Shown here: in pieces, positions 1 to 64,000 of the stretch
How the letters are laid out: each line of letters opens with the position of its first letter
Numbering within the stretch: the stretch's first letter is position 1
Source: Nostocales cyanobacterium HT-58-2
Lineage (GTDB): Bacteria; Cyanobacteriota; Cyanobacteriia; Cyanobacteriales; Nostocaceae
Direction: 5' to 3'
Assembly: GCA_002163975.1 (NCBI GenBank)
Contig: CP019636.1
Span: 3,235,001-3,299,000, forward strand
DNA length: 64,000 nt
Translations under genes and position numbers: made by a program
Notes under the pieces: generated by a model
What the model was told of the DNA's origin: nothing
What the model saw: only the letters and a program-made list of their open reading frames with translations
Database searches by the model: none

Positions 1-1
1 T

Positions 2-160
2 TCAACAGTATCTAGCTCAAGCAATATACTCTGGAGGATTTTTACAACATTTGCCGCTACCTACGTTGCTTTTTTCACTATTGCTTGCATCGCTGCAATT
101 CAATCACATTTAACAAATACTGCTTGGAAAGTAGAAAGCCCAAGAATGAAAGTGAGATGA
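2..160 (+). CDS. C-terminal end of an upstream gene (partial)
   Basis: An open frame runs in from the window edge and stops with TGA at 158-160. It contains a hydrophobic stretch (reading WRIFTTFAATYVAFFTIACI) followed by a polar, basic tail. The stop overlaps the ATG at 157 in an ATGA arrangement, the usual sign of translational coupling with the next small gene. Product unknown. With only about 52 codons visible this could be a chance frame; the overlap and the membrane-like segment are the reasons to list it. Confidence 0.3.
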   Translation, partial: STVSSSSNILWRIFTTFAATYVAFFTIACIAAIQSHLTNTAWKVESPRMKVR

Positions 161-453
161 CTTCTGTCAATGTTGTTGTGCAAAGCGTGTGCAAGCCCTT
201 CAGCCGTAGTATGCAATCTCTTTTTATCGCAAGCGCTTCTCAGCCGACTCAGTCTAGTCAACCAAACTTAGTTGATCAGACTGACCATAGTATAAGCTTT
301 CTTGTAGCATTTTTCTTAACTTTCGTGTTCATCGGCTTTGTTCTAGGATGTTTCCTTCAGCATAAAAGGTATCAAAAGCTACGTGCTAAACGACAGGCTA
401 AAATCCTTCAAGAAGTTGAAACTTTAGAAAAAATATGGAAGATGAAACCCTAA
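157..453 (+). CDS. Small single-helix membrane protein upstream of kdpD
   Basis: Family not recognised. The predicted protein has 98 residues: a polar N-terminal half, one hydrophobic segment at about residues 45-65, then a basic amphipathic tail (HKRYQKLRAKRQAK, ending LEKIWKMKP) that should lie on the cytoplasmic side. The ATG at 157 is preferred over the TTG at 85 because it overlaps the preceding stop codon (ATGA). It lies 86 bases before kdpD on the same strand, so a shared transcript is plausible. A related tail (LERIWRMKL) appears in the interrupted reading frame at 6297-6482 on the other strand, so this is probably one member of a small local family. Its link to potassium transport is inferred from position only. 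Confidence 0.55.
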   Translation: MTSVNVVVQSVCKPFSRSMQSLFIASASQPTQSSQPNLVDQTDHSISFLVAFFLTFVFIGFVLGCFLQHKRYQKLRAKRQAKILQEVETLEKIWKMKP

Positions 454-539
454 AGTTAAGAGAACTAAATTATTTATATAAGACAAAGTAAAAAAGGTAT
501 GAATTTTTCTCGAACTTCTGAGTACAGAACGGAAGTAAT

Positions 540-1712
540 ATGATGTTAAGTAATGTTAACGCACAAATAATGTACAGTTCTTATACTGTCTGTTCTAATA
601 GTACCTACTCACATCCTGCTCGTCGCGGCAAGCACAAGATTTTTATTGGCATGGCTCCTGGTGTAGGCAAAACTTACAGAATGCTGGATGAAGCCTGCCG
701 ACTAAAAAAAGATGGTATTGATGTCGTTATTGGATGGCTGGAAACTTACGGTCGTCCAGAAACAGATGCTAAGGCAGAGGGTTTAGAAGTCATTCCACGA
801 AAGACGATAGAATGGAGCGGGTTAATCTTCACCGAGATGGATACTGATGCGATCATTGTCCGCAAACCTCAGCTTGTTTTGGTAGATGAACTAGCGCACA
901 CAAATGTTCCTGGAGTAGAGCACAACAGACGTTTCCAGGATGTGGAGACAATTTTGGCAGCAGGCATTGATGTTTACTCTACTGTCAACATTCAACATCT
1001 AGAAAGCCTCAGCAATCAGGTTAGCCAAATGACGGGTATTGCCGTGCACGAATGTATTCCAGATAGTTTACTGGAAGTGGCAGACCAGGTGGTCGTTGTA
1101 GATGTCACGCCTGAAACATTGGAAGAACGATTGTTGGAAGGGAAAATTTACTCCACAAAGAAAATTGAGCAATCTGTACAAAATTTATTCCAACGTTCCA
1201 ACCTCTTAGCTCTGCGGGAATTAGCACTGCGGCAAGTAGCCGATAACATAGAAAAGAAAGAAATTCAGCAAGCCGCTCAACTAAACTGCAACGGTAAAGC
1301 TGTAAGCACAAATGTTTGCTGTATCCACGAACGAATATTGGTTTGTGTTTCTTGTGAACCCAACTCTGTGCGGCTGATTCGACGGGGAGCAATACTGGCT
1401 GATTATATGAACGCACCACTCTACGTTCTATTTGTGAACAATCCTGACCACTTTCTGACAAAAGTAGAAGTACTGCACGTTGAAACTTGCAAACAAATCT
1501 GCCAAGAATTTAAGGGTGAGTTTTTGCAAGTATCCGGTCAGAACATCGCAGAAGAAATTGCTCGTGTTGCAAACTTATACCGAATCACTCAGGTGGTCAT
1601 CGGTCAAACTCGTCGCTCACAATGGCAGATTCTGTTCAAAGGGTCTCTCATCCACCAACTCGTGCGATCGCTTAATCAAATCGATATTCATATCATCTCA
1701 TCTGAAAAATAA
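540..1712 (+). CDS. kdpD: KdpD N-terminal sensor protein with UspA domain, no kinase
   Basis: The 390-residue protein matches the cytoplasmic N-terminal half of the osmosensitive potassium sensor KdpD. A KdpD domain (about residues 29-240) has a Walker A motif GMAPGVGKT and a Walker B region LVLVDELAHTN. A universal stress protein (UspA-like) domain follows at about 260-390. There are no transmembrane segments, dimerisation helix or HATPase domain, so it cannot phosphorylate a response regulator itself. From memory, cyanobacteria commonly carry such kinase-less KdpD proteins, so this need not be a truncation. The GGAAG at 531-535 fits the ATG at 540. kdpA lies 2.8 kb downstream on the same strand, but kdpB, kdpC and kdpE are not present between or after them. 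A role in potassium or turgor sensing is inferred. Confidence 0.85.
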   Translation: MMLSNVNAQIMYSSYTVCSNSTYSHPARRGKHKIFIGMAPGVGKTYRMLDEACRLKKDGIDVVIGWLETYGRPETDAKAEGLEVIPRKTIEWSGLIFTEMDTDAIIVRKPQLVLVDELAHTNVPGVEHNRRFQDVETILAAGIDVYSTVNIQHLESLSNQVSQMTGIAVHECIPDSLLEVADQVVVVDVTPETLEERLLEGKIYSTKKIEQSVQNLFQRSNLLALRELALRQVADNIEKKEIQQAAQLNCNGKAVSTNVCCIHERILVCVSCEPNSVRLIRRGAILADYMNAPLYVLFVNNPDHFLTKVEVLHVETCKQICQEFKGEFLQVSGQNIAEEIARVANLYRITQVVIGQTRRSQWQILFKGSLIHQLVRSLNQIDIHIISSEK

Positions 1713-2109
1713 CTCAGGCTCTATCAGTTGCTCGCATTAGTCTCTACATCCATTTCAATCTAATCCATCTACTTCAATCAGCTTACTAATTGCATGAAGA
1801 GCAAGTAAAGCATTAACTATTTGACATCAAATATAAGTAATCTATTTGATATGAAAATATAAAATTATTTACAAAAATAGTTTAATTTTTCAAACACTTA
1901 TTGATAATGATTCCTCATATTTCTCACAGTGTTTAACTAGCTTATACTTTAAAACTATATCTGTAAATATAGAAAGTTTGGTTGAGAAATAAACAAATAT
2001 ATAGTTTTAAATATAGCATTTTAGATTATGTCAAAATATATCAAAAAGTGCATATTTTTTTTAAAGAAGTATTACACAATAGTAGCAGAGCTTAAGGAAA
2101 TACTATTTT
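1713..2109 (+). other. AT-rich intergenic region
   Basis: About 400 bases with long A/T runs and no reading frame worth listing. AAGGAAAT at about 2094-2101 is a plausible ribosome binding site for the GTG start at 2110. A promoter for the following two-gene unit presumably lies here, but no convincing -35/-10 pair was identified. Confidence 0.5.
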
Positions 2110-2475
2110 GTGTTTGAAACTCAAGAGTTTGTTGAACCAAGTCTATTTGGAGTTTTTATTCAACCCAATAGTATCCACTGTGGCATTCATCTGGCTGAAA
2201 TTAAGTTACCTGAGAAATGCACTGTTTTAGGAATTTTAAGAGAGAGCCAGGTCATTTCAGTAGAAGATAATCCAACTATTTATGCTGGAGACTACATCTT
2301 GGCAATGGCAATCAATCCAATGATGACTCCCGCTCTCAAAGTCATTCTCAAAAAAACTCACTCTGTTTACTATTCGCTCAACAATTGCTTACTTGAAGCT
2401 CGACCATTCCCAAGCAAAGCCTCCAACTCTATCGCCTCAAGCACACAAACAAATTTTACTTCCATACATCATTAA
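2110..2475 (+). CDS. TrkA_C (RCK-C)-like small protein
   Basis: Begins at GTG with AAGGAA upstream. Residues about 20-75 read like an RCK_C/TrkA_C ligand-binding domain: a hydrophobic strand (GIHLAEIKLPEKCTVLGILR), a strand around ESQVISVEDNPTIYAGD, then a GD-containing turn before the last strand. In Trk/Ktr regulators this domain binds nucleotides or cyclic dinucleotides and follows a Rossmann NAD-binding domain, which is absent here. The C-terminal 40 residues are low in complexity. The stop is two bases before the next ATG, so the two genes are probably co-translated. A potassium-linked role is inferred from the domain and from the kdp genes on both sides. The domain call was made by eye from spacing and hydrophobic pattern. 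Confidence 0.5.
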   Translation: MFETQEFVEPSLFGVFIQPNSIHCGIHLAEIKLPEKCTVLGILRESQVISVEDNPTIYAGDYILAMAINPMMTPALKVILKKTHSVYYSLNNCLLEARPFPSKASNSIASSTQTNFTSIHH

Positions 2476-2477
2476 AA

Positions 2478-2999
2478 ATGGATATCTATTTTTTCTCCCC
2501 TCATGCACCTGACCCTAAAATGATTCAAGACTTAGGTGCTCCAATTAAAACTCGATTTAAGGGGGAAATCAGCAATATTGTCCGTCAAGGCGACCTTATC
2601 TCTTTTACAGAAACTCTGTATCTCGGTGGGCAATTGCTTAAACCTTGCTATACTATCCCTGCTGAATCGATTGTCGTTGTGGAAGGTTCACCCCTATTAC
2701 AGTCAGCTTGGTTAGCGGCGGGAGTTTCTACCCTGCTAGTTCCTCAAATGAAGCAGGAGGTTGGTGATCGTAGTTGCGTTGTCCTTAAGTATTGCGGACT
2801 ACTACAGATTCACAAAATTGATGTCATCACCTCTATTTGGAGCAGGAACACAAATACTGAGGTGGATAATAATCAGCGACCAAGCGAGGAAAAAAGCAAA
2901 TTGGCAAATTCCCCTGGTCCATTTTCAGTGGCAAATCTGCTCCAACATATGCAATGGAGACCGCTCAAACCAGCCGGCAGTGCCTCACTCATTCATTAA
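2478..2999 (+). CDS. Unknown protein coupled to the TrkA_C-like gene
   Basis: Not recognised. The 173-residue protein starts MDIYFFSPHAPDPKM and has a compact N-terminal part to about residue 115, including GGQLLKPCYTIPAESIVVVE and AWLAAGVSTLLVPQ. A hydrophilic, probably disordered tail follows. No signal peptide or obvious membrane helix is seen. The start lies two bases after the stop of the preceding gene, which argues for one operon and translational coupling. The N-terminal pattern (short beta strand, then S/H, then an LG segment) recalls small nucleotide-binding or phage-like proteins, but I would not assign a family. Confidence 0.55.
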   Translation: MDIYFFSPHAPDPKMIQDLGAPIKTRFKGEISNIVRQGDLISFTETLYLGGQLLKPCYTIPAESIVVVEGSPLLQSAWLAAGVSTLLVPQMKQEVGDRSCVVLKYCGLLQIHKIDVITSIWSRNTNTEVDNNQRPSEEKSKLANSPGPFSVANLLQHMQWRPLKPAGSASLIH

Positions 3000-3418
3000 C
3001 CACCCAATAAATACAGCATATTTCAGGTAAATGAGGTACACAAATAGGGTCACAACAATTTTGTGCCTCTACAATTACCTGTACCTCACCAACTTGCAAT
3101 TTGCTGTAAGTTTGACCAACTTTGACCAAGCTTTCTCCAAAGGGAACTCACTCTTCCCCTTGGAGATTTTGGGACTAGTGGGACTTTAGAAATTTCGGGC
3201 TGAAAAAGTACCTAATACCTTTGCTAGAAAAGGGAAATACATCGATTAGTAAAAACGCTTTAAATTCAGTTAAATCAACCATAAGTGAGAAAGCAATGTC
3301 AAATCTTTACTAAATCTATGTTTATGGCTATTTTAATCTAATTTTTTTACAAACTCCTGCTAGGGATTTCATATAAGATGAGAGTGATGGGCAACTCTTA
3401 TAACTAGGCGTTTTTAAT
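3000..3418. other. Intergenic region with inverted repeat arms
   Basis: No gene seen. The arms GAGGTACA (3033-3040) and TGTACCTC (3080-3087) can pair, and AGGTAA (3025-3030) can pair with TTACCT (3075-3080), so alternative foldings exist. The rest is AT-rich without recognisable signals. Confidence 0.35.
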
Positions 3419-3860
3419 ATGTATAACTTGGATTTATTCCGACTTGACGTGTTAACAGAAAATTGTTTTCATCAGAGGGTGTTAATAGAAACAAAAGCGG
3501 TTTTAGTAGTTAAAAATACCACCAAAACACAAGTCGAACTTATACCCGATGTAGAACATTTAGTTGCTCCTATTTGCTTGATTATTCTTTGATCGATGCT
3601 CCGGAGGAGCGACCCAAAGGGCTATCGCCGTTTTTCCTTTTCTATCCAATGTCCGAAAGTTTCTACAAAATAGAAAAGTAACTATCAACCGCTGCAAGCA
3701 AGTTCCTTGTTGGAAGTGTCGATATTTTAAAGACAATCATTATCTTAATTGTGCGATACACCCTTCTATTGCTTTAACCCAAGACGCGTTCAATTGTCCT
3801 GACTTTTGGTCTAACAATAACCTAACCGAACCAGACTCTATCAATGATCATCTGTGCTGA
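3419..3860 (+). pseudogene. Remnant of a Cys-motif protein gene
   Basis: An ATG frame from 3419 ends at a TGA at 3590-3592 after 57 codons. A second frame, open from 3582 to the TGA at 3858-3860, has no ATG, GTG or TTG start. The second frame encodes a striking Cys/His pattern: CWKCRYF, then LNCAIHP, then FNCPDFW. The same order (C-x2-C-R-x-[FY], then C-x-[IM]-H-P, then N/ENCPD[FW]) occurs at the C-terminus of the intact gene at 14297-14701. I read this as the decayed 3' end of a paralogous gene, perhaps frameshifted near 3585. The 3' end overlaps the start of the SRPBCC gene at 3844. An alternative is a small gene using a non-standard start. Confidence 0.4.
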
Positions 3861-4374
3861 TACCTATATCCCCTTTCCGCGTCCGCTTGTCTATGCTACC
3901 TATCGTGACAAGCTCGTTGAACTCGTACCCTACTTACCCAATATCCGACAAATTGAGATCAAGTCGCGTCTTGAAGAGGGCAACATTATTCACTTTGTCA
4001 ACGAGTGGCACGGTGGTGGCGAGATTCCAGTTATAGCACGCGCCGTACTCAGCGAGACGATGCTCTCCTGGACTGATATTGTTAGTTGGAACGAGTCTGA
4101 GTACACGGCACAGTGGCATATCAAGACACACGCTTTCACCGAAGCAGTCCACTGCGCTGGTGTTAACCGCTTTGTTGAAGATGACGGCGGTACACGGGTT
4201 GAGAGTCGTGGCGAGCTAGTTATCGACACCAAGCAAATCAAGGGTGTACCGCAGCGACTTGCGGGTGCGGTAGCGCACACAGTCGAGGATTTCCTCAGCA
4301 AAAAGATTGAACCAAACCTGCTACAGATAAGTGAGTCTGTTCGTCTCTACCTGGAGCAGAGTCAGAATTTGTGA
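3844..4374 (+). CDS. SRPBCC (START-like) domain protein
   Basis: The 176-residue protein has the layout of the SRPBCC hydrophobic-ligand fold. It opens with the typical strand and helix (DTYIPFPRPLVYATYRDKLVELVPYLPNI), has alternating strands (IIHFVNEWHG, ARAVLSETMLSWTDIVSW, YTAQWHIKTH), a glycine-rich turn (VEDDGGTRVESRGEL), and a long C-terminal helix at about 145-175. No catalytic residues are predicted from sequence; members bind lipids, polyketides or other hydrophobic molecules. There is no signal peptide. It sits alone between the Cys-motif remnant and kdpA. GC content is noticeably higher than in the flanking AT-rich spacers. Ligand unknown. Confidence 0.65.
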   Translation: MIICADTYIPFPRPLVYATYRDKLVELVPYLPNIRQIEIKSRLEEGNIIHFVNEWHGGGEIPVIARAVLSETMLSWTDIVSWNESEYTAQWHIKTHAFTEAVHCAGVNRFVEDDGGTRVESRGELVIDTKQIKGVPQRLAGAVAHTVEDFLSKKIEPNLLQISESVRLYLEQSQNL

Positions 4375-4549
4375 GAGGCAATTAAATTGGCGTTGCATAT
4401 TTGCGGGATGATTTGATTTTCTCTCTTGGAACTTACACAAGAACTCTGGTGAAATTCTTATTTCTTTGTGCCCTTTGTGTCCTTGGCAGCTTAATTTTCA
4501 TGCCTACTTTATGCAACGCCATTAAATTCAATATTATGATTTCTAACTT

Positions 4550-6250
4550 ATGTTACAAGGGTTTTTTCAAATTGCTCTCATGCTACTATTCGTGGTGGGG
4601 CTGGCTCCTATCTTGGGAAGCTATTTGGCTCAAGTTTTCATCGCAGAGAAAACTTTCCTCGATCCGGTGATGGAGCCCCTAGAGCGGTTCATATACTTTC
4701 TAAAAGATGTTGAACCCGAAGAAAAGATGACGGGTTGGGAGTATGCCAAAGCCGTGCTAGTGAGTAATACGATAATGGCAATTCTGGCACTGCTAATACT
4801 GCTGTTTCAAGGCTTGCTACCATTAAATCCTACCCAGTTAGGGATGCCTACTTGGGACACAGCATTGCACACTACTATTTCTTTTCTAGTGGCTGCTGAT
4901 TTGCAACATTACTTGCCGGAAACGACAATGTCGTACTTGAGCCAGATTACGGCATTAGGATTTTTGATGTTTGTTGCTCCCGCTACAGGATTAGCGGTAG
5001 GAATTGCTTTTATTCGGAGATTAACAGGTAGACCATTAGGCAATTTTTATATAGATCTCACTCGCTCCATCACGCGAGTCCTGCTACCTTTTGCCCTTGT
5101 CATTGGGGTGCTGTTTATGCTAGCTGGCGTGCCTGAAACCCTGGCAGGTCCGGTAACAGTGACGACCTTGGAGGGAGCAACCCAAGTGATTGCCCGTGGA
5201 CCTGTTGCTCACTTTGAAAGCATCAAAATGCTAGGCGAAAATGGTGGAGCCTTCTTTGGTGGTAACTCTGCTCACCCCTTTGAGAATCCTAATGGTGGCA
5301 CAAATTTGCTGCAAGTCGTAGCAATGCTACTCATTCCAACAGCCTTGCTCCACACCTACGGTATCTTCATGAACAACCGGAAACAAGCTCGTTTGCTGTT
5401 TTGGATGGTATTCGCCATTTTTGTAGTCTCAATTGGTATGACTGCTGTAGGTGAGTATCAAGGCAATCCCGCAGTGAATGCCCTGCTGGGCAACGAACAG
5501 CCAAATCTGGAGGGCAAAGAAGTCCGGTTAGGCTGGGCGCAAACCGCGCTATTCGCCATCACTACAACAGCAACCATGACGGGTTCTGCTAACGGAATGT
5601 TCGACTCGCTAATGCCGCCTGGTGGATTTTGTGCCTTGCTCAACATATTTCTGCAAGTGATCTGGGGAGGAATGGGCACTGGAGCGGCTTCCCTGCTAGT
5701 ATATCTATTTCTGGCAGTGTTTTTGACTGGCTTAATGGTGGGACGAACGCCAGAATTTTTGGGAAGGAAAATCGAGCAAAAGGAAATGACTCTAGTAAGC
5801 GTTATTATCCTCATCCACCCAATACTGATTTTTCTGCCCAGTGCCATTGCCCTTGCTTTTCCTCAGCAACTTGCAGGCATAAGTAATCCTGGTTTTCACG
5901 GTTTCACACAGGTGATTTATGAGTATGCGTCAGCAGCAGCGGGCAATGGTTCGGGTTTTGAAGGCTTGGCGGATACCCAACCTGCCCCAACTGCTCTGTG
6001 GTGGAACCTGACAACAGCATTTACCATGTGGGCGGGACGATTTATTCCCATTGTTGCCTTATTGCTCCTCTGTGATAGTATGTCGTACAAGCAAAGCGCA
6101 CCAACCTCGACTGCAAGCTTAAAAACTGATACCCAGCTGTTTACAGGCATAACTGCTGCCGTCATTTTAATTCTGGGAGCACTAACGTTCTTTCCCGTTC
6201 TGGCTCTAGGACCTTTTGCTGAAGCTTTTCAGCTAGCAGCTAGACGGTAG
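4550..6250 (+). CDS. kdpA: KdpA-like potassium channel subunit, orphan
   Basis: The 566-residue multi-spanning protein matches KdpA, the potassium-translocating subunit of the KdpFABC ATPase, along its full length. Pore-loop segments are visible: [12 protein letters not shown] near 123-134, [19 protein letters not shown] near 226-244, [20 protein letters not shown] near 340-360, and [17 protein letters not shown] near 458-475. Compared with canonical filters as I remember them (TNTN in loop 1, GTNGGGFF in loop 2, NNGSxF in loop 4), loop 1 has lost the TNT element and loops 2 and 4 carry substitutions. The usual order is kdpA-kdpB-kdpC, but the next 200 bases hold only convergent genes, so the catalytic subunits are not adjacent. 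The start at 4550 keeps a normal KdpA length. It may be a second, diverging copy, or the remainder of a broken operon. Confidence 0.88.
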
Positions 6251-6296
6251 ATGATGAGTGGCTCTCATTGCTTGTGGCTAAATGTTTATATTGATA

Positions 6297-6482
6297 TCAA
6301 AGCTTCATCCTCCATATCCTCTCTAGGATTTCAATTTGCTTTTTTCTCTCAAGAAAAATCTGTTCAACTTCAGCAAACTGCTTGTCACGCTGCTTTTTAT
6401 ACTTTCTATACTAAAGGTCTATTAAAATAATAGTGACAATTATAAAAGTAATAAGAATTACATTAATAAAGACTCGCTCCAC
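6297..6482 (-). pseudogene. Small one-helix protein gene interrupted by in-frame TAG
   Basis: On the minus strand a frame opens at GTG 6482, encodes a hydrophobic helix (MERVFINVILITFIIVTI and on to LIDL), meets TAG at 6413-6411, and continues in the same frame for 37 codons with a strongly basic/acidic amphipathic tail ending LERIWRMKL before TGA at 6299-6297. Helix plus charged tail is the architecture of the gene at 157-453, whose tail ends LEKIWKMKP. Readings are: a single-base nonsense mutation in a paralogue, a functional 23-residue microprotein, or stop-codon readthrough. The GTG overlaps the 3' end of the pentapeptide gene by about 25 bases, so the two may be co-transcribed. Confidence 0.45.
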
Positions 6483-6727
6483 TCCAAATTTGCATACTGA
6501 AGATTAACATTCTTCAGGTTAGCTCCCTGAAGGTCAGTTGATTCCAGGTTAACTCCTTGTAAATTTGCCCCCGATAAGTTCACTCCTGATAGATGACAAC
6601 CCAAACATTTCCTTGTTTCTTGAAGCTGTTGAATTGTTTGCTGCCGAAGAAAATTATTACCTTGACTAACTAGGGAGGGAGTCAAGGCGATCGCCCCAGG
6701 GATGACCAGACGTAAGAAGGAAATCAT
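6458..6727 (-). CDS. Short pentapeptide-repeat protein with N-terminal signal
   Basis: The 89-residue protein begins with a hydrophobic signal or anchor (MISFLRLVIPGAIALTPSLV), then a helix ending in a CLGC motif (residues about 41-44). Six to seven pentapeptide repeats of A(D/N)LxG type follow (LSGVNLSGANLQGVNLES and so on). Exported pentapeptide proteins with a Cys-x2-Cys before the repeats are common in cyanobacteria; most have no known function. It runs convergently towards kdpA and ends inside the start of the interrupted small gene. Short length is normal for this class. Target and cellular role are unknown. Confidence 0.75.
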   Translation of the reverse strand: MISFLRLVIPGAIALTPSLVSQGNNFLRQQTIQQLQETRKCLGCHLSGVNLSGANLQGVNLESTDLQGANLKNVNLQYANLEWSESLLM

Positions 6728-6771
6728 AATAAGAACAAAGACTTAGGAGTTAGGAACTAGCGAGCATTGGC

Positions 6772-7695
6772 TTACTTCACCTTTGCAAGACCACGCCACC
6801 AAGCAAGTAAAGGACTGGCAATAAAAATACTGGAATATGCCCCCATGGTGAAGCCAATGATTAGAGCAAGAGCAAAGTTTTTGAGAGTTTCCCCACCAAA
6901 GAGAAACAGAGAGAACATAGTCAGCAGAACGGTGAATACCGTGTTGAGGGAACGAGTGAGAGACTGGCGCACCGACTCATCCACCAACTCATCAATTGGC
7001 TTAGCGGGATGCAAGTTAATGTTTTCTCGAATTCGGTCATAAATAACGACAGTATCGGTTACAGAGAAGCCTGCAATCGTCAACAGGGCAACAACAAAAA
7101 GACTGTCTACCTCTATACCAAGCACTAAGCCCAGTATAGAAAAAATGCCTAGTGTTATTACAATGTCATGGAATAAGGCAATGATGGCGAACACAGCATA
7201 GTCAGAATGGAAGCGTAAACTTAGATAAACACCAATTCCAGTAAAGGCAACAAGCAGTGAGAGCAAGCCAGAGGTAAAAAGCTCTCGTCCAACTGTAGGA
7301 CCCACCGTATCAATTTGAGTCTTTTGGGCAGTAAAGGCACCAATTTTCTGACTTAGAACTGTTTGTAGTTTGCTACGCTGATCGACATTTAAGGGCTTAG
7401 TACGAATGGAAATTGCCTGTTGTTGGGTTCCCAGAAGTTGAATGCTGCTGTCTGCCAAGTTTAATTCAGCCAGCACACTGCGAACCTGAGTAAGGTCAAT
7501 TGGTTTCTCACAATTGCTTGGTTGGGTGCAATCTAACTCGAATTGCAATCGAGTACCGCCGATAAAATCAAGTCCTGGTTTCAGTGGTACGCCAAACTGT
7601 TGCCAGGAGACGAACATAGCGATTAAGCCTACCAGAATTAACGTAAAAGAAAGACTCCACCAAAGAGGTTTTTGTTGGGTGACGCTAAATTTCAT
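6772..7695 (-). CDS. secF: Protein translocase subunit SecF
   Basis: The 307-residue SecF has the family layout: first transmembrane helix near residues 13-32, then the signature LDFIGGTRLQF, a periplasmic domain (about 45-130), and five further helices in the C-terminal half containing SVTDTVVIYDRIREN, the conserved SecF loop. SecF works with SecD and SecYEG, using the proton gradient to help proteins cross or insert into the thylakoid and plasma membranes. In many bacteria secD lies directly upstream; here more than 1.1 kb upstream holds no gene of that size. The protein looks complete, with no missing motif. Confidence 0.93.
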   Translation of the reverse strand: MKFSVTQQKPLWWSLSFTLILVGLIAMFVSWQQFGVPLKPGLDFIGGTRLQFELDCTQPSNCEKPIDLTQVRSVLAELNLADSSIQLLGTQQQAISIRTKPLNVDQRSKLQTVLSQKIGAFTAQKTQIDTVGPTVGRELFTSGLLSLLVAFTGIGVYLSLRFHSDYAVFAIIALFHDIVITLGIFSILGLVLGIEVDSLFVVALLTIAGFSVTDTVVIYDRIRENINLHPAKPIDELVDESVRQSLTRSLNTVFTVLLTMFSLFLFGGETLKNFALALIIGFTMGAYSSIFIASPLLAWWRGLAKVK

Positions 7696-8884
7696 CTGCT
7701 ATACTTCTAGGATGAAAACTCTTGCTGCTAGCTAAGCTTGTTGTAACAGAGATAAAGCTTCAACAATGACTACTAATTGAGATGAAAGGCTTTGGCAATT
7801 TTCAACTTTTGCCCATTAATATAAATAGTTTATATAAAATAAATAAGATTTCCTCTTATGCAAATGAAAATACCAATTAGACTTGGCTCAACAAAATTTT
7901 GTTCTGAAAACACGAATTTCAGCACAAAAAATCTTGACCCGAGATCTAATGCTATTATGTAATCTTTTTTGAAAGAACTAATGCCATCCAAGATATATTT
8001 TTGCAGTATATATAATACACATAAAATAAGATAAAAGTTTATTGGTTTAAATAAACTCTCTATACTTAGAGATATACTCTTAACCTATAGCAATCCATTG
8101 AGGAGTTATGAGTAAATACGATTACAAGTATGAGTTTCAGTTAAGAAAATGTCTCGAAAGTTTTGGACAAGTGATTGAAATCATACAAGTGACTTGAGCA
8201 TGAAATGGAAATACCCAATGCATAAAATTCCAACCGCGAGCCTCCATCAATCCGTTTATCATAAGTTAAGGCTTTTGGTAATGAGAATCAAAAAAAGAGT
8301 GGTCAAAGCTCTGCCTGTACTTACAACTATCATTCTTACGCGGATGTGTTTCTATATTTAGATGTATTGACAAAATTTATTCGCTTTAAACTTGTCACAA
8401 ATGATAACTCTGTACAAAGAAATAATTCAATTCTTGAGTGTAGACGTAGAGTGAGAACTTCTACTGCACCCGATGCTACGCCACTTTTATTGTCTAACAA
8501 ATCTAGAGCGAGGGGAAAATACAAAGGTTTCCATTGCTACTATTGGCAGATAAACTCACATCAAAAATTAAGTTGATCTCCTGATGCTTTTGTGTCCAAA
8601 CAAAAGCTTGAAATGCACTGCGAGCGTGGATACCCTAGATATAGGGAGAGCCACTAGTGTCCTGGAAGATTTTACTGATTTTGTCACGTATGCTCAACTG
8701 TGGCTCCCTCCAGTAAATGAAGAAATTCAGGAGCAACAGAAAATCTAAATTGATTTTGATTTGCATACCCAAAATGGAGGGTATATACGTCAAAAACTAA
8801 ATATTATTTCTATCAAGTAGGAGTTACTTGCTCTTACACAATTTGTAATGATGGAATTAGAAAAATTTATGGTCAAAAAAAATT
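7696..8884. other. Long AT-rich gap with small doubtful reading frames
   Basis: Almost 1.2 kb without a convincing gene. Small frames exist: 8108-8197 (+, 29 residues, ATG directly after AGGAGTT), 8281-8361 (+, 26 residues, signal-like), and 8584-8748 (+, 54 residues, containing TLDIGRATSVLEDFTDF). None has a clear ribosome binding site at normal spacing, and none is recognised. They may be fragments of a decayed gene. Just before the next gene, ATGGTCAAAAAAA occurs twice (8869 and 8885), a short duplication of the start region. Confidence 0.4.
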
Positions 8885-10189
8885 ATGGTCAAAAAAGTTG
8901 CAATCATTGGTGCTGGACCAGCTGGACTTCTACTTGCTCACTACCTGTTGCGTCGTGACGACAAATACCAAATTGATATTTATGAGCGCCGCAGCGATCC
9001 CAGAATTGTCTCATTTTCAAAATCCCGAACTTTCCCCATCTCCTTAAACGAAAGGGGAATGAGCGCTTTGAGAAAAATTGAGGGATTAGAAGAAGCAGTC
9101 AAAGCCATTAGTGTGGAGATGACGGGAACCCTGTTTCACCAAAAAAATGGCAAGACGCGATTGACACCAAGAAACAAACCTCTCACCACACTTGATCGGA
9201 CAAACTTGGCGATCGCCCTATTGGAAAAGTTGAGTGAAAAGTACAATAGCAGTCGGCTCAATATTCACTTTAACTGTCAATGTACTTCTGTTGATTTGGC
9301 ATCCAAAAAGGTAAAGTTGCAAAACATAGAAACAGAAGAAGATTTCACCGTTGATTATGACCTTTTAATTGCTGCAGATGGGGGGCGTTCTACAGTAAGA
9401 GAGTATTTTCTGGCTACAGAGGATTTTGAATGTGAACAGAAGTACGTACCTAATGACTACAAATCCATCTTTCTTCCTCGCCCTGATGAAAATTCTGGCA
9501 TTCATCTAGAAAAAGGCAAAATTCACTCGTGGATGCTCAAAGATGGCACATTCGTTGTTCTCTTACATCAACACGATGAAACGATGGGTGGTGTCATTCT
9601 GTTTCTCCACAACAAAAATCAGATAGCTGGGCTTTCTAGTACAGAAGAAGTTTTGCAATTCTTTCAAAAGAATTTTCCAGAAGTTGCTCAGCTCATGCCA
9701 AAAGAGGAAGCTGAAGCTTTTCTTAATAGACCAATATCAAGAATTTTAACAGTTCGTTGTAGTCGCTATCACCAAGGTGGCAGTGTGCTACTCATTGGAG
9801 ACGCAGCACATGCGGTGTCTTCTTCTATTGGTCAAGGTTGCAATGCAGCACTTGAAGATGTTGTGTTATTCGACAACCTTTTGAATGAATATTCTGACGA
9901 TTTGGCAGTGGCGATAGAACAATTTACTGTACGCCGCAAGGAAGATGCTCATGCCTTAGTAGAACTTGGCGATAATGCTTTCCCCTCCACCACTGGTTTA
10001 TTTATTGAGTTTATACTAAGAGAAAGTCTTGCTAAAATTCTGCACCAAATATTTCCTAAGCGCTTCGCGCCTTCATTGTCTGAGTTAGTATTTGAAACTA
10101 CAATTCCCTATTCAGAAATTTTAAATTCATACCAAGGCTGGATATCAAAAGTAAAAAAATCAAACGAAAATTTATCAGTAAATTTGTAG
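8885..10189 (+). CDS. FAD-dependent monooxygenase, kynurenine 3-monooxygenase-like
   Basis: The 434-residue flavoprotein hydroxylase has an N-terminal FAD-binding GxGxxG (VAIIGAGPAGLLLAHYL, residues 5-21), the DG motif (LLIAADGGRSTVREYF, about 160-175), and the FAD-ribityl GD motif (VLLIGDAAHAVSSSIGQGCN, about 302-321). The segment SRTFPISLNERGMSALRKI and the DRTNLAIALLEKL helix fit the kynurenine 3-monooxygenase branch better than generic aromatic hydroxylases. The usual reaction is NADPH-dependent hydroxylation of an aromatic ring; the substrate here is unproven. There is no signal peptide, although the C-terminal region (about 375-420) has a hydrophobic patch that could associate with membranes. 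The cupin gene follows 63 bases later on the same strand, suggesting a two-gene unit. Confidence 0.8.
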   Translation: MVKKVAIIGAGPAGLLLAHYLLRRDDKYQIDIYERRSDPRIVSFSKSRTFPISLNERGMSALRKIEGLEEAVKAISVEMTGTLFHQKNGKTRLTPRNKPLTTLDRTNLAIALLEKLSEKYNSSRLNIHFNCQCTSVDLASKKVKLQNIETEEDFTVDYDLLIAADGGRSTVREYFLATEDFECEQKYVPNDYKSIFLPRPDENSGIHLEKGKIHSWMLKDGTFVVLLHQHDETMGGVILFLHNKNQIAGLSSTEEVLQFFQKNFPEVAQLMPKEEAEAFLNRPISRILTVRCSRYHQGGSVLLIGDAAHAVSSSIGQGCNAALEDVVLFDNLLNEYSDDLAVAIEQFTVRRKEDAHALVELGDNAFPSTTGLFIEFILRESLAKILHQIFPKRFAPSLSELVFETTIPYSEILNSYQGWISKVKKSNENLSVNL

Positions 10190-10252
10190 CAATTGTGGAA
10201 TGTGCCTCATGTGCTAACAAAATAAAAACTTTGTCTCATAGGAGATATTTCT

Positions 10253-10717
10253 ATGCTTCAGAAATGGTTTCAAAAATATCTAGAGTCTCGACCCGTTTTA
10301 ACTGCCTATAACAATTTAGAAAAGACACAAGCTCGACAGCATACTCACTTTATAACGTTCCCACCCAATCGGTGGTTTAACATCACACTTAACGAAATTT
10401 TAGATCGCCCAGAATGGTATAAAGGCGTACTCCACAATCATCCTTGGCCCAACATTAGCATTATTTTAAAGGGTGGCTACTGGGAGAAAAATGAGAAAGG
10501 AGTGAAGTGGTATAAACCAGGCTCAATTATCTTCCGGTCTGCACATGATAACCATTGCATCTGGATCGAAGATGATCAAGAAGCGTGGACATTGTTCATC
10601 CACGGACCAATGAAGAAAAAGAGTTTTGATTTTGTGCAGGATGGTGAACCTGTGACTCCAGAACAACTTGGGTTGCCAAAAGGCGCTGTCACACGTGGAG
10701 GGTCAACGCAAAATTAA
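10253..10717 (+). CDS. Cupin-fold protein
   Basis: The 154-residue protein has a single cupin-like beta barrel. A His-containing strand (GVLHNHPWPNISIILKGGYW) resembles cupin motif 1, where HNH and a following glycine-rich turn bind metal. KWYKPGSIIFRSAHDNHCIWI resembles motif 2 with the second metal His. The C-terminus (GEPVTPEQLGLPKGAV) is a conserved-looking extension. Together with the upstream KMO-like flavoprotein one could imagine ring hydroxylation followed by a metal-dependent step, as in the kynurenine pathway (KMO then 3-hydroxyanthranilate dioxygenase). However, the motif spacing does not clearly match that dioxygenase, so the pairing stays a hypothesis. Confidence 0.6.
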   Translation: MLQKWFQKYLESRPVLTAYNNLEKTQARQHTHFITFPPNRWFNITLNEILDRPEWYKGVLHNHPWPNISIILKGGYWEKNEKGVKWYKPGSIIFRSAHDNHCIWIEDDQEAWTLFIHGPMKKKSFDFVQDGEPVTPEQLGLPKGAVTRGGSTQN

Positions 10718-10762
10718 GCTAAAATTCAAGCAGAGTAAGCATTTCCTGCTTTTGGATTCCCC

Positions 10763-11506
10763 ATGCTTGAAACCCTGCAAACCCGATTTTACGAACTAGA
10801 ACAATTCGCTAACAGCCTTGTCGCCAATCAACTCACACACTTGAGTTTGCTAAGTATTGGCGTCATTTTTATGGCTGGGTTGTTCACGAGCCTCACACCC
10901 TGTATGCTATCCATGCTGCCGATTACCATTGGCTACATCGGTGGTTATGAAGCAAAAAGCCGCCTGCAAGCCACTGCGCAGTCAACGTGGTTTGCGTTGG
11001 GATTGGCTACCACCTTGGCAGGGCTAGGAATAGTAGCAGCTTTTGTTGGAAAAGTCTACGGTCAGGTGGGAATTGGTTTACCAATTATTGTCAGTATCAT
11101 CGCCATTCTCATGGGGCTGAATTTACTAGAAGCCTTACCGTTGCAATTGCCCTCTTTTGGTGGAACAGAGTGGATTTCTCAAGAATTACCCCAAGGAGTG
11201 CGAGCATATTTCATTGGTCTGAGTTTTGGTTTAGTCGCCTCCCCTTGCAGTACTCCTGTTTTAGCAAGTTTGCTTGGTTGGGTTGCCAATACGCAAGACT
11301 TAATTTTAGGAGCTGTTTTGCTGCTTTCTTACACGGCAGGTTATGTCGCACCGTTGATTTTAGCAGGGACTTTTACAGCTTCAATTAAGAAATTGCTGGA
11401 ATTGCGCCGTTGGTCTGGTTGGATTAACCCAATCAGTGGTGTATTGTTGGTAGGATTTGGTGTCCTTTCTTTAATTTCTCGGATTCCAATGGATATTTTT
11501 AGATAA
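10763..11506 (+). CDS. ccdA: Thiol-disulfide transporter CcdA for cytochrome c assembly
   Basis: The 247-residue, six-helix membrane protein of the DsbD/CcdA family carries the two conserved cysteine segments LTPCMLSMLPITIGY (Cys near 47) and ASPCSTPVLASLLGW (Cys near 158). These cysteines pass reducing equivalents across the thylakoid membrane to keep apocytochrome c haem-binding cysteines reduced (system II cytochrome c biogenesis). The stop codon TAA at 11504-11506 is immediately followed by the ATG of ccs1, so the pair is a tight operon, as in other cyanobacteria. Length and motifs are normal for the family. Confidence 0.92.
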   Translation: MLETLQTRFYELEQFANSLVANQLTHLSLLSIGVIFMAGLFTSLTPCMLSMLPITIGYIGGYEAKSRLQATAQSTWFALGLATTLAGLGIVAAFVGKVYGQVGIGLPIIVSIIAILMGLNLLEALPLQLPSFGGTEWISQELPQGVRAYFIGLSFGLVASPCSTPVLASLLGWVANTQDLILGAVLLLSYTAGYVAPLILAGTFTASIKKLLELRRWSGWINPISGVLLVGFGVLSLISRIPMDIFR

Positions 11507-12907
11507 ATGACTATAGAAAATTCAGTTTCCAAAAAACCTATATGGTCAGCACTTAGACAGTCACTCAGAAAAGATTTTCTGCCTGTGCTGACAGATTTAC
11601 GTTTAGCAATTGTGATGCTGTTAGTCATTGCACTTTTCAGCGCCACTGGTACGGTCATCGAACAAGGTCAATCAGTAGCGTTCTACCAGGCTAACTATCC
11701 AGAACAGCCAGCTTTATTTGGTTTTCTCACTTGGAAAGTTATCTTAATGCTGGGCTTAGACCATGTTTATCGAACGTGGTGGTTTTTAGCATTGCTTATT
11801 TTGTTAGGGACAAGTTTAACTGCATGCTCTTTGACCACTCAATTAAAAATCCTAAAAGCTGCACGTCGATGGAGGTATTACAGCAAACCCCGCTGGTTTG
11901 AAAAATTAGCGCTTAGTGCAGAATTAGCTCATGGTTCCCTTGAAACCCTCACCCAGCTGCTGCAGAACCATCGCTATAAGGTATTTCAAGAAAAAGACGG
12001 CTCTCTTTATGCCCGCAAAGGTATTATCGGTCGCATCGGACCTATTATCGTTCATGTGGGTATGGTGACAATTCTTTTGGGGTCTATTCTGGGAGCAATG
12101 ACCGGTTTTGTTGCCCAGGAAATGGTTCCCAGCGGTAACACCTTTCAAGTGAAAAATATCATAGATGCAGGACCATTGGCAGCAACGCAGCCTAAAGATT
12201 GGTCTGTGCGAGTCAATCGCTTTTGGATTGACTACACCTCTTCTGGTGGAATTGACCAGTTCTACTCAGATATGTCTGTTTTGGACAATCAGGGACAGGA
12301 AGTTGACCGCAAGACGATTTTTGTCAACAGTCCTCTACGTTATCACGGTCTGACCTTCTACCAGACTGATTGGGGAATATCTGCTGTTCGAGTCCGAGTG
12401 AACAAAAGCCCCATCTTTCAACTACCGATGGCGCAATTGAACACTAACGGTAATGGACGCATTTGGGGAACTTGGATTCCGACGAAACCAGATTTGAGTG
12501 AAGGTGTCTCCCTTCTGGCGAAAGACTTGCAAGGAATGGTGTTAATTTACGATGCGACTGGCAAGCTTGTTGACACTGTTCGCGCTGGAATGTCTACTCA
12601 AGTCAATGGTGTCACGTTGAAAATTCTGGATGTTGTTGGCAGTACTGGTTTACAGATTAAAGCTGACCCAGGAATACCGATTGTTTATACAGGTTTTGCC
12701 TTGCTCATGCTAGGTGTTGTGATGAGTTATTTTTCTCACTCGCAAATTTGGGCATTACAAAAAGATGGTCGCCTATATGTGGGTGGTAAAACGAATCGTG
12801 CGAAGGTGGCTTTTGAGCAGGAAATGTTGGAGATTTTGGATAGATTAAGTTTACCGCCACAAGGTGAGGAGAAATCTGAAGAGAAAGTGGCTGTCATAGA
12901 TGCCTAG
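11507..12907 (+). CDS. ccs1: Cytochrome c biogenesis protein Ccs1/ResB
   Basis: The 466-residue ResB/Ccs1 protein opens with a conserved N-terminal helix region ([20 protein letters not shown] followed by GTVIEQGQ, about residues 25-55). Further helices are at about 80-105 and 175-195, a large lumenal domain spans about 200-390, and a last helix lies near 393-415. Ccs1 forms the haem-transport and ligation complex with CcsA (elsewhere in the genome) that attaches haem to cytochrome f and c6. It begins at the base after the ccdA stop, so translation is probably coupled. No oddities seen. Confidence 0.92.
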
Positions 12908-12938
12908 GTTTCTCATGCACCAGAAAAAGCTGATGATT

Positions 12939-12994
12939 TTTGCGATCGCTGTAATGGGCGATGACGCAAATCGTCCGCCGTAGGCGATCGCAAA
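12939..12994. repeat. HIP1-bounded inverted repeat
   Basis: TTTGCGATCGC at 12939-12949 is mirrored by GCGATCGCAAA at 12984-12994, with GGCGATGACGC and CGTCCGCCG between. It lies in the gap after ccs1. It resembles the small GC-rich palindromic repeats scattered through Nostocales genomes and may form a hairpin after the operon. Confidence 0.6.
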
Positions 12995-13079
12995 TGGGAT
13001 GATATCCATACCTCGATCTCGTCTAAAGGCTTTGAGTCCTTTAACCCTCAACTGCAAAGCATGAGCCTTACGATCAACG

Positions 13080-13463
13080 CTAACGTTGGCTTGACTGTGT
13101 AGATGGCTGTTTCAGTTGGTTTGCCTCACTTGTATAAGCTTTGCGCGTTTTCCGATTGAACAGGCAAAGAGATTGCCCAACTTGATTGTTCATCTGGGCT
13201 TGTGGATAGTTTCCTCGCACAAGCAACGCATCGTAGCCAACATCATCTGCAAAGTTGACAATCTTTCCCACAGGTTGAGCATTACGCAAGCCACTCGTTT
13301 TGAGACAACTGGAAATAACCTCCTTCTCGTGTTTTGCCCAAGCATCTGGAGAAGAAGCTTCTGCTGCGGTGGCTGCCAATACCAAACCTCCGAGTGCGAT
13401 TGCAAGCACTCTTTTTGAGAGCACAACCTTTGTTAGTAATGTAGCTTTTGGATTAATTTTCAT
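13080..13463 (-). CDS. Exported hypothetical protein
   Basis: The 127-residue protein has a clear signal peptide: a basic start (MKINPKATLLTKVVLSKRV), a hydrophobic core, and a likely cleavage after AATAAEA near residue 37. The mature part is about 90 residues with two cysteines (ISSCLKTSGL and GQSLCLFNRKT) that could form a disulfide. DDVGYDALLVRG is the most conserved-looking stretch. Family not recognised; similar small exported proteins occur in filamentous cyanobacteria. It converges with the ccs1 end. Function unknown. Confidence 0.65.
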   Translation of the reverse strand: MKINPKATLLTKVVLSKRVLAIALGGLVLAATAAEASSPDAWAKHEKEVISSCLKTSGLRNAQPVGKIVNFADDVGYDALLVRGNYPQAQMNNQVGQSLCLFNRKTRKAYTSEANQLKQPSTQSSQR

Positions 13464-13527
13464 AATCTTTCTCCTCTATTTGCATATAACGTTTAGATAC
13501 TAGTATCACTTATGCTTAATTGACGTT

Positions 13528-13651
13528 ATACCAAATAAAAAAATGTTTGCGGCAGATAACCCCACCCGCCCTATCGGGCACCCTCCCCTTACTAAGGGGA
13601 GGATTGGGGAGGGGTTCAACCGATGTGTTGCATTTTTTTTCAAATTGGTAT
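13528..13651. repeat. MITE-like element with imperfect terminal inverted repeats
   Basis: ATACCAAATAAAAAAATG at 13528-13545 is mirrored by CATTTTTTTTCAAATTGGTAT at the right end, giving terminal inverted repeats with a few mismatches. The 85-base core is C- and G-rich, containing CCTCCCC, TTACTAA, GGGGAGG and a final GGGGAGGGG, which can fold into a strong hairpin. About 124 bases in total, non-coding. Such miniature elements are common in Nostoc-like genomes. Confidence 0.65.
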
Positions 13652-13816
13652 TAGATTTTGTTGATTACATTACCCCTGATTAGAGACCTTTATTACTCTT
13701 ATAGAGGCAAACAAAATCAACTTATGCATATAGAGGAGAAAAATTCGTTCAAAGTTCGTTGATGTTCCACTCTCGACATCACAACTCGTGACGTTTATAT
13801 GATTCTGACTATATGA

Positions 13817-14191
13817 TTATGATTTTTGATGTTGCACCTCAATGACTGTATGGACATTACCGCGAGGTGTAAAGTCTGCCTTAACGGTGACATCTATTGG
13901 GTCACAAGCAGCAACAAAATCATCTAGGATTTGATTGGCAGATTCTTCGTGGGAAATATAGCGATCGCGATAGCTATTAATATATAGTTTGAGCGCCTTC
14001 AGTTCTACAACCCGTTCATCGGGGATATAGGTAATGTGTATCGTGGCAAAGTCAGGATAGCCCGAGAATGGACATTTACACGTAAATTCCGGCAAGGTAA
14101 TGTTAATGTTGTATCGCCTTCCTACGCGCGGATTGGGAAATGTGATGAGTTGTCCTTCTGCAATGTTGCGTTCTCCATATTTTATTTCCAT
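13817..14191 (-). CDS. queF: NADPH-dependent preQ0 reductase QueF
   Basis: The 124-residue type I QueF reduces 7-cyano-7-deazaguanine (preQ0) to preQ1 in queuosine tRNA biosynthesis, in the cytoplasm. The catalytic segment FTCKCPFSGYPDFATI (residues about 37-52) contains the nucleophilic Cys and the catalytic Asp. LKLYINSYRD and the following HEESANQI helix carry the conserved substrate-binding Glu/His region of the tunnelling fold. Length fits the short, single-domain form. It stands alone, without other que genes in the window. Confidence 0.93.
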   Translation of the reverse strand: MEIKYGERNIAEGQLITFPNPRVGRRYNINITLPEFTCKCPFSGYPDFATIHITYIPDERVVELKALKLYINSYRDRYISHEESANQILDDFVAACDPIDVTVKADFTPRGNVHTVIEVQHQKS

Positions 14192-14296
14192 AGTTATTAG
14201 TCTTTATTGATTCGTTAGGGCTTTCATTCCTCATTGTTAGTAATTAGGGGTTAGTTGTCAAAAATTACCGCTAACCCCTAACTACTGACATCAAAC

Positions 14297-14701
14297 TTAT
14301 AACTCTTCTTGTTCCCAGTCTGGGCAATTTTCATCTTCCCATCCGTGAGGATGCATACCACAAACTAACAGATTTCCACCATACACTTGACCGTGGTAGT
14401 GACGACAACCAATGCAGGCTGGATTTCTTTCTGCACAGGGATCAACTGAATAAGGAAAGCCCAAATCGACATCATCGACGACAATGTCTTCTAATTCCCA
14501 GTAAATTTCTAAAAGTGGATCAGTCAGATCCTGCAAATACTGATCCAACTCAGTGGCGATGGTATTTTGTACTTGCTCGGTAATTTCTTCGGTGATCTCA
14601 AAAAACGAGTCTACCATTTCCGTCATCCCCAGGAAGAAGCCTTCTACTTCATTAGCCACTGTTTCTATCATGTCCCAAAATTCTTTTTGCCACTTTTCCA
14701 T
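14297..14701 (-). CDS. Acidic helical protein with C-terminal Cys/His motif
   Basis: Not assigned to a named family. The 134-residue, very acidic protein has a long N-terminal helical part (residues 1-80, many Glu, e.g. FFEITEEITEQVQNTIATEL) and a compact C-terminal module: PACIGCRHYHG, LLVCGMHPHG, ENCPDWEQE. The four cysteines and two histidines are spaced like a small metal site, possibly zinc or iron-sulfur. The same module, with the same CxxCR...C..HP...CPD order, is left in the gene remnant near 3675-3820, so this is a small cyanobacterial family with at least two copies here. Confidence 0.65.
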   Translation of the reverse strand: MEKWQKEFWDMIETVANEVEGFFLGMTEMVDSFFEITEEITEQVQNTIATELDQYLQDLTDPLLEIYWELEDIVVDDVDLGFPYSVDPCAERNPACIGCRHYHGQVYGGNLLVCGMHPHGWEDENCPDWEQEEL

Positions 14702-14863
14702 AATTCGGACGTCCTTAGTCCTTATAAGCTGTCTACTGGACGCTTAATGCTATATGGCTTGAAGCACTTTTGTACACCCTGAGGATTACATTTGAACAAA
14801 ATTTTACATGACTAGGAGATGCTTCGCCAGTGCCTTAAAGTGCTACAACAAGCTAATTTCCAA

Positions 14864-15253
14864 CTACTGATCGCGTTGTAATCTACGCAGTTCGTCCTGC
14901 ATTTGTTTAACCTGATCACGCAATTTGTCCACATCCTCAGTAGGTGGGGTCACTTTTACAGTCGTTGGCTCCTCATCTTCCTCTATGATTTCGATGCGGC
15001 GCGGTTCAGAGGGAGGGGTTCGCTCAGCTGTTCCATCAGAACTAGGTACTTGTTGAGCTTGCTTCATCATGTCTTCAACAAAGCGCCGGGCTTCTTCTGT
15101 TGTCATTTCGCCCCGTGCAACCATTTCGTCTGCCAGCTTTTGGACTTGCGATCGCAGTTCAACTAGTGTTCCGCCTGCTTTCTCTCCCGCGTAAGAAGCC
15201 AAGCCAACACCAAGGTAAAAAGCTTTTTTAACAACATCTCCAAAACCAGGCAT
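14864..15253 (-). CDS. Phasin-like helical protein
   Basis: About 129 residues from the ATG at 15253 (MPGFGDVVKKAFYLGVGLAS). An upstream in-frame ATG at 15310 would place the N-terminus inside the SRP RNA, so the downstream start is chosen. The N-terminal 75 residues form amphipathic helices (AGEKAGGTLVELRSQVQKLA, then MTTEEARRFVEDMMKQA) resembling phasin or polyhydroxyalkanoate-granule-associated proteins. A proline- and acid-rich linker follows, and then a coiled-coil heptad segment (VDKLRDQVKQMQDELRRLQ) at the C-terminus, suggesting oligomerisation. The granule role is inferred from family resemblance only. Confidence 0.65.
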   Translation of the reverse strand: MPGFGDVVKKAFYLGVGLASYAGEKAGGTLVELRSQVQKLADEMVARGEMTTEEARRFVEDMMKQAQQVPSSDGTAERTPPSEPRRIEIIEEDEEPTTVKVTPPTEDVDKLRDQVKQMQDELRRLQRDQ

Positions 15254-15281
15254 TGCAGCTCTTGCGCTCCTAAAATAGGGC

Positions 15282-15375
15282 GACCCGGAGACTACGCCTG
15301 CTACAAGCATCCCGTATTGCTGCTACCTTCCGGTCCTGACAAAGTTTGGGCGTTGCAGCCGCGTAGATCCAGGTC
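15282..15375 (-). ncRNA. ffs: Signal recognition particle RNA (small bacterial type)
   Basis: Read on the minus strand, the sequence carries the universal SRP RNA helix 8 motif: GTCAGGACCGGAAGGTAGCAGC. This comprises the GGAA tetraloop with the flanking symmetric (CAGG/AGCA) internal loop that binds the Ffh M domain. Outside it, GACCTGG at the 5' end (15375-15369) pairs with CCGGGTC at the 3' end (15288-15282), and CTACGC pairs with GCGTAG inside that, closing one long hairpin of about 94 nt. This is the Alu-less form usual in cyanobacteria. It lies about 30 bases upstream of the phasin-like gene on the same strand. Exact ends may differ by a few bases. Confidence 0.92.
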
Positions 15376-15411
15376 TATAAACAGAATAGCATTAAATTTT
15401 CTGACTGTGTG

Positions 15412-15678
15412 TTATTCGACTACAATTTTCCACTCGTAAAGTTTATAGTTGACGCAGCCGTTTTGTACCAATGGATCACCAGCTACAATCGCTTCTGCTT
15501 CATCTTTTGAGGTTGCTTCAAATAACATCATGCCACCGCCTTTTTGTGCCCAGTAACCTGTTTTGGCTTTGTGTCCTTTAGCAATCAACTCTTCTACGTA
15601 AGCCTTATGAGCAGGTACATATTGGTCAAAGATGGACTCATCAACTTTGCCTTCTTCTATCTTCACAAACCACGGCAT
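15412..15678 (-). CDS. YciI family protein
   Basis: The 88-residue protein (from the ATG at 15678; another in-frame ATG lies three codons upstream at 15687) shows the YciI ferredoxin-like fold. It begins MPWFVKIEEGK, has the conserved AHKAYVEELIAKGH helix containing the family His, the strand GGGMMLFEATSKDEAEAIVAGDP with the conserved DP, and a C-terminal strand YKLYEWKIVVE. YciI proteins are small dimers with proposed lyase or dehydrochlorinase-like activity; the true substrate is unknown. It lies just upstream of the SRP RNA on the same strand and starts back to back with the LigT-like gene, with about 110 bases between them. Confidence 0.8.
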   Translation of the reverse strand: MPWFVKIEEGKVDESIFDQYVPAHKAYVEELIAKGHKAKTGYWAQKGGGMMLFEATSKDEAEAIVAGDPLVQNGCVNYKLYEWKIVVE

Positions 15679-15789
15679 TGCTTGCAACCTCTCAAAATAC
15701 TATGTTCTAATATCTTTAGGGCTATTGCTGCTTTCTAAAATACTTTGCAAAAAATAAAAGGACCAATAGTCTGTGCTTACTTGTTAGAA

Positions 15790-16353
15790 ATGCCCAAATC
15801 ACAGAGACTTTTTTTCATAGCCCTCCTGCCTCCCCAGGAAATTCAAGACTACGCCAACCAAGTTAAGCAATACTTTGCCGATAAGTATGCCAGTCGTCAT
15901 GCACAAAAATCCCCACCGCACATCACTGTGCAACCGCCCTTTGAATGGGCAGATGCTGACGTTCCAGCCCTTGAAAAATGCCTTGCAGATTTTGCTAGTC
16001 TTCGAGAACCAGTACCAATTACACTAAGTGGGTTTAGTGCTTTTGCCCCCCGTGTCATATACATCAATGTCGTCAGAAGTTCACAACTGCTGGCTTTGCA
16101 CGCTGATTTAATGGCATATTTGGAAGGCAGCTTGGGAATTGTTGACAAGGTTGGGAAAACCCGTTCCTTCGCTCCCCACATGACGGTTGCCTTTAAAGAC
16201 TTAACAAGGCAAAATTTTAAAGCTGCTTGGCCTGAATTTGAAAAGCGTGAGTTGCTCTTTGAGTTTACTGCTTCTGACTTAACCTTGTTGTTACATGATG
16301 GGCAGCGGTGGAATATCAAAACTAACTTTCCCTTATTGTCTTCTGCTACCTAA
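15790..16353 (+). CDS. LigT/2'-5' RNA ligase family phosphoesterase
   Basis: From the ATG at 15790 the protein has about 187 residues. Both HxT catalytic motifs of the 2H phosphoesterase superfamily are visible: HITVQPP (residues about 41-47) and HMTVAFKD (about 131-138). RLFFIALLPPQEIQDYA is the usual first strand and helix. Members act on 2'-5' or 2',3'-cyclic phosphates in RNA or nucleotides. The upstream ATG at 15745 would add residues not expected in the family. It stands alone; a role in RNA metabolism is inferred. Confidence 0.82.
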   Translation: MPKSQRLFFIALLPPQEIQDYANQVKQYFADKYASRHAQKSPPHITVQPPFEWADADVPALEKCLADFASLREPVPITLSGFSAFAPRVIYINVVRSSQLLALHADLMAYLEGSLGIVDKVGKTRSFAPHMTVAFKDLTRQNFKAAWPEFEKRELLFEFTASDLTLLLHDGQRWNIKTNFPLLSSAT

Positions 16354-16426
16354 GACAGGAACAGAAAGTCAAATATAATATATTTTCATCCACCTGAAGG
16401 TATATTCTGAAGGAGAAAGGGAAACA

Positions 16427-16834
16427 ATGTATGCAAAAGTAACCATTGCAACAATACTAGCAACTCAATCACTATTCTCGGTTATGGCAAGTCATACTCC
16501 CGCTGCATTAGGAGAGACAATTAGCCAAAAAATTGATTGTAATAAGGCAGTCACAACACCAGAAATGAAGTACTGTTCTCAACAGTCTTATCAAGCAGCA
16601 GATAAACGACTCAATCAAGTGTACAAAAAAGTAACATCAACCTTCAATGGTGAGCAAAAGCAAATATTGACTGCAGCACAGCAAGCTTGGATTAAGTTTC
16701 GCGATCGCAATTGTGATTTTGAGGTCTATGGGAACCGTGGTGGGACAGGTTATGAAATCTTCCGTAATGGTTGCTTAGAACGGCTAACGACTCAACGTAC
16801 AAAAGATTTAGAAAATTTTTTATCATCACGTTAG
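16427..16834 (+). CDS. LprI-like (DUF1311) exported protein
   Basis: The 135-residue protein has a signal peptide (hydrophobic residues 5-22, cleavage near AALGE) and the LprI N-terminal cysteine pattern: IDCNKAVTTPEMKYC, then AWIKFRDRNCDFE and RNGCLERLT. The conserved helix QAADKRLNQVYKKV and the W-IKFRD-C signature define the family. Some members inhibit lysozyme in the periplasm; most are uncharacterised. AGGAG-like AAGGAGAAAGGG precedes the ATG. Single gene. Confidence 0.8.
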   Translation: MYAKVTIATILATQSLFSVMASHTPAALGETISQKIDCNKAVTTPEMKYCSQQSYQAADKRLNQVYKKVTSTFNGEQKQILTAAQQAWIKFRDRNCDFEVYGNRGGTGYEIFRNGCLERLTTQRTKDLENFLSSR

Positions 16835-16991
16835 TATAAATTACGCAAAAGTCAATAGGGCGAATAAATTCGCAAGTTTCAATGAGCTTGGAAGACCAAC
16901 GACTCGCCAAGCAGGTTGGGCTACTTCACTCATACGTTATGCCCCCAGAGAGTGCTAAGTACAAATGACTCAGCACTCAACACTCAAGATT

Positions 16992-18287
16992 TTAATAACT
17001 ACCAACTTTGCCATTCGGACGTTGAATAATCATTTCTACAACTCGCCGCTTCGCCTTTGGATCAATACCCACTAAACGCACATACTCATTGCCATATTCT
17101 GTCAGGCAGGACTCCACAGTTGATATTGCATCTTGTTCGCCTGTAATTGGGCTTGTAGCGCAACTTTGCCAAGAACCTGTGCGGAAACGACGCTCATCTA
17201 CGTGTTCAATGCCGATTCTGTAACCCCGAGACAAAATTTCGCGTATTTGTTCTTGTGTCTCTAAGCTTAAATGGGTATTTGATACCTGCTGTTTTTGGTA
17301 TCCATTAGATGTTGAAATTTGAGATGTTGAAATTTGACTTGCGCCATTGCTTGACGGCTGAGTGTTTGGTGTCACCGCAGGGGCAGGTGCAGATTGATTG
17401 CGAGAGTACAAGCTGCGATTATACTCACTCACCAGTTGGGAAGTCTGGACTCGCTGTTGTTCAGCAACCATCAAGTTGCCCATCTCAATTAAGTGAGACA
17501 AGCTGAAATTAGGCTTTCTAAATTCTGGCGGACCTTCAACGCTGTTAACCACACGCTGGGATACGCGATCAACTCCTATTTCATGTATAAAGCTGCGGAT
17601 CTGTTCGTCATAAATTCGGGCACGCAAAGCGCTGAAAAAGTCTATCGATTGATTTGGGAAGGTATCGACTAGCCTGTCAACTTCTTGGCGTGAAAGTCCA
17701 TCTTCACTATAAATCCCACCAACAATGCCCACCTTATCGTCTCGGTCTGGGTCCCAGTAAAATTTCTCCATTCGACCATCGCGAATGAGTGGCGCATAGA
17801 GAGTGGAAAAATCATTGCCTGTCACAATAATCGGTACACGATGTAAAGGCGTTGCGTCGTAACTACCGGGGAGTTGCACATCGGTAGGATTGTCGGCAAT
17901 ATTCATCAGTGTGGCATTCACCAACTGAGTATTGACCGTGTACTGAGTGCCTTCATCAAAGCGTCCTGCACCTGCATCTAAATCGTTAATCATGATCACG
18001 CACATTTTGCCGCGCACGCGAATCAGTTCTGCTGTTTCGCGATAACGCAGACGAATCAGACGTGCAGAATCTCCAGCATCTGGACTTTCCAGTTCGCCGC
18101 CGGATATATGAGTCACCTCGACACCCATTCTCTCGAAGACTAACTCACATTGAAATGACTTGCCCTCGCCCTTGCGTCCGTGAATCCCCAAAATTAAAGG
18201 GACTCGAACACCAGGAAGATTGAGAAAGTTTTTGGTGATATGAACTGCAACTTTGTCTAAGAAGCGAGGGGAAATGTAGTAGCTCAT
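16992..18287 (-). CDS. rca: Rubisco activase with C-terminal small-subunit-like domain
   Basis: The 431-residue AAA+ protein has a Walker A GRKGEGKS (residues about 37-44), Walker B CVIMINDLDAG (about 95-105), sensor region PIIVTGNDFSTLYAPLIRDGRMEKFYW (about 152-178) and the alpha-helical lid to about 285. A Gln/Ser/Asn-rich linker (about 290-345, with the short duplication QISTSQIST) leads to an RbcS-like domain (LETQEQIREILSRGYRIGIE and on to about 428). In cyanobacteria this domain docks the activase onto Rubisco and may help recruit it into carboxysomes, while the motor removes inhibitory sugar phosphates. It is on the same strand as rbcLXS, about 1.2 kb downstream, separated by an SGNH gene. 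Confidence 0.93.
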   Translation of the reverse strand: MSYYISPRFLDKVAVHITKNFLNLPGVRVPLILGIHGRKGEGKSFQCELVFERMGVEVTHISGGELESPDAGDSARLIRLRYRETAELIRVRGKMCVIMINDLDAGAGRFDEGTQYTVNTQLVNATLMNIADNPTDVQLPGSYDATPLHRVPIIVTGNDFSTLYAPLIRDGRMEKFYWDPDRDDKVGIVGGIYSEDGLSRQEVDRLVDTFPNQSIDFFSALRARIYDEQIRSFIHEIGVDRVSQRVVNSVEGPPEFRKPNFSLSHLIEMGNLMVAEQQRVQTSQLVSEYNRSLYSRNQSAPAPAVTPNTQPSSNGASQISTSQISTSNGYQKQQVSNTHLSLETQEQIREILSRGYRIGIEHVDERRFRTGSWQSCATSPITGEQDAISTVESCLTEYGNEYVRLVGIDPKAKRRVVEMIIQRPNGKVGSY

Positions 18288-18599
18288 GAATCTTTATAGA
18301 TAATTTCCAGCCCTGATAGGGATTTAATGACTGTTGCCAACTTAGAATTTACAACAATTTATGGACAAGATGATTAACTCCCTTAAGTTAATATTAAATT
18401 TTTTGAGTACGAATTTTTATCAATCTTGAGATAAAAACAGTTTTCCTTTCTCATATCAATTATCAGTGATTATGTTGTCATAAATATCAAAATAGATATA
18501 TTTTTGAGTGTGGGTGTAAATTCTCAAGTCACCTCCGATAAGTCACTATCCTTCCAAGGAAAAGTCTACTTCCGGAGGGAATATTTTTATAATTTGAAG
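18288..18599. other. Intergenic region between rca and the SGNH gene
   Basis: About 310 bases, AT-rich, no gene or clear hairpin. It should contain the rca promoter (rca is transcribed leftward from here), but no confident -35/-10 pair was identified. Confidence 0.4.
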
Positions 18600-19220
18600 T
18601 TATTTAAACCAATTTAACCAGGCGTCCCAATTTTCAACTATTTTCGCAAATTCTGCATAACCGCCTGTTCTGGGATGAACACCGTCATTAGCTTTTGCTT
18701 CATCTATCCAAATATTAGATTGTTCTAAAATCGGAAAAACATCTAAATAAGGCACATTCAGTTCATCACAAACTAAAGCGAACTGTTTAGATAAATTCGT
18801 CGTTCTCTGCTTTCTTTGAGTATCTTCCTGATCTGCGTATGGAGCTGGACCAACCATCAATACAGGATATAACTGTTTAGCTTTACTCAAAATGCTGTGG
18901 ACATTTTCGATTGATTGTGTCAATTCAACACGAGTTTTACCATTTTCTAGCGTTGTGTCATTCAATCCAAAAGAAAATACTATTCTACCGTTGTATTCTT
19001 TTGGTAAGCGAAGTGATACTTCCTGTAACCAACGCTTTGCTATATCAGTACTCGTGTCCCGCCTAATACCTAAATTATAGTAGGTAATATCATAACCTTT
19101 TTTATTAGCATTAATACACACTCTGCCTGTCCACCCAAGGCATTCAGCGTCACCAGTTCCATTGACAAAAGAGTCACCAACAAAGCAAATCCTAACTTCT
19201 GGTAGATGTGCTGAATTCAT
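18600..19220 (-). CDS. SGNH/GDSL-type hydrolase
   Basis: The 206-residue enzyme has the SGNH blocks in order: block I ICFVGDSFVNG (catalytic Ser near 17), block II around YNLGIRRDTS (Gly), block III FSFGLNDTT (Asn near 86), and block V DGVHPRTGGY (Asp and His near 178-181). The fold is a flavodoxin-like esterase acting on small esters or acyl groups; no signal peptide is present, so it is probably cytoplasmic. It lies between rbcS and rca on the same strand, but nothing ties its chemistry to carbon fixation. Substrate unknown. Confidence 0.85.
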   Translation of the reverse strand: MNSAHLPEVRICFVGDSFVNGTGDAECLGWTGRVCINANKKGYDITYYNLGIRRDTSTDIAKRWLQEVSLRLPKEYNGRIVFSFGLNDTTLENGKTRVELTQSIENVHSILSKAKQLYPVLMVGPAPYADQEDTQRKQRTTNLSKQFALVCDELNVPYLDVFPILEQSNIWIDEAKANDGVHPRTGGYAEFAKIVENWDAWLNWFK

Positions 19221-19279
19221 AAAATTTTCTTTTTTATGATTGACAAGAAATATAGCCTAAGTGGCTCGACGTGAATAAA

Positions 19280-19356
19280 CGTAGGATGGGTTAGCCGAAA
19301 GTACCCATGCTGCTCAAACAATTGATGCGTTACGGCTATGCTTAACACATCCTACG
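19280..19356. repeat. Palindromic repeat, GTAGGATG...CATCCTAC family
   Basis: CGTAGGATGGGTTAG at the left (from 19280) is mirrored by CTTAACACATCCTACG at the right (to 19356). A related copy, with TAGGATGCGTTAGC and GCTAACCCATCCTAC as its ends, lies at 57187-57260. About 75 bases, non-coding, between genes in both places. It fits the small dispersed hairpin elements of filamentous cyanobacteria. Confidence 0.65.
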
Positions 19357-19482
19357 AAAAATTCTGTTCGCCCACTTACACCCTTTAGAGAGTAAAAAAG
19401 AGAGGTAGATAAACTGACCTCTCTTATTGGGGGATAAACAAATGACTTAGAGTTCTTTCACAATGAATCCCAACTTACAGCT

Positions 19483-19812
19483 TTAGTATCTGCTGGGTTT
19501 GTGAACGATAAAGCTGAGAATTTGGCACTGCTTGATGTTATCGAAGCCAACAACGCGAATAAAGTGGTTGGGGTACTGAGAACGGCAAGCTTGAACTTCG
19601 CTTAGCACTTCTTGAGTGGATCTTGCGCTAAACAAAGGCAGTTTCCACAGAGTCCAGTAATATACTGTCGGCTCAGAGTCTTCGTTAAACTCGATTGCCG
19701 GAATATAACCTTGGTTCAGAATGTACTGGATCTGCTTAGCAATTTGAGCATCAGAGAGGGGCGGAAGATAGGAAAGGGTTTCGTAGCGACGCTCTTTTGG
19801 TAGGGTTTGCAT
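19483..19812 (-). CDS. rbcS: Rubisco small subunit
   Basis: The 109-residue form IB small subunit has the usual segments: [16 protein letters not shown] (residues 6-21), [17 protein letters not shown] (about 28-44), [11 protein letters not shown] (about 51-61), [24 protein letters not shown] (about 69-92) and the C-terminal strand [10 protein letters not shown]. It caps the L8 core and is needed for full activity and carboxysome packing. It is last in rbcL-rbcX-rbcS, 64 bases after rbcX. Length is normal. Confidence 0.96.
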
Positions 19813-19876
19813 AGGTGATGATAATGGGTTGTAGTTGATATCAGTTCCCAGTAATCAGTTATCTTTTGTTAACTGT

Positions 19877-20275
19877 TCACTGTTCATTGTTTGGATCTGA
19901 GGTTGCTTGCGTTTCCGTTTCCGGGCTGGGATTTGATGTATCGATTTGCGTGATTCGCTCAAGATGCTGGCGTCGGTGTTCCATATTGCCTTGCTGAATG
20001 CCAGTGCGAACCATTTCGGGTAAGTATTCAGTGACTTGTTCCGCTATGTGTTCTCTAACAATCATGATCCGCAAAGCCAATTCGGGCTTCTCTTGAAAAA
20101 GTTCCCTAATATATGCTTCTCCATCCTGAATTTTGTCGGCGGAAAAGCGCTGCAGCCAAAATGCCAAGGGAGGATTTGTTTCGTTGATTTGAGCCAACAC
20201 CGTTTTTAGTGCCTGATAAGTCAGGTAGCTTTGCAGCGTCTTGGCTGTGTCTTTCGCAATTTGCTTAATATCCAT
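19877..20275 (-). CDS. rbcX: Rubisco assembly chaperone RbcX
   Basis: About 132 residues from the ATG at 20275 (MDIKQIAKDTAKTLQSYLTY). A longer frame reaches upstream to 20317 but its extra residues are not expected in RbcX and lie in the repeat-bearing spacer. The helical core QALKTVLAQINETNPPLAFWLQRFSADKIQDGEAY contains the conserved surface that binds the RbcL C-terminal tail (consensus EIKFEFD). RbcX stabilises folded RbcL antiparallel dimers during assembly. The C-terminal 25 residues are polar and variable, as usual. Position between rbcL and rbcS is standard for filamentous cyanobacteria. Confidence 0.94.
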   Translation of the reverse strand: MDIKQIAKDTAKTLQSYLTYQALKTVLAQINETNPPLAFWLQRFSADKIQDGEAYIRELFQEKPELALRIMIVREHIAEQVTEYLPEMVRTGIQQGNMEHRRQHLERITQIDTSNPSPETETQATSDPNNEQ

Positions 20276-20296
20276 GCTTGACCCCAGCCCTAGAAT

Positions 20297-20367
20297 AAGT
20301 AAAAAGTCAAAAGTCAAAAGTAAAAGAAAGAAGGGATGATTTCCTTTTACCTTTTAACTTTTTACTT
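20297..20367. repeat. Inverted repeat in the rbcL-rbcX spacer
   Basis: AAGTAAAAAGTCAAAAG starting at 20297 is mirrored by CTTTTAACTTTTTACTT ending at 20367. The left arm contains a tandem GTCAAAA unit. A related AT-rich pair occurs at about 53051-53105 (AAGTCAAAAGCCAAAAG and CTTTTTACTTTTTACTT). In the transcript it would form a hairpin just after the rbcL stop (rbcL ends at 20373) and could protect or attenuate the rbcL message relative to rbcX-rbcS. Confidence 0.6.
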
Positions 20368-20372
20368 GGCGA

Positions 20373-21803
20373 TCAGACGGTATCGACTGTTTCAAACTCG
20401 AACTTAATTTCCTTCCACAGTTCACAAGCAGCAGCCAGTTCAGGAGACCACTTAGCCGCTTCACGGATAACATCGTTACCTTCGCGAGCCAAGTTACGAC
20501 CTTCGTTACGTGCTTGGATACAAGCTTCCAGGGCGACGCGGTTAGCGGTAGCGCCAGGAGCATTACCCCAAGGGTGACCAAGGGTACCACCACCAAATTG
20601 CAGCACAGAGTCGTCACCGAAGATTTCTACCAGTGCGGGCATATGCCATACGTGGATACCACCGGAAGCAACTGCCATCACACCAGGCATAGAAGCCCAG
20701 TCTTGTGTGAAGTAAATACCGCGAGACTTGTCTTGCTCAACATAGTTTTCACGCAGCAGATCCACAAAACCCATTGTAATCGCGCGATCGCCTTCTAACT
20801 TACCAACCACGGTTCCGGTGTGGATGTGGTCACCACCAGACATCCGCAGTGCTTTAGCCAAAACGCGGAAGTGGATACCGTGGTTCTTTTGACGGTCAAT
20901 AACCGCGTGCATAGCACGGTGAATGTGCAGTAGGATACCGTTATCGCGGCACCAACGCGCCAATGTGGTGTTGGCGGTGAAGCCTGCGGTTAGGTAGTCG
21001 TGCATGATGATGGGCATATTGAGTTCTTTAGCAAACTCAGCCCGCTTGAGCATTTCTTCGCAGGTGGGGGCGGTCACGTTCAGGTAGTGACCTTTGATTT
21101 CACCAGTTTCAGCTTGTGATTTATGGATGGCGTCTGCAACAAACAAGAAGCGATCGCGCCACCGTTGGAATGGTGCAGAGTTGATGTTTTCGTCGTCTTT
21201 GGTGAAGTCTAGACCACCGCGCAAGCACTCGTATACAGCGCGTCCGTAGTTCTTAGCAGACAGACCCAACTTTGGCTTAATCGTACAACCCAACAGAGGA
21301 CGACCGTACTTGTTCAGTTTGTCACGCTCAACTTGGATACCGTGTGGAGGTCCTTGGAATGTCTTGAGGTAAGCAACAGGAATCCTCAAGTCTTCCAAAC
21401 GTAGTGCTTTGAGGGCTTTGAAACCAAACACGTTACCTACAATGGAGGTAAACATATTGGTGACAGAGCCTTCTTCAAACAGATCCAGAGGATAGGCAAC
21501 GTAGGCAATAAATTGGTTGTCGTCACCAGGAACTGGCTCGATATCATAACAACGACCTTTGTAGCGATCAAGGTCGGTGAGCAAGTCCGTCCACACGGTT
21601 GTCCAAGTACCAGTGGAAGACTCAGCAGCTACAGCAGCGCCTGCCTCTTCGGGTGGAACTCCTGGCTGGGGTGTAACGCGGAATGCCGCTAAAAGATCTG
21701 TATCTTTAGGTGTGTAATCGGGGGTGTAATAAGTTAATCTATAATCTTTTACCCCTGCTTGATACCCTGCTTTCGTCTGAGTCTTCGTTTGAGCGTAAGA
21801 CAT
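20373..21803 (-). CDS. rbcL: Rubisco large subunit (form IB)
   Basis: The 476-residue ribulose-1,5-bisphosphate carboxylase large subunit is the CO2-fixing enzyme of the Calvin cycle. Active-site segments are present: [10 protein letters not shown] (Lys175 region), [14 protein letters not shown] (carbamylated Lys201 with Asp203/Glu204), [22 protein letters not shown] (His294 region), [11 protein letters not shown] (loop 6 Lys334) and [18 protein letters not shown]. The C-terminus [12 protein letters not shown] carries the RbcX-binding sequence. The start [17 protein letters not shown] is preceded by GGAAGG at good spacing on the minus strand. It is first in the rbcLXS unit. Confidence 0.98.
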
Positions 21804-22200
21804 AAAATCCCTTCCAAGAAGTTACTCTTTATTACTGAACAAATTACATCCCGTGTGACTTTTCCCCATCTCTAGCCCGTCCCCGATAAGTCAGGGAGAG
21901 ATTAGGAAAAATCGTTTGTTAGGGGTTGCTTATTGCAAAAAATTGCTGCTTTTCTGCAACTATTGACGGAAATTCACAAATTGATGAGTGAAAGACACAA
22001 GCCGCACATCATGTAATTTGTAGCTTGTTTCACAATATATCAAGAATGTAATAAGTTATTCTTTGAATCTTTTTAACTTTTGTATTTAAATTTTTTATCA
22101 AACAACATTTTTAACATTTTATTAAGATTTGTTTACAAAGGAGATGTCATAATAGTATGTCCTTTTCTGTTTTAAGGTTTATTGAGAAAAATTTCTAAAA
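21804..22200 (-). promoter_or_regulatory. Long upstream region of rbcL, shared with a divergent gene
   Basis: About 400 bases separate rbcL from the divergent acetyltransferase. GGAAGG lies just before the rbcL ATG. The region beyond is AT-rich with runs of T and A. rbcL in filamentous cyanobacteria is known for a long, regulated leader, so the rbc promoter is expected here, but I could not single out one promoter or regulator site. Confidence 0.45.
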
Positions 22201-22749
22201 ATGCATATCCCTCAACTTGAAACCCAACGTCTTATCTTACGCGGATTTCGAGAAGAAGACCTTGATGCTTACGCCAAGATGCACAGTGACCCCGAAGTGA
22301 CGCATTATATCGGTGAGGGAAAAACTTTATCTCGTTCGGAGTCTTGGCGAAACATGGCGATGATTGTTGGTCATTGGCAACTACGGGGTTATGGTCTGTG
22401 GGCTGTTGAGGAACGCTGTAGTGGAGAAATGATTGGTCGGATAGGCTGTTGGCAACCAGAAGGATGGCCAGAATTTGAAATTGGTTGGATGTTGCAGCGG
22501 GCTTATTGGGGACGTGGTTTTGCAACGGAGGGTGCAAAGGCAGCAATGGATTATGCTTTTGATGAGTTACAGCAATCTTATGTGATTAGTGTCATTCGTC
22601 CAGAAAATGCTGCTTCAATCAGGGTTGCTCAGAAAATAGGAGAAAAATTGCAAGGAAAAACAGAACTTTTCGGAAGTGAGGCGGTCATTTATGGAATAAG
22701 TCGAGAAGACTGGCTAGCGAGAAAACACAATTCAGATGCAGGTAAGTAA
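22201..22749 (+). CDS. GNAT acetyltransferase (RimJ/RimL type)
   Basis: The 182-residue N-acetyltransferase of the RimJ/RimL branch begins LETQRLILRGFREEDLDAYA, the standard first strand and helix. IGRIGCWQPEGWPEFEIGWML is the central strand pair, and YWGRGFATEGAKAAMDYAFDEL contains the acetyl-CoA pyrophosphate-binding RGxA-like loop. Such enzymes acetylate protein N-termini, small amines or antibiotics; the substrate cannot be told. It is divergent from rbcL with a separate upstream region. No unusual features. Confidence 0.85.
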   Translation: MHIPQLETQRLILRGFREEDLDAYAKMHSDPEVTHYIGEGKTLSRSESWRNMAMIVGHWQLRGYGLWAVEERCSGEMIGRIGCWQPEGWPEFEIGWMLQRAYWGRGFATEGAKAAMDYAFDELQQSYVISVIRPENAASIRVAQKIGEKLQGKTELFGSEAVIYGISREDWLARKHNSDAGK

Positions 22750-22918
22750 GAGGTGTAACGCCTTGGATATATTAAATACTACATCCTACATTGAGTACAG
22801 AATTATTTAAAAAACTAGGCAATAAAGTTTAAAAAATCTCAACCAAGGGAACACTGAAATTAACCCAAAGCCAGTTTAGACAACGGCTGTGGGAACTGTC
22901 TCCAAAGGAAGTGTGACC

Positions 22919-24157
22919 GTGGTGTTGTTTTACAAGCGTCCTAGTGTGTTGATTAGTTTTGTGGTTCTGGGATTGGTAGGTCTGCCAAATATTGCTACTG
23001 TGATGGCACAGACCGATCACCCCACAAGGGCGATGGCGCACAGCGCCGCACCGGAGGTGATCGCAATTCCGACAAATTCTCAAAAAGGCGATCGCGAAGC
23101 GGGCGCTCTGCGCAGCTCCCTTTGGGAACATCGCCAAGTTGTCCTAGCGCAAAAACTCCTCAATATAATAAAAAACTATGTTGAACCATCCGAGTTAACC
23201 CCTGCATACCCTCCTTCGCCATCACCAGCGCCACAAGACTCCTCACCCGATAAACGGCAACTGCAAGAGCGTTTGCAAGAAGAAATTGACTATCGCATTA
23301 GTGCCTTACAGGCAGATTCTACAGGTCATCTGTGGGTAGGTTCTTGGCGGGGGTTGTCGCGGATTGACCCGAATACTGGCAAAATTTTAGCTCGTGTGAG
23401 TTTACCGAATGTGACTATTGGTGCATTAGCCCAAGATAAAGTAGGACGCTTATGGGTAGGAACTTATGAGGGGTTACAGCGAGTAGACCCCCGTAGTAGC
23501 GAAATAACAGCACAAAACTTATTTTTACCTTCTAAACGGGTCTTATCTTTGTTAGTTGATAAGCGGGGTTATGTGTGGGCAGGAACAGACAAAGGCTTAG
23601 CCTTAATTAGTCCAGATGAAGGATTGACAATGACGACATTAAAAAACCTGCCTGGTCTCAGCGGCAATGCTTTGACTCTCGATGCCGAGGGTCAATTATG
23701 GGTGGGAACCCTTGATGGTTTGGTGCAAGTTAATACTGCCAACGCCTATATCATCAAGCGGATTGACAATTTACCAGGAACAACTGTGCAAGCTCTAGCG
23801 ATGAGTCCACAGGGGTTCATTTGGGCAGGAATGCCAAACAATTTGCTCGTTATTAATCCAAAAACTGGTATGGTGCTACGGTCTGTCACTCCCCTACGTG
23901 GACGTAACGTCACAGTTATACGTTTTGCTAAAGATGGTAGTGTCTGGGTTGGCACTGATAATGGTTTGCTACGATTGAATTCATACACTGGAGCCTTGCT
24001 AGACCAAGTTCCTGGTCTTCCTTCTAGCCGTGTTCTCAGCCTTGCTCCTGACATAGGTAATAAGTTATGGATTGGCACCACTGAAGGTCTAGCTTGGTTG
24101 ATGCCCAAAATGGAAGGCGCAAAACCTCATTTTGCTTTTACTCGCGCCGTTAAATAA
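22919..24157 (+). CDS. Exported beta-propeller (Reg_prop-like) protein
   Basis: AAAGGAAG at 22904-22911 points to the GTG at 22919 or 22922 as start rather than the GTG at 22889. The protein has an N-terminal hydrophobic signal (LISFVVLGLVGLPNIATVMA). A low-complexity region at residues about 30-130 holds an inserted repeat and a Pro/Ser-rich linker. At least six propeller blades follow, each with a pattern like GHLWVGSWRGLSRIDPNTG, GRLWVGTYEGLQRVDPRS or GYVWAGTDKGLALISP. This is the ligand-binding two-component-regulator propeller seen in sensor proteins, here without any kinase domain, so probably a periplasmic binding or scaffold protein. Function unknown. Confidence 0.75.
   Translation: MVLFYKRPSVLISFVVLGLVGLPNIATVMAQTDHPTRAMAHSAAPEVIAIPTNSQKGDREAGALRSSLWEHRQVVLAQKLLNIIKNYVEPSELTPAYPPSPSPAPQDSSPDKRQLQERLQEEIDYRISALQADSTGHLWVGSWRGLSRIDPNTGKILARVSLPNVTIGALAQDKVGRLWVGTYEGLQRVDPRSSEITAQNLFLPSKRVLSLLVDKRGYVWAGTDKGLALISPDEGLTMTTLKNLPGLSGNALTLDAEGQLWVGTLDGLVQVNTANAYIIKRIDNLPGTTVQALAMSPQGFIWAGMPNNLLVINPKTGMVLRSVTPLRGRNVTVIRFAKDGSVWVGTDNGLLRLNSYTGALLDQVPGLPSSRVLSLAPDIGNKLWIGTTEGLAWLMPKMEGAKPHFAFTRAVK
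23018..23065 (+). repeat. GC-rich repeat inside the propeller gene
   Basis: About 48 bases including GGCGATGGCGCACAGCGCC and CACCGGAGGTGATCGCA. The same sequence, with only a few differences, lies in the mltA-like gene at 59793-59841 in reverse orientation. Here it is read as RAMAHSAAPEVIA, next to a second GC-rich block at about 23087-23138 (GGCGATCGCGAAGCGGGCGC and on). Both blocks sit in the low-complexity region between signal peptide and propeller, where insertions would be tolerated. Confidence 0.75.
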
Positions 24158-24253
24158 ACAGATGGGGAAGTAGGGGAAGATGAGGAGATGAAGCAATATT
24201 TTCTCCCCCTATTCCCCCCACTCTACTTACCCTCCTAACTCTTGAGTTGAACA

Positions 24254-25039
24254 ATGGCTGTCACAACCCGACAATTAATTGAATGGAAACAACAGGGACG
24301 CCCAATTGTGGCGTTGACTGCCTGGAATTATGCGATCGCTCAGATATTAGATACAGCTGGGGTAGATTTAATCCTTGTGGGAGATACGCTAGCAATAGTG
24401 CTAGGGTATAGCACAACACTGCCAATTACTTTAGAAGAAATGCTGCATCATGCCCAAGCTGTGCGTCGCGGTGTGAAGCGAGCATTAATGGTTGTAGATT
24501 TACCATTCTTGACTTATCAAGAAAGTCCCCAGCAAGCGATGCACTCAGCTGGACGCGTGCTCAAGGAGACAGGTGCTCAAGCAGTCAAGTTAGAAGGTGG
24601 CTATCCAGCCATGATAGAAACCGTCGCCCGCTTGGTGCAAGCTGGGATTCCGGTTATGGGTCATGTAGGTTTGACACCGCAATCCATACATCACACAGGT
24701 TTGCGTCAACAAGGCAAGACTGAAGAAGCAGGGGAAAGGATTTTGAAAGAGGCGATCGCCCTAGAACAAGCGGGTGTTTTTTCTATAGTCTTAGAGCATA
24801 TCCCGGCAAATCTGGGATTAGAAATTACACAAAAACTCAGTATTCCCACGATTGGTATTGGTGCAGGACCACACTGTAATGGTCAAGTATTAGTCACTTC
24901 AGATTTACTGGGACTTTCAGAAAGGCAGCCTCCCTTTGCTAAAGTTTATACCAATTTACGAGAAACGATTACCAAAGCTGTACAGGATTACAGTACTGAA
25001 GTGAGGGAGCGGAAATTTCCAGAAATGGGTCGTGGATAA
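24254..25039 (+). CDS. panB: 3-methyl-2-oxobutanoate hydroxymethyltransferase
   Basis: The 261-residue PanB transfers a hydroxymethyl group from 5,10-methylene-THF to alpha-ketoisovalerate, making ketopantoate for pantothenate and CoA. The TIM-barrel has family segments [14 protein letters not shown] (residues 18-31), [14 protein letters not shown] (Mg-binding Asp region), [27 protein letters not shown] and the C-terminal [15 protein letters not shown]. All the conserved blocks I look for are there. It is a single gene with panC not adjacent. The start is the ATG at 24254 after a gap of about 95 bases behind the propeller gene. Confidence 0.95.
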
Positions 25040-25127
25040 ACCTAGGTGTTTAGTGGATAACTGTCAAGTACTATCCATGACAGTTGTCTATGACATTTGT
25101 CTAGAAGTTGTGGAACGGTGAACTTCT

Positions 25128-26144
25128 TCAGATCGAATAGTAAATTGGGAAAGATTTTGCATCCTTGGGCTTTACATACACTCGTTGCTGCGGTTCCAAC
25201 TTTAACTCGTCAAAGCGTTCCCGAGTCAAATGGGCTGTGACAACTTGCCCGTCATCTAAAGTTAACTCTGCTTGAACTTCCCAACCCAAATTTATCAATC
25301 TACTGACTCTAGCTGGTACTGTAGTCCCATTTTGGGTCGTTTCTACAATGATGTCTTGTGGACGCAAGAGGATTTCTTGATGTGCAGAATCAAACCCGTT
25401 AGTTTGAAAAATCTTTGCTGTGCTGGGTAGCACGTTGACAGGTCCAATAAAACTCATCACAAATGCTGTCGCTGGGTGGTCATAAATTTCTGCAGGTGTA
25501 CCGACCTGTTCAACGCGCCCTTGATTCATCACCACAACTTTATCTGAGACTTCCATGGCTTCTTCTTGATCGTGAGTCACGAAAACAGTTGTTACATGAA
25601 CTTCATCATGTAAGCGTCGTAACCAAGCGCGTAAGTCTTTACGAACTTTAGCATCCAGTGCACCAAAGGGTTCATCTAAAAGTAATACCTGTGGTTCTAC
25701 AGCCAGTGCCCGTGCTAATGCTACCCGTTGGCGTTGACCGCCGGAAAGCTGTGATGGATAACGATTACCTAATCCACGCAGTTGTACTAATTCTAGTAAC
25801 TCTTCTGTACGCTCTTTGATTTTTGTTTTTGGTGTTTTACGAATTTCTAAACCAAAGGCTATGTTTTGCCTAACAGTCAAATGTTTAAACAAGGCATAGT
25901 GCTGGAACACAAACCCAATGTTCCGATCTTGCACACTTCGATATGTAGCATCCCTACCAGTCAACAAAATTTTGCCACTATCTGGTGTCTCCAAACCTGC
26001 AATCAGTCGTAGTAGGGTAGATTTTCCAGATCCTGAAGGTCCCAACAATGCCACTAGTGAGCCACTTTCAACTTCTAGACTGACCTCATCAACGGCTTTA
26101 AAGCTGCCAAACTGTTTGGATACGTTCTCAACGACTATGCCCAC
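25128..26144 (-). CDS. cysA: Sulfate/thiosulfate ABC transporter ATP-binding protein
   Basis: The 338-residue importer ATPase has Walker A GPSGSGKS (about 35-42), Q-loop near FVFQHYALF, signature LSGGQRQR (about 134-141), Walker [13 protein letters not shown] (about 153-164), switch His in [16 protein letters not shown], and a TOBE-like C-terminal domain (about 235-330, [13 protein letters not shown] onward). These features and length fit CysA of the CysTWA-Sbp sulfate importer. The permease and binding-protein genes are not next to it, so substrate is inferred from sequence resemblance; molybdate or phosphonate ATPases are less likely. Confidence 0.82.
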
Positions 26145-26507
26145 TACTACTGCACCTCTACAACTAATCTGCCGATTTTTGATTAGATTAGGTTATGTTA
26201 TTTGTACTCTACTCTGCAATCATACTCATTGCACTCAAAAAAACCGCAATCGTGAGAACTATTATAGTTGAGGTAATAATCGGCACAATTGGCTAGGAAG
26301 CATCGCCATTGGGTTCCTTTTCTTGTACTGCAAAGCCCTGGGCTGACTCGAGATCATCCAGCGTAGATATAAACGAATCACATGAGTATTCATGGCGAAA
26401 TATTAAGGAACATTGCGTTTATGTCAAATCTCGAAAGCAGAGCGCCAAATTAGCCAAAAGTCCGTGATACTATGCTTTGGGTAAAAGTCAAGATTGGGAG
26501 AAGACCT
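26145..26507. promoter_or_regulatory. Divergent upstream region between cysA and chlP
   Basis: About 360 bases between two divergent genes, so it must carry both promoters. GGGAGA at 26496-26501 is a good ribosome binding site for the TTG start of chlP at 26508. No confident operator was seen. Confidence 0.45.
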
Positions 26508-27728
26508 TTGACACTACGGGTTGCTGTTGTTGGGTCCGGTCCAGCTGGTTCATCAGCCGCAGAAACGCTTGCCAAAGCTGGAATCGAAACCTACTTATTT
26601 GAACGCAAGCTAGACAATGCTAAGCCCTGTGGCGGTGCAATTCCTCTGTGTATGGTGAGTGAATTTGACTTGCCACCGGATATCATTGACCGTCAGGTGC
26701 GGAAGATGAAAATGATTTCGCCCTCAAATCGTGAGGTTGATATCAATCTAGAAAAAGAAGAAGAATATATAGGAATGTGTCGCCGTGAGGTGCTGGATGG
26801 TTTCCTGCGCAATCGTGCGGCAAAACTAGGCGCAAATTTAATTAATGCCACCGTTCATAAACTTAATATTCCCACCAACAATACAGACCCATATACCATT
26901 CATTACGTAGACCATACGGAAGGCGGTGCCCAAGGTATTGCCAAAACCCTGAAAGTGGATTTGGTCGTTGGGGCTGATGGGGCAAATTCCCGCATTGCCA
27001 AGGAAATGGATGCTGGGGATTACAATTATGCGATCGCGTTCCAAGAGCGGATTCGTCTACCTCAAGACAAAATGCTCTACTATGAAGACCTCGCCGAAAT
27101 GTATGTCGGTGATGATGTCTCTCCAGATTTCTACGCTTGGGTGTTCCCCAAATACGACCACGTTGCTGTTGGTACCGGCACGATGCATGTGAACAAAGCT
27201 AGCATTAAACAATTGCAAGCTGGTATCCGCGCCCGTGCTGCCCGTAAGTTGATTGGTGGTCAAATTATCAAAGTCGAAGCACACCCGATTCCTGAACATC
27301 CTCGTCCCCGTCGTGTTGTTGGAAGAATCGCGTTGGTGGGTGATGCTGCTGGCTATGTGACCAAATCCTCTGGTGAAGGCATTTACTTTGCCGCTAAGTC
27401 CGGGCGGATGTGTGCTGAAACTATTGTAGAAACGTCTAACGGTGGTAGCAGCATTCCTACAGAAGCTGACCTCAAGATCTACTTGAAGCGCTGGGATAGA
27501 AAATACGGTCTCACCTACAAGGTGTTAGATCTTCTGCAAACCGTATTTTATCGTTCTGACGCCACACGCGAAGCTTTTGTGGAAATGTGCGGCGATCGCG
27601 ATGTCCAACGGCTCACTTTTGATAGCTACCTTTACAAGACAGTTGTACCAGCCAATCCTATCACTCAGATGAAAATTACAGCTAAGACGATTGGTAGCTT
27701 ACTTCGCGGTAACGCCCTGGCTCCCTAG
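26508..27728 (+). CDS. chlP: Geranylgeranyl reductase (chlorophyll and tocopherol synthesis)
   Basis: ChlP reduces geranylgeranyl-chlorophyll or geranylgeranyl diphosphate to the phytyl form with NADPH. The FAD-binding start is VAVVGSGPAGSSAAETLAKAG, a second motif is DLVVGADGANSRIAKEMD, and GDAAGYVTKSSGEGIYFAAKSGR is the third flavin block. An ATG exists at 26472, but TTG at 26508 gives MTLRVAVVGSG and 406 residues, the normal ChlP length, and has GGGAGA eight bases before it; TTG is therefore chosen. The gene is intact and expected to be essential for photosystem stability. Confidence 0.95.
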   Translation: MTLRVAVVGSGPAGSSAAETLAKAGIETYLFERKLDNAKPCGGAIPLCMVSEFDLPPDIIDRQVRKMKMISPSNREVDINLEKEEEYIGMCRREVLDGFLRNRAAKLGANLINATVHKLNIPTNNTDPYTIHYVDHTEGGAQGIAKTLKVDLVVGADGANSRIAKEMDAGDYNYAIAFQERIRLPQDKMLYYEDLAEMYVGDDVSPDFYAWVFPKYDHVAVGTGTMHVNKASIKQLQAGIRARAARKLIGGQIIKVEAHPIPEHPRPRRVVGRIALVGDAAGYVTKSSGEGIYFAAKSGRMCAETIVETSNGGSSIPTEADLKIYLKRWDRKYGLTYKVLDLLQTVFYRSDATREAFVEMCGDRDVQRLTFDSYLYKTVVPANPITQMKITAKTIGSLLRGNALAP

Positions 27729-28194
27729 GGACACGAAAACACGAGGACATTCTGTCATTACCTCACTTTAACAGTAAACAGTTATCAGTTGTTGGTAAAT
27801 GGATACAAGAACACCACAGTTGCATAGGCAGTGTATAAAAAAGCAAGTCAAAGACTCCCGAATGAATTCGTGGAAAAATCAGAAAAATTCTTGTTTAACT
27901 GGCAACTGATAACTGTTCACTGTTACACAGCTATGAGTATTTTTATTTCTTACAAAAAAGTAATATATTGAAGCTTAAATTATTTCTTATTGATAGTAAT
28001 TACCCTGTGAAACCCTTATAATAAAGGCATTGGGAATTATCTTAATAGAGAGTTACTTTGATAAGAATTGACAAAGTATCTTTAAAGATTTAGTTAAAAA
28101 AAGACTTCCTTATTGGCAATTTTCCCGTAAATTTACTAATGTGGACGGGATACCTACTTGAGACAAGCTCCTGGATAGGAGTGAAAGCCTAGCT
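27729..28194. other. Intergenic region after chlP containing a palindromic repeat
   Basis: About 465 bases without a gene. It holds the inverted repeat at 27769-27925 and then AT-rich sequence leading to the PEP-CTERM gene. GATAGGAGTGAAAG at about 28176-28189 can serve as ribosome binding site for the ATG at 28195. Confidence 0.45.
27769..27925. repeat. Inverted-repeat element of about 157 bases
   Basis: TAACAGTAAACAGTTATCAG and following bases at 27769-27791 are the reverse complement of 27903-27925 (CAACTGATAACTGTTCACTG...) with one mismatch over 23 bases. The interior is not similar to coding sequence. The GTTATCAGTT/AACTGATAAC words recur in other gaps of this window (for example near 19850-19885), as in the dispersed repeats of Nostocales. 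Confidence 0.6.
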
Positions 28195-28950
28195 ATGACA
28201 CTAAATCCAGTTTTTGCTACTGCTTTGTCAACTGTTGCTGTGAGTGTTATCACAGCACTTGGTTTCTCCAGTCAAGCTCAGGGTCTAACTTTTTTAGGCA
28301 ACTCGAGTGGTATCTGGGGAGAACCTAATCCAGGGAGCAATACCGACCGCGTCTTTTCAGGTGTAGGAACTAGCACATTCATTTGGGGACGTCCTCGTCC
28401 CGATGATTTTGTGAATAATTATGGAACGCCTGCAAATCGACTGACCTTTGCTGGAAATTCTTTTTCCACAGATGATGCTGGTTTGCTGTTCAAGGTAGGC
28501 GATTTAGAGTACTTCAATGGCAAGGTAGAACAAAATACCAATGTTGTTTCTGTACCTTTAAATCTCAGCTTATCATTCACAAATCCTAGTAATCTCAATG
28601 AAGTTTTTAACTTTGATTTTGGGCTAGACAACACCACAAACTCAGGAGACAAACCTGAGGAAGATGCAGATACTGTGTATGTCAAGGAAAACTTTGGCAC
28701 TCGCAGTTTTAAGTTGGATGGTAATGAGTACTTACTGAATGTCATTGGCTTTAGCCAAGATAACGGTAAGACAAGTGTTAGCAAATTTCGCGTTCTTGAA
28801 GGAGAAAAGACAACAGCCGGTCTTTATGCCAGAATTACTCGGGTGACACCACCAGAAAAAATTCCTGAACCAGCGAGTCTTGTAGGGTTATCACTGCTAG
28901 GCATCTACCTTATCTATCACAAAAAATCCTTGAGCGCAAAAAATAAATAG
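28195..28950 (+). CDS. PEP-CTERM protein, choice-of-anchor type
   Basis: The 251-residue exported protein has a signal peptide (residues 5-30, ending AQG). A beta-rich body contains TFIWGRPRPDDFVNNYG, SLSFTNPSNLNEVFNFDFGL and SQDNGKTSVSKFRVLEG, and the tail has a PEP-CTERM sorting signal: KIPEPASLVGLSLLGIYLIY followed by HKKS. PEP-CTERM proteins are handled by exosortase and are often linked to exopolysaccharide or cell-surface material. The body resembles the choice-of-anchor K type. No exosortase gene is nearby. A terminator-like hairpin follows 42 bases after the stop. Confidence 0.85.
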   Translation: MTLNPVFATALSTVAVSVITALGFSSQAQGLTFLGNSSGIWGEPNPGSNTDRVFSGVGTSTFIWGRPRPDDFVNNYGTPANRLTFAGNSFSTDDAGLLFKVGDLEYFNGKVEQNTNVVSVPLNLSLSFTNPSNLNEVFNFDFGLDNTTNSGDKPEEDADTVYVKENFGTRSFKLDGNEYLLNVIGFSQDNGKTSVSKFRVLEGEKTTAGLYARITRVTPPEKIPEPASLVGLSLLGIYLIYHKKSLSAKNK

Positions 28951-28991
28951 GCTAATGACAGCTAACACTCAATTTATCTTTTTCATAAAGC

Positions 28992-29022
28992 CAGGGGCTT
29001 AGACCCCTGACTTAGTTTTTTT
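28992..29022 (+). terminator. Rho-independent terminator after the PEP-CTERM gene
   Basis: CAGGGG (28992-28997), six-base loop, CCCCTG (29004-29009), then a T-rich run to 29022. The stem is short but GC-rich, and position fits termination of the upstream gene. Confidence 0.55.
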
Positions 29023-29313
29023 GGAAAAGTCAAACAATTTGGGTATAAGTCAATACGGTTTAGTTAAGCTCCAAAGTCAGGTACCTCTCTTTTTTCACTT
29101 TCGGCAGAAAATAATCTCTTAAAAATTATCAAAAAACTATGACTTTATAAGTCAAAATTCCTCATTGAAAAAATTATTTTTAAATCAATATAAGAGATTA
29201 ATATCAGTTCGTGTTTATCATCAAATAAGTAGTCCGCATAAAATACATCGTTGGTATGCATTTCACACCAATGACTCAAGATCAAATTCAACTGTAAAGA
29301 ACTTCATTACACA

Positions 29314-29343
29314 GCCTGCTTATGCGGGCTTTTTTCTTTTTTT
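29314..29343 (+). terminator. Intrinsic terminator in a long gap, possibly of a small RNA
   Basis: GCCTGC (29314-29319), loop TTAT, GCGGGC (29324-29329), followed by TTTTTTC and seven more T. It is a textbook intrinsic terminator, about 365 bases downstream of the PEP-CTERM stop, which already has its own hairpin, and about 250 bases upstream of the next gene. It therefore has no obvious protein gene to end. The reading frame around it (29165-29512) is AT-rich and not convincing. Confidence 0.65.
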
Positions 29344-29591
29344 GTATCGCCCTAAATCTTTTGGACTGAGTGGTAAAGTGGGTTTTTTAGTCAATTTATC
29401 AAGCATCTTGCTATTTTTTATGCTGTTGATTTTCGTGCTTCGCTTTGTTGATTCATCACATCTGAAAATAAAAAGTATTTATACTTATTTATTTTTATAT
29501 GAAAAAATATAGGTAAAATGCAGATGGTTAATGATAGCTATATCCCGGTTCATAGGTCAAAAGTAATCTAAATCTGACTGAAGAAAAATCT

Positions 29592-31865
29592 ATGACTCAA
29601 GACGGTATCGTAACAAACTCCGAGGAGAAAATAATTGGTCAACTGGTAGTTGGGAATCGCATTATAAAGATTGGTTCAGAGCACGGCGCTACAGTGAATA
29701 TAGCAACGAAAGAAGAAAAACCTACTTTGCGCTCACGTTCCATCCCATTGATACTTCAGCAACCCTTAGATACTCCACTAGATCGACAGGAATTAGTCCA
29801 AGAAGCTATTGCTGCTTTGCAAGCTGGACAATCAGTAGAATTTTACAGCCCATCAGGTTTTGGAAAAACTGTTTTATTGCGTTCTTTAGCACACGACAAT
29901 CGAGCCAAATTACTTTTTCCTGGTGGTGTTATTAGCCTATCTCCTGTTCATCCAAATGTAGGTGATTTACTTCAATCCATATGGGATACCTTTTATGAAA
30001 GTGACATTCCCTACAAACCAACTCGTTACCAAATCGAGCAACAAACTCAGGAAAAACAGGCTCTCATAGTGCTGGATGAAAGTGGACTCATCCAAGATGA
30101 ATTGGAAGAGTTGATGAATGCAACTGGTAAGTGTACTTTCCTGGTTGCTTCATTAAGAAGTCGGCTCAAGAAAAGAGGGCGATCCATCGCGCTTGCTGGA
30201 CTTTCGATGAGTGATGCTCTTGCTTTGGTGGAAAGAGAATTACAACGTTCTGTTCAAAGGGAAGAACTGGCTGCGGCAAAATCTCTATGTCATATTTTAA
30301 ACGGGCACCCGATGCACATACAGATAGCAGTTGCCAGCATACTAGAAGAAAGACGCTCTCTTGCCCAACTGGTGAGTCAATTGTCAACATCTGCTCCTGG
30401 CAACTCTTTAATTCAACAAATCGTGACGTCGCTATCAACATCAGAAAGAGCCATTTTAGATATATTAACTATTCTGGGTGATATTGGGCTGGAAAGTGAA
30501 CAGGTCAGCGATATCACACAACTTTCTGATACTTTTAGTGCGCTGGAGAAATTACGTAGGCATCATCTCGTACAGCTTGATGGATCGCGATATCAGGTCA
30601 ATAGAACTGTACTTGAAGTTTTACCACCAGAATGGCAGTTGAGCGCATCTCTAGAAAAAGCGATCGCCTACTTTGTTCATTGGGCTGAACGTCATCAACA
30701 GCAACCGACTATTTTGTTATCAGAAATCGATGCGATCGCACAAATTATAGAAGTCGCCGTTAAGGATAGTCGTTGGAAAGATGTTTTGCGTTTGACAAAA
30801 ATCGTGGAAGGCTCACTCGCTTTAAGTAAACGATGGGGTTTGTGGGGACAAGTTCTGCAAAGGGGATTACAAGCATCTCAAGCCGAAAGAAATCAAGCAG
30901 ATCTTGCGTGGGCATTACATCAATTAGGCACTCGTGCTCTTTGTTTAGAAGAATATAGTACAGCAGAGAATTACTTAACCCAAGCAATACAATTACGGCA
31001 ATCATTAGGTGATGACAGGGGAGTTGCAGCAACTCGCAACAATCTTAGTTTATTAAAGGATTCTTCATCTTCACCCAATCAAACTCATCAGCACAAAAAT
31101 TTTACAAACTCAGTAAAAGAGGATATTACCACCCAATTATCCTCAACTGAATATCCGCTCACGAGAATGAATCTAGTTCTGTCAGAAAATGCTTCTCATT
31201 CCGGCAAATCCTTCTACAAAAACGCTTTGCTCTCGCCCACAGGAATCATCACGACTGGAATTTTAGCATCAGGGGGTTTGCTAGCTTGGTTTAACTGGCA
31301 TCGTTTCATACCTTCACCCCCAGCAACATCTACCACGACACCGACAACAACTGCCAAACCCTCACCTGTTCCCAAACTAAAACCCAAACAACAAGCTATA
31401 CCATCACCAACTATCGATGTTCCACCTGCAGTCACCCTTCCACTGTCACCTCTTCCTGCAGTGACACCCAAAGTTAATCCTCCAATCAAACCAAACATTG
31501 AAAACCAGCAACCAATAGTTCCCAAACGCGACAAGTCAAAAAGAGAACCAGCACCCGCACCCGCCACAACTGCTGCACCCGAACTTATACAACCCACTCC
31601 AGATGTCACTATCGTCCCCACACCAACATCAGAGACAACACCTACCCCTGAAACTTCCACACCATCACAGACACCTAGTCTTGAACTCAATCAACCAAGT
31701 GTAGAACCGACACCGACTCCAACTTTTTCACCAATTCCACCTCCAGTCCCAACACCAAAAGTCGAAGCCATACCTACTCCGGCAGTAACGAGCACACCAA
31801 TGGCCCAACCGATAAACTCAACAATTGAGCAGAAGACAGAATATAGAACTCAGAACACACAATAA
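29592..31865 (+). CDS. STAND-like ATPase with membrane helix and Pro/Thr-rich tail
   Basis: 757 residues in modules. Residues 1-35 form a short beta segment (IIGQLVVGNRIIKIGSEHGA). The P-loop ATPase (about 50-270) has Walker A SPSGFGKTVLLRSLA and Walker B ALIVLDESG. A winged-helix region (about 280-350) reads ILDILTILGDIGLESEQVSD. A helical part carries one recognisable tetratricopeptide repeat (about 440-480, LGTRALCLEEYSTAENYLTQ). A single membrane helix spans about 549-568. The roughly 185-residue tail is dominated by Pro, Thr, Ser and Val (PTPETSTPSQTPSLE) and looks disordered. STAND proteins switch on ligand binding and often oligomerise. Here the ATPase would be cytoplasmic and the tail periplasmic. 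Function unknown. Confidence 0.75.
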   Translation: MTQDGIVTNSEEKIIGQLVVGNRIIKIGSEHGATVNIATKEEKPTLRSRSIPLILQQPLDTPLDRQELVQEAIAALQAGQSVEFYSPSGFGKTVLLRSLAHDNRAKLLFPGGVISLSPVHPNVGDLLQSIWDTFYESDIPYKPTRYQIEQQTQEKQALIVLDESGLIQDELEELMNATGKCTFLVASLRSRLKKRGRSIALAGLSMSDALALVERELQRSVQREELAAAKSLCHILNGHPMHIQIAVASILEERRSLAQLVSQLSTSAPGNSLIQQIVTSLSTSERAILDILTILGDIGLESEQVSDITQLSDTFSALEKLRRHHLVQLDGSRYQVNRTVLEVLPPEWQLSASLEKAIAYFVHWAERHQQQPTILLSEIDAIAQIIEVAVKDSRWKDVLRLTKIVEGSLALSKRWGLWGQVLQRGLQASQAERNQADLAWALHQLGTRALCLEEYSTAENYLTQAIQLRQSLGDDRGVAATRNNLSLLKDSSSSPNQTHQHKNFTNSVKEDITTQLSSTEYPLTRMNLVLSENASHSGKSFYKNALLSPTGIITTGILASGGLLAWFNWHRFIPSPPATSTTTPTTTAKPSPVPKLKPKQQAIPSPTIDVPPAVTLPLSPLPAVTPKVNPPIKPNIENQQPIVPKRDKSKREPAPAPATTAAPELIQPTPDVTIVPTPTSETTPTPETSTPSQTPSLELNQPSVEPTPTPTFSPIPPPVPTPKVEAIPTPAVTSTPMAQPINSTIEQKTEYRTQNTQ

Positions 31866-31993
31866 GCTTGATCGAAACATCGGAGGGACTCAAGTTGTAG
31901 CCAGGCATCTACCCTAAAATCATGCATCAGGAAGCGTGAAATGCACTCATTTAGAGTAGGGGAACTGTCACAAGTTTTTGGACAAGTTTTTGC

Positions 31994-32899
31994 TCACAAT
32001 CCCAATTTTTCCAAAACTGGTCTTGTAGAAACAATGTGCCGTTTTAGACCAAGTTCATTAGGGCTAACCCCAAGTGCTAAAGCAATCAACTGCGGTAAAT
32101 GCAACACTGGTAAACCTAGCTTCCGTCCAATGACTTTTTCCACCTCTGGCTGACGAGAATCTAAATTGAGGTGGCAAAGAGGACAAGGTGTCACGATACA
32201 ATCAGCACCAGCTTCCATGGCTTCTTGAATGTGCATCCCCGCCATTTTGAAAGATTGAGTCGTGGCGTAGCTAGAAAGGGGCCAACCACAACATTGCGTA
32301 CGTCCTCTGTAATAAATAGGTTCCGCCCCCAATGTCAGAAACATATTTTCCATTGCTTGCGGTCGGAAGGGGTCATCATAAGGCATGGACTTTTGGGCAC
32401 GCAGGAGATAGCAGCCATAAAAAGCAGCACATTTTAATCCAGCTAGTTTCTGTGTGACACGTTTTTGAATTTCCTCCAAACCATAATCTGTGACTAAGGC
32501 ATAAAGGAGATGTTTGACTTGTGTGGTTCCTTTATATGGTGAACAACTTTCTTTTTGTAGCAAGCCATTCACGTGTTCAACATATGCTGGATTGGTTTTT
32601 TGGCATTCCTTTAAGTGTTCGTCAACATGACCAATAACACCCTGACAAGTGCTGCAATGAGTCAGTAATGGTAAATTTAACTCCTCTGCTAAAGCAATAT
32701 TGCGGGCATTAACCGTATCTTCCAACAATTGAGAATCTTCTTTGTAAGTGCCCGAACCACAGCAAGCAGCTTTTTTGAGCTCAACAAGTTCAATCCCCAG
32801 CGCTTTACTGAGAGCAACAGTTGATTGGTGAAGCTCACGACAAGCTCCTTGGGCAACACAACCCGGGAAGTATGCGTATTTCAATGTATGGGTTAGCAT
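31994..32899 (-). CDS. HdrB-like protein with two CCG domains
   Basis: From the ATG at 32899 (MLTHTLKYAYFPGCVAQG) the protein has about 301 residues; an upstream ATG at 32932 is possible but less typical. Two cysteine-rich CCG domains are visible: CxnCCG-like segments KKAACCGSGTYKED with THCSTCQGVIG in the first, and YYRGRTQCCGWPLSS with TPCPLCHLNLD in the second. This matches heterodisulfide reductase subunit B and related succinate dehydrogenase/glycolate oxidase Fe-S subunits, in which each domain holds a noncubane iron-sulfur cluster. In cyanobacteria the electron partner is unclear and no HdrA or HdrC gene lies nearby. Confidence 0.85.
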   Translation of the reverse strand: MLTHTLKYAYFPGCVAQGACRELHQSTVALSKALGIELVELKKAACCGSGTYKEDSQLLEDTVNARNIALAEELNLPLLTHCSTCQGVIGHVDEHLKECQKTNPAYVEHVNGLLQKESCSPYKGTTQVKHLLYALVTDYGLEEIQKRVTQKLAGLKCAAFYGCYLLRAQKSMPYDDPFRPQAMENMFLTLGAEPIYYRGRTQCCGWPLSSYATTQSFKMAGMHIQEAMEAGADCIVTPCPLCHLNLDSRQPEVEKVIGRKLGLPVLHLPQLIALALGVSPNELGLKRHIVSTRPVLEKLGL

Positions 32900-33099
32900 A
32901 GTATTCTGGTTATTCAATAACTGTTTCACCATAACTATTTAATGTTGGTAACAAAGTTCTCGCTCTTGAAAATGCATATCCTTAAAAAAAATTAATAAGA
33001 GTTGCATTCACAAAACCGTTTACAGAGTGTCAGCAATAGTGTAATACACTAATCTGTCCAACCGCTCTTTGAGTGGGTATCCAGTCCAAACTTAGGAAT

Positions 33100-33560
33100 G
33101 GAAAAGAGTACAGATTTTCAAGAAAGAAAATCTTGAGAGCAGTGTACGAGCGATCGCCCGTATGTACCCAGAGGGTTTTCTTCTGCGAAAACCCTCTCCC
33201 CAAATCTCCGATTTTGGGTGCTCTGCCCCGCAGAGTGGGGTACAGGGCGCGCTAGGCGATCGCCCAAGAGCACACTGGCTTTGTCCAATTTCGTAGCGCG
33301 TCTTAGCCCCCAGCTGCAAGGAGTGCAACAGCCTTGTCAAGAAGGGACAGGGGGCAGGTTTTTGAAAGAAACCCGCTGAGGCTATACGGATGATCGCAAA
33401 GCGCATCCTAGCCCCCAACCGTCCAGAAGGGACGGTTGCCCCATCTCTTTCAGAGACGCTTAAGGGGTTTCCAGAAGGGAAATCCCTTGGGGCTATACGG
33501 ATGATCGCGCTTTCCGATAAGATCAATATGCTCAAAAACATATCCCCCATAAACAGCGGA
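33100..33560. repeat. GC-rich repeat cluster upstream of acpP
   Basis: A dense block of small palindromes and duplications. GCGATCGCCC occurs at both ends of the first part (33150 and 33257 regions). GAGGGTTTTC/GAAAACCCTC forms a hairpin at about 33171-33202. A unit GGCTATACGGATGATCGC occurs twice (about 33379-33396 and 33492-33509). AGAAGGGA-type words recur three times. Minus-strand reading through it is open for 150 codons but is made of repeat-derived sequence, so I do not call a gene. Confidence 0.6.
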
Positions 33561-33589
33561 TTATAGCAACTGGATGAGGAATTTTATCT

Positions 33590-33841
33590 ATGAGCCAAGC
33601 GGAAATTTTTGAAAAGGTCAAGAAAATAGTTGCTGATCAACTGAGTGTTGATGCTGAAACTATCACACCACAATCTAATTTTGCCAACGATTTAGGGGCT
33701 GACTCCCTTGATACCGTTGAATTGGTTATGGCTTTGGAAGAAGAATTTGATGTTGAAATTCCTGATGAAGCCGCCGAAAAAATTACGACGGTTCAAGAGG
33801 CAGTGGATTATATCAACAACAAAGTTGCTGCATCCGCCTAA
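33590..33841 (+). CDS. acpP: Acyl carrier protein
   Basis: The 83-residue ACP has the phosphopantetheine attachment motif [18 protein letters not shown], with the modified Ser near residue 40. The four-helix pattern is complete: [17 protein letters not shown], the DSL helix, IPDEAAEKI and [12 protein letters not shown]. It carries growing acyl chains in type II fatty-acid synthesis in the cytoplasm. It is followed on the same strand by fabF and tkt, an arrangement common in cyanobacteria. The repeat-rich gap before it must contain the promoter. Confidence 0.97.
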
Positions 33842-34091
33842 GAGGGTCTAGTACCGCTGTGCGGAATTCGCCCATTCGCTCATTCAAAGTTCAAAAAGCT
33901 TACAGCACAAGTTTTTCACTGATTTTGAAGGGTAGCTTGATTTCCGCGCCCGACGTACTAGTCGTAGGGGAAGTGGGGGGAGAGACGACTACCATTATCT
34001 CCCCATGTTTCCTGAATTTCACATATTTCTATTTTCCCCTACTCCCCGTTCTCTCACAACTGCCTGCATCAAGAGCCACTTAACTAATGTC

Positions 34092-35342
34092 ATGACAGAG
34101 TTTACACGTAAACGCGTTGTTGTCACTGGTGTTGGCGCGATTACACCGATTGGTAATACACCAGCCGAATATTGGGAAGGATTGATAAGTGGACGCAATG
34201 GCATTGGTGAAATCACCTTGTTTGATGCGTCTCGCCATGATTGTCGTATTGCTGGTGAAGTCAAAAACTTCGATCCACATGAATACATGGACCGCAAAGA
34301 AGCCAAGCGCATGGATCGGTTTGCGCAATTTGGCGTTTCGGCGGCAAAACAGGCTCTGGCCGACGCGCGCTTAGTTATTAATGACCTGAACGCAGAACAA
34401 GTCGGCGTCATAATTGGTTCTGGCATTGGTGGTCTAAAGGTCCTCGAAGAGCAGCAAACAATTTACTTGAACCGAGGCCCAGACCGCTGTAGTCCCTTCA
34501 TGATACCGATGATGATCGCCAATATGGCAGCCGGATTAACAGCAATTCACACTGGTGCTAAAGGACCAAATTCCTGCTCAGTAACCGCCTGTGCAGCTGG
34601 CTCAAACGCCATAGGAGATGCTTTTCGGATTATTCAAGGGGGATATGCCCAAGCGATGATTTGTGGAGGGTGTGAAGCGGCAATTACACCCTTGGCTATA
34701 GCTGGGTTTGCTTCAGCAAGGACACTTTCCGTTCGGAATGATGACCCTGCTCATGCCAGCCGCCCGTTTGACAAAGACCGCAACGGATTTGTCATGGGAG
34801 AAGGTGCAGGCATTTTGATTTTAGAAGAGCTACAGCACGCCCTAAGTCGTAAAGCGAAAATTTATGCAGAAATTGTTGGTTATGGCATGACTTGCGACGC
34901 TTACCATATGACCTCTCCAGTACCCGGAGGTGAAGGTGCAGCAAGAGCGATCCAACTGGCACTCAAAGACGCAGGAATAAACCCCGAACAGGTGTGTTAT
35001 GTTAATGCCCACGGTACCAGCACTCCAGTCAACGATCCGACAGAAACTGCCGCAATAAAAAGAGCTTTAGGCGACCATGCATACAAGGTACCCATCAGCT
35101 CTACCAAATCGATGACAGGTCATCTTTTGGGTGGCTCTGGTGGGATAGAAGCCGTAGCAACGGTACTGGCGATCGCCAACGACCGAGTTCCACCCACAAT
35201 TAATCTGGAAAACCCCGATCCCGACTGTGATCTAGATTACGTCCCCAATACCAGCCGTGCTGTAAAAGTTGATGTGGCGCTATCTAATTCTTTTGGTTTT
35301 GGTGGTCATAATGTCACACTAGCCTTTAAGAAGTACGTCTAG
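34092..35342 (+). CDS. fabF: 3-oxoacyl-ACP synthase II
   Basis: About 416 residues from the ATG at 34092 ([20 protein letters not shown]), the normal FabF length; the longer frame from 34005 begins in the acpP-fabF spacer and adds atypical residues. The thiolase fold carries the active-site Cys in [16 protein letters not shown], the two catalytic His in [16 protein letters not shown] and [14 protein letters not shown], and the C-terminal gatekeeper [15 protein letters not shown]. It condenses malonyl-ACP with acyl-ACP in chain elongation. The acpP stop lies 250 bases upstream, so co-transcription is likely. Confidence 0.96.
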
Positions 35343-35668
35343 AGTGAGAAATTTGAAATTCTAGATATTAACCTCAAGGCGTGGAAATCAACAATGGTTT
35401 GCATTGGTTCCAGGGCAGGTAGCTTGATAATTCAGTTCATTCGGCAACCGATAACAAGGGGAATCCCCCATACAATTAATCCAAAATCCATATCAAAAAT
35501 CCCAAAATCTGCCGCTTGTCCGGTAACAAGCACCAATGGGATGATGAGGATACTGCCTTGGGGATCTCAAGCAACACGGTAATAAAGCGAGAACAATGTC
35601 CTTGCTTTTTGCTTCCCCAGGAGTGATGCTCAACGAGTGCTAACCCGTCGTCAAGAACAATCTTACTT
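35343..35668. other. fabF-tkt spacer
   Basis: About 325 bases with no recognisable gene. An open stretch near 35394-35582 has no ribosome binding site and unusual composition and is not called. No clear terminator follows fabF, so read-through into tkt is possible. Confidence 0.4.
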
Positions 35669-37681
35669 ATGGCTGTTGCAACCCAAACCCTCGAAGAACT
35701 TTGTATTAACTCAATCCGCTTTCTGGCAATTGATGCCGTAGAAAAGGCAAAGTCCGGTCACCCAGGACTGCCAATGGGCGCCGCGCCAATGGCGTTTGTG
35801 CTGTGGGACCGCTTTTTGCGGTTTAACCCCAAAAATCCCAAGTGGTTCAACCGCGATCGCTTTGTTCTATCTGCCGGTCACGGCTCTATGTTGCAGTATG
35901 CCCTGCTTTACCTGGCAGGCTACGACAGCGTGACGATTGAAGATATCAAACAATTCCGTCAGTGGGAATCCAAAACCCCCGGGCACCCCGAAAATTTCGT
36001 GACTGATGGCGTGGAAGTGACCACCGGACCACTGGGGCAAGGAATTGCCAATGGAGTCGGTTTGGCGATCGCTGAAGCACACCTTGCTGCAAAGTTCAAC
36101 AAACCCGATGCCAAGATTGTTGACCATTACACCTACGTGATTTTGGGTGATGGCTGCAACATGGAAGGCGTTTCTGGTGAAGCTTGTTCTTACGCGGGAC
36201 ACCTGGGATTAGGCAAACTCATCGCTCTGTACGACGACAACCACATTTCCATCGATGGTTCTACAGACATAGCATTCACCGAAGATGTCAGTAAGCGCTT
36301 TGAAGCTTACGGTTGGCATGTACTCCACGTTAAAGATGGTAATACCGATTTAGAAGGAATTGCCAAAGCCATTGAAGAGGCAAAATCCGTCACCGATAAG
36401 CCTACTTTCATTAAGGTCACAACCACCATTGGTTACGGTTCGCCCAATAAAGCAAACACTGCTGGTGTTCACGGTGCTGCCTTAGGTACAGATGAAGTTA
36501 AACTCACCCGTGAAAACTTGGGTTGGGAACACGAGCCTTTTGTCGTTCCAGAAGATGCTCTCAAGCACTGGCGCAAAGCCATCGAGCGCGGCGCCAACTA
36601 TGAATCAGAATGGAACAAAACATACGCCGACTACAAAGCCAAGTATGCCGCAGAGGCTGCTGAATTTGAACGTTACATTAGCGGCAAACTACCCGATGGT
36701 TGGGATAAGGTACTACCTACCTACACTCCCCAAGACAAAGGAGTCGCTACCCGTAAACACTCAGAAACCTGCCTCAACAAACTGGCAGCAGTTTTACCTG
36801 AGCTCATTGGTGGTTCGGCTGACCTGACTCACTCCAACCTGACTGAAATTAAGGGCTACGGCGACTTTCAGAAAGGACAATACCAAAACCGCAATATCCA
36901 CTTTGGTGTGCGGGAACACGGTATGGGCGCAATCTGTAACGGCATCGCGCTGCATCGTTCTGGATTAATTCCCTACGGTGCTACGTTCTTGATCTTCACA
37001 GACTACATGCGTGCTGCCATCCGCTTATCCGCCCTGTCCCAAGTTGGTGCAATTTGGGTAATGACCCACGACTCGATTGGACAAGGCGAAGATGGTCCAA
37101 CACACCAACCCATTGAAACTCTAGCTTCCCTGCGAGCCATTCCTCAATTAACGGTGATTCGCCCCGCAGATGGTAACGAAACCTCTGGTGCTTACAAAGT
37201 GGCGATCGAGAACGCAAAGCAAAACGCTCCTACCCTGTTGGCGTTCACCCGTCAAAATGTCCCGAACTTGGCAGGTACATCGATTGAGGGTGTGACGAAG
37301 GGTGGATACACGGTGTTGGATTCTGAAGGTACGCCAGAACTGATCCTGATTGGTACTGGTTCCGAATTGAGCCTTTGCATAACTGCAGCTGAGAAACTCA
37401 CAGCTGAAGGTAAGAAAGTCCGTGTTGTCTCGTTGCCTTCGTGGGAACTGTTTGAAGCACAGGATGCGGCTTATAAAGAATCTGTTCTGCCTAAAGCCGT
37501 TACCAAGCGTTTGTCTGTGGAAGCTGGCGCAAGTTTCGGCTGGCACAAGTACGTCGGTACTGAAGGCGATACTGTTAGCATCGATCGCTTTGGTGCTTCA
37601 GCTCCTGGCGGTGTCTGTCTGGAGAAATTTGGCTTCAGTGTTGATAATGTGTTAGCCAAGGCGAAACAATTGTTGGGTTAA
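35669..37681 (+). CDS. tktA: Transketolase
   Basis: The 670-residue thiamine-diphosphate enzyme moves two-carbon units in the Calvin cycle and pentose phosphate pathway. The start region [21 protein letters not shown] carries the conserved His, the ThDP-Mg motif is [20 protein letters not shown] (about 156-175), the catalytic Glu lies in [17 protein letters not shown] (about 412-425), and [13 protein letters not shown] plus [16 protein letters not shown] complete the active site. A perfect terminator hairpin follows the stop. It is full length and well conserved. Confidence 0.97.
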
Positions 37682-37710
37682 TTAGCAACAGACTATTCTC
37701 TTTCTTTTTG

Positions 37711-37737
37711 GGTGGGCAATGTAGCCCACCTTTTTTT
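37711..37737 (+). terminator. Rho-independent terminator of tkt
   Basis: GGTGGGC (37711-37717), loop AATGTA, GCCCACC (37724-37730), then seven T. A perfect seven-base GC-rich stem with T-tract, 30 bases after the transketolase stop. Confidence 0.9.
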
Positions 37738-37774
37738 GTTTTTATAGAGTAAAATTCCCTAGCAAATTAAGCAG

Positions 37775-38242
37775 ATGAGTCAATTCCAAATTCGCGAAGA
37801 TGACCTGACAGGTAAAAAGATAGCTGACCTTCTCCGGGAACATCTCGAAAATATGTATGAGATTACACCGCCTGAAAGTGTTCATGCTCTTGATTTGGAG
37901 GCATTGCGATCGCCCGATATTACTTTCTGGACGGCTTGGGAGGGTGATGAATTACTCGGATGCGGGGCACTCAAAGAACTAGATTCAAGAAGTGGTGAAA
38001 TCAAATCAATGCGTACCGCCAAGGCTCATCGACGTAGAGGTGTCGCCTCGAAGATTCTTGAACACATCATCCAAGAAGCCAAACGGCGTGGTTATGATTG
38101 CCTGAATTTAGAGACAGGGGCTTTTCCTGAGTTCGCCCCTGCACGAGCCTTGTACACACGGTATGGGTTCGAGTACCGAGGTCCCTTCGCTGAATACATT
38201 GATGACCCAAATAGTGTATTTATGACGAAAAAGCTCGCTTGA
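37775..38242 (+). CDS. GNAT acetyltransferase
   Basis: The 155-residue N-acetyltransferase has its acetyl-CoA binding region in MRTAKAHRRRGVASKILEHI (RxxGxA pattern), followed by AKRRGYDCLNLETGAFPEFAPARALYTRYGFEY, typical of the motif A-B end of small GNAT enzymes. The first 60 residues contain the variable substrate-recognition helices. It converges with the MCP gene, leaving only six bases between the stops. Substrate unknown. Confidence 0.85.
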   Translation: MSQFQIREDDLTGKKIADLLREHLENMYEITPPESVHALDLEALRSPDITFWTAWEGDELLGCGALKELDSRSGEIKSMRTAKAHRRRGVASKILEHIIQEAKRRGYDCLNLETGAFPEFAPARALYTRYGFEYRGPFAEYIDDPNSVFMTKKLA

Positions 38243-38248
38243 TCTGCT

Positions 38249-40942
38249 TCATTCTCCAGTTTTAAACACACTAACTGATGCTTGTAATTGCTGCGCCACT
38301 TCCACAGTTTGTTGCAGGGACGTAGACACAACGCGAGACGAATCAGCAGTGCGTTCTGAAGTTTTGGCAACTTCTTGCATGAAAAGAGCGACAGCCTGCG
38401 AGGTTTGAGCTTGAGAGACTGTTGTCTGAGAAATCGACTGCACTAACTCGTCAATTTGACGTGAGACTTCTACAATCTTTTCCATACTTTGCTTAACGTC
38501 TTTGACTAGGTGAGCACCCTCTAAGACCTGGGTTGTTCCCTGTTCTATCGCCTGTACGACTGCCTCGGTTTCTGATTGAATATTTTTTGCAATATGTTCA
38601 ATTTCTTGCGTTGCTTGGGCTGATTGCGCTGCTAAGCGCCCAACTTCTTGAGCCACAATCATAAAGCCTTGACTTTCTTCACCTGCACGAGAGGCTTCAA
38701 GACTCGCATTGATAGACAACAAGTTGGTTTGCAATGCAATTTCGTTAATCAAAGTCACAACTTTGGAAATCTCTTGAGATGATTCACCAAAACGTTTAAT
38801 CTTTTCGGCTGTTTCAGTAATTGTCTCTCGCAACATGAAGATGCTAGTAACAGTCCGCTCCATTGCTTCACCTGCATCCAAAGCAGTATTGGCAGACGTA
38901 CGAGCAACTTCTGCTGCTTGATGAGCACTATTGGCGACTTCTTGAATAGAAAGGTTCATTCTATTGACCGAGTCAAGAGTACAAGTAATTTCTTCAGCCT
39001 GTTGAAGTGCTTCATCCGCTAATTGACGAATAGCATCAGAGTTTTCCCCCACCGAAACATTGACCTGTTGCGCGGCTTGTTTCACTTGAATAACGATTTG
39101 CCGTAGGCTTTCGATAATGGTATTGAAAAAGTCAGCGACTATTCCGATTTGACCAGTCGTAATATTTGCTCGAGCTGTAAGGTCACCTGTGGCTACCTCT
39201 TTAATGTCACCTATAAGTTCTACAAGTTGACGTTGCAGGACTTCTTTACTACGCCTGAGTTCCTCTTCCACCTGCCTCCGTAAAGTAATGTCAGATTGGA
39301 TACCAACAAAATTGAGCACTTGTCCAGTCATGTCCTTGACTGGAGAAATGCTTAGTTCACACCAGAATGGGGTACCGTCTTTACGGTAATTCTTAATCAC
39401 AACATGACATTCTTGCTCCTGTCGTAATGCGCTACGTATTTGCTCAATAGTAGCTGGGTCAGTGTCAGGTCCTTGCAGAAATCGGCAGTTACGCCCCAAC
39501 ACTTCTTTTTGTGAATAGCCAGTCATTTTTTCAAATGCTGGATTGCAAAAGACGATGGGGTCATCTGGCTGACGCGGATCGCTAATAACAATACCATTGC
39601 TGGCAGCGGCGACTGCGCGATCGCGCAGTCGTAGCACCTCTTGTGCCTGCTGAAGTTCATACAAGAGATTTGCTTGTTCTAGGGCAATGCTAACTTGAAT
39701 GGCTAATTGCCCAAACAGAGAAATTTCTGACTTCTGCCAAATCCGAAGTCCAGAACATTGATGACCACACAATAAGCCGAGAAGCTGATTGTTGTTGAGA
39801 ACAGGTGCAACCAAATTTGCTTTGATTTGAAAGCCTTCAAGAATTTGTCGGTGAAAGTCTGTAAAGTCCGTGTCATAAATGTTATGAGTCGCCCGGACTT
39901 GACCATTTTTGTATATGTCGATGGCATCTTGGTGAAGCGGATCATGGACTGTTCTCCCTAAGATTTTTATCCAACCGTCTGCGACTGACTCTGCGATAAT
40001 AGTGCCGCTTTTGTCAGGGTTGAAGCGATAAATGATAACGCGATCCATATTCAAGGCTTGACGCACTTCACTCACAGTTGTGTCAAGAACGTCCTCTAAC
40101 TTGAGAGAGCGTCGAATACGCAGGGTAATGTCCGTAAATAACTGCGAACGTATAGCTTCTTGCTGTTTGAGTAATACTGCTTGGGTAACCATTCGCCGAT
40201 CCACGAAGGAAGTCAGCAGCGTGAAGCCGAGGATAATGAGAGTCGCAACGCCGATGCCTACAGCCAGCGCAGAAAGAGACCCTTGCATTGTCTTGGTTAT
40301 GGCAATACCAGCAACCCTAGTTGGCGTGAAAGAGGCAGCCGCCATCCCCGTGTAGTGCATTCCGGAGATTGCAATTGCCATGATGAATGCACTCGAAAGC
40401 TTGCGTCGCCTACCAGTTCTCCCCATTTGTAAACGTAATTGGAAAGCAATCGACAGCGCTACAACCGATGCAACAATGGCGATCGCCACAGAAGCCACAA
40501 ACAGCGCTGGATCATAGTGAGTCGTGGCTTCCATCTGCATTGCCACCATGCCAATGTAGTGCATGGATGCGACACCAATGCCCATCAACACACCACCAAT
40601 CAACAATTGCTGCACATTCAAAATTGGGCGACTGGTAAGGAAAAGTGCGCCTCCTGAGGCGACAATAGCAGGCAGTACAGAGAGTATCACAGTCAACACA
40701 TCATAGCCCATGGGAATCGGCAAACTGAAGGCGAGCATAGCAACAAAATGCATCGACCAGATGCCGATTCCCATAACAATCGCGCCGCCAATTAACCATG
40801 CACGTCTAGCCCATCCTTGAGACACCGTGACTCGACCTGTTAAATCGAGAGCAGTGTACGAAGCAAAGACAGCTATCACAATCGAAAGCACTACAAGAAG
40901 TGGATCGTAAGTGCTAATCATCCCTACATCTGCCTGAAGCAT
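38249..40942 (-). CDS. MHYT-GAF-PAS(LOV)-HAMP-MCP chemoreceptor
   Basis: 897 residues. The membrane part (about 10-250) is an MHYT sensor with repeated SMHFVAM, SMHYIGM and GMHYTGM motifs, proposed to bind metal or gas. A phytochrome/CBCR-like GAF domain (about 265-425, DRVIIYRFNPDKSG to LLCGHQCSGLRIW) has FTDFHRQIL where bilin-binding members carry CH, so the chromophore Cys is replaced by Phe. The PAS domain (about 440-555) contains GRNCRFLQGPDTD and NYRKDGTPFWCEL, the flavin-binding LOV signature with its photoactive Cys. A HAMP-like linker and a full MCP signalling hairpin (EIALQTNLLSINASLEASRAG) follow. It should signal through CheA/CheW; none are adjacent. A blue-light phototaxis role is inferred. 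Confidence 0.85.
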   Translation of the reverse strand: MLQADVGMISTYDPLLVVLSIVIAVFASYTALDLTGRVTVSQGWARRAWLIGGAIVMGIGIWSMHFVAMLAFSLPIPMGYDVLTVILSVLPAIVASGGALFLTSRPILNVQQLLIGGVLMGIGVASMHYIGMVAMQMEATTHYDPALFVASVAIAIVASVVALSIAFQLRLQMGRTGRRRKLSSAFIMAIAISGMHYTGMAAASFTPTRVAGIAITKTMQGSLSALAVGIGVATLIILGFTLLTSFVDRRMVTQAVLLKQQEAIRSQLFTDITLRIRRSLKLEDVLDTTVSEVRQALNMDRVIIYRFNPDKSGTIIAESVADGWIKILGRTVHDPLHQDAIDIYKNGQVRATHNIYDTDFTDFHRQILEGFQIKANLVAPVLNNNQLLGLLCGHQCSGLRIWQKSEISLFGQLAIQVSIALEQANLLYELQQAQEVLRLRDRAVAAASNGIVISDPRQPDDPIVFCNPAFEKMTGYSQKEVLGRNCRFLQGPDTDPATIEQIRSALRQEQECHVVIKNYRKDGTPFWCELSISPVKDMTGQVLNFVGIQSDITLRRQVEEELRRSKEVLQRQLVELIGDIKEVATGDLTARANITTGQIGIVADFFNTIIESLRQIVIQVKQAAQQVNVSVGENSDAIRQLADEALQQAEEITCTLDSVNRMNLSIQEVANSAHQAAEVARTSANTALDAGEAMERTVTSIFMLRETITETAEKIKRFGESSQEISKVVTLINEIALQTNLLSINASLEASRAGEESQGFMIVAQEVGRLAAQSAQATQEIEHIAKNIQSETEAVVQAIEQGTTQVLEGAHLVKDVKQSMEKIVEVSRQIDELVQSISQTTVSQAQTSQAVALFMQEVAKTSERTADSSRVVSTSLQQTVEVAQQLQASVSVFKTGE

Positions 40943-41346
40943 CTAGTTAACCTCACTCTGGATATTTCTTAAACAGCACAAAAAGCATGAGAGTTTTCGC
41001 CACTTCTATGAAGTGGAACGCACTCATGAGTCGAAAAAAATTTTGACCAGTAAGTTCGGTAGACGCATGAACACCTTATGGTGCACATGAAAATGGCAGA
41101 TGCAAAAAGTTTCAATCATGCTTGTGAAAAAGCACGACGAGTCTCGCCTCTATAAAAATGTATTTTTTACACCTATCTTAAGTAAGAAAAATTAAAACCG
41201 ATTTAGTTATAAAAGTAAAGTTTTTAACTAAAACCTTACAATTATAAATAGGAAAATAAAAAACGTATCAATTATTACAATTTAGGAGTTTTATAACTGC
41301 TGTTTTTAAGCAGCAAATAGCTGCTTATTTATGTTAGAAAAGCTGA
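40943..41346. other. Intergenic region upstream of the MCP gene
   Basis: About 400 AT-rich bases between the MCP start and the end of the OmpA-domain gene. AAGCAGC (41308-41314) and GCTGCTT (41320-41326) form a hairpin followed by ATTTATG on the plus strand and preceded by a T-run on the other; it lies 20 bases after the OmpA-domain stop and could be that gene's terminator on the minus strand (TAAAAA follows in that direction as TTTTTA). Confidence 0.45.
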
Positions 41347-42006
41347 CTAAACTTGATTATTTACTAACTTTTGGATCACAATCTCAATACGACGGTTCTT
41401 TTGCTGTCCTAGTGGATTATCTGAGCAATCAGATTTTTGATTAGGTGCTATGGGTTGAGCTTCTCCATAACCTTCTTTCGACATCAAAGATATCGCTATA
41501 CCACCTTTTTCACTCAGCCACCTTTGCACCGCTGCTACTCGTTGCTCTGACAATTTTAGATTATCATTTTGACTGCCTTGAGAGTCTGTATGCCCTAAGA
41601 TTTGCAACCAAGTGTCAGGATAATATTTGTTAATTGTCTGACTAACCTGACGCAACATATTCTCTGCATCTGGACGGATCATATCTTTGTCATGATGGTC
41701 AAAGAGGAGATCTGTGGGCAGGGTAATGATAGTTAAATATTTATTTTCTTGAATTTGAATTTGTGGGGACTTAATATCAGGCAACTTGACTGCTGGATAC
41801 GTGTTCTTAGGAAATTTCACGCTGGGAATTCGGCGAACCTGTGACAAGTTTGCTGCTGGCTTTTTGACTTCCGAAAACTTGACTGCAGACAATTGAAGCT
41901 TTTGGATGTTAGTTCTAGCTTTAGCAATAGTATGGTGTATAAAATTGCTCGCAACTATAGTTAAAGCAATAGGCACCAGGTAAATGCTGAAACGGAGTAA
42001 GTACAT
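41347..42006 (-). CDS. OmpA-domain protein with N-terminal membrane anchor
   Basis: The 219-residue protein has one N-terminal hydrophobic helix (FSIYLVPIALTIVASNFI) and a linker containing repeats of the type VKFSEVKKPA, VKFPKNTYPA, VKLPDIKSPQ. The C-terminal OmpA/MotB domain (about 95-215) has TDLLFDHHDKDMIRPDAE, LQILGHTDSQGSQNDNLKLSEQRVAAVQRWL and NRRIEIVIQ. Such domains bind peptidoglycan, so the protein probably tethers the inner membrane to the wall. The YPAVKLP-type linker is irregular. No Mot/Tol genes lie beside it. Confidence 0.82.
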   Translation of the reverse strand: MYLLRFSIYLVPIALTIVASNFIHHTIAKARTNIQKLQLSAVKFSEVKKPAANLSQVRRIPSVKFPKNTYPAVKLPDIKSPQIQIQENKYLTIITLPTDLLFDHHDKDMIRPDAENMLRQVSQTINKYYPDTWLQILGHTDSQGSQNDNLKLSEQRVAAVQRWLSEKGGIAISLMSKEGYGEAQPIAPNQKSDCSDNPLGQQKNRRIEIVIQKLVNNQV

Positions 42007-42139
42007 TTTCTAGGTCAACAAATCCCACCATCTGTATTTCATCTTACATCAAAAGAATGAGCAAATACTTCTTTCTTTGGTTATAGGTGATTTTGTTGTT
42101 ACGGGCACTCTGTTTTGTTGTAAGAAATTCCGTTATGAC

Positions 42140-42922
42140 TTACAAAGTCTTTCTTAACTTCATTCCACAAGTCTTACAGAACTTCGCATCTGCATCATGA
42201 AAAGATAACCCGCATCCAGAACAAACTGTTTCCACTTGATTAGCATTTTTGACTAATCGCTTGATCAAATCACCGACTTGCCAAGGAATAAGAGCAATAC
42301 CTGTTAAAATCATTAACACTGTTAGCAAGCGACCTAGTTCAGAAATTGGAGTGACATCCCCAAAACCTACTGTGGTCATTGTCACTATAGAAAAATAAAA
42401 AGCATCCAAAAAAGTCACAAAAACTTCTGGGTTGACAGGATGCTCTACTTGATAAATTAATCCAGAATATACAAAGATAATGGCAAATAATGTAAATAAT
42501 ATTCGTACAGGAATTAAACTATCTTCTGTACTCCTGCCAAATAAAATCTTCTTATCTATAAATCGAATCAACCGTAAAATTCGGAACCATCGTAGGATTC
42601 TAATAAAACTTATATCAACTGTTCCGAGGAAAAACGGCAAAATTGCCATGAGATCGATGATAGAATAGAAACTAAAGATATACTTAATTTTATTTTCTTC
42701 ACTCCAAAACCGAAGGAGATACTCTGCCGCAAAGATTAGCAATATTACTGTATCTATAGTATCTAAATAGAAACGTAAAATATCAGGAATATTGTAAGTC
42801 TCTGCTACAAAAATTCCTGAAGAAAGTAAAACTAATCCAGCAATCGTTAAATTAACAAATTTTCCTACTGGTGTTTCCAGATCTTTTAAGTAAAATGCTG
42901 TTTTTTCTCTAAAAAATAACAT
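42140..42922 (-). CDS. Voltage-sensor potassium channel with C-terminal zinc ribbon
   Basis: The 260-residue six-helix ion channel has an S4 voltage-sensor helix carrying regularly spaced Arg (FIRILRWFRILRLIRFIDKK, about 103-122). The pore loop TMTTVGFGDVTP (about 182-193) has the potassium-filter GFGD in place of GYGD. The last helix leads to a short cytoplasmic tail with two Cys pairs, CSGCGLSFHDADAKFCKTCGMK, a zinc-ribbon-like module. Channels of this size are usually tetrameric and set membrane potential. The zinc ribbon could be an assembly or regulatory domain. Single gene, not linked to the kdp region by position. Confidence 0.85.
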   Translation of the reverse strand: MLFFREKTAFYLKDLETPVGKFVNLTIAGLVLLSSGIFVAETYNIPDILRFYLDTIDTVILLIFAAEYLLRFWSEENKIKYIFSFYSIIDLMAILPFFLGTVDISFIRILRWFRILRLIRFIDKKILFGRSTEDSLIPVRILFTLFAIIFVYSGLIYQVEHPVNPEVFVTFLDAFYFSIVTMTTVGFGDVTPISELGRLLTVLMILTGIALIPWQVGDLIKRLVKNANQVETVCSGCGLSFHDADAKFCKTCGMKLRKTL

Positions 42923-43069
42923 AACTTTTACAAAAGAGTTTTCAGTCTCAAGTGCTGAATTTGTTATTTCTTATTTTTACATCACGTTTTACAATCCAGC
43001 ATAGATGAATGTAAAAGATTGAATGTGCTATATTTTTAATTATTATAATTTCCTACGTTTTCCGCTGAT

Positions 43070-43495
43070 ATGAACCCAGAAGATTTTATGCGTCTAGCAC
43101 TGGAAGAAGCAAGGAAAGGAGATGCGCCTTATGGTGCTGTGATTGTCAAAGATAACGAAGTGGTTGCCTTAGCTCATAATACTGTTAGGCGAGATAGTGA
43201 TCCTTCTGCTCATGCAGAAATTAATGTCATTCGCAGTTTGACTACTAAACTTAAAAACCCTTCTTTAGAAGGTTATACCATCTATACAACTGGTGAACCT
43301 TGTCCGATGTGTGCATCTGCTTGCATTTGGACAGGTCTATCTGAAATTATCTACGGTGCTTCTATTGAAGATTTAGTTTCTCTTCATCAATCTCAAATTC
43401 ACATATCATGTGATGAGGTTATTGCTAAAAGTTCTAGAAAAATTAAGGTAAGAAAAGGTCTTTTAAGAGAAGAGTGTCTACAATTATTTCAGTAG
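43070..43495 (+). CDS. Nucleoside deaminase (cytidine/guanine deaminase family)
   Basis: The 141-residue zinc-dependent deaminase has its catalytic HAE in DPSAHAEINVIRSL (about 53-66) and the zinc-binding PCPMCASACIWTGL (about 82-95). Length and the EPCPMC pattern fit guanine deaminase or other small-molecule deaminases better than the tRNA adenosine deaminase TadA, which is usually longer with a different C-terminus, but substrate cannot be decided. Single gene, convergent with the response regulator downstream. Confidence 0.82.
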   Translation: MNPEDFMRLALEEARKGDAPYGAVIVKDNEVVALAHNTVRRDSDPSAHAEINVIRSLTTKLKNPSLEGYTIYTTGEPCPMCASACIWTGLSEIIYGASIEDLVSLHQSQIHISCDEVIAKSSRKIKVRKGLLREECLQLFQ

Positions 43496-43505
43496 TTTTT
43501 CAACT

Positions 43506-44177
43506 TCAATTGGGGTCATTTAAGGAAGGAAAAAAAGAATTAGCAAAAATTGCAGCTTGGGTGCGATCGCGCAAATTTAAACGATTTAAAATATTTGTGA
43601 CATGATTTTTGACTGTCCCTTCAGAAATATAAAGTTGTTGTGCAATCTCTCGATTACTAGCACCTATGGCAATTAATTGCAAAACCTCTTTTTCTCTAGG
43701 AGTCAGTTCAGCCAAGCTTGGTGGTGGAGATGGTGATTGAGTTGGCGTTACATGAGAAAATTGATTCAAAAGTTTTTTCACTATTCCTGGTCCTAATTGA
43801 GTATATCCTTTGTGGACAGCACGTATAGCAACAGCTAACTCTTCTGAAGGTGTATCTTTGAGCAAATAACCCATTGCTCCATTTTGTAACGCTGCTTTCA
43901 CATATTCATCATCATCAAAAGTTGTCAACACTAAAACTTTAATTTTAGGAAAACGCTTTTGAATTTCCCGAGTCGTTGCAACACCATCCATAACAGGCAT
44001 TCTAATATCCATAAGGACGACATCTGGGTATAACTGTTCAATAAAATGAAGTCCAATTTCTCCATTTTCCGCTTCTCCTACTATTTCTAAATCAGGTTCT
44101 AATTCCAATAATGCCTTTAATCCTTGGCGAATTAAATTTTGGTCATCTACAAGCAAAACTTTAATTATGTCAGTCAT
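43506..44177 (-). CDS. NarL/LuxR-family response regulator
   Basis: The 223-residue regulator has a receiver domain (acidic pair VDDQ near residues 10-13, phosphoacceptor Asp in VVLMDIRMP near 56, and the [10 protein letters not shown] and LLKDTP switch residues), a linker, and a LuxR helix-turn-helix ([26 protein letters not shown], with [14 protein letters not shown] as recognition helix). It overlaps the start-proximal partner kinase end by 8 bases, so the two are co-transcribed with the kinase first. Target genes unknown; the Spy-like gene is divergent from this pair and is a possible target. Confidence 0.93.
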
Positions 44178-45399
44178 GAATTTCTCGTACAGTTAGTAAA
44201 GATAGAGATAGAGGAATAGTCGCTGTAATTTTGCAACCTGAACCAGGAGTGCTGTAAATATGAAAATGACCATCGAGTGCTAAAGTGCGATCGCGCATAC
44301 TTTGAAGTCCAAAACCAGTAGTATTTTGCGTTAAATCAAATCCTAGACCATTGTCCTCAATTTTCAACTCTAAACTGGTTTTAGTTGTTGTTATTTCTAG
44401 TTTAACAACTGTTGCTTGTGCATACTTACAGATATTAGTAAATGATTCTTGAACAATGCGATATATAGCAGTGCTCATTTCCACTGGGATAGAGTGAGAT
44501 AAGTGAATTTGACAAATTGGTGCTACACCAGTTGAACGCTGGACATTTTCTGCAAGTCCGGCGATCGCCTGTTCTAAAGATTGCTCTTGCAAGGGATGAG
44601 AACGCATAGTAGACACTGATTGACGTACATCTTGTAGCGCTTTAGAACCTAACTCTTTTGCCTTTGCCAAAAAAGTTTGGGCTTTTGTAGGATGAGATTG
44701 CCAAAGCTTCAAAGCCGTTTCTAATTGTAAATTTAAAGCTGTCAGCGAGTGTCCTAATGAATCATGTATTTCCCGTGCAATGCGATTGCGTTCTTCAAGA
44801 GTCGCTTGATTTTCAATTCGCAAAGCATATTGACGGAGTTTTTCGTTAGCGATGGCTAGTTTTTCTCGACTTTGTCGCTCAGATAAAACTGCATTCATTA
44901 ACAGCAAAACAAACACTAGAGATAATCCAAAGACTAGCACAAAGCTTAATGTAAAAAACCAAAAACGCTCTTGTGTTGCAGGTGATAACGGCATACGTTC
45001 AAACCGCCGTCTCAGTGTTAGTAAAAAGAAAATAAATGATAAAACTGTAACGACTATGCGACCTGGCAACTGAAAAATTAAGCAACTTCGAGTAACTAGA
45101 ATAATGTAAAGAAATGGGAAAAGGCGAGCAGTTTTTCCTCCCAAAAAACCCGTAATTGAAATTAAGAATATTTCAATTGATGTATAAATGATTTTCGTTA
45201 TATAGTTACGAGTCGGTAATCTTAAGCCCATAAAACCAAAAAACATCAGACTACAAATCGTTAGTTCAGGAAACCTCATATGAGGTCGGTCAGGATGAGA
45301 TGGTAGGACTGCAGTAAAAGCAGCAAACGCTAGCAATATCCACTCCAAATACAGTAGAAATCGAAAAGGATGATTATTAAAATAAATTGGACGGCTCAC
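44170..45399 (-). CDS. NarL-type sensor histidine kinase (HisKA_3)
   Basis: The 409-residue membrane kinase has about five to six hydrophobic segments in residues 1-175 and no large periplasmic domain. A coiled segment ([20 protein letters not shown]) and the HisKA_3 dimerisation domain follow, with the phospho-His in [20 protein letters not shown] (near 215). The HATPase_c domain has IEDNGLGFD and [10 protein letters not shown]. This is the arrangement of DesK/LiaS-like kinases that sense membrane or envelope stress through their membrane segments. It is paired with the overlapping response regulator. Confidence 0.92.
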
Positions 45400-45748
45400 A
45401 AAAATGTCTCCAATTTTTCACTAGTTTTCCTAAACTTCTGGCAAAAGTCAACTTTATGATAAGAAGAAAAACACAGCTAATTTATCTGTGTTTATCTAGG
45501 TTCATCTGTGGTTCAAAAATTCATAAATCGAGTTTTTACAAGAAATCTAATACCTATCATATGCCCAACTTGATTGATGGCTTGAGCGCATTGCCACATC
45601 AATTGGAACCTCAAGAATATGCTTGATCAAGCTTCCATCTGTGACTAAAGTCATAGGTATATTCGTGACTTTCTCCTCATGTGAACATTAAAAAGAAATT
45701 TCTATGATATTGTCATCAAGCAGGAGAAACTCAGAAGAGACTCACTCT

Positions 45749-46210
45749 ATGAAACTCAAAAAATTATCACTCATTTTTGGAGCGATCGCCCTTAGTTTAA
45801 CTGTAACCTCCTTCGCCATCAAAGCAGAAGCCAACTCCACTTCACCCATAGTTGTTGCACAATCTTGGGAAAAAGGGGGTCGAGAAAAAGAGGGACCACT
45901 CCAACGTCTAGGATTGACAGATGAACAAAAAACCAAAATGAAAGAAATCCGTCGCAATACGCGCGCGGAAGTTGAGAAAATTCTCACTGAACAGCAACGA
46001 GAACAGTTACAAACAGCTATGCAAAACCGCCAAGGACGGCGAAGTGCGTTTAGTTCTTTAAATCTTTCTGATGAGCAGAAAAGCCAACTACAGCAAGTGA
46101 TGCAGTCACAGAAAACGCAGATGGATGCAGTCTTGACTGCAGAGCAAAAAGCGCAACTACAAAAATACCGGGAGGAGATGCGTTCTCGCCGGCCACAACG
46201 TAATATGTAG
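45749..46210 (+). CDS. Spy/CpxP-like LTxxQ periplasmic protein
   Basis: From the ATG at 45749 the protein has about 153 residues: a signal peptide (KLSLIFGAIALSLTVTSFAI, cleaved near AEA), then helical segments with LTxxQ-type motifs (LGLTDEQKTKMKEI, ILTEQQREQLQT, LNLSDEQKSQLQQV, VLTAEQKAQLQK). Spy/CpxP proteins act as periplasmic chaperones or brakes on envelope-stress kinases. An in-frame start at 45704 is less likely because it precedes the signal peptide. It is divergent from the kinase-regulator pair, which may control it. Confidence 0.85.
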   Translation: MKLKKLSLIFGAIALSLTVTSFAIKAEANSTSPIVVAQSWEKGGREKEGPLQRLGLTDEQKTKMKEIRRNTRAEVEKILTEQQREQLQTAMQNRQGRRSAFSSLNLSDEQKSQLQQVMQSQKTQMDAVLTAEQKAQLQKYREEMRSRRPQRNM

Positions 46211-46314
46211 TATATGTAGGTCTCAGGGCTGCTGTCGGTACTTCACGAAACCACCTTCGTTGAGTCTCGACACCAATAAACAGACTCTCACATCCCGAAG
46301 GGGTGAATCCTGTC

Positions 46315-47019
46315 CTATCCAACAGCAGCAGGGGCTTTTGCTAACTTACCATCTTCCATGTAGACAATGCGATCGGCTATGTCCAAAATACGGTTGTCAT
46401 GAGTCACTAACAAAATGGTACAAGCTTGCTCTTTTGCTAGGTTATGCATCAAGTTAACCACATCTCGACCCGACTTACTATCCAGGGCGGCGGTAGGTTC
46501 ATCGGCGAGAACAATTTTCGGGTGACTCACCAGCGCACGGGCTATAGCAACCCGTTGTTTTTGTCCCCCTGACAAATCATCCGGGTAGTAATTGAGACGA
46601 TTTCCTAACCCTACCAACTCCAGCATCTCAGCGGACTGTCTTTGCATTTGTTGTGGGGTCATACCTTTGTGCAATTCCAAGCCCATCCTGACGTTTTGCA
46701 GTGCTGTTAGGCTACCGTGTAGATTGTGTGCTTGAAAGATGTATCCGTTACTGCGTCGTGTCAGTGTGAGTTGGTGTGCGCTTGCACCACAGAGTTCTCG
46801 TCCTAACACCCGTAAACTCCCTTCCTGGGCAGAACGCAACCCACCGACTAAGGTAAGAAGTGTAGTTTTACCCGAACCAGACGGACCGGTCATAATCACA
46901 ATTTCACCAGCATTGATCTCCAAGTTAATCTCAAATAGCACTTGTTTGCGGAGTTGACCCTTACCAAAGTAATGGTTGAGATTTTGAATAGAGATGACAG
47001 GTTGATTCATTATTATCAT
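46315..47019 (-). CDS. devA: DevA-like ABC exporter ATPase
   Basis: The 234-residue ATPase of the MacB/DevA type has Walker A GPSGSGKTTLL (about 40-50), signature LSGGQKQRVAIARAL (about 145-159) and Walker B IVLADEPTAALDSKSG (about 164-179). The start MNQPVISIQNLNHYFGKG three codons downstream of the first ATG (at 47010) is equally plausible. It follows devC- and devB-like genes, giving the DevBCA order in which DevB is the fusion protein, DevC the permease and DevA the ATPase. In heterocystous species DevBCA with TolC exports heterocyst glycolipids, but these genomes hold several paralogous sets, so the substrate here is open. Confidence 0.88.
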   Translation of the reverse strand: MIIMNQPVISIQNLNHYFGKGQLRKQVLFEINLEINAGEIVIMTGPSGSGKTTLLTLVGGLRSAQEGSLRVLGRELCGASAHQLTLTRRSNGYIFQAHNLHGSLTALQNVRMGLELHKGMTPQQMQRQSAEMLELVGLGNRLNYYPDDLSGGQKQRVAIARALVSHPKIVLADEPTAALDSKSGRDVVNLMHNLAKEQACTILLVTHDNRILDIADRIVYMEDGKLAKAPAAVG

Positions 47020-47038
47020 TAGTAAAAAAGTTTCGCAT

Positions 47039-48229
47039 TTAAAACATATCAGCAGGGTCAGCAGATTGGACTTTACGAGTGGCGATCGCCCCCGAAATCA
47101 TACACATAATGATGGTCAGTACCTGTACCTGGATTACTCGTGCTATGGTCATGTACACAGGTAGGTTAGTAGCGTTCCGTGTTAGGGTATAGAGTCCGAA
47201 TGATACAGTGACCCCTGGTAAAAAACCTAACACAGCCAGAATGATTGCTTCTTCAAACACGACACTTAGCAAGTAGGCATTGCGATAACCCATTGCTTTG
47301 AAAGTGGCGTATTCTTTCATATGTGCATTCACATCGGTGGAAAGAACTTGATAGACAATAATCACTCCCACCATGAACCCCATTGAGACACCTAGGCTAA
47401 AGATAAAGCCAATCGCAGTGTTTGTTTGCCAATAGTTCTTCTCAAATTCCACAAATTCCTCTTTTGTGAGGACTTTGACATCTTGACTATTCCCTAGATA
47501 TGATTTCAAACTATTCGCGACTTGTTGTGGCTCATAACCGGGTTGTAGCTTAATCAAGCCCAGATTCACACTTGTTGATTGTTGTCTGGGAAAGAGTCGT
47601 AAAAAATTCTGGTCGCTAGTTATGAGGCTACCATCAGCAACAAAGGAAGCCCCCATTTGAAATAAGCCACCAATGGTGATTGTTCGCCGTTCGATTTCGG
47701 TGGTAACGGCTTTGCCTTGCTCAACTTGGGCAATTGCCTCAGCATAATCTCCTCTGGTGCCACGGTCAAATAAAACTGTATCTGGTAGCTTAAGGATATT
47801 TAATTGACGGTTAACCTCTGGTATGTCAAAAGCTGGCTGATCAGGATTGAACCCTATAACGAGTACCCCAGTCTCTTTGCGTGTTTGGGGATTCTTCCAA
47901 TCGATAAAGCCAAGATACATTCCCTCTGCTGACTTTACCCCTGGTATATCCATTGCCTGGTAAAGTCGCCGCCGAGGAATTTTAGACAAATATGCTATGT
48001 TACGTCCTTGGGGACTCATCAAAAAAATGTCGGCATCCATACTGCGATGCAATCTGGTGTTCGTGTCAAACAGAGCTGTTTGAAACCCCAGTTGCATAAA
48101 CATGAGAACATCAGCAAAGGCAATCCCTGCCAATGCCACCAAAAGACGACCTTTCTGGTGACTCAGTTGTAGCCATCCTAAGGGGGTTCGCCGCTGTAGT
48201 TGCTGGATTTCCTGGATCAGTCCAATCAC
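47039..48229 (-). CDS. devC: DevC-like ABC exporter permease
   Basis: The 396-residue permease of the FtsX/MacB/DevC type starts with TPLGWLQLSHQKGRLLVALAGIAFADVLMFMQLGFQTALFD, the cytoplasmic amphipathic helix and first membrane helix (about 15-50). A large periplasmic domain (about 60-270) follows, then three helices at about 277-300, 320-350 and 362-385. MDADIFLMSPQGRN is a family signature. It overlaps devB by four bases (ATGA) and ends 19 bases before the ATPase gene, so all three are one operon on the minus strand. Confidence 0.9.
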   Translation of the reverse strand: MIGLIQEIQQLQRRTPLGWLQLSHQKGRLLVALAGIAFADVLMFMQLGFQTALFDTNTRLHRSMDADIFLMSPQGRNIAYLSKIPRRRLYQAMDIPGVKSAEGMYLGFIDWKNPQTRKETGVLVIGFNPDQPAFDIPEVNRQLNILKLPDTVLFDRGTRGDYAEAIAQVEQGKAVTTEIERRTITIGGLFQMGASFVADGSLITSDQNFLRLFPRQQSTSVNLGLIKLQPGYEPQQVANSLKSYLGNSQDVKVLTKEEFVEFEKNYWQTNTAIGFIFSLGVSMGFMVGVIIVYQVLSTDVNAHMKEYATFKAMGYRNAYLLSVVFEEAIILAVLGFLPGVTVSFGLYTLTRNATNLPVYMTIARVIQVQVLTIIMCMISGAIATRKVQSADPADMF

Positions 48230-49533
48230 AGTTCAATCACCGCCTTGACTTGCAAATTGGAGAATCTAGCAGCTTTTTGGCTGGATGGCTCATCTAATCG
48301 TACATGGACTTCAACAATTCTGGAGTCAATATTGCTTGTGGGGTCGCTGTTGATCACATTTTGCCGCAGCACCTGCCAACCAATCCGATCCACAGTTCCG
48401 AGCAATTGATCAGGTATGGATTCACTCTGTAGCCGCACTCGTTGCCCTAAACGTACTTTGTTAATGTCACTTTGGTAAACTTCTGCAACTGCATACATCT
48501 GGCTGGTTTGCCCAATCTCTGCAATTCCGTCATTAGACACGATCTCTCCAGGACGGGTATGAATTTTGAAGACTTGACCCTCTTGGGGCGATCGCACGAA
48601 AGCTAGTTTGAGATTTGCCTCTGCTCTTTTTACGGCTGCTATGGCACGATTCACTTCTGCCTGAGCTGTGGCAACATCTACAGAACGGACTTCTGCAATT
48701 TTATCTAAGGTTGCTTTGCCTTCTTTGAGTTGTTGTTCTCGAGATGTCTGGATGCGTTTGAGGTTAGCTTTTGCTTCTGCTATTTCTTGGTCTTTGGATG
48801 CTTGAATGCGTTTGAGGTTGGCTTTTGCTTCTACAATTTGTTGCTGTGCTGTCGTCAGAGTCAAGCGCTTGCTATCTTGGAATGAGGTAGAAATCGCCCC
48901 TTGTTGATAAAGTGTTTGATAGCGTCGGTATTCTGCCAGGGCATTGTTTAGCTGTGCTTCCAGTTGACTAATGGTTGCTTTTTGTGCCTCGATTTGCGTA
49001 TCTCTTTCTGCTTCTAAACGCGCAACGGTTGCTTGCTGTGCTTGAACTTCCGTATTTTGTTCTGCTTGGATACGGGCAATAGCTGCTTTTTGTGCTTCGA
49101 TTTCTCCCTGTTTGGCACCCGCTTGGATTTGGGCAAGATTTGCCTGGGCAACTCGTACCTGTTCCTGTGCTTCTGCTAGTGCTGCACTCAGGCGATCGCG
49201 ACTGTCTAAAATCGCAACGACCTGTCCTTCCTTTAGCTTAGTTCCTTCCTTAACGAGCAATTGTTCAACCCGACTCCCCTCTGTTGATGCAGGTGCAGAA
49301 AGTTTAATAATTTCTCCTTTTGGCTCTAATCTTCCCAGTGCTGTCACTGTTGTTACTTTTACTACTGGGACAGCCTGAGTTTTTGGCGTTTCGGCACTTA
49401 CATTTTGGACTCTTTGTACCGTGTAAACACTGACTCCTCCTGCTATCGTACTTACCAACATACTCATAACAAAAGCTGGGCGAGAAATCGGTTTCAGGGG
49501 AGATGAACCCTCAAAATTGGAGTTTTCAAGCAT
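48226..49533 (-). CDS. devB: DevB-like membrane fusion protein
   Basis: The 435-residue HlyD-type periplasmic adaptor has one N-terminal helix (FVMSMLVSTIAGGVSVYTV), a biotinyl-lipoyl half-motif (SAPASTEGSRVEQLLVKEGTKLKEGQVVAILD), and a long alpha-hairpin (about 130-310) with repeated coiled-coil heptads (QAQQATVARLEAERDTQIEA; two copies of an EAKANLKRIQ unit). The second lipoyl half and a beta-barrel start near 320 (FVRSPQEGQVFKIHTRPGEIV). The hairpin should contact a TolC-like outer-membrane channel. It is first in the operon, preceded by two palindromic operators at 49554-49606. Confidence 0.9.
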   Translation of the reverse strand: MLENSNFEGSSPLKPISRPAFVMSMLVSTIAGGVSVYTVQRVQNVSAETPKTQAVPVVKVTTVTALGRLEPKGEIIKLSAPASTEGSRVEQLLVKEGTKLKEGQVVAILDSRDRLSAALAEAQEQVRVAQANLAQIQAGAKQGEIEAQKAAIARIQAEQNTEVQAQQATVARLEAERDTQIEAQKATISQLEAQLNNALAEYRRYQTLYQQGAISTSFQDSKRLTLTTAQQQIVEAKANLKRIQASKDQEIAEAKANLKRIQTSREQQLKEGKATLDKIAEVRSVDVATAQAEVNRAIAAVKRAEANLKLAFVRSPQEGQVFKIHTRPGEIVSNDGIAEIGQTSQMYAVAEVYQSDINKVRLGQRVRLQSESIPDQLLGTVDRIGWQVLRQNVINSDPTSNIDSRIVEVHVRLDEPSSQKAARFSNLQVKAVIEL

Positions 49534-49553
49534 GGTATGCTTCCGTTGGGTGT

Positions 49554-49574
49554 AAAACTAAACGGTTTAGTTTT
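49554..49574. promoter_or_regulatory. TetR-type operator 1
   Basis: AAAACTAAAC (49554-49563), a central G, then GTTTAGTTTT (49565-49574): a perfect 10-base inverted repeat directly upstream of the devB start. It lies between the exporter operon and the divergent TetR gene. Confidence 0.75.
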
Positions 49575-49583
49575 ATAATACAT

Positions 49584-49606
49584 CTAAACTAAACGGATTA
49601 GTTTAG
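49584..49606. promoter_or_regulatory. TetR-type operator 2
   Basis: CTAAACTAA (49584-49592), spacer ACGGA, TTAGTTTAG (49598-49606). It shares the ACTAAACGG core with operator 1 and is offset from it by about 31-32 bases, close to three helical turns, so two dimers could bind side by side. Confidence 0.75.
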
Positions 49607-50026
49607 TTATGTGGGCAGCAGTTTTCATTTGCATTTATCCAGGCAAGACAAGAGCGTGTTCGGTACTTTCTCAAATTGCCATCACTTGGAAAATGCTTGT
49701 GTGAGCTACACCCTAGACACATAACTTATCCAATGGAGAATACGGGCACTCTATGCCATTAGTAACATTTAAAACAAGTGTTTTGATCTATCAGTACTAG
49801 TTTCAAGTTCAAAATAAAAAAATGAAAACACAAAAAATAATTCAAGCTTTCAATTTATGCTAAGAAGATTGTTATTTTGAATTTATAACCTTGAATTTCC
49901 TCCTAGGGTCTGAGTTTGATATTGTCTATCTTACGAGACATTGAGAAACGTTGCATACAATGTTAGGTAACAACAGAATATAAAAAAATTATCTATAAAA
50001 TCATTTGTATAACAGTTTTTTGAAAA

Positions 50027-50647
50027 ATGGTACGCGAAAAAGTTACTGAAGTTGAGGCCGATAGTTCATTAGATAAGGTTGAACAAATCCTGCAAGGAGC
50101 GATGCATGAATTTCTCCTTCATGGCTATGCGGGTACTAGCATGGATAGGGTAGCGACAAGTGCAGGGGTTTCTAAAGCCACAGTTTATAGCCACTTTCAA
50201 GATAAACAAGGACTTTTTAAGGCGTTGATAGAGAAACTGGCTCAAGAACGATTTCATTCTATCTTTGGTACAGAACATCTTGAGGGAGACCCGAAAATAG
50301 TCCTGCGTCGGTTGGCAACAAAAGCATTGAATCAGATGCTCAAAGATGAAGAGTTCCATGCGTTTAAGCGAGTTTTGATTGGAGAGTCTGGTCGTTTTCC
50401 TGAGTTAGCACAGTTTTGTATTCTATGCCTGATAAAACCGACGATTGAGACTCTCAGTCATTACCTGGCTTCACATCCTGAACTAGAAATACCAGATTCT
50501 GAGGCAACAGCACGTATTCTTCTCGGGTCATTGGTTCATTTTGTCATGACTCAGGAGATGATGAATGGTCAGGAAATTATTCCCATGGAGAGCGATCGCC
50601 TAATTGATGCTTTGATGCACCTGATTCTCAAATCAGACAGATCTTAG
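50027..50647 (+). CDS. TetR/AcrR-family repressor
   Basis: The 206-residue regulator has the N-terminal helix-turn-helix at about 34-63 (GTSMDRVATSAGVSKATVYSHF, followed by QDKQGLFKALIE), the most conserved part of the family. The C-terminal ligand domain is all-helical (FKRVLIGESGRFPELAQFC, HYLASHPELEIP), resembling AcrR-type regulators of efflux systems. It is divergent from the Dev-like exporter; the two matching palindromes at 49554-49606 are its likely operators, though they lie about 420 bases from its own start and right next to devB. It probably represses the exporter until a ligand binds. Confidence 0.88.
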   Translation: MVREKVTEVEADSSLDKVEQILQGAMHEFLLHGYAGTSMDRVATSAGVSKATVYSHFQDKQGLFKALIEKLAQERFHSIFGTEHLEGDPKIVLRRLATKALNQMLKDEEFHAFKRVLIGESGRFPELAQFCILCLIKPTIETLSHYLASHPELEIPDSEATARILLGSLVHFVMTQEMMNGQEIIPMESDRLIDALMHLILKSDRS

Positions 50648-50807
50648 TTCAGAGTTTGTCTTCTTGGCTTCAGTTAATCTTTTTGCTTGGACATGATAAT
50701 TCAAAAAAGGTTCATTGGCTCTTAAAATGTATTTGTGCTCAAGAGAACAAGTGTCTACTCGGCACTTACGAGAATTCACTCAATCCTCTAAATTGTGTAG
50801 ATAATAT

Positions 50808-51386
50808 TTAGCTAAATATTGCTTCTAAATCTAACACAAAACCAGGTAAGACATCCTCACCCGATAAACTTTTGGGAAAATTGAGAACTTCCACCGCTAC
50901 ATGAGGACGATAAATTTCCACTTGTTTCTCTTGAGGATGAATCAACCAACCAAGACGCAAACCATTTTCTATATATTCCCGCATTTTGGCTTGAGTCTCT
51001 TCTATCTCATCACTTTCCGAAACCAATTCCACTGCAAAATCAGGACATAAAGGAAGGAACTTCTTTCGTTGTTGTGGAGTTAATCTTTCCCATCGTTCTA
51101 TAGTTATCCAAGATGCATCAGGAGAACGAGTTGCACCATTGGGGAGTTTGAAACCTGTCGAAGAATCAAAAGCTTTTCCGAAATTATTTTGACGACTCCA
51201 AAACCATAGTTGACCTAATAAATTAAAGTTACGATTCCCCGTTTCTCCTCCTGTAGGTGACATTATAATTAATTCCCCTTGAGCATCCAATTCCAACCGT
51301 AATTCTTGATTAACAGCCACAAGTTGTTCAAATTCTTCATCTGTTAGTTTTAGCGATGGAGGTAACTGTAAGATTAACGCACTCAT
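50808..51386 (-). CDS. Uma2-family (DUF820) putative endonuclease
   Basis: The 192-residue protein has the PD-(D/E)xK-like core common in cyanobacteria: GELIIMSPTGGETGNRNF, NGATRSPDASWITIERW with the first catalytic Asp, and CPDFAVELVSESDE with the ExV(E) pair. LGWLIHPQEKQVEIYRP is the standard C-terminal strand. These genes exist in dozens of copies in such genomes, often near mobile elements, and their biological role is not established. It lies at the edge of the accessory region. The catalytic residues look intact. Confidence 0.85.
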   Translation of the reverse strand: MSALILQLPPSLKLTDEEFEQLVAVNQELRLELDAQGELIIMSPTGGETGNRNFNLLGQLWFWSRQNNFGKAFDSSTGFKLPNGATRSPDASWITIERWERLTPQQRKKFLPLCPDFAVELVSESDEIEETQAKMREYIENGLRLGWLIHPQEKQVEIYRPHVAVEVLNFPKSLSGEDVLPGFVLDLEAIFS

Positions 51387-51672
51387 AATTAAGTATTACC
51401 ATGACAAGTGAAATGACAAGTTAAATAAAAGGAGTCAGAATACAGTATTCAGAATACTCCACTTATAAAGAGATCGAGTGTTAATAAGGAAGAAGTGATT
51501 GAATACTGATTTCGCCCCAAGGAGACGTTAGCGTACTGAAACGAAGTCTGGTTTTAACCAATACTTTTCACCCAGTCATACAGAATTGCTCATGTTCGCA
51601 TAGCTTGTCCACAGGACATATTCTGACCCCTGAGTTCTTCTTAATAAAGTATATAGCAAGCAACTGATACAT

Positions 51673-51906
51673 TTATGGGACATTTATCCGGACTTTGTCG
51701 GACAAAGTAACGATAGCGCTGTTACCGTTAAAGGCAACAGTGGCGGTATCCCGCAAAGCTTTTAGAAGAATTCCAAAAGCACCATTAAAATCCCGTGGTA
51801 TTGAGTGACCACAATTAGGACAATTAAACACTTTAGCTCCGCCTAACTTAGTGTGAATATGTCCACACTTTGTACAAGTCTTTGAAGTATATTCTTCAGT
51901 ATCGGG
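51673..51906 (-). pseudogene. C-terminal remnant of an IS200/IS605 TnpB
   Basis: On the minus strand the frame from 51906 to the TAA at 51675-51673 encodes the last 77 residues of a TnpB: TSKTCTKCGHIHTKLGG with KVFNCPNCGHSIPRDFNGAFG. The first segment gives two Cys-x2-Cys zinc-ribbon pairs and the second carries the RuvC-III RDxNGA motif. Nothing before it encodes the N-terminal and RuvC-I/II parts, and the adjoining sequence is unrelated, so the gene is truncated at its 5' end and inactive as a nuclease. Confidence 0.8.
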
Positions 51907-52043
51907 AAATTGACATTGACCCGCCGCTACTCATGACCCGGACGGCGAACAGTGGAAAGGTCAAGGTACGGGTTTACGTCCTCGCCGTTGTCGAACTTTT
52001 CGTCAAATTCTTGTGCTTTCATACCGCCGTATGGGAATTCTTG

Positions 52044-52460
52044 CTAGTTCTTTGCCAAAAATTTTTGAACAGTCAGAATCTCAATGCCCCGAAATGAGTT
52101 TAGCACTAGCAAATCATCATCTCCGGTAACAATACACTCTGCTTGACCACTCACTGCCAATTCCAGATACTTGTTATCTTTTGGGTCTCGGCATTCCGAG
52201 ATCTGTTCAATCACATCAATAAACTGAGCGGTTTGAGTTAAATCCTCTAGCAATTCTTGCCGCCTTTCCCCGGTGAGATATCTATCAAATTTAGGACGAT
52301 ATAAAACCTCTTTTAACTCTGAGAAGACAGAACTGGAGAATATGAGAACGCCAATATCCTGAGCTTGATCCAATGCCTGACGTGGCTTGCTTTGACTAAA
52401 CAAAAATGCACTAATCAGTACGTTTGTATCAAAAACAAACCGTTGTTTATTCGTCATCAT
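52044..52460 (-). CDS. PIN-domain toxin of a toxin-antitoxin pair
   Basis: The 138-residue PIN nuclease has its first acidic residue in FVFDTNVLISAFLF (Asp near 11), a conserved Glu in SVFSELKEVL (near 48), then ECRDPKDNKYLELAVSGQAECIVTGDDDLLVL with the remaining acidic residues (Asp near 92 and 110-112). It matches the putative PIN-family toxin group of VapC-like ribonucleases. It overlaps the 3' end of the antitoxin gene by 14 bases (11 if the second ATG at 52457 is used). All four acidic positions are present, so it should be active. Confidence 0.85.
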   Translation of the reverse strand: MMTNKQRFVFDTNVLISAFLFSQSKPRQALDQAQDIGVLIFSSSVFSELKEVLYRPKFDRYLTGERRQELLEDLTQTAQFIDVIEQISECRDPKDNKYLELAVSGQAECIVTGDDDLLVLNSFRGIEILTVQKFLAKN

Positions 52461-52695
52461 TCAAAATTGATTCTAAGATTTCAGGCGTTAATCCTCGCTC
52501 TTGTGCTTCAAGGCTAGCTTTATCCATCGTGTTTCTCAGACGGGTGATCGCCTGTTGTCTATCAGTGGTAAATTGAGACTGCATAATTGCCGCAATCTTG
52601 AGTTGCAATTGTTCACGCTCTTCTTCAGAGGCATTGCGGTATGCCTCTGCTACCTCAGACGGCACTTTGATGGTAATTTCTTCTTTAGTAATCAT
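52447..52695 (-). CDS. Antitoxin of the PIN toxin pair
   Basis: 82 residues from the ATG at 52695 (MITKEEITIKVPSEVAEAYR); an ATG nine codons upstream at 52722 is possible. The N-terminal segment ITIKVPSEVAEAYRNASEEE suggests a ribbon-helix-helix-like DNA-binding fold, and the acidic C-terminal helix (LEAQERGLTPEILESILNDDE) is the usual toxin-masking tail. It precedes and overlaps the toxin gene, the standard order, and is expected to autoregulate the operon. Confidence 0.8.
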   Translation of the reverse strand: MITKEEITIKVPSEVAEAYRNASEEEREQLQLKIAAIMQSQFTTDRQQAITRLRNTMDKASLEAQERGLTPEILESILNDDE

Positions 52696-53223
52696 GGTCT
52701 GTTTACTTCCATAATTTCTCATCTTTAATCATGTTACTTCCTGTTACAAACAACCAAATTAGCTATACACTTTTGTTCATCAAGACTTTTCACGCATTGC
52801 TGAACTGAATGCGACCTACTTTGACCTAGCAGTAAATTTTGCAGACTTATCCCTAAAGTGATTTTGATGTTTATCGGCGTTATCGGAAAAAACCTTTCGA
52901 GCGGGTGTTCTTTCCGGAATAGCAATACGCCAAGGGCGCAGAGCGCAATCGCCTCTTTCAGTTCTGGGGGAAATTAGCAAGCAGAAATTACGCATACGTG
53001 ATTTGCTTCCAAAGCATAGGTTCGCGCCCACTTTCCCTCTACACCAAATGAAGTCAAAAGCCAAAAGGCAAAAGAAAAAAATTCTTTCTTTTTACTTTTT
53101 ACTTGTTAATCCCCTAGTTTTAGTCAATTGCTTTTGGTTTTGAGCTTATTCTTCAACCTTCAGCAAATCTGGTTTCTTAGAAGAGGGTTAAACGGATTTG
53201 ATATCACAGCTTCTACTTCAGAA
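52696..53223. other. Intergenic region with palindromic repeats
   Basis: About 530 bases. GC-rich words around 52900-52960 (GGAATAGCAATACGCC, GGGCGCAGAGCGCAATCGCC) belong to the dispersed repeat type also seen inside the propeller gene. AAGTCAAAAGCCAAAAG (from 53051) faces CTTTTTACTTTTTACTT (ending near 53104), an arrangement like the rbcL-rbcX spacer repeat. Open frames through these repeats are not called as genes. Confidence 0.5.
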
Positions 53224-54774
53224 TTAACGAGTTACGTTTTGTAGATTAGTACCACTGATATTAGTACCTTTGAAACTGGCACCGCGAATAATACTATGAC
53301 TTAAATCCGCACCAGTAAGATTAGCATCATCGAGGTTAGCATTACTGAGATTAGCGTTACTAAGATTGGCATCGCTAAGATTAGCATTACTAAGATTGGT
53401 ATTACTCAGGTCAGCATTACTGAGATTAGCATAGCTAAGATTGGTATTACTCAGGTCAGCATTACTGAGATTAGCATAGCTAAGATTGGTATTACTCAGG
53501 TCAGCACTACTGAAACTGGTATTGCTGAGAAAGCTAGAATTGATATCTTTGTCCTTCAAAGCATTTGAGTTAAGCTTTGCTAGCAGCATTACTACATTGG
53601 CACAAATAAAACCCACTTCAGATCTACTTTTTTCCCGTGTTAACTCAAGAATATTGAATAGTGGATATGAAAATGACATTGTTTCTTCATTAGGTAAAGG
53701 GATTAGCATCGGTAACAATAAATCTATTACTGCCTTTGTTAACAGTACTTGCCCAAAACTACTGTGAAGATTTGCTATGTTTTCAGGAGCAAATTTCTGG
53801 AGAGGTGGAGTGCGTAGAATTTTTCCCGTCTCATCCATTCGTTGCTGAAAATATGATGACCAAGTGTAATCTTGTGGTGCTGCGCTTTTGTCTAAGTGAG
53901 ACTGTGCTTGTGCCAATTCGGTAAAATCTTCAGCCAAAGTTCCCAACTCTGCCGCAAACTTATAAGCTACAAAGAACTCTAACAAGGAACGATGTGCTGG
54001 AGTGTAGTCACCTTCAGCATTGCGGATAAGCATTGTTTGACCCATCATGTCAAAATGCCAATAGTCTAAATCCTTTTCTGCTCGGACAACATCACCAAAT
54101 AACTGACGAATACGGTCAGGAAAGAGTCGATAATTCAGACTCATTTTGTCAGTTGATAACATCTCCCATGACAACTCACATAAAAAGTAAAGTTTATCTG
54201 CCAAGGAAGTAAAAGTTCGCTCTGCTTTAATATCTGCCTCCATTTTACGCTTCACGGCATATAGGTAAACCCGCGATATATCCACGCTTCCTAATCGTTC
54301 AACTTGTTCAGTGATAGTTTCAACCTTTCTATGCAAAGAAACTATTTGATGCTGCATCATTGTATCAGCAGGTGTGCGGCTACGATTGACAACTTCAATA
54401 AACACAGCGGTAAAGGCTGCTACTTCTCGTTTAATGTCAAGCCCTAGGGTTTTGATTTCATCTCCTAAAGCATAAGCATCAACAAATTTATCGACCTCAG
54501 ATTGGAGGATTAAGGAGTTGCTATCGTCGAATGCTTTGCGAAAAGCCTGTTTTATTTTGTTGTGGCGGAAAAGTTCAAGGAAGGGTTTTGGTTTACCAAC
54601 GCCGTACTCTACCAAGGCGTATGCATAAACTCCACTGAAATTACTGGGCGGATGGTCGGGAGATAGTTTAAATCGCTTTAGTAATTCAATAACAACTTCA
54701 CTGCGCTGAAGTTTATCTTTAATAATCGGGGCAGCAACAGCACTGATGATAGGTCCCGGGTTAGACAGATCCAT
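53224..54774 (-). CDS. Pentapeptide protein resembling a STAND/NACHT protein without its NTPase core
   Basis: 516 residues. The N-terminal part (about 1-165: EVVIELLKRFKLSPDHPPSN, YALVEYGVGKPKPFLELF, VVNRSRTPADTMMQHQIVSL) looks like the effector-associated start of cyanobacterial NACHT/STAND proteins. Residues about 168-290 (VYLYAVKRKMEADIKAERTF, CELSWEMLSTDKMSLNYRLF, YTPAHRSLLEFFVAYKFAAE) resemble the helical and winged-helix region found after a NACHT NTPase. No Walker A, Walker B or sensor motif lies between them. The C-terminus (about 425-515) is pentapeptide repeats (ADLSNTNLSYANLSN). It reads as an in-frame loss of the NTPase from a larger protein, or a natural NTPase-free relative. Confidence 0.65.
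   Translation of the reverse strand: MDLSNPGPIISAVAAPIIKDKLQRSEVVIELLKRFKLSPDHPPSNFSGVYAYALVEYGVGKPKPFLELFRHNKIKQAFRKAFDDSNSLILQSEVDKFVDAYALGDEIKTLGLDIKREVAAFTAVFIEVVNRSRTPADTMMQHQIVSLHRKVETITEQVERLGSVDISRVYLYAVKRKMEADIKAERTFTSLADKLYFLCELSWEMLSTDKMSLNYRLFPDRIRQLFGDVVRAEKDLDYWHFDMMGQTMLIRNAEGDYTPAHRSLLEFFVAYKFAAELGTLAEDFTELAQAQSHLDKSAAPQDYTWSSYFQQRMDETGKILRTPPLQKFAPENIANLHSSFGQVLLTKAVIDLLLPMLIPLPNEETMSFSYPLFNILELTREKSRSEVGFICANVVMLLAKLNSNALKDKDINSSFLSNTSFSSADLSNTNLSYANLSNADLSNTNLSYANLSNADLSNTNLSNANLSDANLSNANLSNANLDDANLTGADLSHSIIRGASFKGTNISGTNLQNVTR
53398..53505 (-). repeat. 45-base tandem repeat in the pentapeptide coding region
   Basis: The unit at 53398-53442 is repeated exactly at 53443-53487, with a partial third copy to 53505. 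Forty-five bases are three pentapeptides, so the frame is kept. The exact identity at DNA level points to recent slippage or unequal recombination lengthening the repeat helix. Confidence 0.85.
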
Positions 54775-54924
54775 AAACGACTTTCTTTTAATTAGACAAT
54801 ATCTTTCATTACTATACGGTTGCTGTTCTAAATTCCGGCTATTTAAGTAAACAATTATAGTTGTCGTTTCAATTTATAGGATACAATTAGTGCCTATTGT
54901 TTTCTATGCATTCAGCGAAGTTTG

Positions 54925-55986
54925 TTAATACTCTTGCCCATGTTTATCTATCCACTCTAAAATCCGATTCCATGCCCACCATTTATCAGGATCTTGTGCT
55001 TGGCGTTGGCACTCTTGACTACTGATATAGCCAACATGACCGCCGTGACGGGTTAGTAATAAATCTATCTTTGGGTTACGAGCACAGGCAGCTTGTAACT
55101 CAGGTATGATGGCTGGCTCAAAGAACGGGTCGTCTTCAGCGTATATAATCAAAGTGGGTTTTGTCAGATTTGGCAGCAGTGGCAAAGCGCTCGTTGCCTC
55201 GTAGTAAGCATCCACTGTCGGGAAACCCAGTCGCCCAATCACAAGTTCCTCATCAAAACCCCAGATACTGTTTGCTCTTTCAATCGCTTCGGTGTCAAAA
55301 CTTCCAGGATGAGCATCATGAATTTGCCACGCGAGTTTTTTCAACTGCCGAGCGATCGCTCTTTCAAAATATTTTCCCACAGGGTGTTTGACTAAAAAAG
55401 AGAGCGATCGCAAAGAATCCAAACTTGGACAAATGACGGCAGCACCACCAATGTCACTGTCTTCTAACCCTAAATTCTCATCCTCTTTGATGAATTCCGC
55501 AGCAGCTTTCACTGCCCATAGCGCTAATTGTCCCCCAAGAGAGTACCCCGTAAACCAAAATTTTCCTGGGCATCCCATTGCTTTGGCAGTCGCAGCAATG
55601 CGAACAAAATCTTCTCCTTCGTACAACCCATCACTTGTTAACGTTGGTGACAACTGGGCTGTCTTGCCGTGGGCACGCCAATCAAATAGGACGACGGCAT
55701 ATCCTTGAGCAAATGCTTTACGCCCCAACAGCCTCAAGTACCATTGATTATGCAAATCGCCTGTGATGCCATAAGTCCCCACAATAGTGCTGTGAGCGTT
55801 TTTAGGGATAGCAACCCATCCAAAAATAGGTACCCCTTGGGCACCTACAAATATTTTTTCTTGATAAAGCGGCTCTGGGGAGTTTGTTGTATGTTCCCAG
55901 TCACGACTAGCCCACAAAGCAGTGTAGACTGTCATGACAACACCATTTTGCAAAAACCGCGATGGACTGTAAGAGGAGTCACACAT
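54925..55986 (-). CDS. Alpha/beta hydrolase
   Basis: The 353-residue alpha/beta-hydrolase fold enzyme has its nucleophile elbow in FWFTGYSLGGQLALWA (Ser near 149), the oxyanion-side segment GTYGITGDLHNQWYLRLLG, the FDWRAHGKTAQLSPT strand, acid residue in LIIYAEDDPFFEPAI and the catalytic His in LLTRHGGHVGYIS. This matches the YheT/serine-aminopeptidase-like group. An ATG at 55935 (MTVYTALWASRDWEHT) is an alternative start. No signal peptide. Substrate unknown; it is divergent from rpaA. Confidence 0.85.
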   Translation of the reverse strand: MCDSSYSPSRFLQNGVVMTVYTALWASRDWEHTTNSPEPLYQEKIFVGAQGVPIFGWVAIPKNAHSTIVGTYGITGDLHNQWYLRLLGRKAFAQGYAVVLFDWRAHGKTAQLSPTLTSDGLYEGEDFVRIAATAKAMGCPGKFWFTGYSLGGQLALWAVKAAAEFIKEDENLGLEDSDIGGAAVICPSLDSLRSLSFLVKHPVGKYFERAIARQLKKLAWQIHDAHPGSFDTEAIERANSIWGFDEELVIGRLGFPTVDAYYEATSALPLLPNLTKPTLIIYAEDDPFFEPAIIPELQAACARNPKIDLLLTRHGGHVGYISSQECQRQAQDPDKWWAWNRILEWIDKHGQEY

Positions 55987-56143
55987 TGAGACCGAAATTT
56001 AGTATAGTTTAGATTTGGTTTGACAATCCCTTAATCTTAATCTTTATGTTAGATTTAAAATATTTTTTATAATCAGTAAAGCAATCTTTGTATCTACCAA
56101 AGGTTCTTATTTATCCTTAATAAGTAGTAATAAACTTTTTATA

Positions 56144-56887
56144 ATGCCGAGGATTCTTGTCATAGACGATGACCCTGCAATTTCAGAACTCGTTGCCGTC
56201 AACTTGGAAATGGCTGGCTATGATGTCAGCCAAGCTGAAGACGGCATCAAAGGTCAGGCACTAGCTCTCCAGCTACAGCCAGATTTGATTATGCTTGACC
56301 TGATGCTGCCCAGGGTGGATGGATTTACCGTTTGTCAACGCCTACGTCGCGATGATCGTACTGCTGAGATTCCTGTTTTGATGTTGACGGCTTTAAGCCA
56401 AACGCAGGATAAAGTCGAAGGCTTTAATGCTGGCGCAGATGATTATCTGACTAAGCCCTTTGAAGTCGAAGAGATGCTGGCACGAGTACGGGCACTCTTA
56501 CGACGTACTGACCGAATTCCTCAAGCAGCCAAACACAGTGAAATTTTGAACTATGGACCGCTGACCCTAGTTCCAGAAAGGTTTGAAGCGATATGGTTTG
56601 GTCAGACAGTCAAACTAACTCACTTGGAGTTTGAACTCTTGCACTGCTTGCTTCAACGCCATGGTCAAACAGTTTCTCCTAGTGAAATTCTTCGGGAAGT
56701 CTGGGGATATGATCCAGACGATGATATAGAAACCATTCGCGTGCACATCCGCCACTTGAGAACCAAACTAGAACCTGATCCACGCCACCCCCGCTATATC
56801 AAAACAGTGTATGGTGCTGGTTATTGCTTGGAGTTACCCAGTATACCTCAATCGACTGAAGGTGCTTCAACAACATCAGGAGTTTAG
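56144..56887 (+). CDS. rpaA: OmpR-family regulator RpaA
   Basis: The 247-residue response regulator has receiver motifs [20 protein letters not shown], phosphoacceptor Asp in [16 protein letters not shown] (near 53), and [20 protein letters not shown]. The winged-helix DNA-binding domain has [38 protein letters not shown] and the final [15 protein letters not shown]. The sequence agrees closely with my memory of RpaA, the regulator through which the KaiABC clock, via SasA and CikA, controls circadian gene expression. SasA is not in this window. The start is immediately at MPRILV with no extension. Confidence 0.93.
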
Positions 56888-57186
56888 TTACAAAAGCCCA
56901 ACAGACAAGGTGCTGTCCCTACGGAAAGCCGCTACGAGTCTTGTGTAACCTTTTACTGTACTGATAATCGACCTGTCCAAATGTGTCTTTACAGATTCGG
57001 TTTCCAAGCGTGTTAAGAGGGGACGCAGTTTTAGTTGTAGAGGATGAACTTACTCTTGCGTCCCCGTGATAGATTGTTCGCTCAATGCACGACTCATTTC
57101 TGTTAATGCAAAAAATTGACGCTCTACGCTACAGAAAAGAAGAGAGTGTCAATCATGCATAATAAGTAGGCGGACAGAATTTTTTA

Positions 57187-57260
57187 TAGGATGCGTTAGC
57201 CCAGAGTACAACATCAATCGCAAAGAACGGCATGGGTTACGCTTTGCTAACCCATCCTAC
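57187..57260. repeat. Palindromic repeat, second copy of the 19280 family
   Basis: TAGGATGCGTTAGC at the left and GCTAACCCATCCTAC at the right, about 74 bases in all. The ends match the element at 19280-19356. It lies in non-coding sequence downstream of rpaA. Confidence 0.6.
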
Positions 57261-57485
57261 ATTTATTTACGTCCAGCTACTTATACCCCAATACGGTTCA
57301 GTTAAGGCTCAAAGCAGTATTGATGACATGAAAAGACCTCTGTGGGTGAGTCCAGTGCTGCAGGAGGTGAGACCAGTGCTGCAGGAGGGTAACCCTGCCG
57401 TAGGCAACTGGCGCTCGCGGAGCGTATCCGTAGGATTCACCCGTAAGGGTCATAAGACCTGCAAAGGCAAGCAACGACGATGAAA

Positions 57486-57520
57486 CTAAAATCCCCCGCC
57501 TTTAGGCGTGAGGAGTGTCA
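57486..57520 (+). mobile_element. Solo right end of an IS200/IS605-type element
   Basis: AAAATCCCCCGCCTTTAGGC, with the small hairpin CGCC-TTTA-GGCG, then GTGAGGAGTGTCAA. This resembles the 3' ends of cyanobacterial TnpB-carrying elements, which overlap the guide (omega/re) RNA scaffold. No tnpB lies upstream, so only the end is left. The assignment rests on memory of such ends. Confidence 0.45.
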
Positions 57521-57545
57521 ATAACTCACCACTAACTATTAGCCA

Positions 57546-58598
57546 CTAATCATTACCATTATTCAGTTTACGTTGTAACTGCTTTAGTGCTTGATACATT
57601 TCTGGTAAGCGTCCCAGAACAGCTGACACCTTCAAGTACTGTTTGTGAGGTAGCGCTGGACTTCCAGAGACAATTTCTCCTGGTGCAACATCATTATGAA
57701 TTCCAGCTTTTGCAGATGCGATCGCCTGATCGCCAATCTTCACTTGATTGGCAATTCCTGACTGTCCAGCTAAAATAACACCATTGCCAAGTTTCACACC
57801 TCCCGCCATACCAGACTGACCAGCTAACGCACAACCAGAACCAATTTGGCAACCGTGACCGATTTGCACCAAATTATCAATTTTAGTATTGCGACCTATC
57901 CGTGTTTCTCCTACCGCTGGGCGGTCAATGGCGCTGTTACAGCCCACTTCTACACCATCTTCTAAAACGGTGTAACCAGATTGCTCCATTTTTATCCAAC
58001 CCCTGGAACTGGGAACAAAGCCAAAGCCTTCTGCACCAATGACAGCACCACTGTGAATCATACAATCTGCACCAATCCGACTCCGTTCGTGAATGGTACA
58101 GTTCGCGTGTAAGGTCGTGCGATCGCCTATTTTGACATCTGGATAAATCACCACATTCGGATGAATGCACACATCATTGCCAATCTCTACTCCTTGCTGA
58201 ATGACAGCATGAGGACCTACATACACCCCGTGACCAATTTTTACTGTAGGGTGAATAACGGCAGTAGGATGAATTTCTGCGGTAGGACGCCAGGGTTGGT
58301 AAAACAGGGTAATGACTTTGGCAAATAGGAGTCTTGGTTCTGGCGTTGCGATCCAAACAATACCCCGTTCTTGTGCTTGTGTCTGTAAGGTTTCATCTAC
58401 AGGCAAAATTAAAGCACTGGCACTGGTTTGGCTGACCATAGAGGCAAATCTTGCTCCTTCAATGTAGCTGAGATTACCCGTTATTGCTTCATCAACTGCT
58501 GCTACTCCTGTAATTTCCGGGTCTTGGTCTTTGTTTGAGCAGAGGCTACTGTTGGAAGCAGCATTCCCAAGTTTTTCTAAAATTTCACTAAATTTCAT
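57546..58598 (-). CDS. lpxD: UDP-3-O-acylglucosamine N-acyltransferase
   Basis: From the ATG at 58598 (MKFSEILEKLGNAASNSSLC) the protein has about 350 residues. The N-terminal uridine-binding domain (about 1-100) is followed by a left-handed beta-helix with hexapeptide repeats (VIHPTVKIGHGVYVGPHAVI, VVIYPDVKIGDRTTLHANCT). The catalytic His is in IDNLVQIGHGCQIGSG (near 247), and the C-terminal helix is QYLKVSAVLGRLPEMYQALK. LpxD adds the second acyl chain in lipid A synthesis. It is a single gene here; other lpx genes are not in the window, so it may be a second copy. Confidence 0.9.
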   Translation of the reverse strand: MKFSEILEKLGNAASNSSLCSNKDQDPEITGVAAVDEAITGNLSYIEGARFASMVSQTSASALILPVDETLQTQAQERGIVWIATPEPRLLFAKVITLFYQPWRPTAEIHPTAVIHPTVKIGHGVYVGPHAVIQQGVEIGNDVCIHPNVVIYPDVKIGDRTTLHANCTIHERSRIGADCMIHSGAVIGAEGFGFVPSSRGWIKMEQSGYTVLEDGVEVGCNSAIDRPAVGETRIGRNTKIDNLVQIGHGCQIGSGCALAGQSGMAGGVKLGNGVILAGQSGIANQVKIGDQAIASAKAGIHNDVAPGEIVSGSPALPHKQYLKVSAVLGRLPEMYQALKQLQRKLNNGND

Positions 58599-58797
58599 TG
58601 TTCTTTTTTCAGAAGTCTCACAGATAAGCACAATAATTGTCGCTTTTTGTTATCGTTATGTTCTTATTTCAACAGTTAAAGGGGAAGGGGAAAAGGGAAA
58701 AACCCTTGCCCTTTCCCCTTACAAAAGGTTACATGCTCAGTGGAATTGCACCAAATTATTTACAGCTCATAGAAGCCATTAATTTGTCACTCTGACT

Positions 58798-60150
58798 TTA
58801 ATCTTTCAACAACAAATAATATAATTTTCCATTGCCGCCCGTCACACCAGCGCGATCGCCTGCTAGTTTGCCAGACCCCATGAAATAATCAACTCGTCCT
58901 GGTCCTTTAATAGCGCTGCCTGTATCTTGGTCAAGCACGTAGCGGTTTACAGTACGATGCACTAGCTGTCCACCCCCAGCGGGATATGGCACACTCGTGT
59001 TAATCAGCGCTAATGCTCCTGGAGGCATAACAGATTTATCAGTTGCAATAGAACGTTCTGGTGTGACTGGCACCCGGATACTTCCCGTAGCAGGTGTACC
59101 ACCAGTTTCCTTGAAGAAGACAAAGCGTTCCCACCGGGGTAGATAATTATTCATCTCCTTTGGATTTTGCTGGAAATACTGAATCAAAACTGGCATTGTC
59201 AAACCCTTTAAGGGGAGTTTGCCATCTTTTGCCAGTTCTCCCCCTATGCTTGTCCAGGGGTAATCTGTGCCACCTGCATAGCCAACGGATGTTGTCGTGC
59301 CATTTGTTAACTTGAGTTGAGCGGAACCTTGGATCTGAATCAAGTAAGCGTCTAAGCGGTTACGAAACCAAAATAACTCTAAACCACGTAACGGGCTTTT
59401 ATTCCCGAGTAAACCATTTTTTCCTTCTAACTCAACCCGTTTCGGGTGTGGTTTCGCCCATTTATCAAAGTCAGGTGGTAGCCGATAAATAGGATACTTG
59501 TAGACTGAGGTGCGAACGCGACTGGCGGCATAAACAGGCTCGTAGTAGGCAGTAAATTTTACATTCCCATTGCCATCATTCCCAACTGACTGATAAAAGA
59601 CAAACTCCCGACGCACCGCAGCTTGCAGTTGTGCTGGTGATTCTGAACTCACAACCAATTGACGGAAACGTTGCAAACTACGACGGACGCGCTCGAGGCT
59701 GATCTGCTTGATGGGATAATTTTGATACGCTGCTACAGCCTTATCAGTTGTCAGGTAACGTAAGCTATTGTCTATTGCTGTTAATAGTGCCCTGCGATCA
59801 CCTCCGGTGCTGCGCTGTGCGTCATCGCCTCTGGTGGGGCGCCCAGCGTTATCACTCTTGAGGGTGCGGGGCTCTGCATCGCCTAGTTTCCCGTTTCCAC
59901 CCCAAATTTGCTCATCCCAACCCGGGCAGCTATACAAGGAGTTACAGAGAGTTTCTATATCTACTGGAACCAATGCTGGCGAAACTTCCTCAGGTTGACT
60001 AGGTTGTGGCGGTGGCGAAATCTCAGGTTGGCTTGGGACTGGTATTGGTATTGGTGGTAAGTAAGGAACCTGCTGAGCAAAAACTGACCAAATCGGATTA
60101 ACAAGGGCAATTCCTAGACTCAAGGAAGCCAAAGTAAGCGTTTTTCTCAT
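58798..60150 (-). CDS. mltA: MltA-domain lytic transglycosylase
   Basis: The 450-residue exported protein has a signal peptide (LTLASLSLGIALVNPIWSVFA) and then a Pro/Gln-rich linker (YLPPIPIPVPSQPEISPPPQ). A region near 85-120 contains an inserted repeat (AGRPTRGDDAQRSTGGDRRA). The MltA domain (about 195-330) has FTAYYEPVYAASRVRT and IQGSAQLKLTNGTTTSVGYAG, and the 3D domain (about 370-445) has FFKETGGTPATGSIRVPVTP, DTGSAIKGPGRVDYFMGSG with the catalytic Asp region. MltA cleaves peptidoglycan to anhydromuropeptides. The 84-codon gene 60154-60408 starts just upstream on the same strand. Confidence 0.9.
   Translation of the reverse strand: MRKTLTLASLSLGIALVNPIWSVFAQQVPYLPPIPIPVPSQPEISPPPQPSQPEEVSPALVPVDIETLCNSLYSCPGWDEQIWGGNGKLGDAEPRTLKSDNAGRPTRGDDAQRSTGGDRRALLTAIDNSLRYLTTDKAVAAYQNYPIKQISLERVRRSLQRFRQLVVSSESPAQLQAAVRREFVFYQSVGNDGNGNVKFTAYYEPVYAASRVRTSVYKYPIYRLPPDFDKWAKPHPKRVELEGKNGLLGNKSPLRGLELFWFRNRLDAYLIQIQGSAQLKLTNGTTTSVGYAGGTDYPWTSIGGELAKDGKLPLKGLTMPVLIQYFQQNPKEMNNYLPRWERFVFFKETGGTPATGSIRVPVTPERSIATDKSVMPPGALALINTSVPYPAGGGQLVHRTVNRYVLDQDTGSAIKGPGRVDYFMGSGKLAGDRAGVTGGNGKLYYLLLKD
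59793..59841 (-). repeat. GC-rich repeat inside the MltA gene
   Basis: Reverse complement of, and nearly identical to, the repeat at 23018-23065 over about 48 bases (shared core CACCGGAGGTGATCGCA). In this gene it is read as RPTRGDDAQRSTGGDR, a different frame from the propeller gene. It lies between signal peptide and catalytic domain, together with a second low-complexity block (GKLGDAEPRTLKSD). Confidence 0.78.
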
Positions 60151-60153
60151 GAT

Positions 60154-60408
60154 TTAGGTAAATCTTTCCACACTAGAACTAAAAATGGGTTCTACCCGGA
60201 TAGCCACAATCCGTGACGGACGAACTACCATGTACTCACCCTGAATATTTTTGATTGGTACGCTGATCAAGTCATTAGAAGTAGACTTCGGCACAAGCTC
60301 GCCACTATACCACTTCTGAAATTCTTGAATTGTTGGAAAACGAACTTCTTCACGGTGACCACTTTCCAGTAGGAGGTGTACGGCATACTCATCTGGTGTC
60401 CTTGGCAT
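60154..60408 (-). CDS. Small conserved cyanobacterial hypothetical protein
   Basis: The 84-residue protein begins MPRTPDEYAVHLLLESGHRE and contains FPTIQEFQKWYSGELVPK and VPIKNIQGEYMVVRPSRIVAI, suggesting a small mixed alpha/beta fold. No signal peptide or membrane segment. It ends four bases before the mltA start, so the two are probably one operon and its role may relate to cell-wall turnover. Family not recognised beyond the impression that it is widespread in cyanobacteria. Confidence 0.72.
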   Translation of the reverse strand: MPRTPDEYAVHLLLESGHREEVRFPTIQEFQKWYSGELVPKSTSNDLISVPIKNIQGEYMVVRPSRIVAIRVEPIFSSSVERFT

Positions 60409-61178
60409 ATCGGATTATTTGAAAAACATCCAACCCATGTTAACCACGTAACCCCCGAATGGGAAGAGGAGTCAGGGAGCTCGGGGTCTCCTCTGGGGAT
60501 GAGGGGAAAGCAAAAGCAGATGAGGAAGTCATATCTTTCCTCCTCATCTTCATCCCCTTCGTACTGTCGCCTATGACGGTGACTGGACCGGAAATAGTTC
60601 CCAAGGAAGCTGAAAGCAGGGATTTTTCACAATCACTACCAAAGTTTTGTTTATTGTTCAATTTTTACTAATATTTAAGAATGAATGAGTATTGACTCAT
60701 TTTTCACAAGGATATTGTTAATAGAAATATGAGATATTAATCGGGTTTTCTAAAAATTAGTTGTTTCATGAATTTGCTTAAAAAAGTAAAGTTTAATTAC
60801 AACAAAAACCACTCAGTTTCAACAAGTGCTAATTTAATAATTGAAGCTAAAAAGCTTCCCTGGCAGATAAAACAGCTAGATGGAAAATAAGTAAAGAGGT
60901 AAAAAACGCTGTTGAATCTACATCTGTCTCGAAACAACACAGCAACACCCACTCGAATGGTGATATTTCCTCAAATGTAGAAATACAGGGGGCGCTGTAA
61001 CCAATGAGTTATTGCTTTTAGAAAGAGTAATAAGCTCGGCGGTACATCCCTGGCTAGAATGCAGAATGAGAGGAAGTCACTCACCTAGTAGAAGTTTGGG
61101 TGTTGTTGTCATGAGGAGCGCACCTGGGTGTAAGCTTGTACAAAGCGAAATAGAAAGAGACAGTTGAAATAGCGCCTT
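60409..61178. other. Intergenic region with doubtful small frames
   Basis: About 770 bases. A GGAGTC/GGGGTCTCC-rich stretch lies at 60465-60500. An ATG frame at 60768-60890 encodes 40 residues (MNLLKKVKFNYNKNHSVSTS and on); a second frame (about 60851-61002, containing SLADKTARWKISKEVKNAVE) continues with similar composition, so this may be a frameshifted small gene. Neither part is recognised. A GTTGAAATAGCGCC leader precedes the next gene, with no strong ribosome binding site. Confidence 0.4.
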
Positions 61179-61949
61179 ATGTCAATAATTGCTCTTAGAG
61201 CATGGTATTTAGAAAACTATGAGCCGATTCCAGAACTGGAAAAACGTCCGCCGGATATTCGCCTCAGTAAAAAAAGCCTGCTCAAATCAGGTTTAAGGGC
61301 GGACTTTTTGGAAGAAAGTGAGCAAGTCAAGAAATCGACGTGGTTTGGGCGCTATCTAGAAGGAGAAAATATAGAATTTTATATTGAAGGTAGTGGTGGT
61401 TATTGTGTCGCCAATATTGACTTAATCAGTCATGAAATATATTTCACAAAACAGGCTGTGTTAGCACAGTTAGAACCAACAATCTTCTTATGCCATCAAA
61501 CTGAGTATCCGGCTGCAAGTGAGATTCTGCGAGAGTCATTGCTTGAAAGTTTAGCCATTTTGAACTTGCGATCGCGCTTACCTTTATCTTTAGTTGAGTC
61601 TTACCGCCCAAAGGAAGGTTCTGTGCGACTAAGCCGCACAATGATGCGAAAAATTCATAGAAGTTTGTTATTTCTTGCCGACGCCACACCCATTGCTAAA
61701 ATTGACGGCAAAGAAACAACTCAACTCATACCCAGCCCAATAGTTTGTGTTGAAATTGGCTATGCTATTCAAAGTAAGCGCTCTGACCAGATTCTCCTAG
61801 CGCAAATGCAACATCCTGACTTACCGGGACAATTTCCCTTTGATTTCCCACCATCGCAAATTTTACAATTTCACGACAGTACCCAACTCAGTAAAATCTT
61901 CCCTCAAGCAATTGAAAACCAGCTTGTACGATTTAAATTATTTGCATGA
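61179..61949 (+). CDS. Conserved hypothetical protein
   Basis: The 256-residue protein begins MSIIALRAWYLENYEPIPEL and includes TWFGRYLEGENIEFYIEGSG, a central helix SEILRESLLESLAILNLRSR and a basic region SYRPKEGSVRLSRTMMRKIH. No signal peptide, membrane helix or catalytic motif is recognised. The composition and codon use are ordinary for the genome, so I take it as a real cytoplasmic protein. It stands alone between two non-coding gaps. Function unknown. Confidence 0.7.
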   Translation: MSIIALRAWYLENYEPIPELEKRPPDIRLSKKSLLKSGLRADFLEESEQVKKSTWFGRYLEGENIEFYIEGSGGYCVANIDLISHEIYFTKQAVLAQLEPTIFLCHQTEYPAASEILRESLLESLAILNLRSRLPLSLVESYRPKEGSVRLSRTMMRKIHRSLLFLADATPIAKIDGKETTQLIPSPIVCVEIGYAIQSKRSDQILLAQMQHPDLPGQFPFDFPPSQILQFHDSTQLSKIFPQAIENQLVRFKLFA

Positions 61950-62170
61950 CCATTTGTTAACATATAAAGTATATCTCTTCACGTTTTTGCACACACAATT
62001 TGTTAGTATATTTTCTAATCTTTTTTCTCTTCCTTAGAATTTAGGCATATCTATAAAGGTAGATGTCATAAAAAGTCAACAAAAAGCATAAAATACTAAA
62101 GTAGAGGAACAAGTTTTCTAGCAGATTTGAAACATTACCGCGCTAGATAGATGCGGTTAAAAAGCCTTCA

Positions 62171-64000
62171 ATGTTAAGAGTCAATCGCTTGCGCCAACAA
62201 AATTCACAACGAACCTCTTTACATTCACTGGTCGCACAAGCTGCAAGTGCCATTGCCCTATTGGTTGGATCTTCAGTATTGCTTGGTTGGGGACTAGACC
62301 TAGAATTTCTCAAAAATTGTTTTTCTTTAAGCATTGTGACAATGAAGGCAAATGTAGCTGTGTGCTTCATTTTGTCTGGCGTGTCCTTGTGGCTGTTGCA
62401 AGGGAGAGAAAATACTTCCTCATCTTCCCTCACTTCCCTCATCGGCAGGGTGTGTGCATTAATAGTCCTTGTTATTGCTGCACTCACGCTGAGTCAAGAT
62501 TTATTCGACTGGAACCTCGGTATAGATGAATTGCTATTCCGTGACTCGCCAAACGCTTTGATGACATCCGCTCCGGGGCGAATGGGATTAAACACAGCAC
62601 TGAGCTTTTTAGTGATTGGTAGAGCCTTAGAGCTTGTGGGGAAACCAAAAACCCGCCGCAGCTATTGGTATGCTCAAATTTTTGCCCTCCTTGCGGCTTT
62701 GATGTCCTTGCAGGCTATTATTGGCTATGCTTACGGAGTTGAAGTTTTTTACGAGTTTCATCCCTACAGTACATCAATGGCGTTACATTCGGCACTGACA
62801 TTTACAGTTCTTTGTGTCGGTATACTGTGGACTCATCCTGACCAAGGGTTAATGCGGGTAGTCACAAGCGCCACTTACGGTGGGATGCTAGCACGTAGGT
62901 TGTTACTGGCGGCGATCGCCGTCCCTTTAATCCTGGGGTGGTTGATTCTCCAAGGACAAAGAGCAGGGTTTTACAAGCCAACGTTCTCACTCTCTCTACT
63001 TGTCGTTGTGCTCATTGTCAGTTTCTGCGTTTTAATCTGGGAAAGCGTAGCGGCGCTGGAACGTTTGGAAATTCAACGCGATCATGTTAAAGAAGCTCTA
63101 AGAGCACATGAAGAGAAACTTAACAGTTTGGTCGATGCCAACATAATTGGCATTCTTTTTGGTGACATTTATGGTAACGTCCGCAATGCCAATGACGAAT
63201 TTCTGCGGATGATTGGCTACACACGAGAAGAGTTACAAGCTGATAAAGTCAGATGGATTGACATTACACCACCTGAGTATCTACCTCTAGATGAAAAAGG
63301 TATTGCCGAAGCCAGAGAAAAAGGTGCTTGTACGCCCTATGAAAAAGAGTATATCCGTAAGGATGGTAGCCGTGTCCCAGTTTTGGTAGGTTATTCCTTA
63401 GTCGGCGAAAAGCGCGAAGAGTCGGTGGCATTTATTTTGGATTTAAGCGATCGCAAACAGGTAGAGCAAGCACTACACCAGACTCAAGAAAAATTCCGTT
63501 TGGCTCTTGATAATATCCCCGATGTTTTTGCTATCTATGATGCTCAGCGGCGGTTACAGTTTGTCAATGCTGCCGCATTGCAGCGGGTGAAAAAACCAAA
63601 AGAGGAAATCCTCGGATGCACTGATGAGGAAATTTTTCCCCCAGAGACAACACAAGCTTATCTTCCGACTTTAATTAAGGCACAAGAGACACGCAGCATA
63701 CAAACGACAGAAACCACAATCACTTTACCCGATTACGGCACATTCACCACAGAAATCAAATATCTGCCGCTTTTGGATGAAAAGGGTGAAATCGAGCAAA
63801 TTCTTGCCTTCACGAACGACATTACAGAACGTAAGCAGGTGGAGGAAACACTCCGCAATCAGCAAAAATGGCTCGAAGATTTGCTCAACTTAATGCCAAT
63901 GCCAATGCTGTTGATAGAACCAGAAACAGCAAAGGTCACTTTCGCAAACATTGCTGCTGACGAAGTGGCTGGGGGCAAATTTCCCAAGGCAGAATCAACC
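62171..64000 (+). CDS. Membrane PAS-domain sensor protein, truncated by window end
   Basis: The frame is open from the ATG at 62171 to the last base, giving 610 residues of a longer protein. The N-terminal third (about 20-300) is a membrane sensor with about eight hydrophobic segments (ASAIALLVGSSVLLGWGLDL, LLLAAIAVPLILGWLILQGQ, LLVVVLIVSFCVLIWESVAA). A coiled linker leads to a first PAS domain (about 315-430, NIIGILFGDIYGNVRNANDE with SDRKQVEQAL as its exit), a second (about 440-560, FAIYDAQRRLQFVNAAALQR to TERKQVEETL), and the beginning of a third. A histidine kinase or GGDEF domain probably lies beyond the edge. Confidence 0.85.
   Translation, partial: MLRVNRLRQQNSQRTSLHSLVAQAASAIALLVGSSVLLGWGLDLEFLKNCFSLSIVTMKANVAVCFILSGVSLWLLQGRENTSSSSLTSLIGRVCALIVLVIAALTLSQDLFDWNLGIDELLFRDSPNALMTSAPGRMGLNTALSFLVIGRALELVGKPKTRRSYWYAQIFALLAALMSLQAIIGYAYGVEVFYEFHPYSTSMALHSALTFTVLCVGILWTHPDQGLMRVVTSATYGGMLARRLLLAAIAVPLILGWLILQGQRAGFYKPTFSLSLLVVVLIVSFCVLIWESVAALERLEIQRDHVKEALRAHEEKLNSLVDANIIGILFGDIYGNVRNANDEFLRMIGYTREELQADKVRWIDITPPEYLPLDEKGIAEAREKGACTPYEKEYIRKDGSRVPVLVGYSLVGEKREESVAFILDLSDRKQVEQALHQTQEKFRLALDNIPDVFAIYDAQRRLQFVNAAALQRVKKPKEEILGCTDEEIFPPETTQAYLPTLIKAQETRSIQTTETTITLPDYGTFTTEIKYLPLLDEKGEIEQILAFTNDITERKQVEETLRNQQKWLEDLLNLMPMPMLLIEPETAKVTFANIAADEVAGGKFPKAEST

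Follow-up and report, generated by a model that had tools for sequence, protein, structure and literature searches.

A cyanobacterial MHYT-GAF-LOV-MCP chemoreceptor as a candidate blue-light receptor in a family with variable chromophore cysteines

The window analyzed here is a stretch of 64,000 nucleotides from the genome of Nostocales cyanobacterium HT-58-2 (contig CP019636.1). On its reverse strand a gene encodes an 897-amino acid chemoreceptor with the domain order of three MHYT repeats, a cyanobacteriochrome-type GAF domain, a LOV domain and an MCP signaling domain (Table 1). The Pfam matches are MHYT (E = 2.9e-48, in three stretches), GAF (residues 282-421, 6.3e-21), PAS_9 (449-553, 3.7e-24) and MCPsignal (678-860, 4.6e-34). 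The original prediction of a chemoreceptor combining MHYT, a Cys-less cyanobacteriochrome-like GAF and a LOV domain is confirmed as one open frame by the ORF, Pfam and PDB matches. The gene is flanked by transketolase (identified by its sequence) and GNAT acetyltransferase genes on one side and by OmpA-like and K-channel genes on the other, and 11 orthologues (from genus g148, from g162 and from one g171 genome) likewise adjoin transketolase, OmpA-like and/or K-channel genes. The GNAT gene (37775-38242, + strand), located between transketolase and the receptor gene, has no match at E ≤ 1e-15 in the loci of relatives compared, some of which are short. No che genes adjoin the receptor gene, and the genome has a single full-length copy of the family, which carries the LOV cysteine only.

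Table 1. Features of the chemoreceptor gene, in window coordinates
Feature	Position	Strand	Basis
MHYT-GAF-LOV-MCP chemoreceptor gene, 897 aa	38249..40942	-	Single open frame, ATG start
Membrane region, three MHYT repeats (H65, H128, H196), aa 8-250	40193..40921	-	Pfam, AlphaFold helices
Cyanobacteriochrome-type GAF without bilin Cys, aa 262-432	39647..40159	-	Pfam, PDB matches
Phe at the bilin-binding Cys position of relatives, codon 363 (TTT)	39854..39856	-	Family alignment
LOV domain, aa 441-566	39245..39622	-	Pfam, PDB matches, AlphaFold model
Predicted adduct-forming Cys of LOV, codon 486 (TGC)	39485..39487	-	PDB and family alignments
Cys at the usual LOV Asn (YtvA N104), codon 528 (TGT)	39359..39361	-	PDB and family alignments
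Helix-loop-helix linker from LOV to MCP coil, aa 567-640	39023..39244	-	AlphaFold helices 553-584 and 597 onward; HAMP-like by eye only
MCP signaling hairpin, aa 641-897	38252..39022	-	Pfam, MCP alignment, AlphaFold
Hairpin tip NASLEASRAGEESQGF, aa 745-760	38663..38710	-	Positions matching Tsr E385, R388, E391

A LOV query of 132 amino acids matches 171 distinct PDB sequences at E ≤ 0.001, and the best 60 of these include phototropins, aureochromes, blue-light-activated histidine kinases and the label "Blue-light photoreceptor." The top match, 9vf7 (1.8e-40), is labeled only "histidine kinase" and has the same NCRFLQ motif. Among the four LOV-PDB alignments printed, GRNCRFLQGP is found in three, with Ala replacing the Cys in the fourth, and NYRKDG and FWN are present in all four. 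NCBIfam matches include the YtvA family (442-573) and a blue-light histidine kinase (440-566), both far under the whole-protein cut-offs. The reading of GRNCRFLQ and its photoactive Cys as a LOV signature holds, with Cys486 placed in GxNCRFLQ.

The domain retains N485, the adduct Cys486, Q490, N518 and Q549. Residues forming hydrogen bonds to the flavin ring in YtvA are given as Q66, N94, N104 and Q123 (PMC4041573), of which N104 is equivalent to AsLOV2 N492 (PMC10949197). Missing flavin-contact Asn and Gln residues had been named as a finding that would speak against a LOV domain; in the alignment three of the four ring contacts remain (Q490, N518 and Q549), and the N104 position is Cys528. 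The FWCEL strand, put forward as a further LOV signature, is not one, as Asn is usual here and FWN occurs in all 29 LOV domains aligned from outside the receptor family, a set picked for closeness to the window domain and not a random sample. This set comprises 27 of the 30 loci that a LOV search retrieved from 376 genomes of the order (the remaining three belong to the receptor family) together with the proteins L192 and L193 described below, and L196 and L200, which are the same gene, are counted once. Of the 43 rows of the receptor family, 28 have Cys here, seven Asn, five Ser, two Gly and one Tyr. YtvA N104 mutants are described as having a moderate photocycle effect and no destabilization (PMC4161478), and in a fluorescence screen N104I and N104S kept flavin function with the N104S signal clearly reduced (PMC4041573). 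Since these published variants keep flavin function, the window LOV domain is by analogy probably active despite Cys528. Elsewhere in the same genome (C1, 6411040-6411471) a LOV-like PAS is found in a multi-PAS protein (1464-aa frame), which keeps the Cys (NNCCFLHG), the FWN Asn and the SIQ Gln and has Ser at the first Asn and His at the FLQ Gln.

The best PDB matches of the GAF domain are cyanobacteriochrome-type GAF chains, 6oap (9.6e-37), 6bhn and several GAFs labeled "methyl-accepting chemotaxis protein"; 6oap and 6bhn we take to be cyanobacteriochromes. Phe363 lies opposite the Cys of the CH motif in the first two alignments printed, in agreement with the earlier description of a bilin-type GAF with DFH in place of CH, and His364 of the motif is retained. 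The GAF sequence is thus of cyanobacteriochrome type and the conserved bilin-linking Cys is absent. Five rows of the syntenic set of the window gene have Ser at the GAF Cys position and Tyr for the His. Both chromophore cysteines vary within the family, and a GAF domain lacking its Cys is one of the states found there.

The membrane region contains the three MHYT repeats of an MHYT sensor, and its histidines are strongly conserved: among the 42 family rows with a letter there, H65 is present in 39, H128 in 42 and H196 in 39. The AlphaFold model has seven helices in this region, predicted to be transmembrane, with the seventh continuing into the GAF domain. A PDB search with the MHYT region found nothing up to E 1. 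Judged by its sequence, the receptor is a member of the MCP and MHYT families and, with one variant contact, of the LOV family; by the Cys test it is not a working cyanobacteriochrome. It would function as a light-gated MCP.

The predicted MCP output is confirmed by a signaling domain scoring 118.2 bits against a curated cut-off of 34.6 and by an intact tip, NASLEASRAGE, that keeps positions presumably corresponding to E385, R388 and E391 in Tsr numbering. In a modeling paper an ionic lock between Tsr dimers is assigned to E385-R388' (PMC8144572). The AlphaFold model (35 sequences, pLDDT 75, pTM 0.38, with pLDDT near 50 at the MCP tip) shows the GAF and LOV cores, a helix (553-584) leaving the LOV core, and one hairpin formed by residues 597-752 and 758-891. 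The model fits a receptor in which a light-driven change of the LOV core would move the helix leading to the hairpin. A HAMP domain between LOV and MCP was considered and discarded, Pfam giving no match at E ≤ 10. Seven MCP genes of the genome score above the cut-off. Its CheW-domain matches number 11, none of them adjoining the receptor gene, and 10 sit in four loci that each also contain an MCP. The window tip is similar to those of five other MCPs in the genome, four of them in loci with CheW-domain genes. The closest MCP, encoded in a CheW-bearing locus, is 61% identical over residues 555-895 with no internal gaps in either sequence relative to the other, and this locus also has a CheA-like kinase, a CheY-like receiver and a DUF4388-receiver protein.

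The architecture, which the original prediction proposed looking for in other genomes, is found in 43 distinct family rows including the window. These rows make up a small receptor family from filamentous cyanobacteria. A search of 386 genomes across the phylum, with two candidates per genome scored, gave full-length matches in four, the window genome included, all in taxonomic family f1. A search of 217 genomes of f1, with four candidates per genome scored, shows that at least 30 carry a member of the receptor family. A scan of named genomes (best 80 loci) gave two full-length relatives, in Brasilonema sp. CT11 (75%) and Amazonocrinis nigriterrae (57%), which duplicate existing rows and were dropped; the fragment L156 was dropped for length and the incomplete L150 and L155 were kept. 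Among the 42 rows with both sites, eight have both cysteines, 12 the LOV Cys only, 15 the GAF Cys only and seven neither. A strict reciprocal retention of one Cys or the other, never both, was hinted at by the window protein and five relatives and is refuted by the eight rows with both and seven with neither.

In the family tree 33 of 40 inner branches are strongly supported, and one branch splits 18 rows, including the window, from the other 25. At least eight changes of the GAF Cys and at least three of the LOV Cys are required on the tree; as Cys is the rule in both domain families, these changes are taken as losses. The LOV Cys is missing in 23 of 43 rows, being replaced by Tyr in 22 (all TAC) and Trp in one. 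The window clade keeps the first Asn and the FLQ Gln in 18/18 rows, the LOV Cys in 17/18 and the GIQ Gln in 15/18. In the 25-row clade, where the LOV Cys is mostly gone, the first Asn is present in six rows and the GIQ Gln in three, so that the other flavin residues erode too. A tree-based test of association between the GAF and LOV cysteines is powerless, with only two supported independent pairs differing in the LOV Cys; seven pairs differ at the GAF Cys, and nearly all of these agree at the LOV Cys.

The substitution pattern was compared in non-overlapping pairs, seven in the window clade and 10 in the other. The MCP domain has a dN/dS of 0.23 [0.19-0.28] in the window clade versus 0.42 [0.35-0.51] in the other, the LOV values of 0.20 [0.15-0.26] and 0.24 [0.18-0.33] overlap, and the GAF value is 0.27 [0.21-0.35] versus 0.18 [0.13-0.24] in the other clade, which keeps the GAF Cys in 17 of 24 readable rows. 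From the LOV and MCP values, sensor and output are both constrained in the window clade, whereas in the relatives mostly without the LOV Cys the LOV domain is constrained and the MCP looser. For the MCP the difference lies in the whole domain, the tip segment alone giving 0.22 in the window clade and 0.24 in the other. The window-clade pair L126/L127 is an exception and weakly constrained (LOV 0.53, MCP 0.45). At the tip position matching Tsr R388 the window clade has Arg (12) or Lys (6) in 18/18 rows, and the other clade Trp (24) or Gly (1) in 25/25. A link between LOV loss and tip loss was rejected: LOV Tyr and tip Trp mostly occur together, yet the tip changed only once on the tree, which leaves the association without statistical weight, and three g16 rows combine the LOV Cys with an altered tip.

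In the 217-genome search all seven genomes of genus g148 have two family copies, the second copy of one (G406) being fragmented. Of the two, the one syntenic with the window gene has the LOV Cys in 7/7 and the GAF Cys in 1/7, and the second copy has Tyr at the LOV Cys in 7/7 and the GAF Cys in three of six readable rows. In three genomes (G404, G407 and G409) the copies divide the sites cleanly, one being LOV-only and the other GAF-only, and in a further three neither cysteine is left in the second copy.

The suggestion that LOV-MCP combinations are rare stands in part. In its favor, 34 further cyanobacterial MCPs whose signaling domain resembles that of the window protein all lack a LOV-like PAS within the stretch of sequence examined, many being cut upstream; against it, two GAF-GAF-LOV-MCP proteins, L192 and L193, are found in genomes G777 and G769 of the same order (family f5), the survey covering only the loci compared here. 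Five PAS-MCPs (L168-L172) were rejected as LOV-MCPs, the PAS nearest the MCP lacking the adduct Cys in all of them. No MCP match is present at the 27 outside LOV loci, most of which are cut 1.5 kb from the LOV domain, and among plasmid-borne LOV relatives none of the best 50 of 2506 is annotated as a chemotaxis protein, although "PAS domain" labels hide the output. No LOV-MCP fusion was found described in the excerpts of literature searched, weak evidence for novelty as the surveys of Glantz (2016) and Herrou and Crosson (2011) lie outside them. L192 and L193 resemble the window protein in having LOV before MCP and GAF upstream, and differ in having no MHYT match, two GAF domains, Asn at the Cys528 position and an MCP domain 29% identical to that of the window. 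The two are 96.7% identical, yet the LOV adduct codon is TGC (Cys) in one and TAC (Tyr) in the other.

Among known systems, PixJ/TePixJ/AnPixJ-type receptors share the MCP and cyanobacteriochrome-type GAF domains; we know of no PixJ-type protein with a LOV domain. The window protein differs in that the bilin Cys is absent, photosensing would be placed in the LOV domain and the gene lies outside a che locus; with neither GAF Cys nor che neighbors it is not a PixJ-type receptor, that is, a bilin-binding GAF protein of a taxis operon. PixJ1 works with CheA/CheW homologues in pilus phototaxis (PMC5812497, PMC7690835). YtvA and the LOV histidine kinases share with the window protein the LOV Cys, the first Asn, the two Gln residues and a helix running from the LOV core toward the output, which here is an MCP, and differ at Cys528. 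The outputs of 496 bacterial LOV domains are reported as histidine kinase (48%), GGDEF/EAL (21%) and short LOV (14%) (PMC8508746). A table row on cyanobacteria and Bacillus subtilis in a review of light-controlled motility lists for LOV "Regulation of c-di-GMP level" and "Possible trigger for chemotaxis," and excerpts of this review describe no LOV-MCP fusion (PMC5812497). Aer and AerC also have a PAS domain upstream of the MCP that binds flavin, as the window PAS is expected to; theirs belong to the FAD-binding redox sensors (PMC10468136), whereas the PAS domain of the window protein is LOV-type and carries an adduct Cys.

These features lead us to lean, with some reserve, toward a membrane-anchored blue-light chemoreceptor with LOV input, acting via CheW/CheA on type IV pilus motility. 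The LOV domain would hold FMN, and blue light would generate a Cys486-flavin adduct; Q549 and the post-LOV helix (553-584) may then relay the change via the HAMP-like joint to the MCP hairpin, whose conserved tip would join a CheW/CheA array and bias type IV pilus motility, for example of hormogonia. The GAF domain would no longer bind a bilin covalently and may serve as a spacer, as a dimerization module or as a binder of something else, and the MHYT region would anchor the receptor and may supply a second, non-light input. The reading is favored by the LOV homology with Cys486, N518, Q490 and Q549, retention of these features in the clade, the constraint on LOV and MCP, the intact tip, the likeness of tip and MCP domain to those of MCPs from CheW-bearing loci, the synteny and the YtvA N104 data. 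Counted against it are Cys528 as a natural variant of the second Asn, the lack of adjoining che genes, the low pTM and tip pLDDT of the model, the three window-clade rows without the GIQ Gln, the weakly constrained pair L126/L127, and the missing LOV Cys in 23 of 43 rows, which indicates that light input is dispensable in relatives. If correct, this would be a chemoreceptor under direct LOV-domain control.

An Aer-like sensor of redox or energy state, in which the flavin reports redox state, the Cys is incidental and the Tyr relatives are left with redox sensing or photoreduction, would account for the constraint that persists in the LOV domain of the 25-row clade (0.24 [0.18-0.33]) with the Cys mostly gone. 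It is in keeping with a PAS survey linking FAD-PAS and heme-PAS clusters to chemoreceptors (PMC10468136) and with Cys-less LOV proteins able to signal by flavin reduction (PMC4682037). The window PAS is closest to LOV domains, however, and redox sensing does not require the adduct Cys that 17 of 18 window-clade rows retain, making this reading improbable. We regard it as similarly unlikely that the MHYT region, sensing metal or gas, is the main input with GAF and LOV as decaying passengers. The near-invariant MHYT His and Met residues in the family and the repeated changes of the GAF and LOV cysteines point in this direction; taken as a whole, however, the MHYT region of the window clade changes faster than its LOV domain (dN/dS 0.33 versus 0.20), and the flavin residues of the LOV domain there stay together with the Cys.

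A two-colored receptor, with the GAF domain still a photosensor holding its bilin non-covalently or through another Cys, appears more doubtful still. Retention of His364, a GAF dN/dS of 0.27 in the window clade and the occurrence of both cysteines in eight of 42 rows are consistent with it, whereas the Phe at the Cys position, the Ser and Tyr substitutions in five rows of the same syntenic set, and the lower GAF constraint in the window clade than in the clade mostly keeping the Cys all argue in the other direction.

For the family as a whole, a tentative proposal, held with more doubt than the blue-light reading of the window protein, is that of three-input phototaxis receptors (MHYT, bilin GAF and flavin LOV) whose lineages shift colors by single-codon loss of a chromophore Cys. 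Duplication would have given one paralogue, the type found in the window, that became a receptor for blue light and kept an active kinase output, and a second that lost the flavin site, retained the bilin site in part and drifted in its output. The family offers a natural series (both, LOV-only, GAF-only and neither) for studying how a single receptor sums its light inputs. It also supplies naturally occurring LOV variants, with Cys at the second Asn or Tyr at the adduct Cys, and components for optogenetics.

At locus L145 of genome G543, which has four family copies altogether, two family members of the same orientation are separated by about 2 kb; one has both the GAF and LOV cysteines and the other the LOV Cys only.
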